From: Alicyclobacillus hesperidum
Lineage (GTDB): Bacteria > Bacillota > Bacilli > Alicyclobacillales > Alicyclobacillaceae
Length of the DNA stretch: 64,000 nucleotides
Assembly (NCBI RefSeq): GCF_900107035.1
Contig: NZ_FNOJ01000003.1
Coordinates: 186,001 to 250,000, forward strand
Direction of reading: 5' to 3'
Shown one piece after another: positions 1 to 64,000 of this stretch. The translations under genes were made by a program, and so were the position numbers. The first letter of the stretch is position 1. Each line of letters opens with the position of its first letter. Below the pieces are notes generated by a model. That model did no database searches. It saw only the letters and a list, made by a program, of their open reading frames with translations, and was not told the origin of the DNA.

Positions 1-248
1 AACCCCCCCGCCTGCATCTGTGTCAAAAACGGATAAATGGGAACGACCTGAGAACTTCGTATGGTGCACAACAAGAGTTCTTTTCGCTCGTGAACTCGTT
101 CGAGAAGTTTGCCCACTTCCATAAAGTTGACTTCAATCGGCTTTTGTTGCAAGACATCCCATGAAGTCATTGGCCAAGCTGGCCCTTGTTCGACAAACGC
201 ATGAAACACTGGTTGGCCCATTATATTTGTCTGCACACTTAAGCTCAC
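1..248 (-). CDS. Unknown protein, N-terminal part only
   Basis: An open frame of 82 codons runs leftward off the window edge without a stop. It starts with GTG at 248, which has a clear GGAGGG ribosome site at 254-259 and 5 bases of spacing. The visible product begins (M)SLSVQTNIMGQPVFHAF and is a soluble-looking mix of hydrophobic and charged residues with no signal peptide or membrane segment. I recognise no family. The C-terminal part lies outside the window, so length and function cannot be judged. An AT-rich promoter-like stretch with TATAAT on the same strand lies upstream at about 305-310. Confidence 0.6.
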   Translation of the reverse strand, partial: MSLSVQTNIMGQPVFHAFVEQGPAWPMTSWDVLQQKPIEVNFMEVGKLLERVHERKELLLCTIRSSQVVPIYPFLTQMQAGG

Positions 249-396
249 GGTAGCCCTCCCCCCGCGCCCCACGAGGAATGAAAACGGTTTCTCAAAATCA
301 TTATAAAGAATAACATGCAAGACAGGGAGACGTATTGTATACCATTATTGTCTTTTTTGATTTTTGTTTTCGAAACTAAACAAATGATGTCCAGCT

Positions 397-438
397 AAAA
401 AACGAAAGTGGACGAGTACCCTTAGGCTTTCGTCCACT
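397..438 (-). terminator. Intrinsic terminator of the helD transcript
   Basis: A perfect 9-bp inverted repeat (407-415 with 430-438) overlaps the helD stop codon. On the minus strand it is followed within four bases by a run of six T (397-402). This fits a Rho-independent terminator for the leftward MFS-helD transcript. Confidence 0.75.
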
Positions 439-2557
439 CAAGCAACTGCGTAATGGGCTCTGCGTAGAGAATGCAAAGTCGGTGCAAGGCTCTTGTACAA
501 CCTACATATAAGAGCTTTGCATCGCGCTCGCTCCAATTGTAATGGTTTGCATCGGCATCGACGACAATCACACTGTCAAATTCCAAACCTTTCGCAAGGT
601 AAATTGGGACAATGCTGATGCCGCCTTCGTAATCGCCGCGATCGGCCGTCAACAAATGGGCGTCGAGCCCTGCTTCCAAACAGGCATTGTGATAAACGTG
701 AGCATCTTCTTCCGTACGTGTCAACACGGCAACTGTTGAAGACGACTCACGCATTCCTATGATGCGATGAAGCACAGCCTCAAAGCGATCTCGCCACGCC
801 ACCTCTTCCACCAGCACCTTATCACCGCTGCGGAACACGGGCTTTGCTTCGACCGCTGGGCCAAAAGGCCGCAACATTCGATTGGCAAACTCGATGATCT
901 CGAAAGTCGAACGGTACGACACCGACAGTTCCACGTAGCGACAACCGCTCGGAAATTGGTCAATGAACGCACTCCATTCGCGGATTCCCGCTTCACTGTG
1001 GATGCTCTGTGAGAGATCTCCAAGAATGGTGAACGAGTTGCTCGGACAATAGGCTCGCAAAACCTGCAAATGTACAGGTGAGAAGTCTTGCGCTTCGTCG
1101 ATCACAACGTGATCGAACCGATCGCGCGGATCAATACCGTACAACCACTGATGAATCGCGAGCAGAAGCGGCAGATCTTCCGGCTGTACCTGCGGACGTG
1201 CACCGCGTTTCTCAGGCTGGCGCAGCGAAGACGTCGTCAACTCAGGATGCCATTCAAGAAACCTGCGATAGAACGTGAGTGGCTCCATGTTCGGCCACCG
1301 CTCTTCATACTGGCGAATGGCTGCCGCCAACTTTCGCTTTGACGATTTATCTGTCTGGCCAGCCGCTTTGGCTTCCATTTCGAAGTGCCGACGGACGCGT
1401 GCCAATACGCGCTGCCTACGTACAAAGACTGGATAGTTGGCATATTCTTCGAAAAACCAGCGAGCGATTGTCGCATGTTCGAGGGAACGGCCGAACGGTG
1501 CGACTGCTGCTCCCATTGGCAGCATCGACTGTTCACTTTCGCCGAGAAATGCCTGCAGGCTATGCCACGTTTCAAGCCTGCCTTTGCACTCCACCTCCCG
1601 CATGGCGGTCGCATATTCCGGCGGTTGGCGAAGCGCGAACCGCTGGCGCAGACGTTCACCGGGATCGACCAGAAGCACAGCGTGATCCAGCACGCGCAAA
1701 GCAAACGCGGAAAAGGTCGTCTGCTGTACGCCTCCTACGCCTAGTTCGGGGAGTACCTCAGAAATATAGTCGACGAACATCGCCGATGGTGCAAAAATCA
1801 CCATACGTTCGGCGCGCAGGCGTTCGGGATGCTGGTACAAGAGGTATGCGAGCCTGTGGAGGGCGACGGTTGTTTTGCCACTACCAGCGACGCCTTGGAT
1901 AACAATCGGCAAGCTCCTATCCGCTCGAATAATGTCATTTTGTTCCGCCTGTATGGTCGCGACGATGTCGCGCAGGCGACTGTCTTTCGCATCCTGGAGC
2001 CGATAAAGGAGAAACTCGTCCGTCGCCGCAGCCTGGTCCTGGCCTTCAACATAGCTGTCTACCACGCGCTGCAATTCGCCATCGCGAACGACGATGTTTC
2101 GCTTCAGCGATACCTTTCCCCGCACCTCGCCCTCCGGCGAGACGTAGCTCGCTTCGTCCCCTTGTCCTGCGAATGAATAAAATAGGCTGGCTGCAGGTGC
2201 GCGCCAATCTAGGACGATGCGATCGCCGGAAGCCGGATCGTCAATGCCGCGCTTGCCGATGTACAAGCGCTGGCGACTCATCCCCGCGGGGGAGAAGTCG
2301 ATCCGCCCGAAATACGGTTCCCGCATCGCCCGCTCGATTTCGCGCCGCCGCTCGCGAGCCAATTCGGCGACCGCGACATCCGCGACTTCGTCTGCGGTCA
2401 ACGCTTCATCCTGGTCTTCCTCATCCTCGTCGCGCACAGGCGGCTTCGGCCCGCCAGCCAAAGCGTGCTCCATTGTCCGCAACACGTGCTGAAGCCGCCC
2501 TGCCTCCTCCTCGAACGGATCGATCGCCGCACGAGGAAATGCATCGGCCTCATTCAT
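422..2557 (-). CDS. helD: HelD-type UvrD/SF1 helicase-like RNA polymerase recycling factor
   Basis: A 711-residue protein with the HelD layout. A charged N-terminal region (about 1-80) is likely the coiled-coil arm. It is followed by the HelD-typical blocks around YFGRIDF and RIVLDWRAP, a Walker A loop GVAGSGKTT at 222-230, a DEAQDF Walker B motif in the C-terminal half, and a late AKGLEFDSVIV motif. In Bacillus, HelD binds RNA polymerase and uses ATP to free stalled or post-termination polymerase from DNA; that role is carried over from the family. The ATG directly follows the TAA of the upstream MFS gene, with GGAGG inside that gene's end, so the two are translationally coupled. Confidence 0.93.
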   Translation of the reverse strand: MNEADAFPRAAIDPFEEEAGRLQHVLRTMEHALAGGPKPPVRDEDEEDQDEALTADEVADVAVAELARERRREIERAMREPYFGRIDFSPAGMSRQRLYIGKRGIDDPASGDRIVLDWRAPAASLFYSFAGQGDEASYVSPEGEVRGKVSLKRNIVVRDGELQRVVDSYVEGQDQAAATDEFLLYRLQDAKDSRLRDIVATIQAEQNDIIRADRSLPIVIQGVAGSGKTTVALHRLAYLLYQHPERLRAERMVIFAPSAMFVDYISEVLPELGVGGVQQTTFSAFALRVLDHAVLLVDPGERLRQRFALRQPPEYATAMREVECKGRLETWHSLQAFLGESEQSMLPMGAAVAPFGRSLEHATIARWFFEEYANYPVFVRRQRVLARVRRHFEMEAKAAGQTDKSSKRKLAAAIRQYEERWPNMEPLTFYRRFLEWHPELTTSSLRQPEKRGARPQVQPEDLPLLLAIHQWLYGIDPRDRFDHVVIDEAQDFSPVHLQVLRAYCPSNSFTILGDLSQSIHSEAGIREWSAFIDQFPSGCRYVELSVSYRSTFEIIEFANRMLRPFGPAVEAKPVFRSGDKVLVEEVAWRDRFEAVLHRIIGMRESSSTVAVLTRTEEDAHVYHNACLEAGLDAHLLTADRGDYEGGISIVPIYLAKGLEFDSVIVVDADANHYNWSERDAKLLYVGCTRALHRLCILYAEPITQLLEWTKA

Positions 2558-3808
2558 TTACGTTACCTCCCTGCCATCCATGTTGATGCGCAACGACCAA
2601 GCGGCATACCATACGAGTGACCCAACGTCTGCGCAGGCAATGACGATCCCCATCGGCAGCCCTGTGCGCGCGCCCCCCAAACCTACAAGCGGTGTCGCGA
2701 TTGCGCCAAGCAACAACTGCGAAACGCCGATCAAACCAGCGGCGCTCCCGGCGGCGCGTCCATGGTTTTGCATCGCAAGCGACGCACCCAAGGTACTGAC
2801 AATGCCGACACTGGACACGAGGAAAAACAGCGACGGCAAGATCCCCGCAAGTCCCGCACCCAACAACACACTCAGCAGCAAAGAGACGCCTCCCAGCGCG
2901 GCGATCCACGCTCCCGACCGGAACAAACGCGGACCTTCCACGCGATTGGCAAGCCATCCGCTCACTTGGGAAGCGAGTACAATGCCAATGCCATTGATGG
3001 CAAAACAGACGCTGAACCACTGCGGCGAAAGCCCATAGATGTCCTGCAATACAAAAGGCGATCCGGAGATATATCCAAACATACCAGCGGACACGAGTCC
3101 TTGCGCAAAGGCGTACGCCACAAAGACGGGATCGCGAAACAAACGCCCAAACGCAGATATCGTCCCTTCTATGCCACCTCGCGTACGGTGGTGTTCAGGC
3201 AGCGTCTCCGGCAAGGAGAGTGCCACCAGTACCGTCAAGACGACACCGATGCCACAGAGGATGAAAAACACCCCCCGCCACGACGTGAAGCGCAGTAGCT
3301 GACCACCGATGACCGGCGCCAGCACGGGAGCCACGCCATTCACCAACATCAGGAGTGAAAAGAAGCGCGTCAATTCAATCCCGCTGTACATGTCTCGCAC
3401 AATCGCACGAGCGATCACGATGCCTGCGGAACCACACAGGCCCTGCACAAACCTGAGTGCAACAAGTCCCCAGACCGAAGGCATCCATCCACATAAGAGC
3501 GAGGCCAACAAATACAACACAAGTCCTGCCAAGAGTGGGCGTTTGCGGCCACTGGCATCGCTCACGGGGCCAGCGAAAAGCTGGCCAATCGCGAGCCCGA
3601 CCAAACAGGCCGTCAAACTAAGTTGCGCCGTCGCCGTCGCCGCGTGCAAATCGCGCGCCATCGTCGGTAGCGCGGGTAAATACATGTCGATGGACAGCGG
3701 CGCGATGGCCGTCAACACGCCCAGAATAGAAGCCATCTTCAAGCGCCCCCACGCCGTTCTGGGCGGATGCACCACTGTGTCAGATACCTGCTGTAATTCG
3801 CTGTTCAT
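2558..3808 (-). CDS. MFS drug-resistance transporter, Bcr/CflA family
   Basis: A 416-residue membrane protein with about 12 hydrophobic segments. The N-terminal IAPLSIDMYLPALP block and the GPVSDASGRKRPL loop between segments 2 and 3 are typical of the Bcr/CflA branch of the drug:H+ antiporter family, which exports drugs such as bicyclomycin or chloramphenicol. The start was set at ATG 3808 because AGGAG lies 5 bases upstream; the frame stays open 8 codons further without a ribosome site. Its stop touches the helD start, so it sits in one operon with helD. Substrate is unknown. Pairing a ribosome- or transcription-drug pump with HelD would make physiological sense but is inference. Confidence 0.88.
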   Translation of the reverse strand: MNSELQQVSDTVVHPPRTAWGRLKMASILGVLTAIAPLSIDMYLPALPTMARDLHAATATAQLSLTACLVGLAIGQLFAGPVSDASGRKRPLLAGLVLYLLASLLCGWMPSVWGLVALRFVQGLCGSAGIVIARAIVRDMYSGIELTRFFSLLMLVNGVAPVLAPVIGGQLLRFTSWRGVFFILCGIGVVLTVLVALSLPETLPEHHRTRGGIEGTISAFGRLFRDPVFVAYAFAQGLVSAGMFGYISGSPFVLQDIYGLSPQWFSVCFAINGIGIVLASQVSGWLANRVEGPRLFRSGAWIAALGGVSLLLSVLLGAGLAGILPSLFFLVSSVGIVSTLGASLAMQNHGRAAGSAAGLIGVSQLLLGAIATPLVGLGGARTGLPMGIVIACADVGSLVWYAAWSLRINMDGREVT

Positions 3809-3877
3809 AAGGCTCCTCTCCGCGACGACCACCTTCGCACCAGAATGGTGTTAGGGCGCCTGTTCTATACCTCGCCA

Positions 3878-4777
3878 TCACGATATGCCGTTCGCCAATT
3901 GTTGACCGAGCCACTGTGTTATAGAATTCCATCCGTTGGGCGAAGCAATGGCCTGAAAGGCGGCCGACATCGAAAGGGCCTCCTCCCCTTGCTTGGCCAG
4001 GGCGGCTTGCCCTGCTACGCTCGGGTGCACGTCGTTCTGCAAAATATAGTTGCTATGCCCGGCAAACGCATCATAGGCGTCCGCAATCGCATCTCCGTAC
4101 TCGACGGCGTCTTTGGCAATCTGTACATTCGCAGCGCCGATAGCGGCCTCAGCGGCCATGTACAGCGAGCGATCCGACACTGGAATGGGATTGTACAAGT
4201 CGTATACGACGACAGTCGCCTTCGCATTAAGCGTATGGACGTCGCGCAAAATAGCCGCTACGTTTGTCGCAATGTCCTGCACACCGCTACTAAGCCGAGC
4301 AGCCAACTGTGTAGATTGAGCCGCTGTCAGCGAAACGTCGTGCCAATTCGCTGCACTTTCAGAAAGCAACGAGAGGGCTGGTTGCAGTAAATCGTTACTG
4401 CCAATATCGATGGTTACGATGTTGGCCTTTTGGACATCCGCCCGCATACTCGGATCTGATTGCAGCGCATGCAGCAGATTCGCGCTGGTCCACCCTGGAA
4501 CGCCGAGATCCATAACGTTGTCGTGTACTTTGCTCCCAATGAGATAGGGAAACGCAAGCTGCGAAGGCGCGCGGTTATTGCCAAGGTTGTAACCAAACGT
4601 GATGGAATCGCCGAGTGCCACGAGGTTTCCGACAACACGGTTCGCCATTTGGTGGGAAGCTGTCGCGTGAATATCGGCGACAGGCTTTGCCAACTGCTCG
4701 CCCACATGCATCTGCGCGGACCATGACAACATCGTGACAGAGGCGATTGAGATTGCAAGGGGACCTAATATCGTCAT
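3878..4777 (-). CDS. Secreted or anchored SGNH/GDSL hydrolase
   Basis: A 299-residue protein with an N-terminal hydrophobic stretch (about 4-22) that could be a signal peptide or anchor. Next comes block I GDSITFGYN with the nucleophile serine, a GSNDLLQP block with the asparagine of the oxyanion hole, and DVHPSVAGQ near the C-terminus carrying the catalytic Asp and His. SGNH enzymes hydrolyse esters of lipids, acylated sugars or peptidoglycan; the substrate here is not visible. The start ATG has GGGAG 7 bases upstream. It lies 69 bases before the MFS-helD pair and may be co-transcribed with it. Confidence 0.87.
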   Translation of the reverse strand: MTILGPLAISIASVTMLSWSAQMHVGEQLAKPVADIHATASHQMANRVVGNLVALGDSITFGYNLGNNRAPSQLAFPYLIGSKVHDNVMDLGVPGWTSANLLHALQSDPSMRADVQKANIVTIDIGSNDLLQPALSLLSESAANWHDVSLTAAQSTQLAARLSSGVQDIATNVAAILRDVHTLNAKATVVVYDLYNPIPVSDRSLYMAAEAAIGAANVQIAKDAVEYGDAIADAYDAFAGHSNYILQNDVHPSVAGQAALAKQGEEALSMSAAFQAIASPNGWNSITQWLGQQLANGIS

Positions 4778-4891
4778 CTGGAACTCCCACTTCCGTCCGC
4801 ATTCATTTCAGTTTGTAGATTCTCGCACCACAATCTATTCTCATTATAGGATTGCGTATGCGCGTTTGGAAGCACGTTTTGGAATTCGTTT

Positions 4892-4899
4892 GGTATACT
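4892..4899 (+). promoter_or_regulatory. Extended -10 promoter element
   Basis: TGGTATACT matches an extended -10 box (TGn plus TATACT, one mismatch to consensus; the full 9 bases start at 4891), 25 bases before the start codon of the next lipoprotein gene. No good -35 box is visible at 16-18 bases, which extended -10 promoters tolerate. Confidence 0.5.
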
Positions 4900-4923
4900 T
4901 TAAGAAATAGGGAGGCGATTGAC

Positions 4924-6159
4924 ATGCACGCGCGCGTTGTTTTGCTTGCATCCATGGTCGGCATCACAGGGTTGCTTGCAGGGTGTGGAGCAACGCCAAC
5001 CGAGCCGCCAGCAGCCGCCAGTGTCGTGCATGGACACGGTACCCAGGCGGCGGGGAGCGCACTGCAGCGAATTGCAGCCAAAGCAACAACGACTCCCGCG
5101 ACATTCGCGAACGCCGTACACGCCATTGATGCACAGATCCATATGTTTGACGATCGCGCGGGTGTGGCGTGGGGGTATCAAGGGAGCCACTTTGTGTTGT
5201 ATGCAACGGAAGACGGTGCACACACGTGGGTCCGCCAATCCCTGCCTCCCTTGCCTACCGACGATGTTGTGGCAAACGGCCCTAGCGGCGTCGACTATGT
5301 ATATCCAATCGTCTCGTCCAAACGCATGTGGTCCTTGGTGTGGATCGATACTGGTGAAGCGCACATCCTGACTACGCGCGACGGCGGCTCGACATGGAGT
5401 CCATCGACGTTCTCCCTTCCTGCCGGCGTGTCTCAGGTCGCATTTGGCGAGTGGCAAGGTGCAAAAGCAGGTTGGCTATTGTTCGAAGATGACGCCAGCG
5501 GCGGCGCCGCCGCGAAATATCTGTTTGCGACTACCGACGGCGGACAAGCTTGGCACATGGTGAACAATTCGCAGGATGAACTTGTCCACAACGGCTATGC
5601 CGCACGTCTGGATTTTGCCCCCAACGGCAAGACGGGCTTGTACGCAGGAGTCGACGATTTGACCAAAACGGTCAATGTCGTCGAAACGATAGACGGCGGT
5701 CTGCACTGGCACACAAGTGCATTGACGCTGCCATCCCAGGCTACCGCGCCTCCGGTTGTCGAGTTCGTCAAAGCGAATTCGAATCAATCCCTGATGGTGG
5801 CGTTCATGGTGCCGACAGCGAACGGCAATCAACTGTATGTCTGCACGTCCACGTACGGGAAAAATTGGACTGTCAACGATTTAATCGTAGGCCAAGTGCA
5901 AGCAATGTCCGCCATTGCACCCGATGGCCTTGTGTTGCTTGAATTGCGCAACAGCGAAGAAACGATTCTCCGCAGCTTGGACGACGGGCAAAGCTGGTAC
6001 ACGGTTGGTCATTCGCTACAGGGTAGCCTTGCCAGTGCAATTCATATTACGCTTGATATCGCGGATCCCGCGACATGGTATATACTTGCGCTCGACTCCA
6101 AACTTAATGCAACGCTCTTGCGCTCGCAGGATGGCGGCATGCACTGGCAGGTCATGTGA
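4924..6159 (+). CDS. Lipoprotein with Asp-box (BNR/YCF48-like) beta-propeller repeats
   Basis: A 411-residue protein from ATG 4924, which has GGAGG 6 bases upstream; the frame is open 24 codons further but overlaps the promoter. The N-terminus is a lipoprotein signal ending in the lipobox LLAGC, so the protein is anchored outside the membrane. The body carries at least six Asp-box style repeats (DGAHTW, DGGSTW, DGGQAW, DGGLHW, DDGQSW, DGGMHW) spaced as blades of a beta-propeller. Such folds occur in sialidases and in YCF48/HCF136 assembly factors, but no sialidase catalytic residues were recognised. A paralogous design is encoded at 11352. Function unknown, probably binding or assembly at the cell surface. 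Confidence 0.82.
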   Translation: MHARVVLLASMVGITGLLAGCGATPTEPPAAASVVHGHGTQAAGSALQRIAAKATTTPATFANAVHAIDAQIHMFDDRAGVAWGYQGSHFVLYATEDGAHTWVRQSLPPLPTDDVVANGPSGVDYVYPIVSSKRMWSLVWIDTGEAHILTTRDGGSTWSPSTFSLPAGVSQVAFGEWQGAKAGWLLFEDDASGGAAAKYLFATTDGGQAWHMVNNSQDELVHNGYAARLDFAPNGKTGLYAGVDDLTKTVNVVETIDGGLHWHTSALTLPSQATAPPVVEFVKANSNQSLMVAFMVPTANGNQLYVCTSTYGKNWTVNDLIVGQVQAMSAIAPDGLVLLELRNSEETILRSLDDGQSWYTVGHSLQGSLASAIHITLDIADPATWYILALDSKLNATLLRSQDGGMHWQVM

Positions 6160-6174
6160 TGAAATGGCGCGCAT

Positions 6175-6714
6175 TTACACGATCTCGGTGTGAAAGCAAC
6201 GCTGCATATGCTCTAAAAATAGCTCGCCTTGGTCCGTAAAGGTCGCGCAGCCAGCGCGGTGCACAACGGTCGCAAAACCAGCGTCGTACGCACCGCCAGC
6301 TGTGAGAAAGTCGCAGATGTCTGTGCAGACGCCGACAATGTGTACCCGCTCTACGCCGAAAGCGCGCAGGCGAACGGCGAGGTCGGTGCCAGAGAAGGCA
6401 TTGTAGCTGGCCTTGGGGACATACATCACGCTGTCGCGATCGCGCTCCCGGTCATACCAAGTGGCGAGGTCGCCGTACAGTTGCTGCCCCCACGTCCCTT
6501 TGACGTTGTGTGGCGGCCAATCGAGGAAATGTGGATCTCCTTCCTGATGCTCATCCATGCAGACGGCAACGATCTGTCCGTCTCTCACCATGCGATCCGC
6601 TAGCTCCACGATGTATGGAACAATCGCCTGTGCCGCTCGACCGGCGGTGAGGCTTCCCTCATCGTGCACAAAATCGTTTGACATGTCGACAATAAGTAAC
6701 GCTTCTTTGGCCAT
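6175..6714 (-). CDS. pncA: Nicotinamidase (isochorismatase fold)
   Basis: A 179-residue cysteine hydrolase. The catalytic triad residues are visible: Asp10 in LLIVDMSNDF, the lysine of VPKASYNAF, and the cysteine of VGVCTDICDF. The PPHNVKGTWGQQLYG block and AFSGTDL match the Bacillus YueJ/PncA branch closely, so nicotinamide to nicotinate (NAD salvage) is the likely reaction. The start at 6714 was chosen at MAKEALLIVD to match family length; a GGGGG stretch lies upstream. The frame remains open 26 codons further but without support. It is divergent from trmB, and its stop lies 15 bases past the end of the convergent lipoprotein gene. Confidence 0.88.
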   Translation of the reverse strand: MAKEALLIVDMSNDFVHDEGSLTAGRAAQAIVPYIVELADRMVRDGQIVAVCMDEHQEGDPHFLDWPPHNVKGTWGQQLYGDLATWYDRERDRDSVMYVPKASYNAFSGTDLAVRLRAFGVERVHIVGVCTDICDFLTAGGAYDAGFATVVHRAGCATFTDQGELFLEHMQRCFHTEIV

Positions 6715-6808
6715 GACAAAGCCCCCAACCATTTGTTGCCCACATTGTACCCATACTTGCAACAAAACTGCCAACCAGATACGATGACGCAAGAAATGAG
6801 GGGAAGTT

Positions 6809-7468
6809 ATGCGCTACCGAGGATCACATCGATTGGGAAAATGGCTTGAACAAGGCGGCGAAAAGCTGCTTGACGCCCGCAAAGACGATCTACAAGTGTG
6901 GTATGCCGCGCAACGAAAATCGTTTTGCCTGGAGATTGGCTGTGGAAAGGGTGGCTTTTTGCAAACCATGGCCAAGCTCCACCCGGACACAACCTTTGTG
7001 GGCGTCGACAAAATGCTGGCGGTCGCTGCCAAAGCGGCTGCGGGCGCGGCTCGGCAGGGACTGTCTAACACGACGTTTATCGTCGGGGACATTGGACATA
7101 TCGGAGAGCTTTGGCACGAACCTCGCGTCGCCCGCATCTACCTGAACTTTTCCGACCCGTGGCCGCGCCGACGCCATTACGATCGCCGCCTGACCCACGC
7201 GAAGAAGCTTGCCCTGTACGCAAAATGGCTGTGTGCAGACGGTTGGCTCGAACAAAAGACGGACAACCTCGATCTATTTAACTGGTCGCTGGCTTCACTT
7301 GCGGAAAATGGTTGGGACATCGCCGAATGCGCGCGCGCATTTGCAGAAGGTGAACCCGACGGAACAAGCTTGTCCAGCAAATATGTGCAGACCGAATACG
7401 AGGCCAAGTTCCGCAGCGTGGGTTTGCCCATATACTATTTGCGCGCTCGTCCAAAACAAGCTGAGTGA
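6809..7468 (+). CDS. trmB: tRNA (guanine-N7-)-methyltransferase
   Basis: A 219-residue SAM-dependent methyltransferase that makes m7G46 in tRNA. The motif I LEIGCGKGGFL, the NFSDPWPRRRHYDRRLT block and the C-terminal TEYEAKF are diagnostic of TrmB, and length is typical. GAGGGG precedes the ATG by a few bases. It appears to be a single-gene unit divergent from pncA. Confidence 0.96.
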   Translation: MRYRGSHRLGKWLEQGGEKLLDARKDDLQVWYAAQRKSFCLEIGCGKGGFLQTMAKLHPDTTFVGVDKMLAVAAKAAAGAARQGLSNTTFIVGDIGHIGELWHEPRVARIYLNFSDPWPRRRHYDRRLTHAKKLALYAKWLCADGWLEQKTDNLDLFNWSLASLAENGWDIAECARAFAEGEPDGTSLSSKYVQTEYEAKFRSVGLPIYYLRARPKQAE

Positions 7469-7477
7469 AACGCAAGA

Positions 7478-7498
7478 GACCAGGGCATGTCCCTGGCC
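7478..7498. terminator. Possible bidirectional terminator between trmB and the aldehyde dehydrogenase gene
   Basis: CCAGGG (7480-7485) pairs with CCCTGG (7491-7496) around a 5-base loop between two convergent genes. The T-tracts on both sides are interrupted (GTTTGTATCTTTT rightward, TCTCTTGCGTTT leftward), so strength is uncertain. Confidence 0.45.
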
Positions 7499-7514
7499 TC
7501 GCCGTTTGTATCTT

Positions 7515-8957
7515 TTACAGGGATTTCGTGCGAAATGCCGCCAGTTTGCGCTCCATCATGTCGTACATCGCATAGACAACCCCTTCACGGCCGACACCGC
7601 TCTCCTTGACACCACCGTAGGGCATATGATCCAGGCGATAGGTCGGCACCTGGTTGACCAAGACCGCACCTGCCTGCAACGTTTCCACCGCCGCCAACGC
7701 GCGATCGATCCGCTTCGTGAAGACCCCTGCGTTAAGCCCAAACTTCGACCGGTTCGCAAGTTCCACACCGACTTCCCAGCTCGAAATTCGTTCGACGACG
7801 ACGACGGGCCCAAACGCCTCCTCTGTGACGAGTTTTGCGTCGGCAGGCACGCCTGTCACGACCGTCGGCTGCATGCGATTGCCGTCGATGTCGCCACCGC
7901 AAAGTATCTTCGCCCCAGCCGCCTTCGCTTCATCGAGCCAACCTGCCAGTCGCTTGCCAGCCTGCTCATTGATCAAAGCCGAGACGTCGGTTGCCTCATC
8001 GATGGGATCGCCAAACCGAAGCGCTTTCGCCCCCGCGACAATCCGCTCTACTAAGTCATCAAACACCGCATCGTGGATATAAACCCTCTGAATCGAAATG
8101 CATACCTGTCCGCTGTACGCAAACGCCCCGCTGACGATCTCGCTCGCTATTTTGCCTAACTCCTGCTCCGAGAACCCCTCATCGACGATAAGCGGCGAAT
8201 TCGATCCGAGTTCCAGCGTCACCCTGCGCAAGCCCGCTTGTGCACGGATCTGCCGTCCGACCGATGGACTACCGGTGAATGTGACATACGCAACATCCGG
8301 GTGTGTCGTAAGCACTTCACTGAGTTCCTTACCATCGCCCGGAATGATATTGAGCACGCCTTTAGGCAGTCCGGCATCGGCAAAAATGTGGCCGAGCACG
8401 AGTGCCGACAAAGGCGTTTGTTCCGCTGGCTTTAGTACAATGGCATTGCCCGCGGCAATCGCCGGGCCGACCTTGTGCGCCACAAGATTCATCGGGAAGT
8501 TAAACGGCGTGATCGCCACGACGACACCCAATGGCTGCCACATCGTGAATCCTACATGGTGTTCCCCGCGCGGCGCGGCGTCCATTGGCACAGTCTCGCC
8601 ATGGATGGTCCGTGCGGCTTCTGCCGCAAAGCGATATGTCTCAACGGTCCGATCGATCTCTTGTCTGGCCGCTTTCACAGGTTTTGCAGCCTCGCGCGCG
8701 ATGGTATCGACCAACTCGTCTTTCCGATCCGAAATCAAGTCAGCCACTTTACGCAGGATAGCTGCGCGTTGCCAGGCTGGAACCTGGCGAAACGACCTGG
8801 CCGCCCGCGCCGCAACGGCAATGGCCCGCTCCGCCTGCGCGGGGGAAGCGTAGCCAATCTGCGCAATGACGTCTTGGCTATAGGGATTTTTAAGAGGCAC
8901 CAAGCGCTCTCCCGCCTCCCAATCACCGTCGATCCACAAATGTGTCTCTCCTGCCAT
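7515..8957 (-). CDS. NAD(P)-dependent aldehyde dehydrogenase
   Basis: A 480-residue ALDH superfamily enzyme oxidising an aldehyde to the acid. Visible features are the PFNFPMNLVAHK cofactor/substrate block, FTGSPSVGRQI nucleotide-binding segment, the general-base glutamate in LELGSNSP, and the catalytic cysteine in SGQVCIS. The start at 8957 (MAGETHLWIDG) has GGAGGG about 8 bases upstream; the longer frame adds 32 residues that fit the family poorly. It follows a Gfo/Idh oxidoreductase on the same strand with 97 bases between. The physiological aldehyde is not evident. Succinate-semialdehyde or glyceraldehyde-3-phosphate type (GabD/GapN-like) enzymes are the nearest general class. Confidence 0.9.
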   Translation of the reverse strand: MAGETHLWIDGDWEAGERLVPLKNPYSQDVIAQIGYASPAQAERAIAVAARAARSFRQVPAWQRAAILRKVADLISDRKDELVDTIAREAAKPVKAARQEIDRTVETYRFAAEAARTIHGETVPMDAAPRGEHHVGFTMWQPLGVVVAITPFNFPMNLVAHKVGPAIAAGNAIVLKPAEQTPLSALVLGHIFADAGLPKGVLNIIPGDGKELSEVLTTHPDVAYVTFTGSPSVGRQIRAQAGLRRVTLELGSNSPLIVDEGFSEQELGKIASEIVSGAFAYSGQVCISIQRVYIHDAVFDDLVERIVAGAKALRFGDPIDEATDVSALINEQAGKRLAGWLDEAKAAGAKILCGGDIDGNRMQPTVVTGVPADAKLVTEEAFGPVVVVERISSWEVGVELANRSKFGLNAGVFTKRIDRALAAVETLQAGAVLVNQVPTYRLDHMPYGGVKESGVGREGVVYAMYDMMERKLAAFRTKSL

Positions 8958-9054
8958 CGTCGATCCCTCCGTCCAATTGTTGCTCCCGTCCACGACACGG
9001 ATTTCCATCTCAGGATACCCACGAGAAAACGGGCTGATGCGCCACAAGGTCACG

Positions 9055-10170
9055 TCAGGTGCTTACGGTTACCAACTTGCCTCCCTCTTCCGCCGACGTC
9101 CGCATCGCATCGACGAGCCGCTCGGCAGCCAAGGCTTCGTGGAATGTCGGCACAGGATAAGCAATCTCCTCACCTGCCGCGCGCAGTGCAAAGACCGCAA
9201 TACTGACGGCGTGCGCGTTTAAGTGCGCCGTCTGCGCAAATTTGGCCGGCATCGGTGCAAGCACCGGATGCGAGTCCAGCGTAGGCCCTGACAAAGGTTC
9301 GCCAGCCGGCGACCAAATCTCGGCCCTCGCCTCGCGATCCAGCGGTATGTACAGCACGCCGCCCTCGCATACGATCTCGATGCCATCGCGCTCCCGTCCC
9401 ACGTGAACGCGCGAGACCTCAAGTGTACCGACTGCGCCCGATTGCATGTCGAGCCTTGCCAAGGCCCAGTCATCAACCGTCACCGCCTCGCTTCCTCGCG
9501 AACCCGGACGACTTGACACAAATGTGCGCAACTCCGCCGCAAGTCTTTGAACCGGGCCAAGCAGGTGCAACAAAAGATCGATTAAGTGCACACCGAGATC
9601 GGTAAGAGCTCCCCCACCCGCTTGCGCTTGGCGCAGGCGCCACGCCATCGGGCGGTTGGGGTCTAGATAACCCCCATGGAGCAGTTCGGCGCGAAACGTG
9701 AGAACTCGCCCGAGGCGGCCACTGCGTAACCAATGGTAGGCATCGATCACCGCCGGATGAAAACGGTACATAAGCGCAACTTGATGAACAACCCCTGCCG
9801 CCTCAACCATCTCTGCCATGCGCCGAGACTCGTCGAGAAAGCCGCTTAAAGGTTTTTCACAGTACACGGCGAGGCGATTCTGTAGCGCACTGGCGAGTGC
9901 AGCCATATGGGCGTCGTTGGGCGATGCTATGGACACAGCATCCAAATCTTCACGCAAAAACGCGTGCACGTCGTCCGTCACCGTACGAAACGTTTGCCTT
10001 GCCAGCGCAGCAACGGGTGAAGCGAGATCGTGCACTACAGCTGTATCCCATACGATGTGTGGGCAAGGCCTGGAACTTGCGAGATTGAGTTGACTGGCAA
10101 GCACATGCGTACGGCCAATAAAGCCGTAGCCGTGCAAACCCATGCGCAGCTGCCGATACGATTTCGTCAA
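9055..10170 (-). CDS. Gfo/Idh/MocA family oxidoreductase
   Basis: A 371-residue Rossmann dehydrogenase with GLHGYGFIGRTH near the N-terminus for NAD(P) binding, the conserved EKPLSGFLDE block (catalytic Lys region), and GGGALTDLGVHLIDLLLHL typical of the C-terminal domain. The family acts on sugars and inositols. I take TTG at 10170 as the start because GAGGTGATCAC stands directly in front; the next ATG lies 9 codons in and would cut into the Rossmann strand. It follows gluQ by only 9 bases and precedes the aldehyde dehydrogenase, so the three are probably co-transcribed. Confidence 0.88.
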   Translation of the reverse strand: MTKSYRQLRMGLHGYGFIGRTHVLASQLNLASSRPCPHIVWDTAVVHDLASPVAALARQTFRTVTDDVHAFLREDLDAVSIASPNDAHMAALASALQNRLAVYCEKPLSGFLDESRRMAEMVEAAGVVHQVALMYRFHPAVIDAYHWLRSGRLGRVLTFRAELLHGGYLDPNRPMAWRLRQAQAGGGALTDLGVHLIDLLLHLLGPVQRLAAELRTFVSSRPGSRGSEAVTVDDWALARLDMQSGAVGTLEVSRVHVGRERDGIEIVCEGGVLYIPLDREARAEIWSPAGEPLSGPTLDSHPVLAPMPAKFAQTAHLNAHAVSIAVFALRAAGEEIAYPVPTFHEALAAERLVDAMRTSAEEGGKLVTVST

Positions 10171-10179
10171 GTGATCACC

Positions 10180-11145
10180 TCAATGGGGTTGCAGATAAGA
10201 TTGATGCTCAGCAGTCCACACGATATCTGACACAGGCAGCTTTGCCATCTGAAAACGAGGTATGAGTGCGTATGGACGGATCGGCTCAGGGCGCTCAAGC
10301 AAACCGGCCAGATGCGCCAACAGGCCAACGACGCGCTCTGGCGCGACGCCTATAGAGCGCAGGGCAAAAAGCGTCAAATCGCCATCTCGCTTCGACAGCC
10401 TGCGCCCGCCTTCGTCGACGATGAGCGGTACATGCGCATAGGCGGGTGGTGGTAGCTTGAAGGCCTCGTAAAGGAAGCCTTGGCGCAATGTCGACGCAAG
10501 TAAGTCGCGCCCGCGCAACACGTCCGTCACCTCCATTTCGGCGTCATCGACGACGACCGCCAACTGATACGAGACGACGCCGTCCGCCCGCCACACGACG
10601 AAATCTCCGCCGTCACTCGGCCGCCCTACTTGGCATCCACGAACGAGATCGACAAACGAAACCGTAACCTCGGCTGGTACTTGCAGCCGCAACGATGGCG
10701 ACTTTTGCTCGGCGCGATGCTGGCGCTCACTTGCCGACAGCAGCCGACAACGTCCATCGTAACGTGGCTCATCGCCAAACCATCCATGAGGCGCGGATGC
10801 AATGGCCGCAATGTCCGCTCGACTGCAAAAACACGGGTAGGTCAGACCGCGTTCGGTCAATTTGGCCATGGCCTGTTCGTAGCGGGCCATCCGCTGACTT
10901 TGCACGTACGGGGCATGGGGGCCACCCACGTCGGGGCCCTCGTCCCAATCTAGGCCAAGCCAACGCAAGTCACTTACAATCTGTTCGACAAAGTGGGTGC
11001 GCGAGCGGCCGCGGTCCAAATCCTCGATGCGTAAAATAAAACCTCCGTTTGCGGATCGCATCTGTAGCCAGGCAAGCAAGGCGACAAAGGCATTGCCCAC
11101 ATGCATAAGTCCTGTGGGACTCGGTGCAAAACGGCCTCTCTGCAT
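10180..11145 (-). CDS. gluQ: Glutamyl-Q tRNA(Asp) synthetase
   Basis: A 321-residue paralogue of the catalytic half of GluRS without an anticodon-binding domain, the hallmark of GluQ-RS, which attaches glutamate to queuosine in tRNA(Asp). It shows the class I HIGH-like HVGN in RFAPSPTGLMHVGNAF, the EDLDRGR block, cysteines in CFCSRAD and YDGRCR that form a zinc site in this family, and the KMSKS-like RLSKRDGD. GAGGTGAA precedes the ATG. Confidence 0.93.
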   Translation of the reverse strand: MQRGRFAPSPTGLMHVGNAFVALLAWLQMRSANGGFILRIEDLDRGRSRTHFVEQIVSDLRWLGLDWDEGPDVGGPHAPYVQSQRMARYEQAMAKLTERGLTYPCFCSRADIAAIASAPHGWFGDEPRYDGRCRLLSASERQHRAEQKSPSLRLQVPAEVTVSFVDLVRGCQVGRPSDGGDFVVWRADGVVSYQLAVVVDDAEMEVTDVLRGRDLLASTLRQGFLYEAFKLPPPAYAHVPLIVDEGGRRLSKRDGDLTLFALRSIGVAPERVVGLLAHLAGLLERPEPIRPYALIPRFQMAKLPVSDIVWTAEHQSYLQPH

Positions 11146-11351
11146 TTACCGTTCACCTCGCCAAGCAAAGCGTCATTTTTATGGTAGCAAAAAATGATCG
11201 AGATACCGAATGGGCGATAAGCAGGATTTCCATCGTGTGAGCGCTAACATGTGTTCATGACATACTGGGATTCGACCTCTGTGGTAGGTCGTGGAATGAG
11301 ATTCATAGGTTTGAAACGTAGTGGCCCACCGACGGGAAAGGAGAACGACCG

Positions 11352-12626
11352 ATGAAACCGACCCGAGTTCGTCGCTGGCTCATCTCGCGCAGGGATCCTG
11401 TGCAACGGCTGGGTATTGTTGTGATCCTTCTTGGGGCCATCGTGGCTGTCGGCACAGATATGCATGCCAACTTCGCCAAAAAGGGGCCGAGTCTACCTGA
11501 CGAACTTGCAAAAGCAGTCACACCCGGGAAAAAAGCACCCCGTACACAGGGATCCGCGCTGCCAGGCCTTCATGTGTCCCCGTCCATCCCTACCTCCGTC
11601 TGCACCGCGACTAGTTCCGAAGCATTCACTGCGACGGCCTTGTTGCCTTGGACGAACGGCCAATGGGCAGTGTCCGGGAACACGTGGTATCGCGAGGACG
11701 ATGACCTCACATGGCGCAATGTAACACCGCCTACTGTCGTCTCCTCGGACGCCATCGTGACGGCATGCGGATTTGATAGCCAAAACATAGGGGTCGTCGC
11801 GACACTGCAAAACGGTGTCACCACCATATACAGCACCAACGACGGAGGCAATACGTGGGTTGCGGCGAACCTGCCTGCCGCCGGGGAAGTTGTCCGACAG
11901 GTCGACATGGTCAACGCCCACGTCGGATATGCGTATGCCGAGGACGGCAGTCTGTTTTCCCTTTGGGAAACCGTGAACGGTGGCCAGAACTGGGTGACCA
12001 CTCTGAGCGGGACAAACCCACTGGCAACTGTAAACCCCTGGTTTCCAAGTACACCCCAAGCGATCTCGTTTTCGAGCGCCGCCGTGGGTTATCGCTGGTC
12101 ATCGCCGACATCCATTGCGTATACGACCAACGCAGGGAGTTCGTGGTCGAGCGAGCTACCACAGCTATCACTCCCGAATGGCACAGCCGCATTGACGAAT
12201 ATCCATTGGACGGAGTTGCCGCAGTTCTTCGGAAACGTCGGCATCTGGGCTCTCGAGGCAAGCATCGCCAGCAAGCGCGTCTACATCATCTATAGGAGTT
12301 CCGATGGCGGAGTTTCCTGGAGCCCTGTCGCAGTGGAGCGGTGGACCCCTGGCGTCGCCCTTCATTTCGTCACGCCGCAAACGGGCTGGGCCATCGATCC
12401 GAAACAAAACAAAGTGTTCACAACGGACAATGGAGGGGACACATGGAAATCAGTTGGATCGTCGATTCGCGTTTCATCGCTCATCGACGTTCAACCCATC
12501 TCAACCTCGCAGGCATACGCGATCGAAATTCTGAAGAGTGGTTCCATCCGTTGGATGGTCACGACTGATGGAGGAGAATCCTGGAGCGCAACGACTTATC
12601 CTTTTCCCATCCATTGCACACCCTAA
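11352..12626 (+). CDS. Membrane-anchored Asp-box (BNR/YCF48-like) repeat protein
   Basis: A 424-residue protein. After a basic N-terminus a single hydrophobic segment (about residues 20-36, IVVILLGAIVAVG) acts as signal anchor. The outer part contains seven Asp-box type repeats (DDLTW, DGGNTW, NGGQNW, NAGSSW, DGGVSW, NGGDTW, DGGESW), suggesting a seven-bladed propeller. GAAAGGAGAACGACC precedes the ATG. It shares its repeat architecture with the lipoprotein at 4924 but uses a membrane anchor instead of a lipobox. No catalytic motif was recognised; function unknown. Confidence 0.8.
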   Translation: MKPTRVRRWLISRRDPVQRLGIVVILLGAIVAVGTDMHANFAKKGPSLPDELAKAVTPGKKAPRTQGSALPGLHVSPSIPTSVCTATSSEAFTATALLPWTNGQWAVSGNTWYREDDDLTWRNVTPPTVVSSDAIVTACGFDSQNIGVVATLQNGVTTIYSTNDGGNTWVAANLPAAGEVVRQVDMVNAHVGYAYAEDGSLFSLWETVNGGQNWVTTLSGTNPLATVNPWFPSTPQAISFSSAAVGYRWSSPTSIAYTTNAGSSWSSELPQLSLPNGTAALTNIHWTELPQFFGNVGIWALEASIASKRVYIIYRSSDGGVSWSPVAVERWTPGVALHFVTPQTGWAIDPKQNKVFTTDNGGDTWKSVGSSIRVSSLIDVQPISTSQAYAIEILKSGSIRWMVTTDGGESWSATTYPFPIHCTP

Positions 12627-12669
12627 TTTGCACGACGACAACGTCTTACCGTTTGGGGGCAGGATGACC

Positions 12670-13389
12670 ATGATGAGTTTTCGGGGCTTGTTCCGTGTAA
12701 GCTGGGTGATGGAGCAGACATGGCAACACCTGTTGTTTGCGCATTGGCCTGTCGCAGCAAGGCACATTCAACCGCTTTTGCCGGTGGGTCTAGAGGTCGA
12801 CACGTATGACGGGACGGCTTGGGTCAGCGCCATCCCCTTTTATGTCACTCGCATGCATCTGCGTGGGTTGCCGACCTTACCTGGCTTGGCCGACTTCCCC
12901 GAATGTAACCTCCGCACGTATGTGACGTACCGTGGCACACCGGGCGTCTATTTTTTTCGATTGGATGCCGGACATGTTTTTGTGCCATCGCTCGCTCGGA
13001 TTGGCTTTCACGTACCGTATCAATATGCCAGGTTTTATTTTTCCTCAACACATCAACAGACCATCTGTAGGTTCCACGCAAATGGCCACCTGCATCGAGG
13101 TGGCCTTGCGTGTACGTACCAACCCATTCCGACCGCTGAGCCATTCACGCCAAGTGGCGGATCGCTCGAAGCATGGCTGGTCAACCGATTTCACTTATTT
13201 ACATATTGGCATGAAAGACTATGGCGAGGCGATCTCGCCCACAGTCCATGGCAACTCCGCAAAGCGCGATGGCGCCTTGAACACAACAGCCTGTTTACGC
13301 CTTTCGGGTTCGCACCGCTGGCGCCAGAGCCCTTGCTTTTTACCGCACAACCCATTACCGCTCGCATTTGGCCGCTCATCCCTGCATGA
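12670..13389 (+). CDS. DUF2071 family protein (YqjF-like)
   Basis: About 239 residues with the DUF2071 signature: an early WQHLLFAHWPV block, then ARHIQPLLPVGLEVDTYDGTAWVSAIPF, NLRTYVTYRGTPGVYFFRLDAG and a C-terminal CLFTPFG/PLLFTAQP-like end. The function of this family is unknown; Bacillus YqjF belongs to it. Start is ambiguous among ATGs at 12664, 12670 and 12673; 12670 gives the best spacing to CAGGA. It lies 43 bases after the Asp-box gene and may share its transcript. Confidence 0.82.
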   Translation: MMSFRGLFRVSWVMEQTWQHLLFAHWPVAARHIQPLLPVGLEVDTYDGTAWVSAIPFYVTRMHLRGLPTLPGLADFPECNLRTYVTYRGTPGVYFFRLDAGHVFVPSLARIGFHVPYQYARFYFSSTHQQTICRFHANGHLHRGGLACTYQPIPTAEPFTPSGGSLEAWLVNRFHLFTYWHERLWRGDLAHSPWQLRKARWRLEHNSLFTPFGFAPLAPEPLLFTAQPITARIWPLIPA

Positions 13390-13410
13390 TTCGCGGCCTC
13401 CGTAACGGTG

Positions 13411-13866
13411 TCAACCGTCGACCTGCGTCGCCGCGTGAATCTTCCCAAGCAGCGTTCGAATATCGGTGAGCAGTCCCTCGACGTCGGAAATCGTGAGATT
13501 GTGTACGCGCGAAAGAACACATTCGGGTACGTCCGCAACCCGTTGACGCAGGGACTTCCCGCTTTCAGTCAGAGAAACGTAAACCTTCCGCTCGTCGTCC
13601 TCAGCCCGACGCCGATGCACCAGCCCCGACTCTTGCATGCGTTTGAGCAGTGGCGTCAAGGTCCCGGAGTCTAAATACAGTCGTTCGCCAAGCGACTTGA
13701 CGGTGCATTCCCCTAGTTCGAACAAGGCGACCAACACGAGATACTGCGGGAATGTGAGTCCATGCGGCTCTAGCAGCGGCCGATACAACTTCATCGTCTC
13801 GCGCGAACACGCGTAAATGGTAAAACAAAGGTGATCGTCAAGCTTGACAAACGGTTTGTCAGACAT
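13411..13866 (-). CDS. ohrR: MarR-family organic-peroxide repressor OhrR
   Basis: A 151-residue winged-helix regulator from ATG 13866, with GGAGGAAG upstream. The segment LDDHLCFTIYACSRE, QYLVLVALFELGE, LYLDSGTLTPLLKRM and RRRAEDDERKVYVSLTE match Bacillus OhrR closely. Cys14 corresponds to the peroxide-sensing cysteine. A second cysteine, Cys20, sits one helical turn further, where I recall serine in the B. subtilis protein. OhrR normally represses an adjacent ohr peroxidase gene, but no OsmC/Ohr gene is visible here. It lies 56 bases after sat on the same strand. Confidence 0.85.
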   Translation of the reverse strand: MSDKPFVKLDDHLCFTIYACSRETMKLYRPLLEPHGLTFPQYLVLVALFELGECTVKSLGERLYLDSGTLTPLLKRMQESGLVHRRRAEDDERKVYVSLTESGKSLRQRVADVPECVLSRVHNLTISDVEGLLTDIRTLLGKIHAATQVDG

Positions 13867-13922
13867 GTACTTCCTCCGTCCGGGAAGGAACCGGCCATGC
13901 AGACCGGTCAAACCTTGGGCCG

Positions 13923-15083
13923 TCAGGCCTGTTTTGAGTAGTATTCCATGAGTACCTTTACAACCTCAGGGCGGCTGAACTCCGGCGGCGGAGCGATGCC
14001 CTCTCGCAACATCTGCCGCACCTTGGTGCCGGACAGGATGACGTGATCCTCGTCGCCATGTGGGCAGGTTTTGGGCGTGGCCATTCCCCCACAACGCTTG
14101 CAGTAGAATGAATGCTCAAAGAACAATGGCGTGATTCCCAACTCCGCAAAATCGAAGTGATCAAAGATCCGCTGAGCGTCGTACGTACCGTAGTAATTGC
14201 CAACACCGGCGTGATCGCGCCCGACGATGAAGTGTGTGCAACCAAAGTTGCGACGGACCAGCGCGTGCATGACCGCTTCGCGCGGGCCGGCATAACGCAT
14301 CGCGGCTTTGTAGACGCCAAAGAAGACGCGGTTTTGCGGATAGTAGTGCTCAAGGATGGCCTTGTAAGCGCGCAAGCGCACATCGGCCGGCACATCGTCC
14401 GCTTTCGTCGGGCCGACTAACGGATTGAGATACAGCCCGTCGACAGTCTCCAATGCGACCTTTTGAATGTATTCATGCGCACGGTGAACGGGATTTCTCG
14501 TTTGAAATCCGACAATTGTCTTCCATCCACGTTCCGCGAAGGCGGCGCGAACTTGTTGCGGCGTGTAGAAGTGGTTCGAAAACTCATCGATCCGTTCGTC
14601 AGCAAACACCTGTACAGAGCCGCCGAGATAGACAGATCCTCGCTCATAGACGCGACGAACCCCCGGGTGGGCGTCCTCCTTCGTGCGATACACCATTTCC
14701 GCCTCGTGCTCGAGGTTCGGGCGATACATATGCTCGACGCGCATCGCCGCACAGATGACCCCGTCCGGGCGCACGAGGGCAATTTCGTCGTCCAAGTGAA
14801 TGTCTTTCGCCTGCTCCTCCGAGACCGGAAGTGCAACAGGAATCGACCAGATCGATCCGCTTTCGAGTCGCATCGATTCGACGACACTCAAATAGTCCCG
14901 CTCAGACATAAAACCCGTGAGCGGACTGAATGCGCCAATCCCCAATTGATACACATCAGAAACAGCCACTTCATCAAGGACAACCTGCTTCTTTGCATTC
15001 AGGCTGGCCCGCTTGTCCGCAACCGCTTCTGGAGCGACCATCAAATTCACCAGTTGAACGCTGGCTCCGCTTGAACCTGCCAC
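13923..15083 (-). CDS. sat: ATP sulfurylase (sulfate adenylyltransferase)
   Basis: A 386-residue enzyme making adenosine 5'-phosphosulfate from sulfate and ATP. It shows the [10 protein letters not shown] catalytic loop at about 194-203, the [17 protein letters not shown] block, and a zinc-like [16 protein letters not shown] segment near the C-terminus as in bacterial and archaeal Sat without a kinase domain. The start is GTG 15083 behind AAAGGAGGCACATAA. No cysH or cysC lies next to it in the window, so the rest of the pathway must be encoded elsewhere. Confidence 0.95.
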
Positions 15084-15315
15084 TTATGTGCCTCCTTTAG
15101 TCCTGCCTAATGGGTGCATCGAGTCAGGCCAATCGACCGATGTCCAGCCGACAGCTTCACTCCTTCTTCTATCATCCCACGTTTTTCACGAGCAGACAAG
15201 AAATCTATAAGTATATCGACCGGCAAACTATGATTTTGCCCCCCTCAAAACCCAGAACAAACCATAAAATGTTTAAAAGTGAAACTTTCGGATTATAATA
15301 CAAACGCAAGGGCAC

Positions 15316-15331
15316 GCCTGCCCAAGCAGGC
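15316..15331. terminator. Short hairpin after the HxlR gene
   Basis: GCCTGC-CCAA-GCAGGC forms a compact 6-bp hairpin just downstream of the HxlR-type gene on its strand. No T-run follows, so it is at best a weak terminator. Confidence 0.3.
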
Positions 15332-15340
15332 TTATCTGAT

Positions 15341-15676
15341 TCACAGTCGCCCAGTTCGCTTCAAATGCTCCTCACCCCAACTATGCATCATGTCCAGAAT
15401 GGGACGCAACGAACGACCGTATGGTGAAATGGCATATTCGACGCGCGGCGGAACCTCTGGGTAGACGGTGCGAACGACGATTCCTTCTTGCTCTAACTCG
15501 CGCAGTTGTTTGGTGAGAACGCGCTGCGAGACACCGGGAATTCTGCGCTTGAGCTCAGAGAACCGCATATTGGGTTGCGAAAACAAGTGGTAGAGAATCA
15601 CCATCTTCCACTTGCCGCTGATGACCTGGAGGGTTGATGCCACAAGGCACTCGGATTGCGTCAGATGATTTTCCAC
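15341..15676 (-). CDS. HxlR-family winged-helix regulator
   Basis: About 111 residues. ECLVASTLQVISGKWKMVILYHL, FSELKRRIPGVSQRVLTKQLRELEQEGIV and VEYAISPYGRSLRPIL are the standard HxlR blocks, with the conserved early cysteine that some members (YodB, HypR) use to sense quinones or thiol stress. I prefer GTG 15676 (giving MENHLTQSEC) because AGGGA precedes it and the length matches the family; GTG 15694 is an alternative. It is divergent from yceI, and a near-palindromic element lies in between. Confidence 0.87.
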   Translation of the reverse strand: MENHLTQSECLVASTLQVISGKWKMVILYHLFSQPNMRFSELKRRIPGVSQRVLTKQLRELEQEGIVVRTVYPEVPPRVEYAISPYGRSLRPILDMMHSWGEEHLKRTGRL

Positions 15677-15702
15677 TCGAATATCCCTACCCACTCGATT
15701 AT

Positions 15703-15720
15703 GGTTACTTCAAGTATACC
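15703..15720. promoter_or_regulatory. Candidate HxlR operator between hxlR and yceI
   Basis: GGTTACTTCAAGTATACC is a near-perfect palindrome centred on TACTT-C-AAGTA (15706-15716), 26 bases upstream of the regulator start and in the shared control region with yceI. HxlR regulators such as YodB bind TACT/AGTA-type dyads, so autoregulation and yceI control are plausible. Binding is inference. Confidence 0.5.
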
Positions 15721-15841
15721 ATGGAACTTACAGGTGCGTACTTACCAAACGAACTTTACTGATGAATAATAAGGAATGAACGAAGCGCGGATGATTGTCC
15801 GCTCTATCGCAACGAACTCATGAACAGGGAGGCAACTTCTG

Positions 15842-16372
15842 ATGGCCAAGTCCACATGGAACGTCGATACGAGCCACAGCCACGTCGGCTTTAGCGTCAA
15901 GCACATGATGTTTACCACCGTACGCGGTAGCTTTAAACAGTTCTCAGCAACCGTTGTCGCTGACCCGGAAGACTTGACAAACGCAGAGATTGACTTCACG
16001 GTCGAGACTGCGAGCATCGATACCGGTGACGAAAACCGCGACAATCACCTGCGCAGCGCGGATTTCTTTGATGTGGAGAACCACCCGCAAATCACCTTCC
16101 GCGCAACGGGCACGACCAAAACGGGCACCGATGCTTACGATATGACGGGTGATTTGACCATTCGTGGGGTCACAAAGCCAGTCACCTTCCATGTGACTTA
16201 CGAAGGAACGGGTAAAAACCCATGGGGTGCAGAGGTCGCCGGTTTCAGTGCGACAACCAGCATCAACCGCAAGGATTTTGGTCTTACATGGAACGCGGCA
16301 CTGGAGACGGGTGGGGTCCTCGTGAGCGACCAAGTGAAAATTGAGCTAGAAATCCAGGCCAGCAAGGCATAA
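15842..16372 (+). CDS. YceI family lipocalin-like protein
   Basis: A 176-residue YceI-like protein: it begins WNVDTSHSHVGFSVKHMM, has GDENRDNHLRSADFFDVENHPQITF in the middle and ends with the DFGLTWN motif. The family forms a beta-barrel that binds polyisoprenoid or other long apolar ligands. No signal peptide is present, so this member is cytoplasmic. AGGGAGG precedes the ATG. Divergent arrangement with an HxlR regulator suggests induction by the regulator's ligand. A strong terminator follows. Confidence 0.92.
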   Translation: MAKSTWNVDTSHSHVGFSVKHMMFTTVRGSFKQFSATVVADPEDLTNAEIDFTVETASIDTGDENRDNHLRSADFFDVENHPQITFRATGTTKTGTDAYDMTGDLTIRGVTKPVTFHVTYEGTGKNPWGAEVAGFSATTSINRKDFGLTWNAALETGGVLVSDQVKIELEIQASKA

Positions 16373-16390
16373 ACAGAGTTCTCGCTCATG

Positions 16391-16419
16391 AAAAATCGCC
16401 ACGCGACGTGGCGATTTTT
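16391..16419 (+). terminator. Strong intrinsic terminator after yceI, directly before the next ribosome site
   Basis: A 13-bp perfect stem with a CGA loop (16391-16403 with 16407-16419) ends in TTTTT; the sequence is A/T symmetric, so it can work in both directions. The AAGGAGG of the following UPF0178 gene starts only 8 bases later, so any transcript of that gene must start inside this element or read through it. Confidence 0.85.
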
Positions 16420-16443
16420 CATTTCTTAAGGAGGGCCACGACG

Positions 16444-16929
16444 ATGAACCTCAAGATAATCGTGGCGATTTGGATTGATGCCGATGCCACCCCGCGCTCC
16501 GCCATCGCGATCGCGCGCGAGCTTGCCGCGTCATACGGCGCGATGGTGACCACGGTAAGTTCCATCAACCATCTCCGTGACGAACCAAATCACATCACCG
16601 TCGATGCCGATCCGCAAGCTGCCGATATGACTATCGTGAACCACATCAATCCGAACGTACCAACCGTAGTCGTCACGCAAGATTACGGCCTGGCCGCGCT
16701 CGTACTGGCGAGAGGAGCCGCCGCATTATCGCCAAACGGACTCATCTTTGACGCTGAGAACATTGATAGGTTGCTCGCGAACCGCGCCATAAGCGCTCGT
16801 ATGCGGCGTATGCCACGTTCGATGCGGTCTAAGTTGCGCGGCCCGAAAGCGAGATCGGCAGAGGATGATGCGCGATTCCGCGAAAGCCTCACGCACATTC
16901 TCAAGAAATTGACAGATCGCCATACATAG
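16444..16929 (+). CDS. UPF0178 (YaiI/YqxD, DUF188) family protein
   Basis: A 161-residue protein with an early WIDADATPR motif, DPQAADMTIVNHI and VVTQDYGLAALVLARGAAALSPNG, all typical of the YaiI/YqxD family, which resembles PIN-like nucleases in its acidic residues (several Asp at about 10-15 and 60-85). No biochemical role is established. ATG 16444 has AAGGAGG 9 bases upstream. The C-terminus is strongly basic. Confidence 0.88.
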   Translation: MNLKIIVAIWIDADATPRSAIAIARELAASYGAMVTTVSSINHLRDEPNHITVDADPQAADMTIVNHINPNVPTVVVTQDYGLAALVLARGAAALSPNGLIFDAENIDRLLANRAISARMRRMPRSMRSKLRGPKARSAEDDARFRESLTHILKKLTDRHT

Positions 16930-16997
16930 AAGCCCGCGCTCTCCTAAACTTACATCCCTCTGTGGTAGCATGATAGCAAAGCAAGGAGGCGGATGAT

Positions 16998-17783
16998 TTG
17001 GAGGTTTTGCATTTATCAGACATCACATGGGTACGCGGCAAGCGGACCATCTTGGAACACGTAAATTGGCGCATTCGCGCGAACGAACATTGGGCGCTCC
17101 TTGGCCTGAACGGATCGGGCAAAACGTCGCTGTTACAGATCATCAGCGGTTACCAATGGCCGACACATGGCAGCGTGACCGTACTTGGAATGCGATACGG
17201 CAGCGTGGATGTCCGCGAGGTGCGAAAACACATCGGCTGGGTGAGCAGTGCCATCGCCAGTCGCTTTGAGGCCGACGCCAGCTTTGATAAGGCTTACGAG
17301 ATCGTCATCAGCGGCAGGTACGGTTCCATCGGCTTATGGCAGCCGCCCACGGACGAAGATCGCCAGGATGCCTTACATGCACTTGAACAGGTTTCACTTT
17401 TGCACTTGGCCGAAGCACCGTTCAACACGCTATCACAAGGCGAGCGTCAACGTCTGCTCATCGCACGCGCGTTTATGGCAAAACCCAAGCTACTCGTTCT
17501 CGACGAGCCGTGTACAGGGCTCGATATACGCGCACGCGAACTTTTGCTTTCGTCGCTCGAACGCACGCAGAACAATGGCGAGGGACCCACGATCATCTAC
17601 GTCACGCATCACGTCGAAGAAATCCTTCCCTTTATCTCGCACGCCCTCGTGATGGATGAAGGGCGTGTCGCCGCATCCGGAGCAAAACAGGCCGTACTGA
17701 CCGACGACGTGTTACGGAACGCATTTCACGTCGATGTCCGCACGACCTGGGAGAATCAGCGGGTTTGGTTAACCGTGCGCTAA
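16998..17783 (+). CDS. Stand-alone ABC ATPase (YlmA/ModF-like)
   Basis: A 261-residue single nucleotide-binding domain: Walker A GLNGSGKTS (about 36-44), signature LSQGERQRLLIARA, Walker B LLVLDEPCTGLD and an H-loop VTHH. No permease or binding protein is adjacent, as for YlmA/ModF-type orphan ATPases whose partner and substrate are unclear. The start is TTG 16998 behind AAGGAGG with 8 bases of spacing; the nearby ATG at 16993 is out of frame. It converges on cshA with only 21 bases between stops. Confidence 0.87.
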   Translation: MEVLHLSDITWVRGKRTILEHVNWRIRANEHWALLGLNGSGKTSLLQIISGYQWPTHGSVTVLGMRYGSVDVREVRKHIGWVSSAIASRFEADASFDKAYEIVISGRYGSIGLWQPPTDEDRQDALHALEQVSLLHLAEAPFNTLSQGERQRLLIARAFMAKPKLLVLDEPCTGLDIRARELLLSSLERTQNNGEGPTIIYVTHHVEEILPFISHALVMDEGRVAASGAKQAVLTDDVLRNAFHVDVRTTWENQRVWLTVR

Positions 17784-17804
17784 TCTACAAGTTGGTCACC
17801 GCAT

Positions 17805-19220
17805 TTAACGCCGACCATCAGAACGTACATATCCTTGGCGAGGGCGTCGGTAATGATCCCCGTGACCTTTGCGATCCCGCCCTCCATGCGGCTTGCGGAT
17901 GCGAATAGGTTGCTCTGCGGTCAAGCGAATCGGGATTTCTTTGCGCGTCTTGGTCAACAGCTTTAAAGCGCCTGCGACCAAAGCCATCGAATCCTGCTGA
18001 CTGAGCAGTTCTTCGGCAAAGCCGCGATACGAGCTCAGATCAGCCGCTTGACTTGCCTTGAGCAGTTCCTCCATTGCCAGACGCTGTTTACTTTCTTTCG
18101 CTTCACTAAAGGTTGGCAACGGACGCCTGCGGATCTTATGACGCGTGATCCGTTCAATCTGATGCAAATGGTCGACTTCCCGCGGTGTGACAAACGTCGA
18201 CGCGATTCCGCTTTTGCCAGCCCGTCCTGTGCGGCCAATGCGGTGCACGTAGCTATCAATGTCCTGTGGGATGTCGAAGTTGTAAACGTGCGTCACGCCG
18301 CTTACATCTAAGCCGCGCGCAGCCACGTCTGTTGCGACAAGCACTTCCAGTTTTCCTTCGCGGAATTTGTTCATCACCATGTCGCGCTGCTTCTGACTGA
18401 GATCACCATGCAGCCCATCGGCATCATATCCCCGCATCTGCAGGGCATTTGTCAATTCGTCCACGCGCCGCTTCGTCCGGCCAAAGACAATCGCAAGCTC
18501 CGGATTATGGATGTCAAGCAGCCTCGTCAGAACGTCAAGCTTCTGCATCTCCGGGACCTCGTAGTATTCCTGTTCAATGGTCGGTACCGTCACTTCACTC
18601 GCTTTTACGGTCACCGTGATGAAATCGCGCATAAACTTGCGTGCCAACTGAACGACACCGCGTTTCATCGTCGCCGAAAACAGCAAAGTCTGACGATCTT
18701 GCGGACAAGCGCCAAGAATCGTTTCAATGTCTTCCACAAAGCCCATATCCAACATTTCGTCCGCTTCGTCCAGTACGGCAATCACGATGTTTTGCAGGCT
18801 CAAGGTGCCGCGATTCATGTGATCCATAAGGCGCCCTGGCGTTGCTACTACCACATGGGGACGATTGCGCAAGCCCCGAATTTGGCGGTTGATGTCCTGC
18901 CCGCCATACACTGCGAGCACGCGTACGCCTTTTACGCCGCCCACTTTCGTGATCTCTTCGGCAACTTGAATACACAACTCGCGCGTCGGCGTCAGAATCA
19001 CAGCCTGCAAGGCGCCACTTTGCACGTCAATCTTTTCAACAACCGGGATCGAAAAAGCGACAGTCTTACCGGTCCCGGTTTGCGCTTGTCCAATGACGTC
19101 TTGCCCAGAAAGCGCAACTGGAATCGCCTGCGACTGAATGTCGGTCGCAGATTCAAAGCCCATCATTTCGAGCGCTTTTTCAACAGGGGCGCTCAACCCC
19201 ATCTCTGTAAATGTGGCCAT
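17805..19220 (-). CDS. cshA: DEAD-box RNA helicase
   Basis: A 471-residue helicase of the CshA type: Q motif upstream of FESATDIQSQAIPVALSG, motif I AQTGTGKT, motif II DEAD in VLDEADEMLD, motif III SATM, motif V VATDVAARGLD and motif VI HRIGRTGRAG. The C-terminal tail is short and rich in Arg, Gly and His (about the last 35 residues), fitting RNA contact. Such helicases act in ribosome assembly and RNA decay in the cold. The start at ATG 19220 has AAGGGG upstream; an upstream ATG at 19325 would add 35 unrelated residues. Confidence 0.95.
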   Translation of the reverse strand: MATFTEMGLSAPVEKALEMMGFESATDIQSQAIPVALSGQDVIGQAQTGTGKTVAFSIPVVEKIDVQSGALQAVILTPTRELCIQVAEEITKVGGVKGVRVLAVYGGQDINRQIRGLRNRPHVVVATPGRLMDHMNRGTLSLQNIVIAVLDEADEMLDMGFVEDIETILGACPQDRQTLLFSATMKRGVVQLARKFMRDFITVTVKASEVTVPTIEQEYYEVPEMQKLDVLTRLLDIHNPELAIVFGRTKRRVDELTNALQMRGYDADGLHGDLSQKQRDMVMNKFREGKLEVLVATDVAARGLDVSGVTHVYNFDIPQDIDSYVHRIGRTGRAGKSGIASTFVTPREVDHLHQIERITRHKIRRRPLPTFSEAKESKQRLAMEELLKASQAADLSSYRGFAEELLSQQDSMALVAGALKLLTKTRKEIPIRLTAEQPIRIRKPHGGRDRKGHGDHYRRPRQGYVRSDGRR

Positions 19221-19299
19221 CTTCAAAAATCCCCTTCGCCAACCGTCTGCATACTCACGTTTAATATGGCCAGACGGCGCAAGGGATAGACGACAAAAT

Positions 19300-19317
19300 G
19301 GCGGACGGACGTCCGCC
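19300..19317 (-). terminator. GC-rich hairpin after msrA
   Basis: GGCGGAC (19300-19306) pairs perfectly with GTCCGCC (19311-19317) just past the msrA stop; on the minus strand ATTTTG follows. Likely terminator of trxA-msrA. Confidence 0.55.
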
Positions 19318-19321
19318 TGCT

Positions 19322-19888
19322 TCACCTATCTTCTGCCGGGCTCCAGTGTTCGGCAATAAACCGATCCCGCCCTGACGCCTGACGATATCTGCGGTAATGT
19401 TCAGGTTGCTTTTGATAAAAATTCTGATGGTACTCCTCTGCTTCATAAAATGGCCCGGCAGGCAGGATTTCGGTGACGATGGGCTGGCGAAAACGTCCGC
19501 TGTTTGCCAACCTCGCCTTCGATGCCTCAGCAGCTTGCCGCTGTGCCTCTGTGTGATAAAAAATCGCGGTTCTATACGACGAACCGCGATCGTAAAACTG
19601 CCCACCGGGATCTGTCGGATCGATTTGCCGCCAAAAGATGTCGAGTAATTGTTCATACGACATGACAGCCGGATCATACCATATTTGAACGGCCTCTGTA
19701 TGTCCAGTCGTACCGGTGCAAACTTGTTCATACGTAGGATGTGGGACATCTCCACCTGTATAACCTGAGACGATGCGCACCACCCCAGGCCACGTGTCAA
19801 ACGGCTTGACCATGCACCAAAAACATCCCCCGGCAAAGGTTGCACACTCGATATTCTGGCCGTCCGCATGTTCCATCGATGCCGACAT
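19322..19888 (-). CDS. msrA: Peptide methionine-S-sulfoxide reductase
   Basis: A 188-residue MsrA with the catalytic GCFWC motif (Cys22 nucleophile, Cys25), [28 protein letters not shown] and [20 protein letters not shown]. It reduces methionine S-sulfoxide in oxidised proteins, with thioredoxin as electron donor. It lies 18 bases behind trxA on the same strand, so reductant and enzyme are made from one transcript. No MsrB domain is fused. Confidence 0.96.
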
Positions 19889-19906
19889 CCAGATCCCGCC
19901 TTTCGC

Positions 19907-20227
19907 TTACGCCAACACGTCGGACAGTTGAGCCTCAAGTTGCTCCTTCGGCTGATATCCAACCAACTGCTTCACAGGTTGCCCGTTGACAAAGAGAATG
20001 AGTGTTGGAATGCTCATGATGCCAAACTGCCCGGTTGTTACAGGATTTTCGTCGACGTCAATTTTGGCGACCGTCACTTTGTCGCTATGCGCTTCCGAAA
20101 ACTCCTCGAGCACTGGGGCCATCATTTTGCACGGGCCACACCAAGTAGCCCAGAAATCGACGAGAACGGGTTTATCGCTCTGAATCGCCTCATTGAAGTT
20201 GGCGTCCGTAAGTTTTGTGGTTGCCAT
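19907..20227 (-). CDS. trxA: Thioredoxin
   Basis: A 106-residue classical thioredoxin with the active site WCGPC (Cys30, Cys33), the buried Asp in KIDVDENP, and the cis-proline segment [15 protein letters not shown] precedes the ATG. First gene of a trxA-msrA unit. Confidence 0.97.
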
Positions 20228-20393
20228 GTCAATACCCCCTATGGTTACAGGTTACTTTTTTATAGTAGCACTCTTCATATCTCTGGGTCAATCGTACTCA
20301 AGCCGCCATCGCACCATCATGGATAAGAGCCGCCTCTCATCCACATGAGGCAACGTAAGGTGTTATCATCCTCGGACGACAGGAGGGTGAGTC

Positions 20394-20717
20394 GTGAACG
20401 AAAGCGATGAATCGCCACAACTTCAGGGAGAAACCGCGGCTGAACGAACGCTCGCTGCCATCGAGCTCATAGAGGAACGAGTCCGTTCCAATGCGCATGG
20501 ATTCGACCGCGTCATCGTCAATCAGGCCTTGCCGCTGATTCACCCGCGCCTGGAACAACGAATCCTCTCTGTCCCGGAATCGGAGCTCATTGCCGAACTC
20601 CGTCATGTGCAAGCCTTGTTGCAGGCCATCTTGGGTGAGCCAGCGACGACAAAGCGGAAGCGCCGCGGAAAACGAGTGGCAGAGAAAACGAGACGTCAAA
20701 GCACCCCCCGGCGTTGA
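20394..20717 (+). CDS. Small basic protein of unknown function
   Basis: A 107-residue frame starting at GTG 20394 behind AGGAGGGTGAGTC (7-base spacing), which is the main evidence that it is real. The N-terminal three quarters are predicted helical with Glu/Leu/Ala rich segments (AAERTLAAIELIEERV, ESELIAELRHVQALLQAIL). The last 25 residues are dominated by Lys and Arg, suggesting nucleic acid contact. No family recognised. It converges on tag with 5 bases between stops. Confidence 0.65.
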   Translation: MNESDESPQLQGETAAERTLAAIELIEERVRSNAHGFDRVIVNQALPLIHPRLEQRILSVPESELIAELRHVQALLQAILGEPATTKRKRRGKRVAEKTRRQSTPRR

Positions 20718-20722
20718 ACCGG

Positions 20723-21304
20723 TTAGCGAACAGCAGACGAGCCGGCTAGCGATGCATAGCGAAAACACGAGACCACGTGATCCATTGTCACACCCACAGC
20801 CTGCATGTACGAATAAACGATAGTTGGCCCCACGAATCGAAATCCCGCTCGCTTCCATTCGCGGCTGATCTGCTCCGAAAGTGGCGTTTTCGCGGGCACT
20901 TCCGCGACGTCACGAAATGCGTTGACAATTGGCCTGCCATCGACAAAAGACCACAGATAGTTTGCGAAGGAACCACAGCGGGCCTGGATTTCGGCAAATT
21001 TTGCGGCGTTATTGATGGCCGCCTCCACTTTCGCGCGATTGCGCACAATTTCGGAGCCCTCCGACAACAACGCAGAAATCTCTTCCTCACCAAACGCCGC
21101 CACCTGAACTGGATCAAACTCCGCAAATGCTCGACGGTACGCTTCCCTCTTTTTTAAGATTGTATACCAACTGAGCCCCGCCTGTGCGCTCTCCAGCACC
21201 AAAAACTCGAACAGTTTGCGATCATTGTGTACCGGGACGCCCCACTCTTCGTCGTGGTAGCGAACATAAAGCGGATCATGATATACCCAGCCGCAGCGCT
21301 CCAT
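20723..21304 (-). CDS. tag: DNA-3-methyladenine glycosylase I
   Basis: A 193-residue Tag protein starting at MERCGWVYHDPLYVRYHDEEWG, which holds the zinc-ligand cysteine and the base-pocket residues. LESAQAGLSWYTILKKREAYR forms the helix-hairpin-helix region and GFRFVGPTIVYSYMQAVG the C-terminal core, with the zinc ligands continuing in DHVVSCF. It removes 3-methyladenine from alkylated DNA. ATG 21304 has GGAGGC upstream. Confidence 0.94.
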   Translation of the reverse strand: MERCGWVYHDPLYVRYHDEEWGVPVHNDRKLFEFLVLESAQAGLSWYTILKKREAYRRAFAEFDPVQVAAFGEEEISALLSEGSEIVRNRAKVEAAINNAAKFAEIQARCGSFANYLWSFVDGRPIVNAFRDVAEVPAKTPLSEQISREWKRAGFRFVGPTIVYSYMQAVGVTMDHVVSCFRYASLAGSSAVR

Positions 21305-21456
21305 GGCAAAGCCTCCAAACATCATTCAGCAGTGTGCCACCTGCAGATTAGCCGACCTGGCGAACGTTGTAAAGAACGCATAGGCGAAGAAATACATGCA
21401 ATGTAAAGATGATTGAGTTAAGCGTTTACTATAATGGTCTTAAGGAGGCGATACGC

Positions 21457-23256
21457 TTGACTCATCGTTCGCAGCAGACATGGGATTTGGACGTCATTTT
21501 TGCGGGCGGCAGCAAGTCCCAATCATTTCACGCGTTTCTCGACGATCTCGACACGCGGATACGCCATTTTACAGACGCATGTGACGACCTCGTCCAACGT
21601 GGAAACGCCGAATCTAGGACACTTGCGCAACTGGTGCTCGACATGCAGGAAATCGCCGCGCGCACGCGGGAAAGCGGAGCGTTCATCTCCTGCCTTACGG
21701 CGCAGGATGTTCGTGACACAGACGCCAAATGGTTGCTTGGACGCCTGCAGCACATGCGCGCCACGTTTACAAGCGCCTTGACCAGCTTTAACGAACTTCT
21801 AACTTCTCTCAACGACTTGGCCTTCGACGAACTTCTCGCGCAACCTCAAATCAGCGATTTGGCGTTTGCCTTGCAGGAACGGGTACGGCGTGCCAAGGAA
21901 CAGTTACCCGCACCAGAAGAAAAACTCATTGCAAAGTTATCAGTGGACGGTTATAGCGCTTGGGGCGAGCTGTATGACACCATTGTCGGCCGGATGCATG
22001 CTGATATCGAAATCGATGGACAACACGAAGAAGTCTCGATGGGTCAGTTGGCTAACCGGATCGCTTCAGCGCAGGCGAGCGATCGGGAAAAACTATTTGC
22101 CATTTGGGAAAAAGCATGGGCTGGCGAAGCCGATTTGTGTGCAGACGCGCTCAACCATCTCGCTGGATACAGGCTTGCCGTCTATGAAGCACGAGGATGG
22201 ACGTCGGTTCTGCAAGAGCCCTTGGAAATAAACCGCATGTCGGAACGCACTCTCCATGCCATGTGGCGCGTGATCGAAGAAAATAAACGAGCGATGGTAC
22301 GATTCTTAGAGGCGAAGGCCAAGCTTCTTGGGGTGAACAAGCTGCGGTGGGAAGACGTCGACGCACCACTGTGTGATGCCGCCTCGAACAAAGTGTCCTA
22401 CGAGGAAGCCCGCGCGTTCATCGTCCGTCATTTTGCGCGCTTTAGTGAAGATATGGCGAAGTTCGCGGATTCCTGTTTCGAGAATCGGTGGATCGAGTCG
22501 GAAGATAGACCCGGGAAGCGGCCTGGTGGATTTTGCACCAGCTTTCCTGTCAGCCAGCAAACGCGCATTTTTGTGACGTTCTCCGGCACGCCCGGCAATG
22601 TGGCGACGCTGGCGCACGAACTTGGACATGCCTATCACCAACACGTGATGCGCGGTCTGCCGCAGTTGCTCAGCAACTATGCAATGAATGTCGCGGAAAC
22701 GGCATCGACGTTCGCCGAGGCCATCGTCTCGGACGCGGCTATCCGAGAAGCAGAGACCGATACAGAAAAGCTGGCACTGCTCGACGAGAAGATCGGCCGC
22801 GCGGTCGCGATGTTGATGAACATTCATGCGCGCTTCCTGTTTGAAACAAGGTTTTATGAAGAGCGCCGCAAAGGCTTTGTCAAGGCGGATCGCCTAAATG
22901 AATTGATGGTCGCAGCACAACGAGAAGCCTACCAGGACGCTCTGGTGAGTTATCATCCGCACTTTTGGGCGTCGAAGCTTCACTTCTACATTACAGGAAC
23001 GCCGTTTTATAACTTCCCATACACGTTCGGATTTCTGTTCAGCAGCGGCATTTATGCGCAAGCTCTGCGCGAAGGCCCTGCCTTCGCCGAGAAGTATGTC
23101 GCACTGCTGCGCGACACGGGACGCATGCGCGTCGAAGATCTCGCCGCGAAACATCTGGGCGTCAACCTGGAAGAGCAAAGCTTCTGGCAATCTGCGGTCG
23201 ATCTCGCTGCGGCCGATGTCGATGCGTTTATCGCGTTGGCAAACAAGCTCAGCTAA
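21457..23256 (+). CDS. pepF: M3-family oligoendopeptidase F
   Basis: A 599-residue zinc metallopeptidase. The HELGHAYHQHV zinc motif lies at about two thirds of the chain, with the third ligand region NVAETASTFAEAIVSD downstream. Substrates are short peptides in the cytoplasm. I place the start at TTG 21457, which has AAGGAGG with 8 bases of spacing. The longer frame from ATG 21409 would run over a TATAAT box at 21430-21435, which is better read as the promoter. Its stop overlaps the stop of the convergent lipoprotein gene. Confidence 0.9.
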   Translation: MTHRSQQTWDLDVIFAGGSKSQSFHAFLDDLDTRIRHFTDACDDLVQRGNAESRTLAQLVLDMQEIAARTRESGAFISCLTAQDVRDTDAKWLLGRLQHMRATFTSALTSFNELLTSLNDLAFDELLAQPQISDLAFALQERVRRAKEQLPAPEEKLIAKLSVDGYSAWGELYDTIVGRMHADIEIDGQHEEVSMGQLANRIASAQASDREKLFAIWEKAWAGEADLCADALNHLAGYRLAVYEARGWTSVLQEPLEINRMSERTLHAMWRVIEENKRAMVRFLEAKAKLLGVNKLRWEDVDAPLCDAASNKVSYEEARAFIVRHFARFSEDMAKFADSCFENRWIESEDRPGKRPGGFCTSFPVSQQTRIFVTFSGTPGNVATLAHELGHAYHQHVMRGLPQLLSNYAMNVAETASTFAEAIVSDAAIREAETDTEKLALLDEKIGRAVAMLMNIHARFLFETRFYEERRKGFVKADRLNELMVAAQREAYQDALVSYHPHFWASKLHFYITGTPFYNFPYTFGFLFSSGIYAQALREGPAFAEKYVALLRDTGRMRVEDLAAKHLGVNLEEQSFWQSAVDLAAADVDAFIALANKLS

Positions 23257-23816
23257 CGGCTGACAAACGGCTGTCGTTTCGTCCACTCACGCCCTTGTGC
23301 GAGCCAATGCCACTCCATCTCGCCGTCGCGGACGACGAGAACGCCCGATTGGCTGGGAAACGAGAGATGGGCCTTGGCAATCTGCTGAGCGGTCGCCAAC
23401 GCGTTTCCCGCCTTCGGTGCGACAAGAACGTACCAACCGTTTTTCATTTGATAATATGCCATCGTCAACGTGTCTTTCGGATTCTCGGACGATGGTCCAG
23501 TAAACGACGTCACCGCCGTGGTGCACGCGTTGTCAAGGCACACCTGGCCTTGGGCTGGATTCGAGATCTGCTTCATAAGTTCGCCACGAAGCTGATAGGC
23601 CAACTGTTGCACATTCGTGACACCTGCAGGCAGTGGTGTCGACGTGACACTTGGGCTCCCGGTCGACGTCGAAGGCGCGCCGTTTGCTCCTTTATGTGAC
23701 TGTATTCCAGGTTGTTCTGCGTTTTCTGGCGAAACAACATGCTCATTGGCACATCCCGTTAACATGGCGGTGCACAAGCCTACCGCCATAAGCATCCGCC
23801 ACCGGCTGCTTGCCAT
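23253..23816 (-). CDS. Lipoprotein of unknown function
   Basis: A 187-residue protein with a lipoprotein signal ending at LTGC (about residue 22), then a low-complexity Ser/Thr/Pro/Gly linker to about residue 65 and a small folded domain. That domain has two cysteines close together (VCLDNACTT) that could form a disulfide, and ends with EMEWHWLAQGREWTKRQPF. No family was recognised. It sits 28 bases behind an acyl-CoA ligase gene on the same strand. Confidence 0.7.
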   Translation of the reverse strand: MASSRWRMLMAVGLCTAMLTGCANEHVVSPENAEQPGIQSHKGANGAPSTSTGSPSVTSTPLPAGVTNVQQLAYQLRGELMKQISNPAQGQVCLDNACTTAVTSFTGPSSENPKDTLTMAYYQMKNGWYVLVAPKAGNALATAQQIAKAHLSFPSQSGVLVVRDGEMEWHWLAQGREWTKRQPFVSR

Positions 23817-23844
23817 TTGACGCCCCCCTTAACACGACGGTCCA

Positions 23845-25461
23845 TCATGTGCGTAAAGCGCGACGCAATAACTTTCCAACCGCACTTTTCGGAAGTTCGT
23901 CGACCAAGGCGATTTGCGTTGGCACTTTGTAGGCCGCCAGATATTGTCGACAATGTTCCTTCAGCTCATCTTCACTAAGTTGCGCACCCGGCTTCAACAC
24001 GATACAGGCCTTGACCGTCTCACCGCGATATGCGTCTGGTACACCGACGACAATCGCTTCTCGAACTAGCGGATGTCGATACAGAACATCCTCAACTTCG
24101 CGTGGATATACGTTGTACCCACTCGCGATAATCATGTCCTTCTTGCGATCGACAATCGAGATATAACCTTCCTCGTCGGCGACGGCGAGATCGCCCGTAG
24201 AAAACCAGCCATCTTTGAGCACATCCGTAGTCTCTAAGGGCATTCGCCAGTATCCCTGCATGACCTGCGGACCTCGTACGACCAGTTCGCCAAGTTGGCC
24301 AGCCGGCAACTCCCGTGCGTGATCGGCGAGATCGACAATGCGACACTCGGTCGAAGGAAACGGCACCCCCACCGTCCCCGGTTTGCGCTGCGCAAACGGC
24401 GGGTTGCAATGCGTAATGGGGGATGTTTCGGACAAACCGTACCCTTCTAGAACCGGACAGCCGGCAAGATGTTCAAACGAGAGCAGCACGTCGGGCGCAA
24501 GCGGCCCGCCACCGCTGATACAAAGTCGCAAGGAAGCAAGCCTCGCGGGCTGCAGATTGGGCAAATTGGCAATGGCAATAAACATCGTCGGCACGCCGGG
24601 ATAGATATCGACCTGTTCGCGTTCGATCACGTCAACCACAAGTTCCGCATCAAACCTTTGCATAAGCACGACGCGATTCCCCAGGCATAGTGGAACGTTC
24701 ATGCACAGGGTCATGCCAAAGGCGTGAAACAAGGGCAACGCGGCAAGAAAGACATCTTTGCCGGGCACCAACGCACTTTGATAGAAATGCGCAGCTTGTA
24801 CGACGTTGGCAACCAGATTGCGATGCGTCAACATCGCCGCCTTTGGCTGGCCAGTGGTACCGCCCGTGTACTGCAGGGCTGCAAGGTGTGTACTTGGGTC
24901 AAACGAAACAGGTGTCACCTCCAGAGCACGACCGTTTCTTAAAAACTCGTTAAAGCTGTATACGCGCTCTGGTTCCCCCAGCCTCACAGACGTGATCGCG
25001 CGATTTGGTGTTTCTGTATCGACCAGGATCAATGTATGGATCGCGCTCCCCCGGCGGCACGCTTCTAGCCTAGCTTTGGCCTTTACCATCCCCACGAGCA
25101 CGACCGCCCCGGAGTCCCGTAGCAGAGTATCTAATTCGCGATCCACAGACATTGGATTGATTTGCGCAACAACTGCACCTGCGGTGAGCGTCCCGTAATA
25201 GGCTGCCACATACTCCGGGCAGTTCGGCAACATCAATGCAACGCGATCGCCAACCCCGACGCCGATAGCTTGCAAGGCGGCCGCAAAGGCCTGTACATCG
25301 TCGCCAAGTTGGCCGTAGGTGACGCGGCGCTCACCGGCGACAAGGGCGATCCGCTCTCGACACCGCTCGATGGATTGCATCAGCATAGCCTGCAGAGATA
25401 GCGCCGGCACTTTGACGTCTGTCGCCATATTCAATGGATACACTTGATGTCCCAGTTGCAT
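23845..25461 (-). CDS. Long-chain fatty-acid-CoA ligase-type AMP-forming enzyme
   Basis: A 538-residue adenylate-forming enzyme. It shows the P-loop LQYTGGTTGQPKAAMLTH, the A5 block EGYGLSETSP, A7 GWFSTGDLAVADEEGYI, A8 DRKKDMIIASGYNVYPREVE and the A10 lysine near KSAVGKLLRRAL. This set and length match acyl-CoA synthetases (LcfA/FadD type) that activate fatty acids with ATP and CoA. ATG 25461 follows a GTG in frame (25464); AAGGGG lies upstream. It is preceded by a NUDIX hydrolase gene on the same strand. Confidence 0.91.
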   Translation of the reverse strand: MQLGHQVYPLNMATDVKVPALSLQAMLMQSIERCRERIALVAGERRVTYGQLGDDVQAFAAALQAIGVGVGDRVALMLPNCPEYVAAYYGTLTAGAVVAQINPMSVDRELDTLLRDSGAVVLVGMVKAKARLEACRRGSAIHTLILVDTETPNRAITSVRLGEPERVYSFNEFLRNGRALEVTPVSFDPSTHLAALQYTGGTTGQPKAAMLTHRNLVANVVQAAHFYQSALVPGKDVFLAALPLFHAFGMTLCMNVPLCLGNRVVLMQRFDAELVVDVIEREQVDIYPGVPTMFIAIANLPNLQPARLASLRLCISGGGPLAPDVLLSFEHLAGCPVLEGYGLSETSPITHCNPPFAQRKPGTVGVPFPSTECRIVDLADHARELPAGQLGELVVRGPQVMQGYWRMPLETTDVLKDGWFSTGDLAVADEEGYISIVDRKKDMIIASGYNVYPREVEDVLYRHPLVREAIVVGVPDAYRGETVKACIVLKPGAQLSEDELKEHCRQYLAAYKVPTQIALVDELPKSAVGKLLRRALRT

Positions 25462-25514
25462 CACACACGCCCCTTCTCACTCATCAGTACAGATTAGATC
25501 CAGGTGGCAAGAGC

Positions 25515-26075
25515 CTAACCCCGCAAACTTCCTTTTTGCCGCAACCATTGTGCAGCCCGCAAGAGCCCGACCAACGAGACCGAGTCTTGAATGCGACCGT
25601 CGAGACACATGGCCAAGGCGTCCTCGAACGGGATTTTCCGCATCTCTATCTGTTCCGTTCCTTCCAACATTCTTTCGCCGAAGGACAAGTTCTGCGCGAT
25701 GAACAGGTGGCTAACCTGTGTTGAAATCCCCCCACTCAGTTGAAAGGTCCCCAAGCTCACCCAAGAGGTCGCCGTGACGCCTGTCTCTTCGAACAGTTCG
25801 CGAGAAGCAGCGGCCTGCGGCTCCTCGTCATCGCGAAACTGCCCGCTGGGTATTTGCGGCTGCACGACGCCAAACGGAAAGACGAACTCGTCAACCAAAA
25901 TGACGTTAAACTCACCGTCAATCGCAACGGTAGCTGCATTGTATCCCGCGTCGATCACGCCATATATGCCAGGCTTCCCGTCCGGACGTACGACCTCGTG
26001 CTCAACGACAGAAAGCCAAGGATTCTCATACTTCACTTCAGACCTGAGAATTGTCCATTTGCCGCGCTTCTCCAT
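25515..26075 (-). CDS. NUDIX hydrolase, ADP-ribose pyrophosphatase-like
   Basis: A 186-residue protein with an intact Nudix box, G-x5-E-x7-REL-x-EE-x-GV, in the segment beginning GQFRDDEEPQ. The N-terminal layout (WTILRSEVKYENPWLSVVEHEV) resembles ADP-sugar pyrophosphatases, but substrate preference cannot be read from the sequence. CAGGAGG precedes the ATG. It stands 50 bases before the acyl-CoA ligase gene. Confidence 0.88.
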   Translation of the reverse strand: MEKRGKWTILRSEVKYENPWLSVVEHEVVRPDGKPGIYGVIDAGYNAATVAIDGEFNVILVDEFVFPFGVVQPQIPSGQFRDDEEPQAAASRELFEETGVTATSWVSLGTFQLSGGISTQVSHLFIAQNLSFGERMLEGTEQIEMRKIPFEDALAMCLDGRIQDSVSLVGLLRAAQWLRQKGSLRG

Positions 26076-26279
26076 AACACAGCCTCCTGTGCAGATCTAG
26101 CAGGAATTTAGCCTCTTGATCGCGTATCAAACGGCGACACAGCTTTGTTTACTGTTGGCGGTGGCGCACTTTGCTCAAGCACTATGTGCGCCGCGACAAC
26201 CTGACGTGCCCTCTGGCTTCATATCGCCGTCAATCTGACATATAGCTATATTCGACAAACTTCGAGAGGACGTGACGGC

Positions 26280-27284
26280 ATGCCCACTTCCTACCAACGA
26301 CCGTACTACGCCGCCATTACCGCTTTTGGTGCATATGTACCAAACCGCATTGTAAGCAACAAGGATCTCTCGGAGATCGTCGAGACGACAGACGAGTGGA
26401 TCGTTCAACGTACAGGAATACGCGAACGGCACATCGCCGACCCTTCAGAATTTACAAGTGACCTTTGCTATCGTGCCGCTGAAAATATGATAAGGCGCTT
26501 TTCTGTGTCGCTGGCGGATGTCGACATGATTGTGGTTGCCACCATTACGCCAGATCACCCCATGCCAAGCGTAGCCGCGCAGCTACAAGCGCGCCTTGGC
26601 ATTGAGCGCGCAGGTGCCATCGACCTATCCGCCGCCTGTGCCGGTTTTGTCTACGGCATACAAGTTGCGACGTCCTTTGTCGCCAGTGGAATGGCACAAA
26701 AGGTCTTGGTGGTGGGCGGTGAAACGCTGTCTAAAGTGACCGACTATGCGGACCGGTCCACCTGTATCCTGTTTGGCGATGGTGCAGGCGCGTGTCTTGT
26801 CGAACCCGCGGCGCAACCGGGCGTACTGGCCGTCGGGAATCACACGGTCGGCCATGCAGCACACCTCCTGTATCGCGCCGGCCTGCGTCCGGACGTGCAA
26901 GGAACGCCGGTTTCGGGTAACGGGTGCATCGTGCAAAGCGGCCGTGAAGTTTTTAAGTTGGCAGTTCAAACATTGGAAGCGGAAGTCCCGCGGTTGTTAG
27001 CGGAGGCGGGTCTGACAGCCTCCGAACTCGATTGGTTTGTTCCGCACAGCGCCAACCTGCGCCTGATCGAATCGGTTTGCGAGCGAATGGGATGGTCCAT
27101 GGAAAAGACGCTATTCAGCGGTGAGTGGTATGGCAACACGTCGAGTGCAAGCATTCCTTTGGCAATCCAGATTGCGGTCGACGATGGGCGCATACAACCA
27201 GGGCAAACACTGCTCTTAGCTGGATTTGGCAGCGGATTTGTCTATGCAGGCGCCGTCATCCGCTGGTCTGCCATCTTAGCGTAG
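26280..27284 (+). CDS. fabH: 3-oxoacyl-ACP synthase III (KAS III)
   Basis: A 334-residue thiolase-fold enzyme with the Cys-His-Asn triad: Cys120 in LSAACAGF, His in WFVPHSANLRL and Asn in GEWYGNTSSASIP. Opening ITAFGAYVPNRIVSN and TTDEWIVQRTGI are typical of FabH, which condenses acyl-CoA with malonyl-ACP to start fatty acid synthesis. Standing apart from the other fab genes and near an acyl-CoA ligase and an SDR, it may be the second FabH copy (YhfB type) common in Bacilli. GAGAGGA is 9 bases before the ATG. Confidence 0.92.
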   Translation: MPTSYQRPYYAAITAFGAYVPNRIVSNKDLSEIVETTDEWIVQRTGIRERHIADPSEFTSDLCYRAAENMIRRFSVSLADVDMIVVATITPDHPMPSVAAQLQARLGIERAGAIDLSAACAGFVYGIQVATSFVASGMAQKVLVVGGETLSKVTDYADRSTCILFGDGAGACLVEPAAQPGVLAVGNHTVGHAAHLLYRAGLRPDVQGTPVSGNGCIVQSGREVFKLAVQTLEAEVPRLLAEAGLTASELDWFVPHSANLRLIESVCERMGWSMEKTLFSGEWYGNTSSASIPLAIQIAVDDGRIQPGQTLLLAGFGSGFVYAGAVIRWSAILA

Positions 27285-27391
27285 CTCACGCCCGGCAGGA
27301 AAGGAAGCCTAGGACGTCTTCCGAAAAGTATGATAGAATCCGTGTGCGGACCATGGTATCCGTGAAACCGATTCCAGGGAGCGTTGCAATC

Positions 27392-28144
27392 ATGGTGAAT
27401 GTACAAGGTCGTTGGGCATTGATCACGGGTGCCAGCCGAGGTGTCGGCTATCAAACGGCCGTCTTTATGGCGAAACAAGGATGTAACTTGATTCTTCACA
27501 GTCGATCCCTTGCCCATACCGAATCCTTGCAAAAGGATATTCAAGCACTGGGTGTTGAGGCGTACTCGGTTGCGGCCGAACTCGAAAATCTCGACGAAGT
27601 GACACGGATGCTCGATGAAATCGAGACGCGCGGCACACCTGTCGACATCGTGTTCAACAATGCGGCTGTGCAAATCGCATATCGTACCGATTATTGGAAG
27701 ACGCCTGTCGAGGATTTTGAAGCGAGCTTTCGCATCAACTTCATCGCACCGGTCATGATCTGTAACAGACTGTTGCCGAAGATGATCAGTCGCGGGTTTG
27801 GCCGCGTCATCAACACCACCAGCGGTATTCGCAACGAGCCCGAGCAGTCGGCATATGCAGCAAGCAAAGCGGCCCTCGACAAGTTCACAAAGGACTTGGC
27901 GTCTCGTCTCGAGGGCACGAATGTCATGATCAACCTCGCCGATCCCGGTTGGTGCCGCACGGATCTCGGCGGGCCAAATGCGCCCAATTCCGTCGAAAGC
28001 GTGATACCTGGCATCGCCGTCGGCGCTTTCGTCGATGATCAGAAAAGTGGTCGTTTCTTCCCGGCACAGGCGTTTACCGGCATGTCCCTCGAAGAAGCGG
28101 TGCGCAAGGCGGAATCGCTGACCGCCACGCCGTACACCATCTAA
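27392..28144 (+). CDS. Short-chain dehydrogenase/reductase
   Basis: A 250-residue SDR with the cofactor loop TGASRGVG at 12-19, NNAA of the core, and the catalytic Ser...Tyr-x3-Lys in TTSGIRNEPEQSAYAASKAAL. The ATG at 27392 has CAGGGAG upstream; frame-open sequence further upstream overlaps fabH and is not coding. A TATGAT/TAGAAT stretch at about 27330 may be its own promoter, 107 bases after fabH. Substrate unknown. Confidence 0.88.
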   Translation: MVNVQGRWALITGASRGVGYQTAVFMAKQGCNLILHSRSLAHTESLQKDIQALGVEAYSVAAELENLDEVTRMLDEIETRGTPVDIVFNNAAVQIAYRTDYWKTPVEDFEASFRINFIAPVMICNRLLPKMISRGFGRVINTTSGIRNEPEQSAYAASKAALDKFTKDLASRLEGTNVMINLADPGWCRTDLGGPNAPNSVESVIPGIAVGAFVDDQKSGRFFPAQAFTGMSLEEAVRKAESLTATPYTI

Positions 28145-28164
28145 CGACAATCGATGGCAAAACG

Positions 28165-28216
28165 CGACAAGGCAGCCCATTTCCCGCAGCTTACCGGGGA
28201 GTAGGTAGCCTTGTCG
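28165..28216. terminator. Long inverted repeat between convergent genes
   Basis: CGACAAGGC (28165-28173) and GCCTTGTCG (28208-28216) are perfect 9-bp arms around a 34-base centre that can itself pair (TCCCG with CGGGGA). There is no T-run. It probably acts as a bidirectional terminator or transcript 3' end. Confidence 0.4.
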
Positions 28217-28247
28217 GCCCACTGGCCCTTGCTTTCCATTTACCAAC

Positions 28248-29051
28248 TTACGGAGAGACCGTGACAGGAGGATCAATAAGCCCAAAGCGAGCGAGTGCAT
28301 CTGCGATCCCGCCGTCATCGACCCGCTTGGTTACATAATCTGCATGCTGTTGCACCGTTGGCTTTGCGTTGCCCATGGCAATGCCGAGCCCTGCGAACGA
28401 CAGCATTTCTACGTCGTTTTCGCCGTCGCCAAACGCAATCGACGCATCCTGCGGAATCCCAAGTTCGCGTAGCATCGCCTCAATCCCGCCAGCCTTCGAC
28501 ACGTCTTTAGGAAACACATCCAGGTAATAGCGGTGTGGGCGAATAAAGCGGAAGTCGCTTCCAAAACGCTGAACAAACGGCTGTTCATCACCTTCCGCGC
28601 AGTACAAGTAGACTTGATAAATCTGATGATTTCGCCATCCGTCCGGATCGTATAGAGGCAGTGTTGGAATGTCAAGGTAAGCGAACGCTTCCTTAATAAA
28701 TGGATGATCCTCTCGATTGGCGTAACAAGCCTCACTGCCTGCAAAGACAAGTGGATGATGATATCTGTCCGCCATCTCCGCGAAGGCTTCTAGTAACTTC
28801 AGATCAATGGGTCGACGGTATACCGGCTTACCTTTAAACTGTGCGTATCCCCCATTGCAACAAACATAAGAGTCAATGCCAAACTGTTGGGCGATATGCA
28901 AGAATTGATCCGGTGCTCGCCCGGTCGCGATGGCGACGGCGACGTCGGTTTCTTGCAGCCTTTTGACAGCCTCCAATGTGTCGGCCGGAATTCGCTTATG
29001 TTCGTCGATCAACGTGCCATCGATATCGAAGAACACCATCTGATACGTCAT
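28248..29051 (-). CDS. HAD-superfamily phosphatase, Cof type
   Basis: A 267-residue HAD enzyme: motif I FFDIDGTLID with both catalytic aspartates, motif II AIATGRAP, the lysine of motif III (VSKAGGIEAML) and motif IV FGDGENDVEML. The type C2 cap between motifs II and III marks the Cof subfamily, which hydrolyses sugar phosphates and cofactors such as pyridoxal phosphate or FMN. GAAGAGG precedes the ATG. Confidence 0.92.
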   Translation of the reverse strand: MTYQMVFFDIDGTLIDEHKRIPADTLEAVKRLQETDVAVAIATGRAPDQFLHIAQQFGIDSYVCCNGGYAQFKGKPVYRRPIDLKLLEAFAEMADRYHHPLVFAGSEACYANREDHPFIKEAFAYLDIPTLPLYDPDGWRNHQIYQVYLYCAEGDEQPFVQRFGSDFRFIRPHRYYLDVFPKDVSKAGGIEAMLRELGIPQDASIAFGDGENDVEMLSFAGLGIAMGNAKPTVQQHADYVTKRVDDGGIADALARFGLIDPPVTVSP

Positions 29052-29162
29052 GCCTCTTCCACTCCTATCCGTCTGTCTATAGTGCTATGTTCTCTCCTAT
29101 AACACCATTGTAGCATGCCGGAAGAAGGCAGAGACGCGCCGCGTTTAACCATCAATGGGTTG

Positions 29163-30161
29163 TTACACCGCCATGCCCTTTGCCACCTCACGCCGGGGTT
29201 TCCAAACGCGCACATATTGAGCCCCAAAATACGAGCCGAGGACGACAACAGCCGCAATCAGTTGTGCGACAATACTTTGGAGATTATTGAACAACGAGAA
29301 CCACAATCCTGTCCACGCTGGCAGATGCAAGTTGAGCGGAGTCGAAGGCATCCATCCAGCCTGTTGCATTTCTTGTACTTGCTCGCCGACCATGACCAGA
29401 AGCACCGCTCCTAACATAACGCCCGTTAAAACAAGCATTCGTTTATATGGAAGTTTGCGGTGAGCGAAGAATGTCAACACGGCAACCATCATGGTCAGCG
29501 CCAAGCCAATGGCCGCCCCAATGACGACGACGCCCGACCCCACCTGCATCCGCGTGTTTTGCAAAAACAGGACAACCTCGAAGCCCTCGCGGTAAACAGA
29601 GGTAAATCCCAAAATTACTAAACCACGGTAAGCAAGGCTCTTCGCGGTCTGACCGGCTCCGGTGTCCGCAGATGTTTCAAGGTGATCAATAATCTCTTTC
29701 TTCTTGCGGTTATGCATACTGATCCAACCGGTCCAATAAATCCGATGAAAGAACCAGTTCATGACGATGAGCAAAACGACGATGGCGAGCAGACCTGTGC
29801 CCGCTTGAATGGAAAGTTCCGGTGCCGTCTGCCCAACCAAAGAGATGATCCCAACGACAACGAACCATGTGACAAGCGTTGCCGCAAAGGCGAGCCCAGC
29901 GCCGCCGGAAATGGGCTTCCAATACCCCTTTCCAGTGCGAACGAGGCTCGCCGTAATCGCAGACAACACGAGAATCGTCTCGAGACCTTCGCGAAAGACG
30001 AGGATACCTGTATCGACAATCGCTGCACCGCGCCCAATATTCGGATTCGTAGGATCCGGATTACCACCCGCAGATAGCCCTTGCCACACTAACACAGCGA
30101 TGACCACCATTGCCAGCAAGCCGATTATGATTTGCTTGACGCCAAAACGTCGTCCGATCAC
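29163..30161 (-). CDS. FTR1-family iron permease
   Basis: A 332-residue membrane protein with seven or more hydrophobic segments and the two REGLE-type iron motifs of FTR1/EfeU: FREGLETIL and YREGFEVVLF. In EfeU systems iron(III) released by partner proteins is imported. No EfeO or EfeB partner is adjacent here, so this is a solo permease. The start is GTG 30161 behind GGAGG with 8 bases of spacing. The ribosome site abuts one arm of a 15-bp inverted repeat described separately. Confidence 0.9.
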   Translation of the reverse strand: MIGRRFGVKQIIIGLLAMVVIAVLVWQGLSAGGNPDPTNPNIGRGAAIVDTGILVFREGLETILVLSAITASLVRTGKGYWKPISGGAGLAFAATLVTWFVVVGIISLVGQTAPELSIQAGTGLLAIVVLLIVMNWFFHRIYWTGWISMHNRKKKEIIDHLETSADTGAGQTAKSLAYRGLVILGFTSVYREGFEVVLFLQNTRMQVGSGVVVIGAAIGLALTMMVAVLTFFAHRKLPYKRMLVLTGVMLGAVLLVMVGEQVQEMQQAGWMPSTPLNLHLPAWTGLWFSLFNNLQSIVAQLIAAVVVLGSYFGAQYVRVWKPRREVAKGMAV

Positions 30162-30173
30162 AAGGAAGTCCTC

Positions 30174-30265
30174 CTAACTGTAGAATACTCGGTTGCCACC
30201 AGATACTTGACCTATGTAGTCAACTTTCTACAGCGTATTCTACAGTTAGTACAGACTAACTTCAA
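30174..30265 (-). promoter_or_regulatory. Promoter and inverted-repeat control region of the FTR1 gene
   Basis: On the minus strand TTGAAG (30260-30265) and TAGAAT (30237-30242) are spaced by 17 bases, a good sigma-A promoter. A perfect 15-bp inverted repeat has its upstream arm at 30235-30249 over the -10 box and its downstream arm at 30174-30188, ending on the first G of the ribosome site. The 8-mer CTGTAGAA occurs three times (30178-30185, 30226-30233, 30238-30245, the last two in opposite orientation to the first). A further dyad GTTAGT-ACAG-ACTAAC lies at 30245-30260. No Fur box is seen. Confidence 0.6.
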
Positions 30266-30290
30266 GTGTTAGATCAATAAAACAACCGTT

Positions 30291-31991
30291 CTATTCAGCA
30301 TCATGTTTGGACACGGTATCCTGAGTCTCATTTCGCCAAGCGTCCACATACTCTTGCAATGCGGCCTTGAGGTGATGACCGATCTCGGCATATGCCTCGT
30401 CGTCCAGGTTGGCGAGCGAGATGCGAATAGACCACTTCGGACCGTGAAATCCCCCCCCATTCATAAGCACAATACCGGACTCTTCGGCCAGCCGAAAGAG
30501 AATGTCGATAGGCTCGTAGCGGTCCAGCATATACTGGGTAAAGGCCTCGCCGAACGTGTTGACAGACCAGTGTTCGAGATCGATCTCGGTGTAGTAATCG
30601 GCGTCATGCGGCAAGTTCGGCAACGGTAGTCCGAGCCCATCGTACAAAAGTCCCATCCGGCGGTGACAAATCTCTTTCGTCAATTGCTTGTAGCGCTCAC
30701 CGCGCTCCGTCATGGTGAACGCGCACATAATGGCCATCTGAACCTGTTGCGGCGTCGATAAACCAGCCGTGTGGTTGAGAGCAACCTGGCGACTGTCGGC
30801 CACCATGCGATCGATAAACGACAATGCCTCCGGGTTGCGCGAAACGGTGCCGTATCGCTTACAGAGTTTTTCCTGCTCAGATTTCGGCAATCGCCGCAGC
30901 CTGGCGTCAAACACGTTTTCGCGGTGAAGTGCGATGGCTCCCAGGCGCCAGCCCGTGACACCAAAAAACTTGGAAAGTGAATAGACAAGCATCGTGTTAT
31001 AGGGGAGGTCCGCCATCAGTGACCGATACCCATCGACAAACGTGCCATATACGTCGTCGCTGATGATCATCAAATTCGGATTCTGTTCCCGTACCGTGCG
31101 CACGAGTTGCGCCACTGTGTCGCGGTCTAAAGCGACCGACGGTGGATTGCTCGGATTGACCAGAAATAATGCCTGCACGGACGGATCAGCCAGTTTGGCG
31201 ATCTCCTCGGGCGGATACTGCCAAGTGTGGCGCCCTTGTGCATCCCTCCCTGTCGCGCGAATCTCGACCACGTCAAATGCGTAACGATCTAACTCCGGAA
31301 TCTCGACATAGGGTGGAAAAATGGGCACCATGATGGCGACCCTGCCTCCCCGCTCGATCAAGCCATTCGCCAATAAGGAGTCGAAAATGTAACACATCGC
31401 CGCGGTTGCACCCTCGACCGCAAACAGTCGTAAGTCGTCGGGATGGACGCCTCCCGCGCAGATTTCCTTCGCCAAAAAATGCGCCACCACCCGCTCTGTA
31501 CGCGTCAACATGCGATCCGGTGTCGGATAGTTATCCCCGACAATGCCGTCGACCAGCTCGTGTAGCCATTCGTCGGGTGCAAAACCGTACTTGCGCTCGC
31601 CCTCGTTCACCACTTCCGCCAATACGTCGATGCCTGGCAGACCTGGGTTTTCCGAAACGAATTCCTGAAACCGATCACGGATCCCCGGGCGACGAGGCAT
31701 GCCAGCGAGATCGCCATCGTCCCAAACGCGTCGGCATTCCTGCATCGCGAACTGCCCGAGTGCAAAGAACGCTTCGCGCGGCGCAGCCGCGACCCAGTTC
31801 GGGTTGCCTCGACCTGCGTCCAGCATTGCTTTGGCACTCTTTCGCTGATGACCACGGGCCAGTTTGATCAACTCATGCCGAAATTCGAATGGGCTGATGG
31901 CCTCAAAGCTGCGCTCCATTTTGCGACGAGCCTCTAAATCGGAATCGCGCTGCGACCCTGTAGACCTGGCCTTCGCATCCACATCCTGCAT
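30291..31991 (-). CDS. asdA: Aspartate 4-decarboxylase / aspartate aminotransferase
   Basis: A 566-residue PLP enzyme much longer than ordinary aminotransferases, matching bifunctional AsdA/AspD. It has LDAGRGNPNW near the N-terminus, NPSNPPSVAL, the aspartate of SDDVYGTF that contacts the PLP nitrogen, and the Schiff-base lysine in YSLSKFFGVTGWRLGAI. It converts L-aspartate to L-alanine and CO2. In several bacteria it works with the antiporter AspT to make proton-motive force; no AspT lies here. ATG 31991 has GGAGGTAG 8 bases upstream. Confidence 0.92.
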   Translation of the reverse strand: MQDVDAKARSTGSQRDSDLEARRKMERSFEAISPFEFRHELIKLARGHQRKSAKAMLDAGRGNPNWVAAAPREAFFALGQFAMQECRRVWDDGDLAGMPRRPGIRDRFQEFVSENPGLPGIDVLAEVVNEGERKYGFAPDEWLHELVDGIVGDNYPTPDRMLTRTERVVAHFLAKEICAGGVHPDDLRLFAVEGATAAMCYIFDSLLANGLIERGGRVAIMVPIFPPYVEIPELDRYAFDVVEIRATGRDAQGRHTWQYPPEEIAKLADPSVQALFLVNPSNPPSVALDRDTVAQLVRTVREQNPNLMIISDDVYGTFVDGYRSLMADLPYNTMLVYSLSKFFGVTGWRLGAIALHRENVFDARLRRLPKSEQEKLCKRYGTVSRNPEALSFIDRMVADSRQVALNHTAGLSTPQQVQMAIMCAFTMTERGERYKQLTKEICHRRMGLLYDGLGLPLPNLPHDADYYTEIDLEHWSVNTFGEAFTQYMLDRYEPIDILFRLAEESGIVLMNGGGFHGPKWSIRISLANLDDEAYAEIGHHLKAALQEYVDAWRNETQDTVSKHDAE

Positions 31992-32141
31992 AGCGTATCT
32001 ACCTCCATTGGGCAATAGGATCGGTGCAAAAACTTGACATGAAAAACAGACTACGGATGATCCATAGCCTGTGTCGGTGGATAATTTCTATGCGGATGAG
32101 CATCGTGCGTCGGTCACAGTCACAGCAACTGTTCTGCCATG

Positions 32142-32211
32142 TAAAAAGCGACCAGACATCCCCGCAGGCTCTGCACACGTGGTGAAAGCCTACGAAAGTG
32201 CCTGATCGCTT
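32142..32211 (-). terminator. Branched terminator after the MFS gene
   Basis: On the minus strand AAGCGATCAG (32202-32211) pairs with CTGGTCGCTT (32146-32155) through 10 bp with one G-U, followed by TTT. The 46-base interior can form a second helix (AGGCT/AGCCT). It sits 26 bases past the MFS stop. Confidence 0.55.
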
Positions 32212-32237
32212 GCTGACATGCCATACAATTGATTGGG

Positions 32238-33488
32238 TTAGACTCCTTTTGCGCTTTGTTCGTCAGACCACTCCTGAACGCGCAACCGCACCCAGAGGAG
32301 ATTGATAAGATAAAGCCCGATCACGGCAGCAAGCATCGTGCGGATGCCAAACGCTGCAGATATCGCGCCACCGACAAGTGGGCCAGCAAAACTCCCGAGG
32401 AAGGTCGAGCTCGATGTGAAACCGTATATTCGCCCCCGCTGTTCACGCGGCGTTAGGCGTCCGACAAGCGCATTTGCCGTCGGCAAAATGCCGCCGACGA
32501 AGATGCCTAGGCCAAAGCGGCCGAGCATGAAGACCCAGATGTTTGGCGCCAAAGCCTGTGGCAAATAGCAGAGCGCCGCGCCAAACAGCGAGATCGACAA
32601 GACGCGCTTATAACCGATGCGGTCGCTGCGCTTGCCGAGAAACGGAGAAAAAATCAAGTCCGCTAGACCCGTGACGGCGAAACAAACGCCAGATAGCGTG
32701 CCTAAAATGCCGACGAGTTGCGCCGATTTGCCAGCCAACTCGCGAATATACAGCGGCAACACAGGCTGTACACTCATCACCGAGAATTGCGCAACAAACA
32801 GAACAAAAAACATGACTTGTATCGATTTCATCTCGCCAAGAAGTTTAAATTGTCCGATGAGCGAAAGCCGCTTGCGCGAAGCGTTGGCGTCCGTTTTCCC
32901 ACTTGGCTCGCGCACAAGAAGCCAGGTCAAGATAAACGCTGTCGATGCAAACAGAGCGGTCAAAAAGAAGACGATCCGGTAATTATGGTGAAACGTATCG
33001 ACGAGGACGCCGCCGAGCAATGGTCCGAGCAGGCTTCCGACCATAGCAAACGTCGACAACCACCCTAAGGCATAGCCAAGCCGTTCCTCGGGAATGACAC
33101 TGGCAACCAAGGCGTTCGCTGAGGCAGAAAAGCCGCTAAACGCCCCCTGCAACATACGGATAACCAGAAGTTCATAGACGTTGTGGGAAAATCCCATAAG
33201 GCAAGTCGCAATGGCGATGGCTAACGTCGTGCGCATAACCATCATCTTCTTGCCGCGCTTATCGGCGACGCCACCCCAAATCGGCGACATAATGGCCGAC
33301 ATCAGGAAGTTGGCGCTTGCGACCACCCCCGCCCAGACCTCGACAGCATGCTCACTCTTGACACCCAGTTGGCCGATAAACAGGGCGAGAAACGGTCCCA
33401 TACTAGAAAATGCCATCATCATAATGGCCTGGACAGCGGCCATCGTCCACAGTGTCCGCTGCCAGGATATAGGATTGCCTTCCTGCAT
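32238..33488 (-). CDS. MFS multidrug efflux transporter
   Basis: A 416-residue protein with 12 hydrophobic segments. Motif A appears as GGVADKRGKKMM between segments 2 and 3, and motif C-like GSLLGPLLGGVL in segment 5 marks the drug:H+ antiporter group (DHA1, NorA/MdtG-like). AGGAGC precedes the ATG. It lies 11 bases behind the alcohol dehydrogenase gene on the same strand, so the two form an operon. Substrate unknown. Confidence 0.88.
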   Translation of the reverse strand: MQEGNPISWQRTLWTMAAVQAIMMMAFSSMGPFLALFIGQLGVKSEHAVEVWAGVVASANFLMSAIMSPIWGGVADKRGKKMMVMRTTLAIAIATCLMGFSHNVYELLVIRMLQGAFSGFSASANALVASVIPEERLGYALGWLSTFAMVGSLLGPLLGGVLVDTFHHNYRIVFFLTALFASTAFILTWLLVREPSGKTDANASRKRLSLIGQFKLLGEMKSIQVMFFVLFVAQFSVMSVQPVLPLYIRELAGKSAQLVGILGTLSGVCFAVTGLADLIFSPFLGKRSDRIGYKRVLSISLFGAALCYLPQALAPNIWVFMLGRFGLGIFVGGILPTANALVGRLTPREQRGRIYGFTSSSTFLGSFAGPLVGGAISAAFGIRTMLAAVIGLYLINLLWVRLRVQEWSDEQSAKGV

Positions 33489-33499
33489 GACATCAGCTC

Positions 33500-34465
33500 C
33501 TACGCCATCGACAACACGGCGCGAAAGCGAACGTCAGCATTCAGCATTTTATCCAGCGCTTCCTGAGCTCGTTCAAGAGGAAACGTCTCGATCATGGGTA
33601 CGACATTCGTGAGGAGACTAAATCGGATAGTCGCCTCGGAATCCGCTGCCGGCCCAGCCGTCCAGCCGCGCATGGCGCGTTTGCCACCGAGCATTTCCGC
33701 GGCACTGATGTCGATGGGCTCTCCCGATCCGGCGACGATGATCAGTTCGCCACCTGGCGCCAGGCCCTCAAACAATTGCCGGATGGACGCTGCATTTGGC
33801 GCTGTCGCCAATGCGGCCCGGGCGCCACCCAATTCGCGCAACACTGCACCCGGATCGTCAGCCTTCGCATCGATGTAGACGTCTGCGCCAAGCGATTTCG
33901 CCAGTTCTTCCTTGTCGCGCCCGCGCGATACGGCCGCAACTCGATAACCGGCCTTTCTGGCATATTGAACCGCCAAGTGACCCAGTCCACCGATGCCGCC
34001 AATGGCGACCAAGTCACCCGGGCGCGCCATGCTGCTACGAAGGGCAGTGAACACCGTATTTCCAGCGCACATCAGCGGGGCCGCTGCCTTCGCTTCCAGC
34101 CCATCCGGCACGCGCGCCAGACCATCGATGTAAGCCACCATATACTCTGCGTAGCCGCCGTCCTGCGTGAGCCCCGTCACTTCGCCATGGCCGCCCATCC
34201 AGCCGACACCGACGCGCTCGCCTACGTTCCAACCGGCGACGCCATCCCCCAACTTATCGATCACGCCGATGACTTCGTGACCCGGCACCCGCGGATACAC
34301 CATGTGTGGGTGATGCCCCTCAATGGCGACCATCTCCCCGTGGCACACGCCACACGCTTCCACGCGAATGCGCACCTGTTCCGGACCTGGTTCTGGAATT
34401 GGCAACTCGACAAGTTGCAATGGCCCGCCACGTTGAGCGATTTGAACAGCTCTCATTGTCGCCAT
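33500..34465 (-). CDS. Zinc-type alcohol dehydrogenase lacking the structural-zinc lobe
   Basis: A 321-residue MDR dehydrogenase. The catalytic zinc ligands are present: Cys in ACGVCHGE, His-Glu in PGHEVIG and Cys in LMCAGNTV. The nucleotide fold has GGIGGLGHLAVQYARKAG. The four-cysteine structural zinc loop that normally follows GVGWxGGHC is missing: the chain passes directly from WMGGH to GEVTGLTQDGGYAEY, about 20 residues short, with the frame intact. ATG 34465 has AGAGGAG upstream. It is followed by the MFS gene, so an alcohol or aldehyde detoxification-export pair is possible. Confidence 0.88.
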   Translation of the reverse strand: MATMRAVQIAQRGGPLQLVELPIPEPGPEQVRIRVEACGVCHGEMVAIEGHHPHMVYPRVPGHEVIGVIDKLGDGVAGWNVGERVGVGWMGGHGEVTGLTQDGGYAEYMVAYIDGLARVPDGLEAKAAAPLMCAGNTVFTALRSSMARPGDLVAIGGIGGLGHLAVQYARKAGYRVAAVSRGRDKEELAKSLGADVYIDAKADDPGAVLRELGGARAALATAPNAASIRQLFEGLAPGGELIIVAGSGEPIDISAAEMLGGKRAMRGWTAGPAADSEATIRFSLLTNVVPMIETFPLERAQEALDKMLNADVRFRAVLSMA

Positions 34466-34520
34466 ACAACCATCTCCTCTCGGTTCGTCCACCTGATTGT
34501 GACGCCCCGAGCAGCCAAAT

Positions 34521-36116
34521 TCAAGTTGAGCTCACCAGTTCGCGCTGCGGAACTACGATGGCCAAATAATAATTCATGCTGTCGACCAGCGCCTCCCAAC
34601 TCGCTTCGACGACATTCTCCGATACGCCAATCGTCCTCCAAACGCGTTGTCCGTCGGTCGACTCAATCAACACGCGCACCTTTGCCGCTGTCGCGTCTTT
34701 TTCATCGAGCACCCGCACTTTGTAATCGGTCAAATGCATGTGTGCAATCTCCGGCCTGTGTGCGGCAAGCGCTTTGCGTAGAACGGCGTCCAAGGCGTTG
34801 ACCGGCCCGTTGCCTTCGCACACGGTGTGCACAATTTCTCCCCCGACGCCCAGCTTGACAATCGCCTGCGAGGTGACATCTGCCTCGCTTTGCACGTCCG
34901 TATCGACGCGAACGGAAAACACCTCGAAAGGCTGTTGAAATTCACCAAGTGTGCGCCGGAACAATAGTTCCTGAGACGCTTCCGCACCTTCAAACTGATA
35001 ACCGAGGTATTCAAGTTCCTTAATCTTCTCGAGGAGCGTCCGCAAATCGTCAGATCGTCCGACCACCGATATACCAAACGCCTCCGCCTGACTTTGCACG
35101 TTTGACAGACCAGATAATTCTGAAATCAGGACGCGACGTTCATTGCCCACAAGCTCCGGTTGTATGTGCTCATAGGTCTCGGAATTGCGAGCGATGGCGC
35201 TGACATGTATGCCCCCTTTATGGGCAAACGCGCTGTGACCCACAAACGGCTGATAGCTATGCGAGACCAGATTCGCCACCTCGCCGACAAAACGCGCCGT
35301 CGACGTCAATTGGCGCAGATGTTGGCGACTGGGCAAACACGAATACCCAAGCTTCAGTTCGAGGTTCGGAATAATGGAGGCCAGATTCGCGTTGCCACAG
35401 CGTTCCCCAATGCCATTGATGGTTCCATGCACCATGCGAGCGCCAGCCTGGACGGCAGCAAGTGTATTGGCTACGGCGAGTTCTCCGTCGTTATGCGTAT
35501 GAATGCCGACCTGCACGCGGACTTCGCTCACCACAGTGGCGACGATCTCGCGAATCTCATCGGGCAAACTGCCACCGTTGGTGTCACACAGCGCCACCCA
35601 ATCGACACCGGCCTCTTCTGCTGCTTGCAACGTGGCCAAGGCATATGCGCGGTTGTGCTTAAAGCCGTCAAAAAAGTGCTCGGCATCGAATATGACCTCG
35701 CGCCCGTGCCGCTTTAGATAGCGTACCGTGTCGCGAATCATGTCTAGGTTCTGCCCAAGGTCAATGCGTAAAGCTTCCGTGACATGGAAGTCCCAAGCCT
35801 TACCAACGATGGCGACGGCAGGTGTGTTGGCGCCGAGCAAAGTCTGCAATCCGGCATCGTCCTCAGCCTTGGTCGAGGGCCGCCTGGTCGAGCCGAAGGC
35901 CGTCAGTTTAGCGTGCTTTAAATGCAAACGATCATTGGCCGTCCGGAAGAAGTCCTGATCTTTCGGATTGGCACCAGGAAATCCCCCTTCGATGTAGGCG
36001 ACGCCGAGATCGTCCAGTTTTTGCGCAATTTTAAGCTTATCTGCCACTGTCAAGCTGACGCCTTCTCCTTGGGTGCCATCGCGCAGTGTGGTATCCAGTA
36101 GATAGACGTATGCCAT
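34521..36116 (-). CDS. cimA: (R)-citramalate synthase
   Basis: A 531-residue member of the isopropylmalate/homocitrate synthase family. LLDTTLRDGTQGEGVSLTVADK is the metal- and substrate-binding start, VGIHTHNDGELAVANTLAAVQAGA carries the HxH metal ligands, and INGIGERCGNANL is the glycine-rich loop. The C-terminal third is the LeuA regulatory domain. The early block KDQDFFRT and the GSTRRPSTKAEDD segment match CimA, which joins pyruvate and acetyl-CoA in threonine-independent isoleucine synthesis, rather than LeuA. ATG 36116 has GGGGGATG upstream. Confidence 0.9.
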   Translation of the reverse strand: MAYVYLLDTTLRDGTQGEGVSLTVADKLKIAQKLDDLGVAYIEGGFPGANPKDQDFFRTANDRLHLKHAKLTAFGSTRRPSTKAEDDAGLQTLLGANTPAVAIVGKAWDFHVTEALRIDLGQNLDMIRDTVRYLKRHGREVIFDAEHFFDGFKHNRAYALATLQAAEEAGVDWVALCDTNGGSLPDEIREIVATVVSEVRVQVGIHTHNDGELAVANTLAAVQAGARMVHGTINGIGERCGNANLASIIPNLELKLGYSCLPSRQHLRQLTSTARFVGEVANLVSHSYQPFVGHSAFAHKGGIHVSAIARNSETYEHIQPELVGNERRVLISELSGLSNVQSQAEAFGISVVGRSDDLRTLLEKIKELEYLGYQFEGAEASQELLFRRTLGEFQQPFEVFSVRVDTDVQSEADVTSQAIVKLGVGGEIVHTVCEGNGPVNALDAVLRKALAAHRPEIAHMHLTDYKVRVLDEKDATAAKVRVLIESTDGQRVWRTIGVSENVVEASWEALVDSMNYYLAIVVPQRELVSST

Positions 36117-36263
36117 GCGCTCATCCCCCATATGTCGTCTAACAATTCGGAACTCAGTTCAACTATGAACGGAATTGCGCGAAATGTCCAGCCTAGACGT
36201 GAATGTCACCACGTCTGGTCAGTACTGGTGCCGTTGGACTTTACGCATAAGGCAAGTCAAAAT

Positions 36264-36294
36264 TTGTGACCGCGGCGTGCTCTTGGTCTATAAT
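36264..36294 (+). promoter_or_regulatory. Promoter of the aldo/keto reductase gene
   Basis: TATAAT at 36289-36294 is a perfect -10 box 37 bases before the start codon. TTGTGA at 36264-36269 is a possible -35 with slightly long 19-base spacing. Confidence 0.55.
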
Positions 36295-36330
36295 CGTCTC
36301 TGGTGGATGCAGACAAAGGAGGATGCTATC

Positions 36331-37155
36331 ATGACCGCAAAACATCTCGCGGACACGGTAACGTTAAACAACGGTGTGGAGATGCCCTGGTTTGGCCTAG
36401 GCGTGTACAAAGCACAGGCCGGCACGGAAGTCGAAACCGCGATTCATTACGCATTGGAAGCCGGATACCGCCATATCGATACCGCAGCCTTATATGCAAA
36501 TGAAGAAAGCGTTGGCAAGGCCATCCGCGAATCCGGGATCGATCGCGCCTCCATCTTCGTCACCACAAAGGTGTGGAACGACGACCAAGGTTACGACTCG
36601 ACCCTGCGCGCGTTCGATGCAAGCCTTAAGCGCCTTGGTATGGAGTATGTCGATCTTTACTTGGTTCACTGGCCAATCTCCGGAAAGTACAAGGAAACCT
36701 GGCGCGCTCTTGAGACGATTTACGAGCAAGGTCGGGCACGGGCGATTGGCGTCAGCAACTTCCAAATTCGTCACCTTGAAGACATTCTCTCCGACTGTAA
36801 GGTGAGGCCGACGGTCAATCAGGTCGAATACCATCCTTTGCTGACACAACAACCGCTACACGCCTATTGCCGGGAACACCAGATTCAATTGGAAGCGTGG
36901 AGCCCTATTATGCGTGGTAATCTCGACCTCCCGGTACTGCAGGAACTTGCTCGAAAATACGGCAAGACGCCGGCGCAAATTGTATTGCGGTGGGATCTGC
37001 AAGAGGAAGTCGTGACGATTCCGAAATCCGTTCATCGAGATCACATCATCCAGAACGCGGATATCTTTGACTTTGAACTGAGCCCGGAAGACATGGAACA
37101 AATTCGCGGGTTGAATCAGAATCACCGCTTCGGTCCAGATCCCGATACCTATTGA
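36331..37155 (+). CDS. Aldo/keto reductase (YvgN/YtbE-like)
   Basis: A 274-residue TIM-barrel NADPH reductase. The catalytic tetrad is visible: Asp in YRHIDTAALY (with Tyr), Lys in FVTTKVW and His in LYLVHWP. The cofactor segment VTIPKSVHRDHI is near the C-terminus. The family reduces aldehydes including methylglyoxal. ATG 36331 lies behind AAGGAGGATGC; upstream in-frame sequence includes the promoter. A strong terminator follows, making this a single-gene unit. Confidence 0.93.
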   Translation: MTAKHLADTVTLNNGVEMPWFGLGVYKAQAGTEVETAIHYALEAGYRHIDTAALYANEESVGKAIRESGIDRASIFVTTKVWNDDQGYDSTLRAFDASLKRLGMEYVDLYLVHWPISGKYKETWRALETIYEQGRARAIGVSNFQIRHLEDILSDCKVRPTVNQVEYHPLLTQQPLHAYCREHQIQLEAWSPIMRGNLDLPVLQELARKYGKTPAQIVLRWDLQEEVVTIPKSVHRDHIIQNADIFDFELSPEDMEQIRGLNQNHRFGPDPDTY

Positions 37156-37173
37156 TTTCGATGTAGATGCTCG

Positions 37174-37195
37174 GCCCGGGAAACCGGGCTTTTTT
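37174..37195 (+). terminator. Intrinsic terminator of the aldo/keto reductase gene
   Basis: GCCCGG-GAAA-CCGGGC with a GNRA-like loop (37174-37189) followed by six T (37190-37195). Confidence 0.9.
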
Positions 37196-37310
37196 CATCT
37201 CTCCTCCCTCTTTCCTGCACCCTTGCTCTTCCACCACCCGGGACATTCGTCCACGCGCCGTTCGCGGCACCTGCGTACGATGAACCATCGAACGACGAGG
37301 AGGTGCTGAT

Positions 37311-37412
37311 ATGTACGGCGTATTTGGAGGTTACACTCGCTGGGCTGTCGTGTTTCTCATCATCTTCGTGTTGTTCATTCTGCTCGTGCCCTATGGCGCT
37401 GGCGCTTATTAA
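37311..37412 (+). CDS. YjcZ-type single-span mini-protein
   Basis: A 33-codon gene with an excellent AGGAGGTG ribosome site 6 bases before the ATG. The product starts MYGVFGGYTRWAVVF, continues as one hydrophobic span rich in Ile, Leu, Val and Phe, and ends YGAGAY. Aromatic/Gly-rich ends around one membrane helix are typical of the YjcZ/SscA-like sporulation mini-proteins of Bacilli, which are often missed in annotation. A hairpin follows. The role in spore assembly is taken from the family; no sigma-factor site was identified. Confidence 0.7.
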   Translation: MYGVFGGYTRWAVVFLIIFVLFILLVPYGAGAY

Positions 37413-37432
37413 TTGACAGCGCAAACTCACCA

Positions 37433-37458
37433 AGGTCACGCTCACACGAGTGTGACCT
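37433..37458 (+). terminator. Hairpin after the YjcZ-type gene
   Basis: AGGTCAC (37433-37439) pairs with GTGACCT (37452-37458) around a 12-base loop, followed by ATTTGTATAATT. Moderate intrinsic terminator. Confidence 0.5.
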
Positions 37459-37559
37459 ATTTGTATAATTCGTCATCGTCTTTCGATCCCGCTTCCCCAC
37501 TTCTCTCTCCGCTTGGAATCATCTTTCGTATATGATGAGTGCAGAGAGGAGCGAGAGCC

Positions 37560-38744
37560 TTGCAGTCGAAAATCGTCATTTTGGGAGCGGGCTACGGCGG
37601 TCTCGCCGCGGCCATCCACCTAGAAAAACATCACATTCCGTTCACCCTCATCAACAAACATAGTTATCACTATTTCAAAACACTGCTACACGAGGTAGCA
37701 GGCGGTCGCCACGACGCGCAAACGTACGCGATCGATCTGCGCGATGTCCTACACCGCGATACGAGCGTCATTGTCAAAGACGTCGTACGAGAACTGGATC
37801 TACACAAAAATATGGTTTGGACAGAAGCTGGCTACTACGAGTACGACAAACTCGTCATCGCGTTAGGCAGTCAAACAGCCACATTCGGCATTCCCGGACT
37901 CACTTCGCACGCCTTTGTCTTGGACTCATTGGCGACGGCGAAGTCCATCCGCGAACACATCGAAGCTTCATTTCTGCGCTATGGACGTACGGGCGACCCG
38001 AACGATCTCAAAATTGTCGTCGCTGGCGGCGGGCTGACCGGCGTCGAATTGATGGGTGAGCTTGCGGACTTCGCGCCGAAACTGCTACTTCAACACCAAC
38101 TCTCTGCCGACGACTTTCAACTGACCCTCGTTCACGCACATGACGAAATTTTGCCGAACGTACATCGCGACCTGCGGCAAATTGCCATGCAAAAATTGCA
38201 GGAACGAGGCGTGCGACTCGTTCTGAATGAGCGCGTTATCGGAGCGAACGCCAATGAAGTTCTTTTGGCGAGCGGAAAGAGCCTGCACGCGCATACCTTC
38301 ATTTGGACAGGCGGCGTCGAAGCCCCATCCCTATTACGCCAATCCGGGCTTCCCATCGATGATCGCAATCGTATCGAAGTCGACAGCTACTTACAGGTCC
38401 AAGGGCATCCGGATGTCTTTGCCATTGGTGACAGCGCCCGCTTCACGACAAAAGATGGCGAGGTCCTGCCTCCCACCGGCCAAGTGGCCGAACAAATGGG
38501 CAAGCATGTGGCAGACAACATCATACGGTTCTGTCATAACGATACGATGGACGAATTCGTATATCACGATCACGGCATGGTCGCGTCCCTTGGGCCGACT
38601 TACGGTGTTGCCGAAGTGGGCCATCATCACGCGACAGGCACCGCGGCACTCGTGTTGAAAGACGGCTCGAAGATGAAGTATTTGATGCATCTGGGTGGCC
38701 CCATCGCACTCTTGAAGAAACACAAACAATGGATTGAAATTTGA
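37560..38744 (+). CDS. Type II NADH dehydrogenase-like flavoprotein
   Basis: A 394-residue two-dinucleotide-binding flavoprotein: the FAD loop GAGYGGLAAAIHLEKH near the N-terminus, the NAD(P) loop VVAGGGLTGVELMGELAD in the middle, and VFAIGDSA before the membrane-facing C-terminal region. Layout and length match Ndh-2, which passes electrons from NADH to quinone without proton pumping. The start is TTG 37560 behind AGGAG with 8 bases of spacing. A TrxR-like flavoprotein gene follows 90 bases later. Confidence 0.86.
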   Translation: MQSKIVILGAGYGGLAAAIHLEKHHIPFTLINKHSYHYFKTLLHEVAGGRHDAQTYAIDLRDVLHRDTSVIVKDVVRELDLHKNMVWTEAGYYEYDKLVIALGSQTATFGIPGLTSHAFVLDSLATAKSIREHIEASFLRYGRTGDPNDLKIVVAGGGLTGVELMGELADFAPKLLLQHQLSADDFQLTLVHAHDEILPNVHRDLRQIAMQKLQERGVRLVLNERVIGANANEVLLASGKSLHAHTFIWTGGVEAPSLLRQSGLPIDDRNRIEVDSYLQVQGHPDVFAIGDSARFTTKDGEVLPPTGQVAEQMGKHVADNIIRFCHNDTMDEFVYHDHGMVASLGPTYGVAEVGHHHATGTAALVLKDGSKMKYLMHLGGPIALLKKHKQWIEI

Positions 38745-38834
38745 CGAAGCAGGTCTAACGAGGTCCTTGCTTGGGCACAGTATGCGCGCAAACCGATTGC
38801 GTCCCCGGGTGGGCGCATATGGAGGTGCCTCGCA

Positions 38835-39767
38835 GTGACATACGATTGTATCATTGTAGGCGGCGGCATTGCTGGCACACAAGCGGCCATTCAACTGGGC
38901 CGTTACTGTCGGCAAGTCGCCGTGATCGACGGCGGCTATGGCCGAAGCACGCTCTGCCAGGCTTATCACAACCTGCTCGGCTGGCCTGCAGGCGTAAGTG
39001 GCGAAACACTTCGACAACTCGGCCGACAGCAAGCTGAAGGATATGGCGTCACGTGGCTGGAAGATTGGGTCGAGACCATCGTGAATCAAGAGCACTTATT
39101 CGAGGTACACACACGCACAGGCCAGCTCTTTTTGGGACAGCGTCTACTGCTTGCCACAGGCGTCCTGGACAACTTGCCAGACATCAGAGGACTCGCCGCA
39201 TGCCTTGGGATAACCGTGTACGTTTGCCCAGATTGCGACGGATACGAAGTGCGCGGTAAAAGGACAGTCGTTCTCGGCCAGGGTAAGGCAGGTGCGCAGA
39301 TGGCCTTGGCCCTCACCTATTGGCAACCAAAACTGATCTATATCGATCACGGCTCGACTCCCTTGCCCGAAGACTTGTCCGCGTCCCTGCGACAACTCGG
39401 AGTTGAGCGACGACAAGCACATGTACAACAGATTCGCGAGAGTCGCGGGCAACTCCATGCTGTCGAACTCACAGACGGAACGATCCTAGATGCCGAGCGG
39501 GCCTTCGTGGCATTTGGGCACAACACCGTACACAGCGAATTAGCCGCCCAATTAGGTGTATCGTTACACCATAACCGGCACATATTGGTTGACGCACGGA
39601 CAAAAGCAACTTCGGTTCCCTTCATATGGGCTGCAGGGGACGTCGTGGCACACTCAGAACAGGTTTCCATTGCGATGGGTGAAGGGGCGCAGGCCGCCAT
39701 CTGGATTCACAAAAGCCTGTTGCCTATATCGACATTTCCCGAGAAATGGCCGAACCCTTCGACATAA
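38835..39767 (+). CDS. Thioredoxin reductase-like flavoprotein with a CPDC motif
   Basis: A 310-residue protein of the TrxR fold: FAD loop IIVGGGIAGTQAAIQLGR, a CPDCDGYE redox site in the position of the TrxR CxxC motif, NADPH-domain loop VVLGQGKAGAQMALAL and the FAD signature IWAAGDVV. The NADPH loop deviates from the usual GGGDSA pattern, so true thioredoxin reductase activity is doubtful. Ferredoxin/flavodoxin- or alternative-donor reductases of this fold exist. GTG 38835 has GGAGGTG upstream. It follows the Ndh-2 gene and may share its transcript. Confidence 0.82.
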   Translation: MTYDCIIVGGGIAGTQAAIQLGRYCRQVAVIDGGYGRSTLCQAYHNLLGWPAGVSGETLRQLGRQQAEGYGVTWLEDWVETIVNQEHLFEVHTRTGQLFLGQRLLLATGVLDNLPDIRGLAACLGITVYVCPDCDGYEVRGKRTVVLGQGKAGAQMALALTYWQPKLIYIDHGSTPLPEDLSASLRQLGVERRQAHVQQIRESRGQLHAVELTDGTILDAERAFVAFGHNTVHSELAAQLGVSLHHNRHILVDARTKATSVPFIWAAGDVVAHSEQVSIAMGEGAQAAIWIHKSLLPISTFPEKWPNPST

Positions 39768-39801
39768 ACGGCGTATTGCCACGAAGTTCGTGCACTGGAA
39801 C

Positions 39802-40551
39802 TCATGTGATTTTTATGACATGCCCGCCCAACATGGAAACGGGCTCCTTTAGGGGCTGACCTGTCACCCACAGAAAAACACACCCTTCATCACCAGCGTG
39901 GATCTTCCCAGACCGTGAATGTGCGCTACCAACAGTGAGGCACTGTCCACTGCGGGCCACCCCTTGCGGCGTTGACACTTCCCCATGCAACAAATATGCT
40001 AAGCCCATGCCTTGACAACTGGGCTCGGCCATGGCACGCGGTTTCATCTCCCAAATGGAAACCGACGCTGCACAGACCAATTGAATGGGCGCCGAAGGAC
40101 CAGCTATCTCCAAGAGGCTCCCCCAATCCGTTTTGTGCGTCAGATACAATGGTCGTCGATAGGTCTTTGCAAATCCGCTGTAATCTCGAGTATTAAAAGG
40201 TATATTAAACCACATTTGTATAACTCGGCATTGTGAAACAGGTAGCTCTGCGTGAACAAACCCCGTACCTGCAAACAGGTAGTGCACATCACCCGCAGAG
40301 AGTATTTCGTCGCGCCCAGTTTCATCCGTATGTTGAACGCGTCCTTCTAGGGTCAACGTGAGCTTTTCGAAACCGCTGTGTACGTGCGAAGGAAACCCAT
40401 ACCGGTTCATCTGAATGTCGTCGATGAGCAAAAGCGGATCGAGCGGCGGCACACCACCATCACTGGCGGGTAACAGGCGCGAGAGCCAAAGCCCTTCATT
40501 GAGATCTACCCGCTCGCCGCAACCGATGTTGGTCCACACCGTTCGATCCAC
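39802..40551 (-). CDS. Pirin family bicupin protein
   Basis: A 249-residue protein with the pirin N-terminal cupin: FPSHVHSGFEKLTLTLEGRVQHTDETG supplies His ligands and is followed by LSAGDVHYLFAGTGFVHAE with the last His and Glu. The C-terminal half is the second, degenerate cupin. Pirins bind Fe or Ni and some act as quercetin dioxygenases or regulators. GTG 40551 has GGGGACG upstream. It follows DUF1641 by 18 bases and is the last gene of the formate operon as I read it. Confidence 0.83.
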   Translation of the reverse strand: MDRTVWTNIGCGERVDLNEGLWLSRLLPASDGGVPPLDPLLLIDDIQMNRYGFPSHVHSGFEKLTLTLEGRVQHTDETGRDEILSAGDVHYLFAGTGFVHAELPVSQCRVIQMWFNIPFNTRDYSGFAKTYRRPLYLTHKTDWGSLLEIAGPSAPIQLVCAASVSIWEMKPRAMAEPSCQGMGLAYLLHGEVSTPQGVARSGQCLTVGSAHSRSGKIHAGDEGCVFLWVTGQPLKEPVSMLGGHVIKIT

Positions 40552-40569
40552 CGTCCCCGCGACAAATTC

Positions 40570-41091
40570 TTATTTCGACAATCGGGCTGCGCGTAGCGCT
40601 TCGCCCATACCTGCCAAGAATTCAAACAGATATGCAATCGCCGTGTTCACACTTGGGTCCTGAAACTTGGCTAGCAAATCGTATATCCCCAGCGGGCGTG
40701 CGCCGCTTTCCGAAACACTCACAGCAGTTCCGTCGTCCTTGCCAGCGACCCGATTGACGCCTGCAGTCAGTGCGGTCAAAAGCGTGGAAACACTGTCCGG
40801 ATCGAGCTTGCCTACCCATTGCAACAAAGTGATTGCGATTTGTAAAGTGGAAATGCCACTTGGCGTGTTCAAGGCCTCGACCCCGCGGGCCAAAACCTGG
40901 TCACCTCGTTCCACCATCGCGGTGAATAGCGGAAGCAATCCTTTGTCCTCAAGCGCCCCGAGCAATCTCAAGCCAGCGATGACGCCTTCTTCATCGGAAG
41001 CCAGTTGTGCCATGACACGTTCGTGCGTGGACTGGCGTGACTTGATAGCGGCAGTCTGCGGCCGCTGAATGGATGTAATAGGCTCGCCCAT
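40570..41091 (-). CDS. DUF1641 protein of the formate dehydrogenase operon
   Basis: A 173-residue mostly helical protein. DUF1641 proteins (B. subtilis YrhD/YjgD) are encoded next to formate dehydrogenase-like oxidoreductases and are thought to be accessory or small-subunit partners. The conserved parts here are LRLLGALEDKGLLPLFTAMVERG and GIYDLLAKFQDPSVNTAIAYLFEFLAGMG. The gene starts 21 bases past fdhA. No catalytic function is known. Confidence 0.82.
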   Translation of the reverse strand: MGEPITSIQRPQTAAIKSRQSTHERVMAQLASDEEGVIAGLRLLGALEDKGLLPLFTAMVERGDQVLARGVEALNTPSGISTLQIAITLLQWVGKLDPDSVSTLLTALTAGVNRVAGKDDGTAVSVSESGARPLGIYDLLAKFQDPSVNTAIAYLFEFLAGMGEALRAARLSK

Positions 41092-41112
41092 CGCTCCCCA
41101 TCCTTTCTGCCA

Positions 41113-44058
41113 TTATGAACGGCGGTCTGTCACTAGTGGTGCGTAGTCTGCCCGCCCCCACTTTTGCTCCACATTGACGCCAGGCTGTGGGTTCGGCTTA
41201 CCTAAGCGGAAATTCCCTGTCTTTATCGGGGATTCTCCCTTCGCCTCGATGACTTCCATGCGCACCCGCATCTCCTTGTACGCCGGAGTGAACGTCGCCG
41301 TGTCGTGATCGCTTGACGTCAACAGGTTGACGGCCTCTTCGTCGCGTCGGGACAACAGTGGAAGATAGATTTTGTTCCCGGATACACGATCTGTTACGAC
41401 CACGCGCACCTTCACGCGTCCGTGAGGCGAAATGAGACGGACAAGTGCGCCATTTGCAATCTTGCGATCCGCCGCCAATGCAGGTGAGATTTCGACATAT
41501 GTTTCCGGTACCTTCGCGTGGATGCCAGGTACGCGGCTCGTCATATTTCCCTCATGGAAGTGCTCCAACAGGCGGCCATTGTTCAGCTCAAGATCGTATT
41601 CGTCCGCAACTGTGATAGGTGGTGTCCAGGCGACCGGATATAAGCGCGCTTTTTTGTCCGCAAAGGCGAAACCGTCCACATATAAGAGGGGCGTATCTGT
41701 ACCGTCCGCCGCGACGGGCCACTGTAAGCTACGATAGCCTTCGAGTCGGCCATAGGTCGCACCTTTGAATAACTCCGTAAGACCACAAGCCTCCTCGAAG
41801 ATCTCCTGTGGCGATGTATATTGCCAATTCGCGCCGAATCGATTGGCGACCAGTTGTATGATTTCCCAATCCGGCTTTGCCTGGCCGAGTGGCTCCAGAA
41901 CCCGATACAAGCGCTGGATTCTACGTTCTGTATTGGTGAACGTGCCTTCCTTTTCTAAGCTCGGGCACGCCGGCAAAATGACATCCGCGAATTGAGCCGT
42001 TTTACTAAAAAACACGTCCTGTACGACAAAAAACTCAAGTTTTGTGAACGCCTGCTGCACATAGTTTGCGTTGGAATCGACCACCGCCATGTCTTCACCC
42101 ACGAGATACAAGGCCTTGAGCTTACCTTCGTGAATAGCATCGACCATTTGGTGGTTGTTGAGGCCCGGCGTGATCGGTAAGGGCGTTTTCCACGCCTGTT
42201 CATATTTCCGGCGAATCGCCTCATTGGCCACTGGCTCATACCCCGGGAAAAATGTCGGTGCACAGCCCATATCGCCCGCACCTTGTACGTTGTTGTGCCC
42301 CCGCAACGGGTATGCACCTGTGCCAGGCCGCGCGACATTTCCGGTCACCAAGAGCAGGTTGCAAATTGCAGTACTCGTGTCGGAACCGCCGACGTGTTGT
42401 GTGACGCCCATCGCCCAGCAGATTGACACCCGCTCCGCCGCCATAATCATCTCGGCGATGCGAATCAGTTCTGCCTCACGCACTCCGCAAACTTCACTTG
42501 CGTGCGCAAGCGTAAACGCATCCAGCGAGCGCACGAACTCCGCAAAGCCATTTACGCGATCACGCAGGAAAAGTTGATCGTGCTTGCCGCAGTCAATAAT
42601 GTATTTCGTCACGGCGGACAGCCACACGAGATCGGTTCCCTGGCGCGGCTGTAAAAACAGATCGGCCCGTTCTGCCATAATATTGCGGCGGACATCGGCG
42701 ACAATCAGTTTTTGTCCTCGCTTCTTTTGCGCACGGCGCAGGCGCGTCGATAGCACCGGGTGCGCCTCGGCCGGATTCGCGCCGACAATGATGACGAGAT
42801 CGGCCAACTCGAGATCGCGGATCGATCCGGTGTCGCCCCCAAGTCCCATCGTCCGCCGCAGGGCTTCCGTTGCCGGAGATTGACAGTAGCGCGAACAGTT
42901 GTCGATGTTATTGGTAAACATCACGGAGCGAGCCAACTTTTGCATCAAGTAATTTTCCTCGTTGGTCGACTTGGATGAGGCAATCCATCCGACCGCGTCG
43001 TACCCATCGCGGGCTTGAATCGCCTTGATGCGCGTTTCAATAACATCCAGCGCCTCGTCCCAGGTCACGCTGTAAAAGGCGTCGCCGCGACGAACCAACG
43101 GTTCGACAATGCGCTCCTCGCTATTGACAAAGTCCCATCCAAACTTACCTTTCACGCACGTCGAGATTTGGTTTGCGGGCGCTTCCATCCGAGGCTCCAC
43201 TTTGAGGATGTCACGGCCCTTCGTCCACACGTCAAACGAACAGCCCACACCACAGTAGGTACAGACCGTCTTGGTTTTACGGATGCGCGCCTCCCGCAAT
43301 TCCGCTTCGATTTCCGAGATTGCAAAAATCGATGAATAGCCGGGCTCGACCTGTTTCGTGATATCGATCATTTGGCTCAAGGTGCCCGCTTCAATCCCGG
43401 TCAGGTATCCCGCCTCTCCCAGCATCGATTTTTCCATCAAGGCATTGCATGGACAAACGGTTACACAGTGGCCACATGAAACACAGGACGATTCATTGAT
43501 GGGCACATCTTGATCCCAAATGACACGCGGCTGCTCACGTGACCAGTCGATGGAGAGCACTTCGCTGACCTGCAAGTTCTGGCAAGCCTCGACACAGCGC
43601 CCACACAAAATACATTGGTTCGGATCGTATCGATAAAAAGGATTGCTCATATCGACTTCATAGGGCTTTGGTGTAAAAGGATAGGCTTGATGCTCGATGC
43701 CCATCTTCATCACGGTGTTGTGCAGAGTGCAGTTCTTATTATTGTTATCACACACCGTGCAATACAGGTCGTGATTTTGCAAAATCCGATCCATCGCTTC
43801 TTTCCGTGCGTAGCGGGCAGCGACGGACTTTGTTTGAATCTGCATGCCAGATGCAACTTGCGTAGCACAAGCGCGCACCAATTGACCATCGACCTGCGCG
43901 ATGCACGTATCGCACGTTTCGATAGGTCCAAGTGCAGGATGGTAACACACGTGCGGATGATCCACGCCGCTGTCGAGAATCGCGTCTAAAACGGACGCCC
44001 CGGATGGTACCCAGTGCTCCTGCCCGTCAATCACGACCCGAATGATTCCTTCCTTCAC
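41113..44058 (-). CDS. fdhA: Formate dehydrogenase-like molybdenum oxidoreductase, large subunit
   Basis: A 981-residue protein starting at GTG 44058 behind AAGGAGGTCATAGCC. Order of domains: [2Fe-2S] ferredoxin domain (CYHPALGPIETCDTC), His/Cys cluster segment, two [4Fe-4S] motifs (CILCGRCVEAC and CVSCGHCVTVCPC), the molybdopterin-proximal cluster CTYCGVGCSFDVW, then the bis-MGD domains. The Mo-ligand region reads DNCSRYCQSPATEAL: cysteine in place of selenocysteine, followed by Gln where classical FdhF has His. No TGA is read through. This is the YjgC/YrhE type soluble NAD-linked enzyme, probably formate to CO2. It is flanked by focA and DUF1641. Confidence 0.9.
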   Translation of the reverse strand: MKEGIIRVVIDGQEHWVPSGASVLDAILDSGVDHPHVCYHPALGPIETCDTCIAQVDGQLVRACATQVASGMQIQTKSVAARYARKEAMDRILQNHDLYCTVCDNNNKNCTLHNTVMKMGIEHQAYPFTPKPYEVDMSNPFYRYDPNQCILCGRCVEACQNLQVSEVLSIDWSREQPRVIWDQDVPINESSCVSCGHCVTVCPCNALMEKSMLGEAGYLTGIEAGTLSQMIDITKQVEPGYSSIFAISEIEAELREARIRKTKTVCTYCGVGCSFDVWTKGRDILKVEPRMEAPANQISTCVKGKFGWDFVNSEERIVEPLVRRGDAFYSVTWDEALDVIETRIKAIQARDGYDAVGWIASSKSTNEENYLMQKLARSVMFTNNIDNCSRYCQSPATEALRRTMGLGGDTGSIRDLELADLVIIVGANPAEAHPVLSTRLRRAQKKRGQKLIVADVRRNIMAERADLFLQPRQGTDLVWLSAVTKYIIDCGKHDQLFLRDRVNGFAEFVRSLDAFTLAHASEVCGVREAELIRIAEMIMAAERVSICWAMGVTQHVGGSDTSTAICNLLLVTGNVARPGTGAYPLRGHNNVQGAGDMGCAPTFFPGYEPVANEAIRRKYEQAWKTPLPITPGLNNHQMVDAIHEGKLKALYLVGEDMAVVDSNANYVQQAFTKLEFFVVQDVFFSKTAQFADVILPACPSLEKEGTFTNTERRIQRLYRVLEPLGQAKPDWEIIQLVANRFGANWQYTSPQEIFEEACGLTELFKGATYGRLEGYRSLQWPVAADGTDTPLLYVDGFAFADKKARLYPVAWTPPITVADEYDLELNNGRLLEHFHEGNMTSRVPGIHAKVPETYVEISPALAADRKIANGALVRLISPHGRVKVRVVVTDRVSGNKIYLPLLSRRDEEAVNLLTSSDHDTATFTPAYKEMRVRMEVIEAKGESPIKTGNFRLGKPNPQPGVNVEQKWGRADYAPLVTDRRS

Positions 44059-44121
44059 GGCTATGACCTCCTTGCTTTTATCGCAAATGATGTAGCTGAC
44101 TTCGGAGAATGTGACAAGAAA

Positions 44122-44147
44122 CCGCGCCAAAGTCATTCTTGGCGCGG
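44122..44147 (-). other. Perfect hairpin between focA and fdhA
   Basis: CCGCGCCAA (44122-44130) and TTGGCGCGG (44139-44147) form a 9-bp GC-rich stem with an 8-base loop in the 117-base gap. On the minus strand only TTTCTTG follows. It could be a partial terminator or an mRNA-stabilising hairpin setting the focA to fdhA ratio. Confidence 0.6.
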
Positions 44148-44175
44148 CACTCGACGTATGAATGCGATGGGCTTG

Positions 44176-44970
44176 TCAGCCCGTCGTGGTGTCCCCGGCT
44201 TTTCGCATGTAGACCAGAAAATATGCAGTCGCGGTGAACAGCCAGCCACCGATGGCATTGCCAATAAACGCGCCAATCCACTCGACGATGATTTGGCCCC
44301 ATGAAATGGGTGCGCCAACCCATAGACCCGCCGGTAGCACAAACATGTTAGCAACAACGTGTTGAAAGCCGATCGCGACAAAGGTCATGATGGGAAACCA
44401 GATAGCGAGAATCTTGCCTCCAATATCCTTTGCGCCATACGCCATCCATACGGCGAGACAAACCAGCCAGTTACACCCAATGGCGGATAAGATGGTCGAG
44501 CCAAACGGGAGTTTTGCCTTGGCGGTCGCCAGCGCAATGACGGTCGTCTTAAACGGATCCTCGGTGAGCAGATGTGCACCCAACCCGAAAACACCAGCGA
44601 CAAACAACGCACCAAGCAAATTGCCAATAAGCACCCAAAACCAGTTGTACACAAGGCCGCCGATACCAATTTTCTTCGCGTGCAGCGCGAGAGGTAACGT
44701 CATCATGTTGCCTGTCAAAAGCTCTGCTCCGGCGATCACGACCAACATCAGGCCGACCGGGAAGACGGCGCCGCCCAATAGACTCTTGATGGACGCCAAA
44801 CTGTCTGGCAAGCTCGCAGTCACGCGAATGTCCACCAGAAATCCAAGCGCGATAAACGCCCCTGCCAAAAAACCAAGAATCAACAGTTTCCACCATGACT
44901 GTTTTGCCTTGTCGTGGCCGATGGCGGCAGCGGTTTGGGCGATTTCCGCCGGAGTCAAGAAATTGCTCAT
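44176..44970 (-). CDS. focA: Formate/nitrite transporter
   Basis: A 264-residue FNT-family channel with six hydrophobic segments. The start block FLTPAEIAQTAAAIGHDKA, the GAELLTGNMMTLPLA segment and VGFQHVVANMF-like AIGFQHVVANMFVLPAG late in the chain carry the family signatures, including the pore histidine. ATG 44970 has AGAAAGGTGG upstream. Position ahead of fdhA supports formate as substrate: import for oxidation, or efflux. It is preceded by a structured leader with a terminator. Confidence 0.92.
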   Translation of the reverse strand: MSNFLTPAEIAQTAAAIGHDKAKQSWWKLLILGFLAGAFIALGFLVDIRVTASLPDSLASIKSLLGGAVFPVGLMLVVIAGAELLTGNMMTLPLALHAKKIGIGGLVYNWFWVLIGNLLGALFVAGVFGLGAHLLTEDPFKTTVIALATAKAKLPFGSTILSAIGCNWLVCLAVWMAYGAKDIGGKILAIWFPIMTFVAIGFQHVVANMFVLPAGLWVGAPISWGQIIVEWIGAFIGNAIGGWLFTATAYFLVYMRKAGDTTTG

Positions 44971-45089
44971 CCAAATTCCACCTTTCTGGATTTTTTCGCT
45001 GCTCGATCGCGCATGAACAGGCATAGGATGCTTCAATTCGGCCGGAAAATGAAAAATCATGACAGGATTCCATCAGAGCCAAAGAACAC

Positions 45090-45231
45090 AAAAAAGGCAC
45101 AAATTGTCCGCCAAAGCAGTCAACTTGTGCCGATGTGTTTGCCTGCAGAGCCTACAGGCCTACCATACAAGCGTCGAGCCTTTTGTAACGCGCGCACTCA
45201 CACGAATGTGCTCGCCACATGTCATATGATA
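45090..45231 (-). promoter_or_regulatory. Structured leader with intrinsic terminator upstream of focA-fdhA
   Basis: An extended -10 box TGCTATCAT lies at 45226-45234 (minus strand). The leader then contains a UUCG-capped hairpin (45199-45210), an 8-bp hairpin with a triloop (45141-45148 with 45152-45159), and a 10-bp terminator stem with one mismatch (45096-45106 with 45121-45131) followed by six U (45090-45095). The terminator lies about 120 bases before the focA ATG, so it must be bypassed for expression. CTTGT at 45167-45171 could pair with the terminator's 5' arm, a weak antiterminator candidate. I recognise no known riboswitch class. Confidence 0.55.
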
Positions 45232-45298
45232 GCACAGTTTAGTTATGAAAGCGAATTCAACAGAAAAATTGACTAGCCCCCATAGATATGATCACACC

Positions 45299-45694
45299 TT
45301 ACGCTTCATCTGTGGCGTCGGTCGCGTTTGTACAAGATGGCGCACCTTGCCCAATTGGCTTTTCGAAAATAAAGACGGAAACGCCCATATCCTCTTCAAC
45401 CTTGAAGTCAGAGAACAGGTACAACATCTTTGAGCCAGCCAGTTCCTCCATGCCTTCCGGGACTTTTTTCGCATACAATGCCTGAATCATATTGGTACGA
45501 GCCGATCTGACAATTTCCGCGCCTTCCGGTGTACGGCTGATAAATTTCTCTGTCGGCGTTAAATTCCCTTGCAAGATGGAGATGGCCATGTTGTCGACAA
45601 ACACGGTATGAATGCGCTCCGGTCCCTTGCCGAAACACTCTTTGCGCACACGCCGCACGATCTCGTTAAATGCTTGTTCGCGGCTTTTCGCCAT
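45299..45694 (-). CDS. DUF2294 / MpsC-family protein
   Basis: A 131-residue protein whose sequence (AFNEIVRRVRKECFGKGPERIHTVFVDNMAISILQGNLTPTEK, ARTNMIQALY, DFKVEEDMGVSVFIFE) matches the DUF2294 family, now linked by name to the MpsC component of a Na+-translocating membrane-potential system. Stand-alone copies next to formate dehydrogenase genes are, to my knowledge, common in Bacilli. ATG 45694 was preferred over 45700 because AGGGGAG abuts the latter too closely. It precedes the focA leader on the same strand. Confidence 0.8.
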   Translation of the reverse strand: MAKSREQAFNEIVRRVRKECFGKGPERIHTVFVDNMAISILQGNLTPTEKFISRTPEGAEIVRSARTNMIQALYAKKVPEGMEELAGSKMLYLFSDFKVEEDMGVSVFIFEKPIGQGAPSCTNATDATDEA

Positions 45695-45830
45695 GTTCAT
45701 CTCCCCTGATCCTCGCGTCCTTAGTTTGTAATTGTATTCGCTTATCTTCCATAAGCCAATAGAAGCAATTTGCTACTCCCTTGGCCATAGCACGCAATTG
45801 GCGTACAGTTGCGACAGGAGGCGATCAATC

Positions 45831-46682
45831 ATGGCATCATCATCCGTCGTATTTGCATGCATCACGCCACATGGGTTGCCCATTCTCAAAGAACTGGCCG
45901 GTGATGAACCCCATTTGATGGCCAAGACGCGAGCCAGTATGGAGAAACTTGGTCAGCAAATGCGGGCCGAGGAAGTCGATGTCATCGTTGTCATCACGCC
46001 GCACGGTCTGCGCGCAGACAATCAATTCACGATTGCCGCAAGTTCATTTATGGAAGGGGAGTTATCGGAGCTAACGGTCGCCCAAATGGTGGGCAACACG
46101 CGTCTGGATGTAGGAGAACGAGTTCACATGCGCCGCGTGGTCGATCAAGCTTTTGCCAGAGCTATTGGCGTTGCCAGTAACAGCGCTTCATTACCGATGG
46201 CCGTTATCAACTTCGCGACCCAAAAAGGCGTGTTCTCGACACTTCCACTCGATTGGGGCTCGCTCATTCCACTATCTTTTATGCCTGATATGCCCATTGT
46301 CGTTGTCAATTCGGCGCGATCGCGCACATACCAGGAACACATTCGACTGGGCGAACAGATTGCCAGAGTCGCAACATCGATGGGAAGGCGTATTGCCATC
46401 ATCGCGAGTTGCGATTGGTCACACACCCACGACCCTAGTGGACCGTACGGTTGGCACCCAGATGCGGCTGTGCTGGATGATTCAGTTGTGGCATGTATTT
46501 CGCGTGGAGATTTGGAAGAGCTTATGCAGTTTTCGGAGGAAATTATCGAGAATGCTAAACCGGATGGCATCTGGCAAGCGCTCGTTCTTGCGGGGGCCGT
46601 GCCGCCAAGTGCACGCCGGCCGCGGTTGCTATCATATGAGCGGCCGACGTACTTTGGCATGATATGCGCACGAATGCTCTAA
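45831..46682 (+). CDS. Class III extradiol dioxygenase-like protein (LigB fold)
   Basis: A 283-residue protein. ITPHG near the N-terminus and VVITPHGLRADNQF provide the conserved His residues, and SCDWSHTHDPSGPYGWHPDA the late His cluster and acidic ligand region of the LigB/DODA family, non-haem iron enzymes that cleave catechols. Related folds (MEMO/AmmeMemoRadiSam B) are not dioxygenases, so activity is uncertain. ATG 45831 has AGGAGG upstream; the open frame 33 codons further has no support. No aromatic degradation genes accompany it. Confidence 0.8.
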   Translation: MASSSVVFACITPHGLPILKELAGDEPHLMAKTRASMEKLGQQMRAEEVDVIVVITPHGLRADNQFTIAASSFMEGELSELTVAQMVGNTRLDVGERVHMRRVVDQAFARAIGVASNSASLPMAVINFATQKGVFSTLPLDWGSLIPLSFMPDMPIVVVNSARSRTYQEHIRLGEQIARVATSMGRRIAIIASCDWSHTHDPSGPYGWHPDAAVLDDSVVACISRGDLEELMQFSEEIIENAKPDGIWQALVLAGAVPPSARRPRLLSYERPTYFGMICARML

Positions 46683-46698
46683 CTCATGAATGCTGTGA

Positions 46699-47553
46699 CT
46701 ACCGTACCGTGAAAACTGGATGTTGAGTCGCTTTCGAAACAATCACGGTATCGAGAATTTGCGCAACTCGGCCGTTTGCATCCGTCGTCACAAGGTGGAA
46801 TTGACCCGGCGCCGACAAATGGTAACGCACCTGCGTGGCGGTTCGTCCTGGCTGTGGATTGACCCCCACACGATTCAGGTCACCAGCGGATCGAAGTTGC
46901 ACATGGTTGGCCTGGTTACCGGTAACGACGACATTCCAGCCGGTTGGGATAGACACTTGTAGCCAACCACCGTTGGCAAGAGCAGAGCCCGCCGTATAAG
47001 CGCCGGGTGCCGTCACACCGCGCCCATCCGTGAAGGCATTTGGCGATGTTGGTGCCGTTACCCCGCGACCATCTGTGAAGGCGCGTGGCGATGTTGGTGC
47101 CATCACAGCGCGACCGTCGCTGGCAGTCAAATTGGGCCGTGTAACGTTCGCCCGTGCTGGTAGGGCAGTGTTCAGTTGCACATACACTGTTTTCGTTGCG
47201 GCATTAACTTGAACCTGATGTCGGATCGTTCCATACGGCGGTCTGGCGACATCGCCCGCATACGGAGTTGTCGCGCGGCCGTTTGGCGCGACGCGCGGAT
47301 CCAGTGCCCCGCCGATGGCGTTGCCGACATCAGCTGCGCCGCGGCCTGCGAAGTTCCCAATCGCAGCTGCCCCGCGGCCGGCCGCGTTGCCTACGTCCGC
47401 CAACCCGCGCCCGACAGCATTACCCGTGCCCGCAACCCAACCAGCGGCCGTATTGGCAGCCTGGTTTGCGGTGTTCGCCGGTGTGCCACACCCTGTCAAG
47501 GCCGCCAGAGAAACCGCGACACAGGCACTTACCCAACCGAGCTTCGCCCTCAT
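46699..47553 (-). CDS. Repeat-bearing lipoprotein, possibly cupredoxin-like
   Basis: A 284-residue lipoprotein (lipobox LTGC, Cys22). Residues 44-82 hold 11-residue repeats of GNAxGRGxADV type; residues 146-190 hold three 15-residue repeats starting DGRGVTAPTSP. The C-terminal part has ATKTVYVQL (120-127), GGWLQVSIPTGWNVVVTGNQANHVQL (195-220, with His217) and a beta-rich end. That order recalls sulfocyanin-type cupredoxins (a KTV strand, then G-L-I-P-GW strand and a His ligand), but the Cys-His-Met part of the copper site is absent. The resemblance is a guess from pattern only. GAGGGAGG precedes ATG 47553. Confidence 0.65.
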   Translation of the reverse strand: MRAKLGWVSACVAVSLAALTGCGTPANTANQAANTAAGWVAGTGNAVGRGLADVGNAAGRGAAAIGNFAGRGAADVGNAIGGALDPRVAPNGRATTPYAGDVARPPYGTIRHQVQVNAATKTVYVQLNTALPARANVTRPNLTASDGRAVMAPTSPRAFTDGRGVTAPTSPNAFTDGRGVTAPGAYTAGSALANGGWLQVSIPTGWNVVVTGNQANHVQLRSAGDLNRVGVNPQPGRTATQVRYHLSAPGQFHLVTTDANGRVAQILDTVIVSKATQHPVFTVR

Positions 47554-47655
47554 CAAAGATGCGCCTCCCTCTTCAAGGTGTCGAATCATTGTCCCCCTTG
47601 AAGAGTCGGCGCTATCCTCATCGTGCGGCGGTACCTTCTGGACGAATTTTCTCGT

Positions 47656-49527
47656 TTACGCTGGCGCTCCAGCGAATTGACTATAGTACAGTTCGGCATA
47701 AAAGCCGCGACGTGCCAACAAATCCTCATGCGTCCCTTGCTCGATCACGCTGCCATGATTCATCACCAAGATGAGATCGGCGTTGCGAATGGTCGACAGT
47801 CGGTGCGCAATGACAAAACTCGTTCGCCCTTCCATCAACCTCGACATCGCTTCCTGGATAAGGATCTCGGTACGCGTATCAACGCTACTCGTCGCCTCAT
47901 CGAGGATTAAAATGGATGGATCAGCAAGAATGGCTCGTGCAATCGTTAAAAGCTGTTTTTGCCCCTGCGAAATGTTCGAGGCTTCTTCGTTGAGCACTGT
48001 GTCATACCCATCAGGTAACGTCCGGATGAAATGATCCGCACGCGCCGCCGTAGCTGCAGCAACCACCTCGGCTTCCGTCGCACCGGCGCGACCATACGCG
48101 ATATTCTCGCGAATGGTGCCGTGAAATAACCACGTATCTTGGAGCACCATGCCAAACATGCTGCGCAAATGCCCTCTTTGCAGTCGCGTGATATCGACAC
48201 CATCAATGCGGATGGAGCCACCGTCAACATCGTAAAAGCGCATGAGTAGATTCACTAGTGTCGTCTTCCCCGCGCCTGTCGGCCCCACAATCGCAACCAT
48301 CTGCCCGGCTTTGACCTCAATGTTCAGATGCTCCATGAGCGGCTTATCCGGTTGATAGGCGAATCGCACATCCTTAAACTGCACATCCCCCGTCGGCGCA
48401 GACAGTAGCACCGGCTCTGCCGGCTCCGGCGTTTCCTCTTCTTCATCAAGCAATTCAAAAATACGCTCTGCCGAGGCCACTGTTGACTGAATGATATTGG
48501 AGATGCTGGACAGTTGGGTGATGGGCTGTGAGAATTGACGCGCGTACATGATGAACGCCTGGATATCTCCGATACCAATGGCGCCGCGAGTGACGAGAAA
48601 ACCGCCGATCACGCTGACGAGAACGTAGCCAATATTCCCGATGAAATTCATCAAAGGGAAAATCATTCCAGAAATAAATTGCGCCTTCCAGCCAGACTCG
48701 AACAGCTTTTCGTTATACTCGATGAACTGACTCATCGCCCTATCCTCAAGGCCAAACGCCTTAACGATTTGGTGCCCTGTGTACATCTCCTCGATGTGAC
48801 CATTAAGTTGCCCAAGTGAGCGTTGCTGCCCGACAAAATAGCGTTGCGAGCGCTTGGCAATGGTACGCGTCACATAAAAAGACAGGGGCAACGTCAAAAA
48901 CACGACGACAGACATCCACGGACTGATGGAGAACATCATCACAATCACGCCGACAAACGTCACGACCGAACTGATTAACTGGGTGAGCGTCTGTTGCAGT
49001 GTGTTACCGATGTTGTCGAAATCGTTGACAAAGCGGCTCATAATCTCGCCAGTCGGCCGCGAGTCGAAAAAGGATAAGGGAAGGCGTGCCATCTTTGCGT
49101 TGACTTCCTTGCGCAAGGCGTAAACCGTCTTCTGAGCAACACCGGCCATGACAAACTGCTGGATGTAGCTAAACAACGCACTTAGGACGTATAAGACGCC
49201 CAGTTCTAAGATGACATGAATAATGCCAGAGAGATGAAAGCCAGAGCCCGGGATCCCATGCAGGCGATGACGGATGCCAGCGACGAGATCGTCCGTCGCG
49301 TTTTTCATGACATCTGGGCTCAAGATGCTAAACAGCGTGCTAAGAATCGTCATCAACAGAACAACGGCAAGCCGCCACAGATGTGGCTTAAAATACCGGG
49401 ATAACCGACGCAACGTGCCTTGAAAGTCCTTCGGCTTTTGCACTGGCATACCAGGGCGCATACCGCCCCTGCCCATTGGCATCGGCGGGCGCATCGTCCG
49501 CATGTCTCTGCGTTCGGCCTCGCTCAT
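47656..49527 (-). CDS. Heterodimeric ABC exporter subunit, YfiC type
   Basis: A 623-residue half-transporter: a Met/Arg/Pro-rich N-terminus, six-helix membrane domain, then the ATPase with Walker A GPTGAGKTT and Walker B ILILDEATS with the catalytic Glu. The signature is degenerate (ISQGQ). Its partner is the gene just upstream: the two overlap by ATGA (49524-49527) and their degenerate sites are complementary, giving one working and one degenerate ATP site as in BmrCD and LmrCD. GGGGGAG precedes ATG 49527. Likely multidrug export; substrate unknown. Confidence 0.9.
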   Translation of the reverse strand: MSEAERRDMRTMRPPMPMGRGGMRPGMPVQKPKDFQGTLRRLSRYFKPHLWRLAVVLLMTILSTLFSILSPDVMKNATDDLVAGIRHRLHGIPGSGFHLSGIIHVILELGVLYVLSALFSYIQQFVMAGVAQKTVYALRKEVNAKMARLPLSFFDSRPTGEIMSRFVNDFDNIGNTLQQTLTQLISSVVTFVGVIVMMFSISPWMSVVVFLTLPLSFYVTRTIAKRSQRYFVGQQRSLGQLNGHIEEMYTGHQIVKAFGLEDRAMSQFIEYNEKLFESGWKAQFISGMIFPLMNFIGNIGYVLVSVIGGFLVTRGAIGIGDIQAFIMYARQFSQPITQLSSISNIIQSTVASAERIFELLDEEEETPEPAEPVLLSAPTGDVQFKDVRFAYQPDKPLMEHLNIEVKAGQMVAIVGPTGAGKTTLVNLLMRFYDVDGGSIRIDGVDITRLQRGHLRSMFGMVLQDTWLFHGTIRENIAYGRAGATEAEVVAAATAARADHFIRTLPDGYDTVLNEEASNISQGQKQLLTIARAILADPSILILDEATSSVDTRTEILIQEAMSRLMEGRTSFVIAHRLSTIRNADLILVMNHGSVIEQGTHEDLLARRGFYAELYYSQFAGAPA

Positions 49528-51257
49528 GCGCTCTCCCCCTCTGCCATTTGCGATGCAACAATTTCGCGATAAACTTGGCACGAATCGATCAGTTCGTCGT
49601 GCGTGCCCACCCCTGCAATACGTCCTTCATCGAGAACCACAATCTGGTGCGCATCGCGTACCGTACTTACCCGTTGCGCCACGATGATGACGGTGGCTTC
49701 CTGCACCTCATCGCGCAACGCCGCACGTAGGCGGGCATCCGTGCGAAAATCAAGTGCCGAAAAACTGTCGTCGAAAATGTAAATCGGAGCCTGCTTGGCG
49801 AGTGCTCGCGCGATCGCTAAACGCTGCTTCTGGCCGCCGGATACGTTGCGACCTCCTTGCTCGATGTACGACGCAAAACCATCCGGCATTTCCTCGATAA
49901 ACTCGATAGCCTGAGCTACCTCGGCAGCTCGCCTGACTTCCTCATCACTTGCATCCTGCCGCCCCGCACGAATGTTGTCGGCGATGGTGCCGCTGAACAA
50001 CACGGATTTTTGCGGAACGTACCCGATTTTTGCGCGCAAAGCCGACTGCGTTTGCGCCCTTACGTCGACGCCGCCGACCAGCACGACCCCCTCGTTCACG
50101 TCATAAAAACGCGGGATCAAGTTGACCAAAGTCGACTTGCCTGCCCCTGTACCGCCAATGATGGCGGTCACCTGTCCGGGCCTGGCGACAAACGAAATAT
50201 GAGACAAAGCGGGCGTTTCAGCACCAGGATAGCGAAACGTGACGTCGCGAAATTCGACCTGGCCGTACTCTGTACGCGATGCTTGGGCATCCTCAGCAAC
50301 AGGATCGACAATATCCGGTTTCGTTTGCAACACAGCCCAAATGCGGTTGGCAGAAGCGGACGCTCGCGGAATCATGAAAAACATCATCGATACCATCATG
50401 ATGGCAAAGAGTAGTTGAGTGATGTACTGAATAAAGGCGATGAGCGATCCGATTTGCATCGTGCCGCGCTCCACGCGCATGCCACCGAACCAAATGACCG
50501 CAATCACCGAGAGATTGATGACCAACATTAGAGCTGGCGACATCACGGCCATGATTTTTTGTACGCGCGTGGTGGTGTTCGTCAAATCAAAGTTAGCTAC
50601 ATCGAATCGGTCCTGTTCATAGGCAACGCGGTTAAAGGATCGAATGACGCGGATTCCGGTCAAATTCTCGCGCAAAACGCGGTTAAGCGTGTCAATTTTG
50701 GCTTGCATCGTGCGAAACAATTTGGTCGCCCGCGTAAAGACAAGCGCGATAATGGCGGCCAAAACCGGCACCATGACGACGAGGATCAACGACAATTTGG
50801 CATCCGTGTAGACCGCCATCAAAATGCCGCCGATGCAATTGAGCGGCGCCATAATCATCATCCGCAGCATCATGTTGACCAACTGCTGCACTTGCGTGAT
50901 GTCGTTGGTCGTCCGCGTGATCAACGAAGACGTGCCCAATTCGTCAAATTCATGTAGCGAAAACGTCTGTGCATGGGCAAAAACCTCGCGGCGCAGAACT
51001 TTCCCAAAGCTCGAAGCGGTGCGAGAGGATAAAAAACTCGCCGCGATCGAAAAACATACTGAAGCGATGGAGACCGCAAGCATCAAGAGGCCTGTCGTGA
51101 CGATGTAGTGAAGATTGCCCTTAAGCACGCCATAGTCGACAATGTCGGACATCAAGGTAGGAAGATATAGATTGCCAAGGCACTGGATAAAGATAAACGT
51201 CACGATAAAGACGATGGCGAACCTGTAGGGACGCAAATATGGAAATAGATTCCGCAA
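49524..51257 (-). CDS. Heterodimeric ABC exporter subunit, YfiB type
   Basis: A 577-residue half-transporter with six membrane helices and an ATPase: Walker A GGTGAGKST, consensus signature NVSGGQKQR, and Walker B IYIFDDS in which the catalytic glutamate is Asp. This is the partner with the degenerate Walker B. The start is TTG 51257 behind GGGGTGAATCGCA. It is divergent from ptrB, with a 129-base shared control region. Confidence 0.88.
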   Translation of the reverse strand: MRNLFPYLRPYRFAIVFIVTFIFIQCLGNLYLPTLMSDIVDYGVLKGNLHYIVTTGLLMLAVSIASVCFSIAASFLSSRTASSFGKVLRREVFAHAQTFSLHEFDELGTSSLITRTTNDITQVQQLVNMMLRMMIMAPLNCIGGILMAVYTDAKLSLILVVMVPVLAAIIALVFTRATKLFRTMQAKIDTLNRVLRENLTGIRVIRSFNRVAYEQDRFDVANFDLTNTTTRVQKIMAVMSPALMLVINLSVIAVIWFGGMRVERGTMQIGSLIAFIQYITQLLFAIMMVSMMFFMIPRASASANRIWAVLQTKPDIVDPVAEDAQASRTEYGQVEFRDVTFRYPGAETPALSHISFVARPGQVTAIIGGTGAGKSTLVNLIPRFYDVNEGVVLVGGVDVRAQTQSALRAKIGYVPQKSVLFSGTIADNIRAGRQDASDEEVRRAAEVAQAIEFIEEMPDGFASYIEQGGRNVSGGQKQRLAIARALAKQAPIYIFDDSFSALDFRTDARLRAALRDEVQEATVIIVAQRVSTVRDAHQIVVLDEGRIAGVGTHDELIDSCQVYREIVASQMAEGESA

Positions 51258-51329
51258 TGCGATTCACCCCATTTCGTATGTAGGACTGTTCATTTACTTC
51301 TCCCGTTGAAGGAAAATGACCATACCGCA

Positions 51330-51338
51330 TGCTATGAT
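51330..51338 (+). promoter_or_regulatory. Extended -10 promoter of ptrB
   Basis: TGCTATGAT (TGn plus TATGAT) lies 49 bases before the start codon. A TTGAAG at 51306-51311 is spaced 21 bases, too far for a standard -35. Confidence 0.5.
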
Positions 51339-51386
51339 ACAAAAGAATGATACATATTTTGTTGAAAACCCAAGGAGGCACTCATC

Positions 51387-53441
51387 ATGGAAGCCCCGAA
51401 AGCAAAGCGGATTCCCCACCCCCATACCATTCATGGCGATACGCGGCCGGACGATTACTACTGGTTGCGCGATAAGTCCGATCCCGACGTCATTCTGTAT
51501 TTGGAAGCTGAAAACGAATACTATCGTGAACACGTGGACGCGCTTTCCCACATCACGGATCACCTGTATGCGGAAATGGTCGCTCGTATCCCGGAAAGCG
51601 AGCAAAAAGTGCCCGTCCAAGGTGACCTTTACTTTTACTACACCCGCATGGAAAAATCCTTGCAATACCCAGTCTACGCCCGCAAACGAGCCGCAGATAG
51701 GACACAACTGGCCGCGGCCGAGGAAGAGATTATCCTCGATTTGAATGAACTCGCTGGCGACGGATATTTGAGTGTCACGGAGACACGCATCAGCCCCGAT
51801 GAAACCAAGCTCGCTTATCTCGAAAATCGGGACGGCACCGATCGCTATACACTTTTTGTCAAGGATCTCACGACCGGAGAATTGCTGCCGGATCGCATCG
51901 AAAACGTGTTTATCGGGGACAGTGTCGAGTGGGACGCAACAGGTTCCTACTTATTTTATACGACGGTTGACGAAAGCCAACGGCCCTATCGGCTGTGGCG
52001 TCACCAGCTCGGGGACGACCCGACAAACGATAGCTTGCTCTATGAAGAATCAGACGTCACGTACGTCCTGAGTTTGGCGAAATCGCAAAGTGGGCGTTAT
52101 CTCTTCTTAACCTCATCGACCAAAACAACGACCGAAGTCCGATATATCGCTGCGGATCACCCGCTTGCTTCATGGACCGTTTTCGCCCCACGCGAGACCG
52201 ACGTGGAATACAGCCTGGAGCACTGGCGTGATCACCTGCTCGTCTTGACCAATCGCAACCGATTCAATTTCAGCCTGTTTGAACACCCAATCGCGCCGCT
52301 CAACCCGACACAGATGCGCGAATTGTTTGCGTACGACGACACTCGATATTTGCTTGCGGTTCACCCATTTCGCGACGCGCTGGTCATCGAAGGGCGCCAA
52401 GATGGCCTAACCCAGATTTGGACGTACTGCGATGGAAACCTGCAGCGCCTTGCCTGGCCTGACCAGTTGTACGCGGTACATGTGAGCGAAAATCGCCGTT
52501 ACGACACGAGCGAAGTGCTTTTGGCGTACGAATCGTTCTTAACACCACGCACCACCTATGCGCTTCAGCCAAAAACAGGTTCACTGTCCGCCCTTCAAAC
52601 GGCTCCCGTCAGTGGCCCATTCGACCCACAGATGTATCGTCAGGAGCGGATCTGGGCAACGGCCGAAGACGGTGTGCAAGTACCCGTGTCGATCGTCTAC
52701 AGACAGGACGCTTTGCAAAACGGCCCTGCACCACTGTTGCTTTACGGCTATGGTTCATATGGCCACAATCTCGATCCGGCATTTATGCCACAACTCCTGC
52801 CAATTCTCGATCTTGGCGTCGTCTACGCCATCGCGCACGTACGCGGCGGATCGGAAATGGGGCGCCAATGGTACGAAAACGGAAAAATGCTCAATAAACG
52901 TAATACATTTACCGACTTCATTGCCACTGCCGACGACCTCATCCGTCGCGGATATACAACGCGCACTCAACTCGCCGCAGATGGGCGCAGTGCAGGTGGC
53001 TTGTTGATGGGTGCCGTGGCTAATCTTGGTGGTGATCGATTTGCGGCGTTGTCAGCCGGTGTGCCGTTTGTCGACGTGGTCACGACCATGCTCGATCCGA
53101 CGATTCCGTTAACCACGCTCGAGTGGGACGAGTGGGGCAACCCGGAAGACCCTGAGTATTACGCCTATATGAAGTCTTATAGCCCCTACGACAACGTCGA
53201 GGCAAAAGCGTATCCGCATATCATCGTCACCACCGGGATCAACGACCCTCGGGTGGCCTATTGGGAACCTGCCAAATGGGTGGCCCGGCTTCGGACCATG
53301 AAGTCTGACGATACCGTCCTTGTCATGAAGACGCACATGGGTGCGGGTCACTTCGGATCCTCCGGTCGACTCGAGCACATGCGCGAGCAAGCAGAGATTT
53401 ACGCCTTTCTGTTGGATAAAATCGGCGTGCAGGTCCATTGA
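51387..53441 (+). CDS. ptrB: Oligopeptidase B (S9 family)
   Basis: A 684-residue serine peptidase: an N-terminal seven-bladed propeller (about 80-400) gates a C-terminal alpha/beta-hydrolase domain with the nucleophile in GRSAGG, the acid in INDPRV and the base His in GAGHFGSSG. Acidic residues in the YYAYMKSYSPYDNV segment fit oligopeptidase B, which cuts short peptides after Arg or Lys, rather than prolyl oligopeptidase. AAGGAGG precedes the ATG. It is followed after 13 bases by a quinone-oxidoreductase-type gene, likely one operon. Confidence 0.92.
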   Translation: MEAPKAKRIPHPHTIHGDTRPDDYYWLRDKSDPDVILYLEAENEYYREHVDALSHITDHLYAEMVARIPESEQKVPVQGDLYFYYTRMEKSLQYPVYARKRAADRTQLAAAEEEIILDLNELAGDGYLSVTETRISPDETKLAYLENRDGTDRYTLFVKDLTTGELLPDRIENVFIGDSVEWDATGSYLFYTTVDESQRPYRLWRHQLGDDPTNDSLLYEESDVTYVLSLAKSQSGRYLFLTSSTKTTTEVRYIAADHPLASWTVFAPRETDVEYSLEHWRDHLLVLTNRNRFNFSLFEHPIAPLNPTQMRELFAYDDTRYLLAVHPFRDALVIEGRQDGLTQIWTYCDGNLQRLAWPDQLYAVHVSENRRYDTSEVLLAYESFLTPRTTYALQPKTGSLSALQTAPVSGPFDPQMYRQERIWATAEDGVQVPVSIVYRQDALQNGPAPLLLYGYGSYGHNLDPAFMPQLLPILDLGVVYAIAHVRGGSEMGRQWYENGKMLNKRNTFTDFIATADDLIRRGYTTRTQLAADGRSAGGLLMGAVANLGGDRFAALSAGVPFVDVVTTMLDPTIPLTTLEWDEWGNPEDPEYYAYMKSYSPYDNVEAKAYPHIIVTTGINDPRVAYWEPAKWVARLRTMKSDDTVLVMKTHMGAGHFGSSGRLEHMREQAEIYAFLLDKIGVQVH

Positions 53442-53454
53442 AACGGGGGGATTG

Positions 53455-54453
53455 ATGGTGGAATCGTTTCGCGCATTTCTCGTCAACCAAACGGATGCTC
53501 GCTTTACATCAGGTATCCGCACGTTGACACTCGATGATTTGCCCTTGGGTGAAGTCACGATTCGCGTCCGGTATTCGAGTGTAAATTATAAAGATGGCAT
53601 CTGCTCGTTGCCCAACAGCCGTTTGGTCACTCAATACCCGATGGTGCCAGGCATTGATCTGGCAGGAGAGGTCATCGAATCGCAGGATACCCGGTTCCGT
53701 TCCGGCGATCCGGTGATTGTGACCAGCTACGACCTCGGTACGGGGCACTTTGGTGGATACAGCGAGATCGCACGCGTGCCAGCTTCGTGGGTCGTGCCGC
53801 TGCCGGAGGGACTCACGTTGCGCGAAGCCATGATCCTAGGTACGGCTGGATTTACCGCTGCCCTTTCCTTGCAACGAATGGAGGAAAACGGATTGCGTCC
53901 GGACAGCGGACCGGTGCTCGTCACGGGGGCCACCGGCGGTGTGGGTAGCACTGCCGTGGCCATGTTCAGCCAACTGGGTTACCAAGTGATCGCTTCCACG
54001 CGCAAAGAGAGCGAGCACGCGTTTCTACGAGAGTTGGGCGCAAATGAAATCGTGTCGCCGGACGAACTCGTGCTGCGCGATGGCGACTCATTTGCGAACC
54101 TACCGGAACGTTTCGCCGGCGCCGTCGACCCGGTTGCGGGAAAAGCCCTGCCGTATATTCTCAATACCATGAAATACGGCGGCTGCATCACGGTAAGCGG
54201 CTTTACCGGCGGCCCCGAACTTGCCGCCAGCGTATTTCCGTTTCTACGGCGCGCCATCACCTTCATCGGCATCGATTCTGTGCTCTGTCCGATGTCGATC
54301 CGCGCCCCGCTGTGGCAACGCATCGCACGGGAACTCAAGCCGCAAAAGGTGCTCGAACACATCGTCCAAGAGATATCGCTGGATCAGCTGCCGCAGACGC
54401 TGGAACGGATTCTGCGTGGCGACATGCGCGGGCGCGCGATCGTCAGGCTGTAA
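53455..54453 (+). CDS. YhdH/YhfP-type (AcuI-like) NADPH reductase
   Basis: A 332-residue zinc-free MDR protein. SSVNYKDGICSLPNSRLVTQYPMVPGIDLAGEVIES at the start, GTAGFTAALSLQRMEENGL and VLVTGATGGVGSTAVAMFSQLGY are diagnostic of the YhdH/YhfP group, which includes acrylyl-CoA reductase AcuI. The reaction is likely NADPH-dependent reduction of an activated double bond. ATG 53455 follows GGGGGG. It ends 17 bases before the convergent bmrD stop. Confidence 0.9.
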   Translation: MVESFRAFLVNQTDARFTSGIRTLTLDDLPLGEVTIRVRYSSVNYKDGICSLPNSRLVTQYPMVPGIDLAGEVIESQDTRFRSGDPVIVTSYDLGTGHFGGYSEIARVPASWVVPLPEGLTLREAMILGTAGFTAALSLQRMEENGLRPDSGPVLVTGATGGVGSTAVAMFSQLGYQVIASTRKESEHAFLRELGANEIVSPDELVLRDGDSFANLPERFAGAVDPVAGKALPYILNTMKYGGCITVSGFTGGPELAASVFPFLRRAITFIGIDSVLCPMSIRAPLWQRIARELKPQKVLEHIVQEISLDQLPQTLERILRGDMRGRAIVRL

Positions 54454-54470
54454 CTATAACTGCAATTGCA

Positions 54471-56510
54471 TTAGGCGCCGCTAGCCGGCGCCATATTTGT
54501 TTGCAATTCATACATCTGGCGGTACTTCCCGCCAAGGCGCATAAGTTCATCGTGCGCTCCGCGTTCGACGATCTCGCCGCCATCCAGCACGAGGATCAAA
54601 TCCGCGTCGCGGATGGTTGACAGTCGGTGCGCGATGATGAACGTCGTTCGTCCTCGCTTGAGCACGGAGAGCGCGTCTTGGATGAGGCGCTCTGTTTCAC
54701 TGTCGATGCTCGCCGTGGCCTCGTCGAGCACGAGAATGGCCGGATCAAACGCCAAAGCGCGGGCGAACGAAATCAATTGGCGCTCGCCTGCCGACAAGGT
54801 GCCGCCGCCTTCTAGCACCGGTTCATCCCAGCCGTTGGGCAAGTGCGCGAGCAGCCGATCGGCACCGACATCGCGCAACGCCTGCTCTACCCTTGCCCGT
54901 GAGACGCGCTCGTCGCCAAGGCTGACATTCCATGCAACGGTCCCCGTAAACAGATACGGGTCTTGCAACACAATCCCCAGGTGCTGGCGCAATTGCTGCG
55001 GTGCAATGGTGCGAATATCGACGCCATCGATGCGAATCTGACCGCCCTGCGGATCGTAAAACCTGAACAGCAGATTGATGATGGAACTCTTCCCAGACCC
55101 CGTGTGTCCGACGAGCGCCACCGTCTGACCGGGCTGAGCGCGAAACGAAACGTCATTCAACACGTTATGTTCACCGTCATACGAAAAGGTCACATGATCA
55201 AACTCCACCTCGCCGCAAAAGCGCGGGATGGAGCCAAACACCGGATCGACCCCGGGCTCGTCGAGCAATTCAAATACGCGAACAGCCGAAGCGCGCGCCT
55301 GTTCCAGGTTGGCCAATTGGTTTACAACCTGCGTGATGGGTTGAAAAAGCCGGTTCAGATAATCAACAAAAGCGTATAGGACGCCAAACGAGACAAGAGA
55401 CTCTAGATGCATCGAGCGCCAGCCGAAGATGGCGATGATAGCGATAAAAAACGAATTGCGAAAGACGCCGGCCAGATTAAATCCCGTCGCTGAATTTACG
55501 CGAAGCAGCCGCGTTTGCCCATCGTAATACGCTTGGTTAAGCTCGTCGAACTCGGCTTGTGTCCGTTGTTCGCGATGAAAGGCGCGAATGATAGGAATGC
55601 CCTGTATCGTTTCATTCAACATCGCGTTGATCTCGGATAAAAGAGCTCGAATCCGTACATTGACGGAGACCGTCGCCCGTCGGTATAACCAAATCCATAC
55701 GATCAAAATCGGGATTAAAATACTCGCCATCAAGCCCAACCAGACGTTCAGAATGAACAGAGCGACGTAGATACCGACCATCGTCGCGATACTTGACAAG
55801 ACGTTGGCGAGCACATTTACGTAAAAGTCGCGAATGGCTTCAGTGTCGTTCGTGATGCGCGAGACGACCTTGCCGGCTGGTAAGTTGTCAAAATAGCGGA
55901 TCGGCAACCGATGAATTTGGTGAAATACGTCCTTGCGCATCCGCTGCAAAATCCGGTTTGCCGATACTTGTAACAAGTACTGCTGACCGTACAAAAAGAT
56001 TGCGGCGCCAGCGAGCAGGCCGAAGTAGATCAAAGCCAACCGAATGACGCCCGGAATTTCGGGGCGATAAAACGAAAACAACTGTTGCCGTGTCAACGGC
56101 CTGGCCGTGATCACCAGCGAGCGACCGCCCTCCTGTTCGCGAATCTGGCCTGCCTCATTGCCTCGCACGACATGCGATACCACGCCGTCGAGAAAATACG
56201 TACGCGTGCCCACGGCCACCAGCGTATGTGGGTTTAATCGCTTGCTCTGCGCCGGCATTCGGTCGGCCCGCGCATACCACTTGCCTTCCCACTCGACCGC
56301 GCCGGCGGCTCGCGGTGTCACCTCGTACCAGACCTGCTGTATGCCCATGATGTGTCGATTGATAATGGCCTTTGCGACAAACGGCCCTGCCAACTGCGCC
56401 GCCACCGCGAGTACAAGCATGACAATCGCTAACGCGATAGCTCCCTTCGCATGTGCTGCATATTCCACAAGTCGCTTGTTTACCTGCTTTTCAGCGTTCA
56501 GATCAATCAC
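54471..56510 (-). CDS. bmrD: Multidrug ABC exporter subunit BmrD (YheH)
   Basis: A 679-residue half-transporter closely resembling B. subtilis BmrD. It keeps the BmrD-specific extracytoplasmic insertion (about 55-135: WYEVTPRAAGAVEWEGKWYAR through LTRQQLFSFYRPEI) between helices 1 and 2, then IRYFDNLPAGKVVSRITNDTEAIRDFYVN and an ATPase with Walker A GHTGSGKSS, signature LSAGERQ (degenerate) and Walker B ILVLDEATAS with catalytic Glu. GTG 56510 overlaps the bmrC stop (GTGA), so translation is coupled. Confidence 0.94.
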   Translation of the reverse strand: MIDLNAEKQVNKRLVEYAAHAKGAIALAIVMLVLAVAAQLAGPFVAKAIINRHIMGIQQVWYEVTPRAAGAVEWEGKWYARADRMPAQSKRLNPHTLVAVGTRTYFLDGVVSHVVRGNEAGQIREQEGGRSLVITARPLTRQQLFSFYRPEIPGVIRLALIYFGLLAGAAIFLYGQQYLLQVSANRILQRMRKDVFHQIHRLPIRYFDNLPAGKVVSRITNDTEAIRDFYVNVLANVLSSIATMVGIYVALFILNVWLGLMASILIPILIVWIWLYRRATVSVNVRIRALLSEINAMLNETIQGIPIIRAFHREQRTQAEFDELNQAYYDGQTRLLRVNSATGFNLAGVFRNSFFIAIIAIFGWRSMHLESLVSFGVLYAFVDYLNRLFQPITQVVNQLANLEQARASAVRVFELLDEPGVDPVFGSIPRFCGEVEFDHVTFSYDGEHNVLNDVSFRAQPGQTVALVGHTGSGKSSIINLLFRFYDPQGGQIRIDGVDIRTIAPQQLRQHLGIVLQDPYLFTGTVAWNVSLGDERVSRARVEQALRDVGADRLLAHLPNGWDEPVLEGGGTLSAGERQLISFARALAFDPAILVLDEATASIDSETERLIQDALSVLKRGRTTFIIAHRLSTIRDADLILVLDGGEIVERGAHDELMRLGGKYRQMYELQTNMAPASGA
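54474..54492. terminator. GC-rich hairpin at the end of bmrD
   Basis: GGCGCCG-CTAGC-CGGCGCC (7-bp stem) sits at the last codons of bmrD beside the convergent reductase gene. Only loosely T-rich sequence follows in the rightward direction. Confidence 0.35.
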
Positions 56511-58294
56511 CCCCGTTCCTCCGCCAAGGCAATGGCATCGCTGTCATCCAGTGCCTCTTCCCCGTACGCTTGCTGGCGCTCGTACTGTTGCGCGTACCAG
56601 CCTCCTTGCGCCATCAACTGGGCAAACGTACCTTCTTCTGCAATCCGTCCATCATCCATCACGACAATCCAATCGGCATGTGCGACTGCCGACATGCGGT
56701 GGCTTGCGATAAGAGTCGTTCTGCCTTGGCGAACCGAGCGGATCGATTCGATGATATGTGCTTCCGTGCGAGCATCGACGGCAGACATCGCGTCGTCAAG
56801 AATGAGAATCTCAGGATCGACGAGCAGGGCCCGCGCCAGAGCAATGCGCTGTTTCTGTCCGCCGGAGAGCGAAATCCCACGTTCTCCAACTAACGTGTCG
56901 AGGCCGTTTGGCAGCCTGTCAAGGTCCTTCACAAAATCGGCGAGGCGCAAGGCTTCCATGACTTCGGCGTCCGTCGCATCGTGCCGACCAAAGCGAACGT
57001 TATCGCGGACGCTGCGCGAGAACAGCATGGGATTCTGCGGAACATATCCCAACCAACCGTGTACGATATCCATGGCAATCTGTTCGATCCGCACGCCGCC
57101 GATGGTCAACGCACCTGTTTGCGATGGTGGGTACTCGCGAAGCAACTGGCGTAGCAATGTCGATTTTCCACTCCCTGTGCGTCCCACAATGCCTAGGGTT
57201 TCACCGCGGCGAATAACGAGTTCGATGTCTCTTAGGTTGTCTCGATCCGAAGTTGGATAGCGGAAGGTCAAGTGTTCAAACCGGATCTCCTCAGGGCGGT
57301 CAACGGCCACGGTTGACGGCGGATCGATGACATCCGGCTCGTACGCAAGGGTTTCGTTGACCCGATCCAGTGATGCGTTGCCGCGTTGCATGATGTTAAT
57401 CAACTGTCCGAAGGCAAGCATCGGCCAAATCAACATTCCCAGATAGACGTTAAACGACGTCAGTTGGCCAATCGTCAGCTGGCTTTGAAAGACGAGGTAA
57501 GTTCCGTAGCCAAGGCCAATCAAATAGGTAATGCCAACAAGCATGCTGATGGTCGGATCGAACAAGGCGTCAATGCGCGCCACGGCGATGTTCTTGCGAT
57601 AGACATCGGCCATCGTCGCTGCAAAGCGCTCCTCCTCGTGCTTTTCCTGCGCGTAGGCCCGCACAACACGAATCCCGGCTATCGTCTCCAAGACGCGATC
57701 ATTCATATCGCCAAACGCGTCCTGCGCCAATGTGAATCGCTCGTGCAACATTTTCCCATACTTGGTCATGGCCAAGGCGATAAATGGCATGGGGACGAGT
57801 GAAAGCAACGTCAACCTCCATCCGTCCAAGGAGCCCATCGTCGCAAGAATGGTCGCGGAATAGGTGGTCGAGTCGATCAACGTCAAAATGCCGAACCCGG
57901 CGGTCTGCGAAACCGCATTTAGGTCGTTGGTCGATCTCGCCATTAAGTCTCCCGTGCGATTCTGTTCAAAGAACCGCGGCGTCATTTGGAGAAAGTGTCG
58001 CATGAGCCGCTTGCGCAGCGACAACTCGAGCACGCGCGCACCCCCGTACAACTGATACTGCCAGGTAAAGCCGCACGTATAGCTGATGACAATGACAAGC
58101 GCCAGGGCGCCTACGAGATCCCACAACGTGCCCGCCGTCATCCCCCGCTGGTTCATCAAATCGATGGCACGCCCCACGATATCCGGTGGAGCGACCTCAA
58201 CGAAATTGAGGAATAAGAGCAGGCCAACGGCAATGGCATAGCGCTTTCGCTGCTGCCAGAAAAACCATCGCAACTTCCACAATACTTGGAACAC
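56507..58294 (-). CDS. bmrC: Multidrug ABC exporter subunit BmrC (YheI)
   Basis: A 595-residue half-transporter. The ATPase has Walker A GRTGSGKST, consensus signature LSGGQKQR, and Walker B ILILDDAMS with Asp for the catalytic Glu, the expected partner of BmrD. I place the start at GTG 58294, which has GGAGGA 6 bases upstream. The same frame stays open to an ATG at 58348 that overlaps the stop of a leader ORF by ATGA, so an 18-residue N-terminal extension is possible. Control by the upstream attenuator is described separately. Confidence 0.93.
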   Translation of the reverse strand: MFQVLWKLRWFFWQQRKRYAIAVGLLLFLNFVEVAPPDIVGRAIDLMNQRGMTAGTLWDLVGALALVIVISYTCGFTWQYQLYGGARVLELSLRKRLMRHFLQMTPRFFEQNRTGDLMARSTNDLNAVSQTAGFGILTLIDSTTYSATILATMGSLDGWRLTLLSLVPMPFIALAMTKYGKMLHERFTLAQDAFGDMNDRVLETIAGIRVVRAYAQEKHEEERFAATMADVYRKNIAVARIDALFDPTISMLVGITYLIGLGYGTYLVFQSQLTIGQLTSFNVYLGMLIWPMLAFGQLINIMQRGNASLDRVNETLAYEPDVIDPPSTVAVDRPEEIRFEHLTFRYPTSDRDNLRDIELVIRRGETLGIVGRTGSGKSTLLRQLLREYPPSQTGALTIGGVRIEQIAMDIVHGWLGYVPQNPMLFSRSVRDNVRFGRHDATDAEVMEALRLADFVKDLDRLPNGLDTLVGERGISLSGGQKQRIALARALLVDPEILILDDAMSAVDARTEAHIIESIRSVRQGRTTLIASHRMSAVAHADWIVVMDDGRIAEEGTFAQLMAQGGWYAQQYERQQAYGEEALDDSDAIALAEERG

Positions 58295-58311
58295 GTTTCG
58301 TCCTCCTACAC

Positions 58312-58339
58312 AAAAAAGGCATACCTGACGCGGCATGCC
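58312..58339 (-). terminator. Attenuator terminator directly before the bmrC ribosome site
   Basis: GGCATGCC (58332-58339) pairs with GGTATGCC (58318-58325 on the minus strand) with one G-U and a 6-base loop, followed by six U (58312-58317). The bmrC Shine-Dalgarno starts 6 bases further on. An 8-base segment of this stem and loop (58327-58334) is exactly complementary to 58377-58384 in the first leader hairpin. Confidence 0.85.
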
Positions 58340-58344
58340 GTAAT

Positions 58345-58419
58345 TCATTTGCAAACCATGCAAATGAAAAACGCGAGCCGCGTCGGAACGCGACCCGCGA
58401 TATGTACTCGTTTGCTCAT
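58345..58419 (-). CDS. Second leader ORF of bmrCD (24 codons)
   Basis: ATG at 58419 overlaps the TGA of the first leader ORF (ATGA). The ORF, starting MSKRVHIAGRVP, runs through the first two hairpins. Its TGA at 58345-58347 overlaps the ATG of a frame that continues into bmrC. It has no ribosome site of its own, so it would rely on re-initiation. A ribosome at its stop codon would lie over the 5' arm of the terminator. Confidence 0.4.
   Translation of the reverse strand: MSKRVHIAGRVPTRLAFFICMVCK
58346..58366 (-). other. Middle hairpin of the bmrCD leader
   Basis: CATTTGCA and TGCAAATG form a perfect 8-bp stem with a 5-base loop between the two U-tailed hairpins. Confidence 0.6.
58367..58399 (-). 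terminator. First hairpin of the bmrCD leader
   Basis: A 12-bp stem (58388-58399 with 58372-58383, two G-U pairs) with a 4-base UCCG loop is followed by five U (58367-58371). It can act as a terminator itself, or as the anti-antiterminator because its 3' arm contains the segment complementary to the downstream terminator. It begins 16 bases after the leader ORF stop. Confidence 0.7.
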
Positions 58420-58499
58420 ACTTTCGCGCAACGAGACGGAGGTCGCATTCCCGAACGGATGACCATGGGAACCAGTGCAATCGTCAGCATACGAATCAT
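58416..58499 (-). CDS. Leader peptide ORF of bmrCD (27 codons)
   Basis: ATG 58499 follows AGGAG (58511-58515) with an 11-base gap. The peptide begins MIRMLTIALVP and ends RPPSRCAKV, hydrophobic first and basic at the end with a Pro-Pro pair. A consensus promoter lies upstream: TTGACA at 58560-58565 and TATGTT at 58536-58541, spacing 18, with a TGn extension. Position and downstream hairpins correspond to the BmrB leader of B. subtilis, which mediates ribosome-dependent attenuation; I did not recognise sequence similarity to BmrB itself. Confidence 0.6.
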   Translation of the reverse strand: MIRMLTIALVPMVIRSGMRPPSRCAKV

Positions 58500-58535
58500 G
58501 GGAATGCACACTCCTTTCGCGTGAAGTCAGAATAT

Positions 58536-58565
58536 AACATAACACTTTGTTTCTTCATTTGTCAA
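58536..58565 (-). promoter_or_regulatory. Promoter of the bmrCD leader
   Basis: TTGACA (58560-58565, perfect -35) and TATGTT (58536-58541) with 18-base spacing and a TGT extension. The -35 box overlaps the cidR stop codon region. Confidence 0.7.
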
Positions 58566-59437
58566 TCCTGAGCAATCTGCAAAAACCGCTGGACAACGCT
58601 GGAATCGTCGTCTCGCCGCCAAGCAATGCCCAATTCGACCACTGGTGCCGGCCCTTCGATGGGTACATATCGCACTTCGCGCGCATGCACGTTTTGCGTC
58701 GCCTTTGGCAAGATGCTCACGCCCATGCCGGCTGCGACGAGCCCTACGGCAGTTTGCACCTCCGTGACTTCGAGACGAATGGTCGGACCGAAGCCGGCCG
58801 CCCGACAGAGCGTGACGACGCTGTCATATAGCCCGGGCCAGATGGATCGCGCGACAAGCACCAACGGCTCGCCCTGTAAATCCTCCATGTGGACGCCGCT
58901 TTTAGCCGCTAAGGCACTGCCAACTGGCAACACAACTACACATTCGTCCCGCCGAATTGAACACACATGCAAATCCGGATGAGCAGCCGGGGTGCGCAGC
59001 ACACCGACGTCGATCGCACCCGTAAGGAGAGCTTCCATTTGCGCCGGTGTCGGCATTTCACGCAAGATGAGCTCGACGCTGGGGCAGAGTTCCTGATAAC
59101 GGCGAATGACGGGTGGCAGCCAATCATACGTAGCCGACCCGACAAAGCCAACGACAAGTTTACCAACGGCGCCAGACGCGGCTCGTCTTGCCGTCTCGGT
59201 GGCCGCCTGCAATCGTGCCAAAACCTGGCGCACCTCCTGTAAGTAAGCCATTCCCGCGTCGGTCAAGCGCACCTTGCGGTTGGTTCGATCGAACAGACGC
59301 ACCCCAAGTTCACCTTCCAATTGCCGGATTTGCTGACTTAAGGGAGGCTGTGTCAGACCAAGACGTTTCGCGGCGCGGCCAAAATGCAATTCCTCAGCGA
59401 CGGCGACGAAGTATTCGAGTTGACGAAGTTCCGTCAT
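58562..59437 (-). CDS. cidR: LysR-family regulator of the cidAB locus
   Basis: A 291-residue LTTR: N-terminal winged helix (LRQLEYFVAVAEELHFGRAAKRLGLTQPPLSQQIRQLEGELGVRLFDRT, given in part) and a periplasmic-binding-protein-like effector domain with the VGLVAAGMGVSILP block. It is divergent from cidA-cidB exactly as B. subtilis YwbI/CidR is from ywbHG, where pyruvate- or acetate-related metabolism is the signal; that role is inferred. ATG 59437 (one of two adjacent ATGs) has GGGGTG upstream. A CTTACG...CGTAAG dyad lies at 59476-59518. Confidence 0.85.
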   Translation of the reverse strand: MTELRQLEYFVAVAEELHFGRAAKRLGLTQPPLSQQIRQLEGELGVRLFDRTNRKVRLTDAGMAYLQEVRQVLARLQAATETARRAASGAVGKLVVGFVGSATYDWLPPVIRRYQELCPSVELILREMPTPAQMEALLTGAIDVGVLRTPAAHPDLHVCSIRRDECVVVLPVGSALAAKSGVHMEDLQGEPLVLVARSIWPGLYDSVVTLCRAAGFGPTIRLEVTEVQTAVGLVAAGMGVSILPKATQNVHAREVRYVPIEGPAPVVELGIAWRRDDDSSVVQRFLQIAQD

Positions 59438-59545
59438 CATCACCCCATTTGATGATTCGTTCTGCGACTCATTCACTTACGATTTATATATTAGACCTTC
59501 TATTCCGGCAGGCGTAAGCTTAATACGGAAAGGAAGTGTGCAACG

Positions 59546-59989
59546 ATGCAACGCTTGACATGGATACGCAAAAAAACCGTGGCAATTGCGGTTATCATTC
59601 TGCAGATCGCAGTTTTGTACGGATTAGCTGATCTTGGCGGCTTGATCTCGAAATTGCTGCACACGCCCGTTCCCGGTAGCATTTTTGGCCTCATCATCTT
59701 GTTTTTGCTGCTGCAATTTCGGGTACTGAGACTCGACTGGATTGCTCGTGGCGGCGACCTTTTAATTCGCGAGATGCTCTTATTTTTCGTCCCTTCATCC
59801 GTCGGCATTATGACATACGGACACTTGATGTTACATGAGGGATTACAGATTTTAGTCACGATTGTTTGTAGCACAGCCATTGTCATGCTCATCACGGGCA
59901 CCATGGCCGATAACATCTGGAAGGCAAGGCAGCTGCGCCGCCCTCGCCGCACAGCACATGAAGATGCAAAAGAGGTGGCATCATGGTAA
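59546..59989 (+). CDS. cidA: CidA/LrgA family holin-like membrane protein
   Basis: A 147-residue protein with four hydrophobic segments. The block LHTPVPGSIFGLIILFLLL and LIREMLLFFVPSSVGIMTYGHL are signature parts of CidA/LrgA. The tail is basic. CidA works with CidB in murein hydrolase control or pyruvate/overflow metabolite transport. AAAGGAAG precedes the ATG; the gene overlaps cidB by 7 bases. Confidence 0.93.
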   Translation: MQRLTWIRKKTVAIAVIILQIAVLYGLADLGGLISKLLHTPVPGSIFGLIILFLLLQFRVLRLDWIARGGDLLIREMLLFFVPSSVGIMTYGHLMLHEGLQILVTIVCSTAIVMLITGTMADNIWKARQLRRPRRTAHEDAKEVASW

Positions 59990-60660
59990 TGTGGCTTGGT
60001 CTCGTATCGACCTTGATTTGCTACGGGATTTGCAAAAAATTGTATCAGCGCTTTCACTATGTAGTTTTGAATCCTGTACTGACGTGCTTAGCCGTACTGA
60101 TCGCATTCCTATCCCTGGCGCACGTTTCATACCATACCTACTTTGCAAGCGGCAAATGGCTGACCGACATGCTGAGTCCGGCGACGGTAGCACTTGCCAT
60201 CCCGCTGTATCGAAACGTGCACATATTAAAGGCCCATTGGCTTGAGTTCCTTGTCAGCCTCGTCTCCGGCGCTGCGGCCGCCATTGTGTCGTCCATCCTT
60301 CTCGCGCGGCTCATGCGCCTAGGCGGCATGATTGAGACCAGTGTCGCGCCTAGGTCAGTGACGACTCCGATTGCCATGGACATCTCGCAAACCATTGGCG
60401 GCATTCCAACGCTTACGGCCGTATTCGTCATTATTACTGGTATTTCCGGCGTCGTCATCGGGCCCCTCGTCATCCGCTATGTCCGCATTCGATCCGCAAT
60501 CGCCAAAGGTGCCATCTTCGGCATGGGATGCCATGGCATCGGCACGGCACGTGCGTTTGAAATGGGGCAAATGGAAGGTACCTGCTCAAGTCTGTCGATG
60601 GTGATTGCGGCCTTCATTACGCTGGCACTCGCCCCCAGTCTGGTACCGCTGCTTACGTAA
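59983..60660 (+). CDS. cidB: CidB/LrgB family membrane protein
   Basis: A 225-residue LrgB-type protein with about seven hydrophobic segments. FASGKWLTDMLSPATVALAIPLYRN, APRSVTTPIAMDISQTIGGIPTLTAVFVI (given in part) and FGMGCHGIGTARAFEMG are family signatures. Its ATG lies inside the end of cidA, so the two are translationally coupled and form a complex or paired transporter. Confidence 0.94.
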   Translation: MVMWLGLVSTLICYGICKKLYQRFHYVVLNPVLTCLAVLIAFLSLAHVSYHTYFASGKWLTDMLSPATVALAIPLYRNVHILKAHWLEFLVSLVSGAAAAIVSSILLARLMRLGGMIETSVAPRSVTTPIAMDISQTIGGIPTLTAVFVIITGISGVVIGPLVIRYVRIRSAIAKGAIFGMGCHGIGTARAFEMGQMEGTCSSLSMVIAAFITLALAPSLVPLLT

Positions 60661-60726
60661 CATGCCTCGAATCACCAGTCATGTGAACCGCCAAAGCGGT
60701 GGACACTAGGTGTGAGGTGATGATAC

Positions 60727-60921
60727 ATGGGCGAACGTTCCGAGTTTACCCCCGGCTATGAAGCACCAAACAACGGCGTGTACATTGAAGTTGGAGCACA
60801 CCCGGACAGCGAGGATCTACATCACCCACGGCGAGTGTATTTACACAAGGGAGAACGGTTTCCCGAAACAACCAACGACGATCGAAAGTGGCGGCGTATC
60901 AAAACGAATAAAAAACACTGA
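60727..60921 (+). CDS. YjzC family small protein
   Basis: A 64-residue protein. SEFTPGYEAPNNGVYIEVG, the RVYLHKGERFPETTNDDRKW block and length match the YjzC family of Bacilli, small proteins of unknown function. The ATG follows GTGAGGTGATGATAC. It stands alone between cidB and rmuC. Confidence 0.78.
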   Translation: MGERSEFTPGYEAPNNGVYIEVGAHPDSEDLHHPRRVYLHKGERFPETTNDDRKWRRIKTNKKH

Positions 60922-60958
60922 CCAAAGCGATCACGAAGGGGACGGCCGCCTTGTGCCG

Positions 60959-62368
60959 TCACCCTTCGCCTTCCAGCCATTTGGGTTCCGAAGGTAAAGG
61001 ACTCGCTTCGACGGAACGCAATTGCCGCTCGATAGCACGCGAGCGAACCGCGGCCTTGTCGATGGTGTTGCTCGCCTCTTGCAACTTTTTCTGCGTCCGT
61101 TCAAGCACATCCCCGAACTTCCCAAACTCAGATTTAACCGCCCCCAACAGTTTCCACACCTCACTGGATCGCTTCTGTATAGCCAAAGTGCGAAAGCCAA
61201 GCTGCAGGCTGTTGAGGAGAGCCGTAATCGTGGTTGGTCCCGTGATGATGACGCGATACTCGCGCTGTAAGGTTTCCCAGAGGCCGGAGCGGCGCAAGAC
61301 CTCGGCAAACAACCCCTCTACCGGTAGAAACATGAGCGCAAAATCGGTCGTGAGCGGCGGCTGTATGTACTTGTCGCGGATCGATTTGGCCTCGAGTTTG
61401 ATACGATTCTCCAGTGCCTTTGCAGCCTCTGTAAACATGTCGAGGTCGCCCGCTTCTTGAGCCTCCTGCAGACGCTGGTAATCTTCGAGGGGGAACTTGG
61501 CGTCGATCGGCAACCATACAGGTGCGTCACCGTCATCCTTCCCGGGCAAGCGGACGGCAAAATCGACCCGTTCTTGTGAATCTTGTCGAATGGCGACATT
61601 GCGTGCATATTGCTCGGGACTTAACACTTGCTCGAGCAGGGTCTCAAGCTGTAATTCCCCCATCGTCCCGCGGGATTTTACGTTCGTCAGCACGCGCTTT
61701 AAATCGCCAACCCCCGCCGCAAGCGACTGCATTTCGCCTAATCCTTGATGAACCTGTTCCAAACGTTCACTGACCAGCTGGAACGATTCCCCGAGGCGTC
61801 GTTCGAGTGTCTGATGCAACTTCTCGTCGACAGTCATTCGCATTTGCTCAAGCTTGTTGCTATTTTCCTCCTGCAAATAGCGCAGGCGGCGCTCCACAGC
61901 TTCGCGCACTTGCTCCAATTGACTCGCATTAAGCTGAGCCAAATCGGCGAGTTGCTTGTTAAACGAATCGAGCATGCCCTTTTGCTGTCGCGACATCTCA
62001 CCGATAGCATCGATCAATGCCTGTTGTTGCAGCGTGATCGCTTGCACAGTGCTATTTGCGCCATCAGCTAGCGTGCGTGCCAGCGACTGCGAAATCCCCT
62101 GTACCTGAGCCGCCATCTCCATCCTGGCCTCGCGCGCCGATCGATTCGCTTCTTCGCGACTTGCCATGATTTCGTCGCGCAGGCTACGCTCCAGGCGTTC
62201 GAATTGAATCCCTGATTCTCGTCCATTGTTTGATTTGTTTGATAGTCCGCCTCCCCGTCCAAGCAGGAGCCAGATTAACAATACGAAATTTGCCAACGAA
62301 ATGACGGCAGCGATGGTATTCAGCACGGTGTTCGCAATACCTCCCTGTACGGCGCTTTTGAATTCCAT
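60959..62368 (-). CDS. rmuC: DNA recombination protein RmuC
   Basis: A 469-residue protein with one N-terminal membrane helix (about 16-37), a long coiled coil (about 55-210) and the RmuC core: SRGTMGELQLETLLEQVL, VWLPIDAKFPLEDYQRL, IQPPLTTDFALMFLPVEGLFAEVL and ITGPTTITALLNSLQLGFRTL. The core is related to restriction-like nucleases and limits inversions at short repeats. The start is uncertain: ATG 62368 has no clear ribosome site, while AGGGAGG lies at about 62338-62344 with GTG 62326 downstream. Confidence 0.92.
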   Translation of the reverse strand: MEFKSAVQGGIANTVLNTIAAVISLANFVLLIWLLLGRGGGLSNKSNNGRESGIQFERLERSLRDEIMASREEANRSAREARMEMAAQVQGISQSLARTLADGANSTVQAITLQQQALIDAIGEMSRQQKGMLDSFNKQLADLAQLNASQLEQVREAVERRLRYLQEENSNKLEQMRMTVDEKLHQTLERRLGESFQLVSERLEQVHQGLGEMQSLAAGVGDLKRVLTNVKSRGTMGELQLETLLEQVLSPEQYARNVAIRQDSQERVDFAVRLPGKDDGDAPVWLPIDAKFPLEDYQRLQEAQEAGDLDMFTEAAKALENRIKLEAKSIRDKYIQPPLTTDFALMFLPVEGLFAEVLRRSGLWETLQREYRVIITGPTTITALLNSLQLGFRTLAIQKRSSEVWKLLGAVKSEFGKFGDVLERTQKKLQEASNTIDKAAVRSRAIERQLRSVEASPLPSEPKWLEGEG

Positions 62369-62460
62369 GATAGAGAGATTGCAAACTTGAAGAAAGTGCG
62401 CCGTAAAAGATTGACGAAACTATTTGAGATACAAGTTCTGAACTTGCACTGAAAAACCAT

Positions 62461-62496
62461 AAAAAGCGATGGCCCCCTTTGGGAAGCCATCGCTTT
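62461..62496 (-). terminator. Terminator of the clp ATPase gene
   Basis: An 11-bp perfect stem (62463-62473 with 62486-62496) with a 12-base loop, followed on the minus strand by five T. It lies 28 bases past the clpE stop. Confidence 0.85.
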
Positions 62497-62523
62497 CTCA
62501 CTCACATGATGACGCTGTCGGCA

Positions 62524-64000
62524 TTACGTCGTCCCAGCGGCCATGGCTGGTTTGACAACCAATGCGCCATCGTTGCCATCAATGCGCACCGCTTGAACGT
62601 GTTCGTGATCGATCAACAGGTCGGCGATGGGGTCTTCAACCAACTCCTGAATGGCTCGGCGCAATGGACGCGCTCCCAGCGTTGGATGATAGCCACGCGC
62701 TGCCAACACCTTTACGGCCTCCGGCGTCCACGACAACTCGACACCTTGCTCCGCCAGCCATTCCTTGCGCTCACCGAGGAATAGCTCCACAATCCGCGCG
62801 ATATCGGCTTCGGCGAGCGGAGAGAACTGGACGATTGCGTCAAAACGATTCAGGAACTCCGGCTTGAAATACGCGGTCAACTGATCCGCATTCGACTCAG
62901 TTGAAACATCGTGCTTGTTTTCCCCAAGTGCAAAGCCAACCGTCGATTTGCGCTCCATGACACCTGCGTTGCTCGTCATAATGAGAATCGTATCCTTAAA
63001 GCTGACCGTGCGCCCTTGGCTGTCCGTCAAACGACCATCCTCCATGATTTGCAGGAAGATGTGTTGTACGTCAGGATGCGCTTTTTCAATCTCGTCGAGC
63101 AAGATCAGACTGTACGGCTTTCTCCGCACTTGCTCTGTTAATTGGCCAGCTTCTTCATATCCGACATATCCCGGAGGCGAACCAATCAACTTGGATACCG
63201 CATGCTTTTCCATGTATTCGCTCATATCGAGCCGAATCATCGCATCCTTGGAGCCAAACAAACGCTCGGCCAGACGCTTCGCCAATTCTGTCTTACCAAC
63301 ACCAGTCGGTCCGACGAACAAGAACGAACCAATCGGCCGGTCTCCCTTGCGCAAGCCCACGCGGCTCCGGCGCACAGCCTTGGCTACCTGCTTGACCGCC
63401 TGTGGCTGTCCGATGACGTATTGCGCCAAATCCTCTTCCAAGTGGCGCAATTTGGTTTGTTCATCGGTTTCTACCTTCGTCACCGGAATGCCCGTCTTCC
63501 CTTCGACAATCGCGGCGATGTCCCGTTCCGTCACGGTCGGCCGCTTGGACTGACTGCCTTGTGCCGCCAGGCTTGCCAACTGCTCGCGCAATTGCATCTC
63601 TTCCCGATGCAGTTCGGCTGCGCGTTCATACGCCTCGACGCGGGCCGCCTCGGCTTTTTCACGAGCCAATGCCGCAAGTCGTGCCTGTATGTCATCCGCG
63701 CGGCCATCGGCCTGCGCCAAGTTCGCCTTGGAACCCGCCTCGTCCATCAGATCAATCGCCTTATCGGGAAGAAACCGATCTGCGATATAACGCTGAGACA
63801 ATGTCACACACGCGCGTACCGCTTCATCCGTGAATTGAACTTGATGAAATTCCTCATACTTCGAACGGATCCCTTGCAAAATCGCGATTGCCTCGTCAAC
63901 GCTCGGCTCGTTGACCGTCACTGGCTGGAATCGGCGTTCTAGGGCTGCGTCCTTTTCAATTTGCCGGTACTCCTTCAAGGTCGTGGCACCGATGACTTGC
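62524..64000 (-). CDS. clpE: Clp protease ATPase ClpE, 5' end outside the window
   Basis: At least 491 residues, open at the right edge: the frame reads QVIGATTLKEYR directly before the window end, a ClpC/ClpE segment of the first AAA+ domain. Next come FLPDKAIDLMDEAGSKANL, a short middle coiled region, then the second AAA+ domain with Walker A GPTGVGKTE, Walker B LILLDEIEKAHP, sensor MTSNAG and FKPEFLNRFDAIV. The SFKDTILIMTSNAGVMERKSTVGF segment fits ClpE better than ClpC. It unfolds damaged proteins for ClpP. N-terminal domains, including any ClpE zinc finger, are not visible. Confidence 0.88.
   Translation of the reverse strand, partial: QVIGATTLKEYRQIEKDAALERRFQPVTVNEPSVDEAIAILQGIRSKYEEFHQVQFTDEAVRACVTLSQRYIADRFLPDKAIDLMDEAGSKANLAQADGRADDIQARLAALAREKAEAARVEAYERAAELHREEMQLREQLASLAAQGSQSKRPTVTERDIAAIVEGKTGIPVTKVETDEQTKLRHLEEDLAQYVIGQPQAVKQVAKAVRRSRVGLRKGDRPIGSFLFVGPTGVGKTELAKRLAERLFGSKDAMIRLDMSEYMEKHAVSKLIGSPPGYVGYEEAGQLTEQVRRKPYSLILLDEIEKAHPDVQHIFLQIMEDGRLTDSQGRTVSFKDTILIMTSNAGVMERKSTVGFALGENKHDVSTESNADQLTAYFKPEFLNRFDAIVQFSPLAEADIARIVELFLGERKEWLAEQGVELSWTPEAVKVLAARGYHPTLGARPLRRAIQELVEDPIADLLIDHEHVQAVRIDGNDGALVVKPAMAAGTT

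Follow-up and report, generated by a model that had tools for sequence, protein, structure and literature searches.

A terminator-bearing leader RNA family that marks a formate regulon across Bacilli

The focA-fdhA-forE genes of Alicyclobacillus hesperidum are preceded by a structured leader RNA, and this leader represents an RNA family that is absent from Rfam, has no description as a family in the open-licence literature searched, and marks a formate regulon across Bacilli. It lies on the minus strand at positions 45219-45090 of the 64,000-nucleotide stretch of DNA that was analysed here, called the window, and its 130 nt comprise a hairpin P1, a linker, a second hairpin P2 and an intrinsic terminator with a U6 tail (Table 1). 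The structure, covariation, genomic position, regulon and co-occurrence with the gene yrhF reported below are all computed. The leader is very probably a cis-acting transcription attenuator of the formate regulon, and the best overall explanation, to which we assign a somewhat better than even chance, is an attenuator whose twin apices are bound by the DUF2294 protein YrhF.

Structure and conservation of the leader

From the letters of the window, a first-pass annotation had proposed that focA-fdhA is controlled by a structured, terminator-bearing leader with the layout of a riboswitch or of an attenuator bound by a protein. On the minus strand between 45234 and 44970, the extended −10 element, two hairpins, the terminator and its U6 tract were all found. 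Between the end of the U-tract and the focA ATG (44970) there are 119 nt, in line with the proposed distance of about 120 bases or more, and the 8-bp triloop hairpin is GCCUGUAG-GCU-CUGCAGGC at 45159-45141. As for the UUCG-capped hairpin, the stretch CACA-UUCG-UGUG is indeed there, but the fold that is conserved is instead P1, closed by CAUUC/GAGUG and with the loop GUGU. In the window and in most of the 93 copies aligned below, the terminator lies between the promoter and the first codon, on the same strand. In the A. acidocaldarius clade TGNTATAAT occupies the same promoter position. A short conserved open frame (~MKxxALHKV...) is also seen in that clade (L012-L017) between the terminator and focA, which is possibly a leader peptide.

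Table 1. Features of the leader and its neighbourhood in the window
Feature	Position	Strand	Basis
Extended −10 promoter TGCTATCAT	45226..45234	−	sequence
Hairpin P1, 36 nt	45184..45219	−	covariation, 12/14 pairs changed on both sides
Linker	45167..45183	−	alignment; folds of truncated RNA
Hairpin P2, 2x2 internal loop, apex GUA..UGC (conserved U-G wobble)	45133..45166	−	covariation, 11/13 pairs changed on both sides
Intrinsic terminator hairpin	45096..45131	−	covariation, 13/13 pairs changed on both sides
Terminator U6 tract	45090..45095	−	sequence
focA ribosome binding site AGAAAGGTGG	44978..44987	−	sequence
focA, formate/nitrite family transporter	44176..44970	−	PF01226 5.4e-78; TIGR00790 above cut-off
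fdhA, YrhE/ForC-type formate dehydrogenase alpha; actual start may be further downstream	41113..44136	−	TIGR01591 4.3e-239
DUF1641 protein, probable ForE partner subunit	40570..41091	−	PF07849; ForE role from PMC8808070
DUF2294 (Pfam 'MpsC') gene, YrhF type, candidate RNA-binding regulator	45299..45700	−	PF10057 1.7e-31; RNA co-occurrence

The 143-nt stretch folds with a minimum free energy of −59.4 kcal/mol, compared to −44.4 ± 4.1 kcal/mol for dinucleotide shuffles (z = −3.6), and none of the 200 shuffles is as stable. Folded individually, 71 non-redundant homologues have a mean z of −6.3, which becomes −3.3 if P1-P2 is folded and the terminator left out. For the 93 copies aligned to the covariance model R3 (see below), 92.0% of 3394 cells are paired, against 64.4% for shuffles and at most 52.5% with slid partners, and 36 of the 40 base pairs show changes on both sides with the pairing kept; on any of five measures, none of 500 shuffles reached the observed value. 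It should be kept in mind that this alignment was fitted to the R3 model and leans therefore towards its structure. As a counterweight, the first models were built from few sequences, and the 71 non-redundant copies fold well without any alignment. The close Alicyclobacillus copies have few variable positions, so the structure cannot be judged from the genus alone; among the leaders of fdhA and focA in more distant relatives, where the annotation had suggested looking, conserved structure with strong covariation is what we found.

The apices of the two hairpins carry one and the same three-pair signature in the 71 non-redundant copies, seen in P1 of the window at 45208-45195. It consists of a U-G wobble flanked by an R-Y pair and a loop-adjacent W-W pair. 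The U-G is present in 56 of the 71 copies for P1 and in 57 for P2, the position being generally Y-G, and the neighbouring pairs covary freely.

The first-pass annotation could not match the leader to any RNA class known to it. Rfam gave the same answer, with no match at the gathering threshold in the whole window or in nine homologous loci, and best matches at the chance level when the threshold was relaxed for the window. A search of open-licence papers for a formate riboswitch or for attenuation of formate dehydrogenase returned nothing relevant.

Distribution and target genes

When 61 related genomes were searched at the DNA level, nine proved to contain the leader, namely the window's own and those of eight congeners, and in each it lies between a DUF2294 gene and focA-fdhA. 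The conserved block extends from the promoter to the U-tract, and the following 120-130 nt are variable. A covariance model built from nine sequences (R1) matched diverged copies before focA in five more Alicyclobacillus genomes, as well as copies in two other genera of the family, g10 and g7. In g7 a pair of divergent copies stands on either side of the DUF2294 gene; fdhA follows one of them, and a gene for a SatP-like membrane protein the other. A second model (R2) extended the family to the genera g3 and g15 and, on 80 fdhA loci of named genomes, reached copies well beyond the bacterial family, in two Bacillus strains, in Domibacillus and in Gottfriedia, where fdhA and focA are each preceded by one; further copies, in B. 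paralicheniformis and Priestia koreensis, came from a descriptor scan.

With a third model (R3), before whose construction an antisense match in L051 (E 0.04) was left out, the RNA is found in 43 or more of the 398 Bacilli genomes sampled and in 20 of 145 genera. Searches on this scale evaluate only a small number of candidates in each genome and overlook weaker copies, 16 of which were recovered by a focused search. Within Bacillus, R3 matches 23 of 41 genomes. In a sample of 398 genomes taken across the phylum, three were matched, the window's own and two Bacilli, with none outside Bacilli. The annotation was correct about the kind of element, and the phenomenon is much larger than it had supposed. 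One match, in L073 (genome G010, 24.7 bits), was dropped as a chance match to a terminator. Five fdhA leaders missed by R3 (L084, L085, L086, L111 and L153) have a similar AUUGGU/P2/terminator layout and are probably further subtypes of the RNA; they adjoin DUF2294 genes whose products are paralogues with 36-45% identity, or 61% for L153.

We now consider the genes that follow the RNA, which lies directly 5' of its targets and on their strand, with a gap of ca 55 nt between terminator and focA in g10. Formate genes come next in 88 of the 93 aligned copies: the first downstream gene is fdhA in 44 cases (one of them a distant relative, 29%), focA in 34, a SatP-like gene in 5 (with an insertion element in between in one case), an OFA-group (oxalate/formate antiport) MFS transporter in 4, and fdhD in 1. 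The OFA-group transporter is labelled L-lactate transporter by NCBIfam. The other copies precede a ThiF-family (moeB-like) gene (2) and a glycine-transporter family gene (1) or have no assignment (2), and one additional copy stands before moaA in Paenibacillus filicis.

Some individual loci deserve mention. In genome G061 (L069 4330-7077) a transposase gene at 4760-6370 (minus) separates the RNA from the SatP-like gene, which the RNA precedes in the related genome G016. Genome G202 has two copies 10 kb apart (L178 4995-5131 and L181 4997-5130, both minus), one before the glycine-transporter family gene (PF03458) and the other without a close downstream gene. The protein is called SatP-like because of a Pfam match to GPR1/FUN34/YaaH that stays below threshold (E 0.001), and its structure model is unusable (pLDDT 45). 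The membrane protein under the RNA in L054 (1773-2375, plus) and its orthologues reach no family above cut-off and faintly resemble GPR1/FUN34/YaaH (acetate/succinate transport); they are a candidate new family of formate or acetate transporters.

The DUF2294 protein YrhF and the Bacillus subtilis copies

A YrhF-type DUF2294 gene, defined by ca 55% or more identity to the window's DUF2294 protein, is present in 57 of the same 398 Bacilli genomes. It occurs in 41 of the 43 RNA-positive genomes and in 16 of the other 355 (Fisher 3e-40). A focused search of the 7 kb around yrhF in those 16 genomes revealed the RNA in every one of them, with E-values of 0.0012 or better in 15 and 0.054 in one, such that all 57 carriers of yrhF have the RNA. 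The two RNA-positive genomes without yrhF (G221 and G295) contain low-scoring copies in which P2 appears to have decayed. The gene is never the first one downstream of the RNA (0 of 93 copies), as expected of a regulator and not of a target; in Alicyclobacillus its stop codon is ca 80 nt upstream of the leader, on the same strand. The presence of fdhA alone does not predict the RNA: no copy was detected at most of the 71 named fdhA loci that have no YrhF-type gene next to them. Taken with the twin apices, this pattern suggests that the attenuator is bound by a protein and that this protein is YrhF; for the latter we see an even chance or slightly better.

Several observations speak against this assignment. 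Domibacillus indicus has two well-formed copies (R3 scores of 73.7 and 72.4 bits), and a YrhF-type protein was not found in its draft genome. Two g3 genomes with the RNA before a SatP-like gene contain only other DUF2294 paralogues. The protein is also acidic to neutral in most species (pI 5.3-8.9). A PDB sequence search with DUF2294 gave no solved relative, and Foldseek with the predicted fold gave no significant match and no clear RNA-binding protein among the matches listed. The best Z-score for the predicted fold is a middling 6.9, for the TRAPP subunit Bet3, and no function of DUF2294 follows from fold matches of this kind. Pfam calls the family of the window's gene MpsC (Na+-translocating system; part of the MpsABC bicarbonate transporter). 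Deletion of mpsC in S. aureus is without phenotype (PMC6689103), which means that the Pfam name gives no function and misleads annotation. The YrhF protein and its mRNA are known to be targets of the small RNA RoxS (PMC8216469).

The closest parallel is provided by the targets of ANTAR-domain proteins of the EutV/NasR type, which are two-hairpin antiterminators whose hexaloops follow an A1-G4 rule. Like these, the leader has two hairpins with a common apical motif before a terminator in the 71 non-redundant copies, the second hairpin being next to or overlapping the intrinsic terminator, and a dedicated protein is encoded nearby. The leader differs in its apical signature, which is R-Y / U-G / W-W with a G usually two bases later in place of the A1-G4 hexaloop, and in the protein linked to it, which is a DUF2294 protein, unlike the ANTAR partner. 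A Pfam scan of the window's DUF2294 protein gave PF10057 as the sole match and no ANTAR domain.

Two copies are present in a searched genome of 4,215,606 bp, which we take to be that of B. subtilis strain 168. One (2781022-2781172, plus) precedes yrhE (fdhA) and the other (2780317-2780456, minus) precedes yrhG (focA), and yrhF lies between them. An undescribed structured leader is hereby assigned to a coherent formate regulon in the class that holds this model organism, in which both copies are testable at once. The yrhE copy coincides with a published 139-nt RNA at 2781029-2781167, termed 'New sRNA or yrhE leader region', which was obtained by Hfq co-immunoprecipitation and has the top enrichment in the table of uncharacterised leaders of PMC3574147. 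Cells thus contain an RNA that has the length and position predicted. It is by position a member of the present family; in the available portion of PMC3574147 it appears only as a transcript of unknown function, with no structure, family, regulon or partner given, and the family provides a candidate role for this strongly Hfq-enriched RNA. The ncr2184/ncr60 RNA of the same paper lies at the opposite end of yrhG and is not the copy found here. An FdhA of this type and its DUF1641 partner form a formate:menaquinone oxidoreductase in B. subtilis (PMC8808070). In the same work forCE2 seemed not to be expressed under formate induction or anaerobiosis, which we count against the best overall explanation.

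Mechanism and alternative explanations

In the mechanism that we propose, the RNA polymerase would start just 5' of P1 and make P1 and then P2, after which transcription would either stop at the terminator, to yield a stable RNA of 130-150 nt, or continue into focA-fdhA. The 3' strand of P2 borders on the terminator 5' arm or overlaps with it, and P2 with its extension would pair with or abut this arm, such that P2 and the terminator would compete. A putative antiterminator is offered by UCGAC in the linker (45177-45173), which could base-pair with GUUGA in the same arm; in the alignment, UCAAU and UCGGC of relatives preserve this pairing. When the RNA is folded with the terminator 3' arm absent, the 5' arm is predicted to pair with the extended P2 (at least 3 nt) in 89% of the non-redundant copies, compared to 64% with shuffled linkers, a modest excess that favours such competition, though not strongly. 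The YrhF-type protein would bind the twin apices of P1 and P2, as at the two-hairpin ANTAR targets, and would then hold the antiterminator, leading to read-through in the presence of formate or a related signal. From these patterns we infer YrhF as the binder and sensor, formate as the signal and gene activation as the effect of binding, and an RNA-binding YrhF is favoured over a riboswitch that senses formate directly. More tentatively, and with a chance that we put somewhat below even, DUF2294 proteins of the YrhF type could be a new family of formate-sensing RNA-binding antiterminators, with the RNA as their twin-hairpin target for formate uptake, oxidation and cofactor supply across Bacilli, including B. 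subtilis. An RNA-binding regulator would be the first function for the widespread DUF2294 family.

The main competitor is a riboswitch in which P1-P2 act as the aptamer for direct binding of formate, or of a metabolite linked to it, and so keep the terminator from forming, YrhF being merely another protein of the formate module. The aptamer-like internal loops, and conserved non-canonical positions within otherwise covarying helices, would fit this, as would the facts that nearly all targets concern formate or the enzyme that oxidises it and that a few genomes have the RNA without a YrhF-type DUF2294. Were this true, a very small ion, formate, would be sensed by a riboswitch, and the small size of the ligand is itself a difficulty. 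The RNA follows yrhF and not fdhA, its copies appear decayed in the two genomes that lack yrhF, and the twin apices point to a protein site, so that we regard a riboswitch as unlikely, although well worth considering. Distinctly less probable is an attenuator that senses the molybdenum cofactor, molybdate or the cytoplasmic pH and not formate. The occurrence of moaA, ThiF/moeB-like and fdhD genes among the targets is in its favour, and so is the increase of yrhEFG with benzoate and at low pH in B. subtilis (PMC2788229). However, about half of the targets are transporters that need no cofactor (focA, OFA, SatP-like). The Moco riboswitch (Moco RNA motif in Rfam) is likewise a leader RNA tied to molybdoenzyme and Moco genes, and its Rfam model finds no match in the window at the gathering or relaxed threshold and none in the nine homologous loci at the gathering one.

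Two further explanations were considered. The RNA might be a trans-acting small RNA that lies beside formate genes by chance, as its own promoter and terminator and the Hfq association of the yrhE copy could indicate. This is very improbable, because the RNA and the next gene share a strand and lie close together, as in g10, and because two-copy genomes place the copies before two different formate genes; the Hfq association also loses weight, since known riboswitch leaders come down with Hfq in PMC3574147 as well. The first-pass annotation had finally allowed that the element be only the terminator of the upstream DUF2294 gene, which the short distance from the stop codon and the common strand in Alicyclobacillus would permit. 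This reading was rejected and retains hardly any probability: P1 and P2 show covariation and conservation, Bacillus and other genera have the RNA before fdhA in divergent orientation to yrhF, and the g7 copies are divergent and flank the gene. Read-through from the DUF2294 gene may nevertheless end at this terminator.
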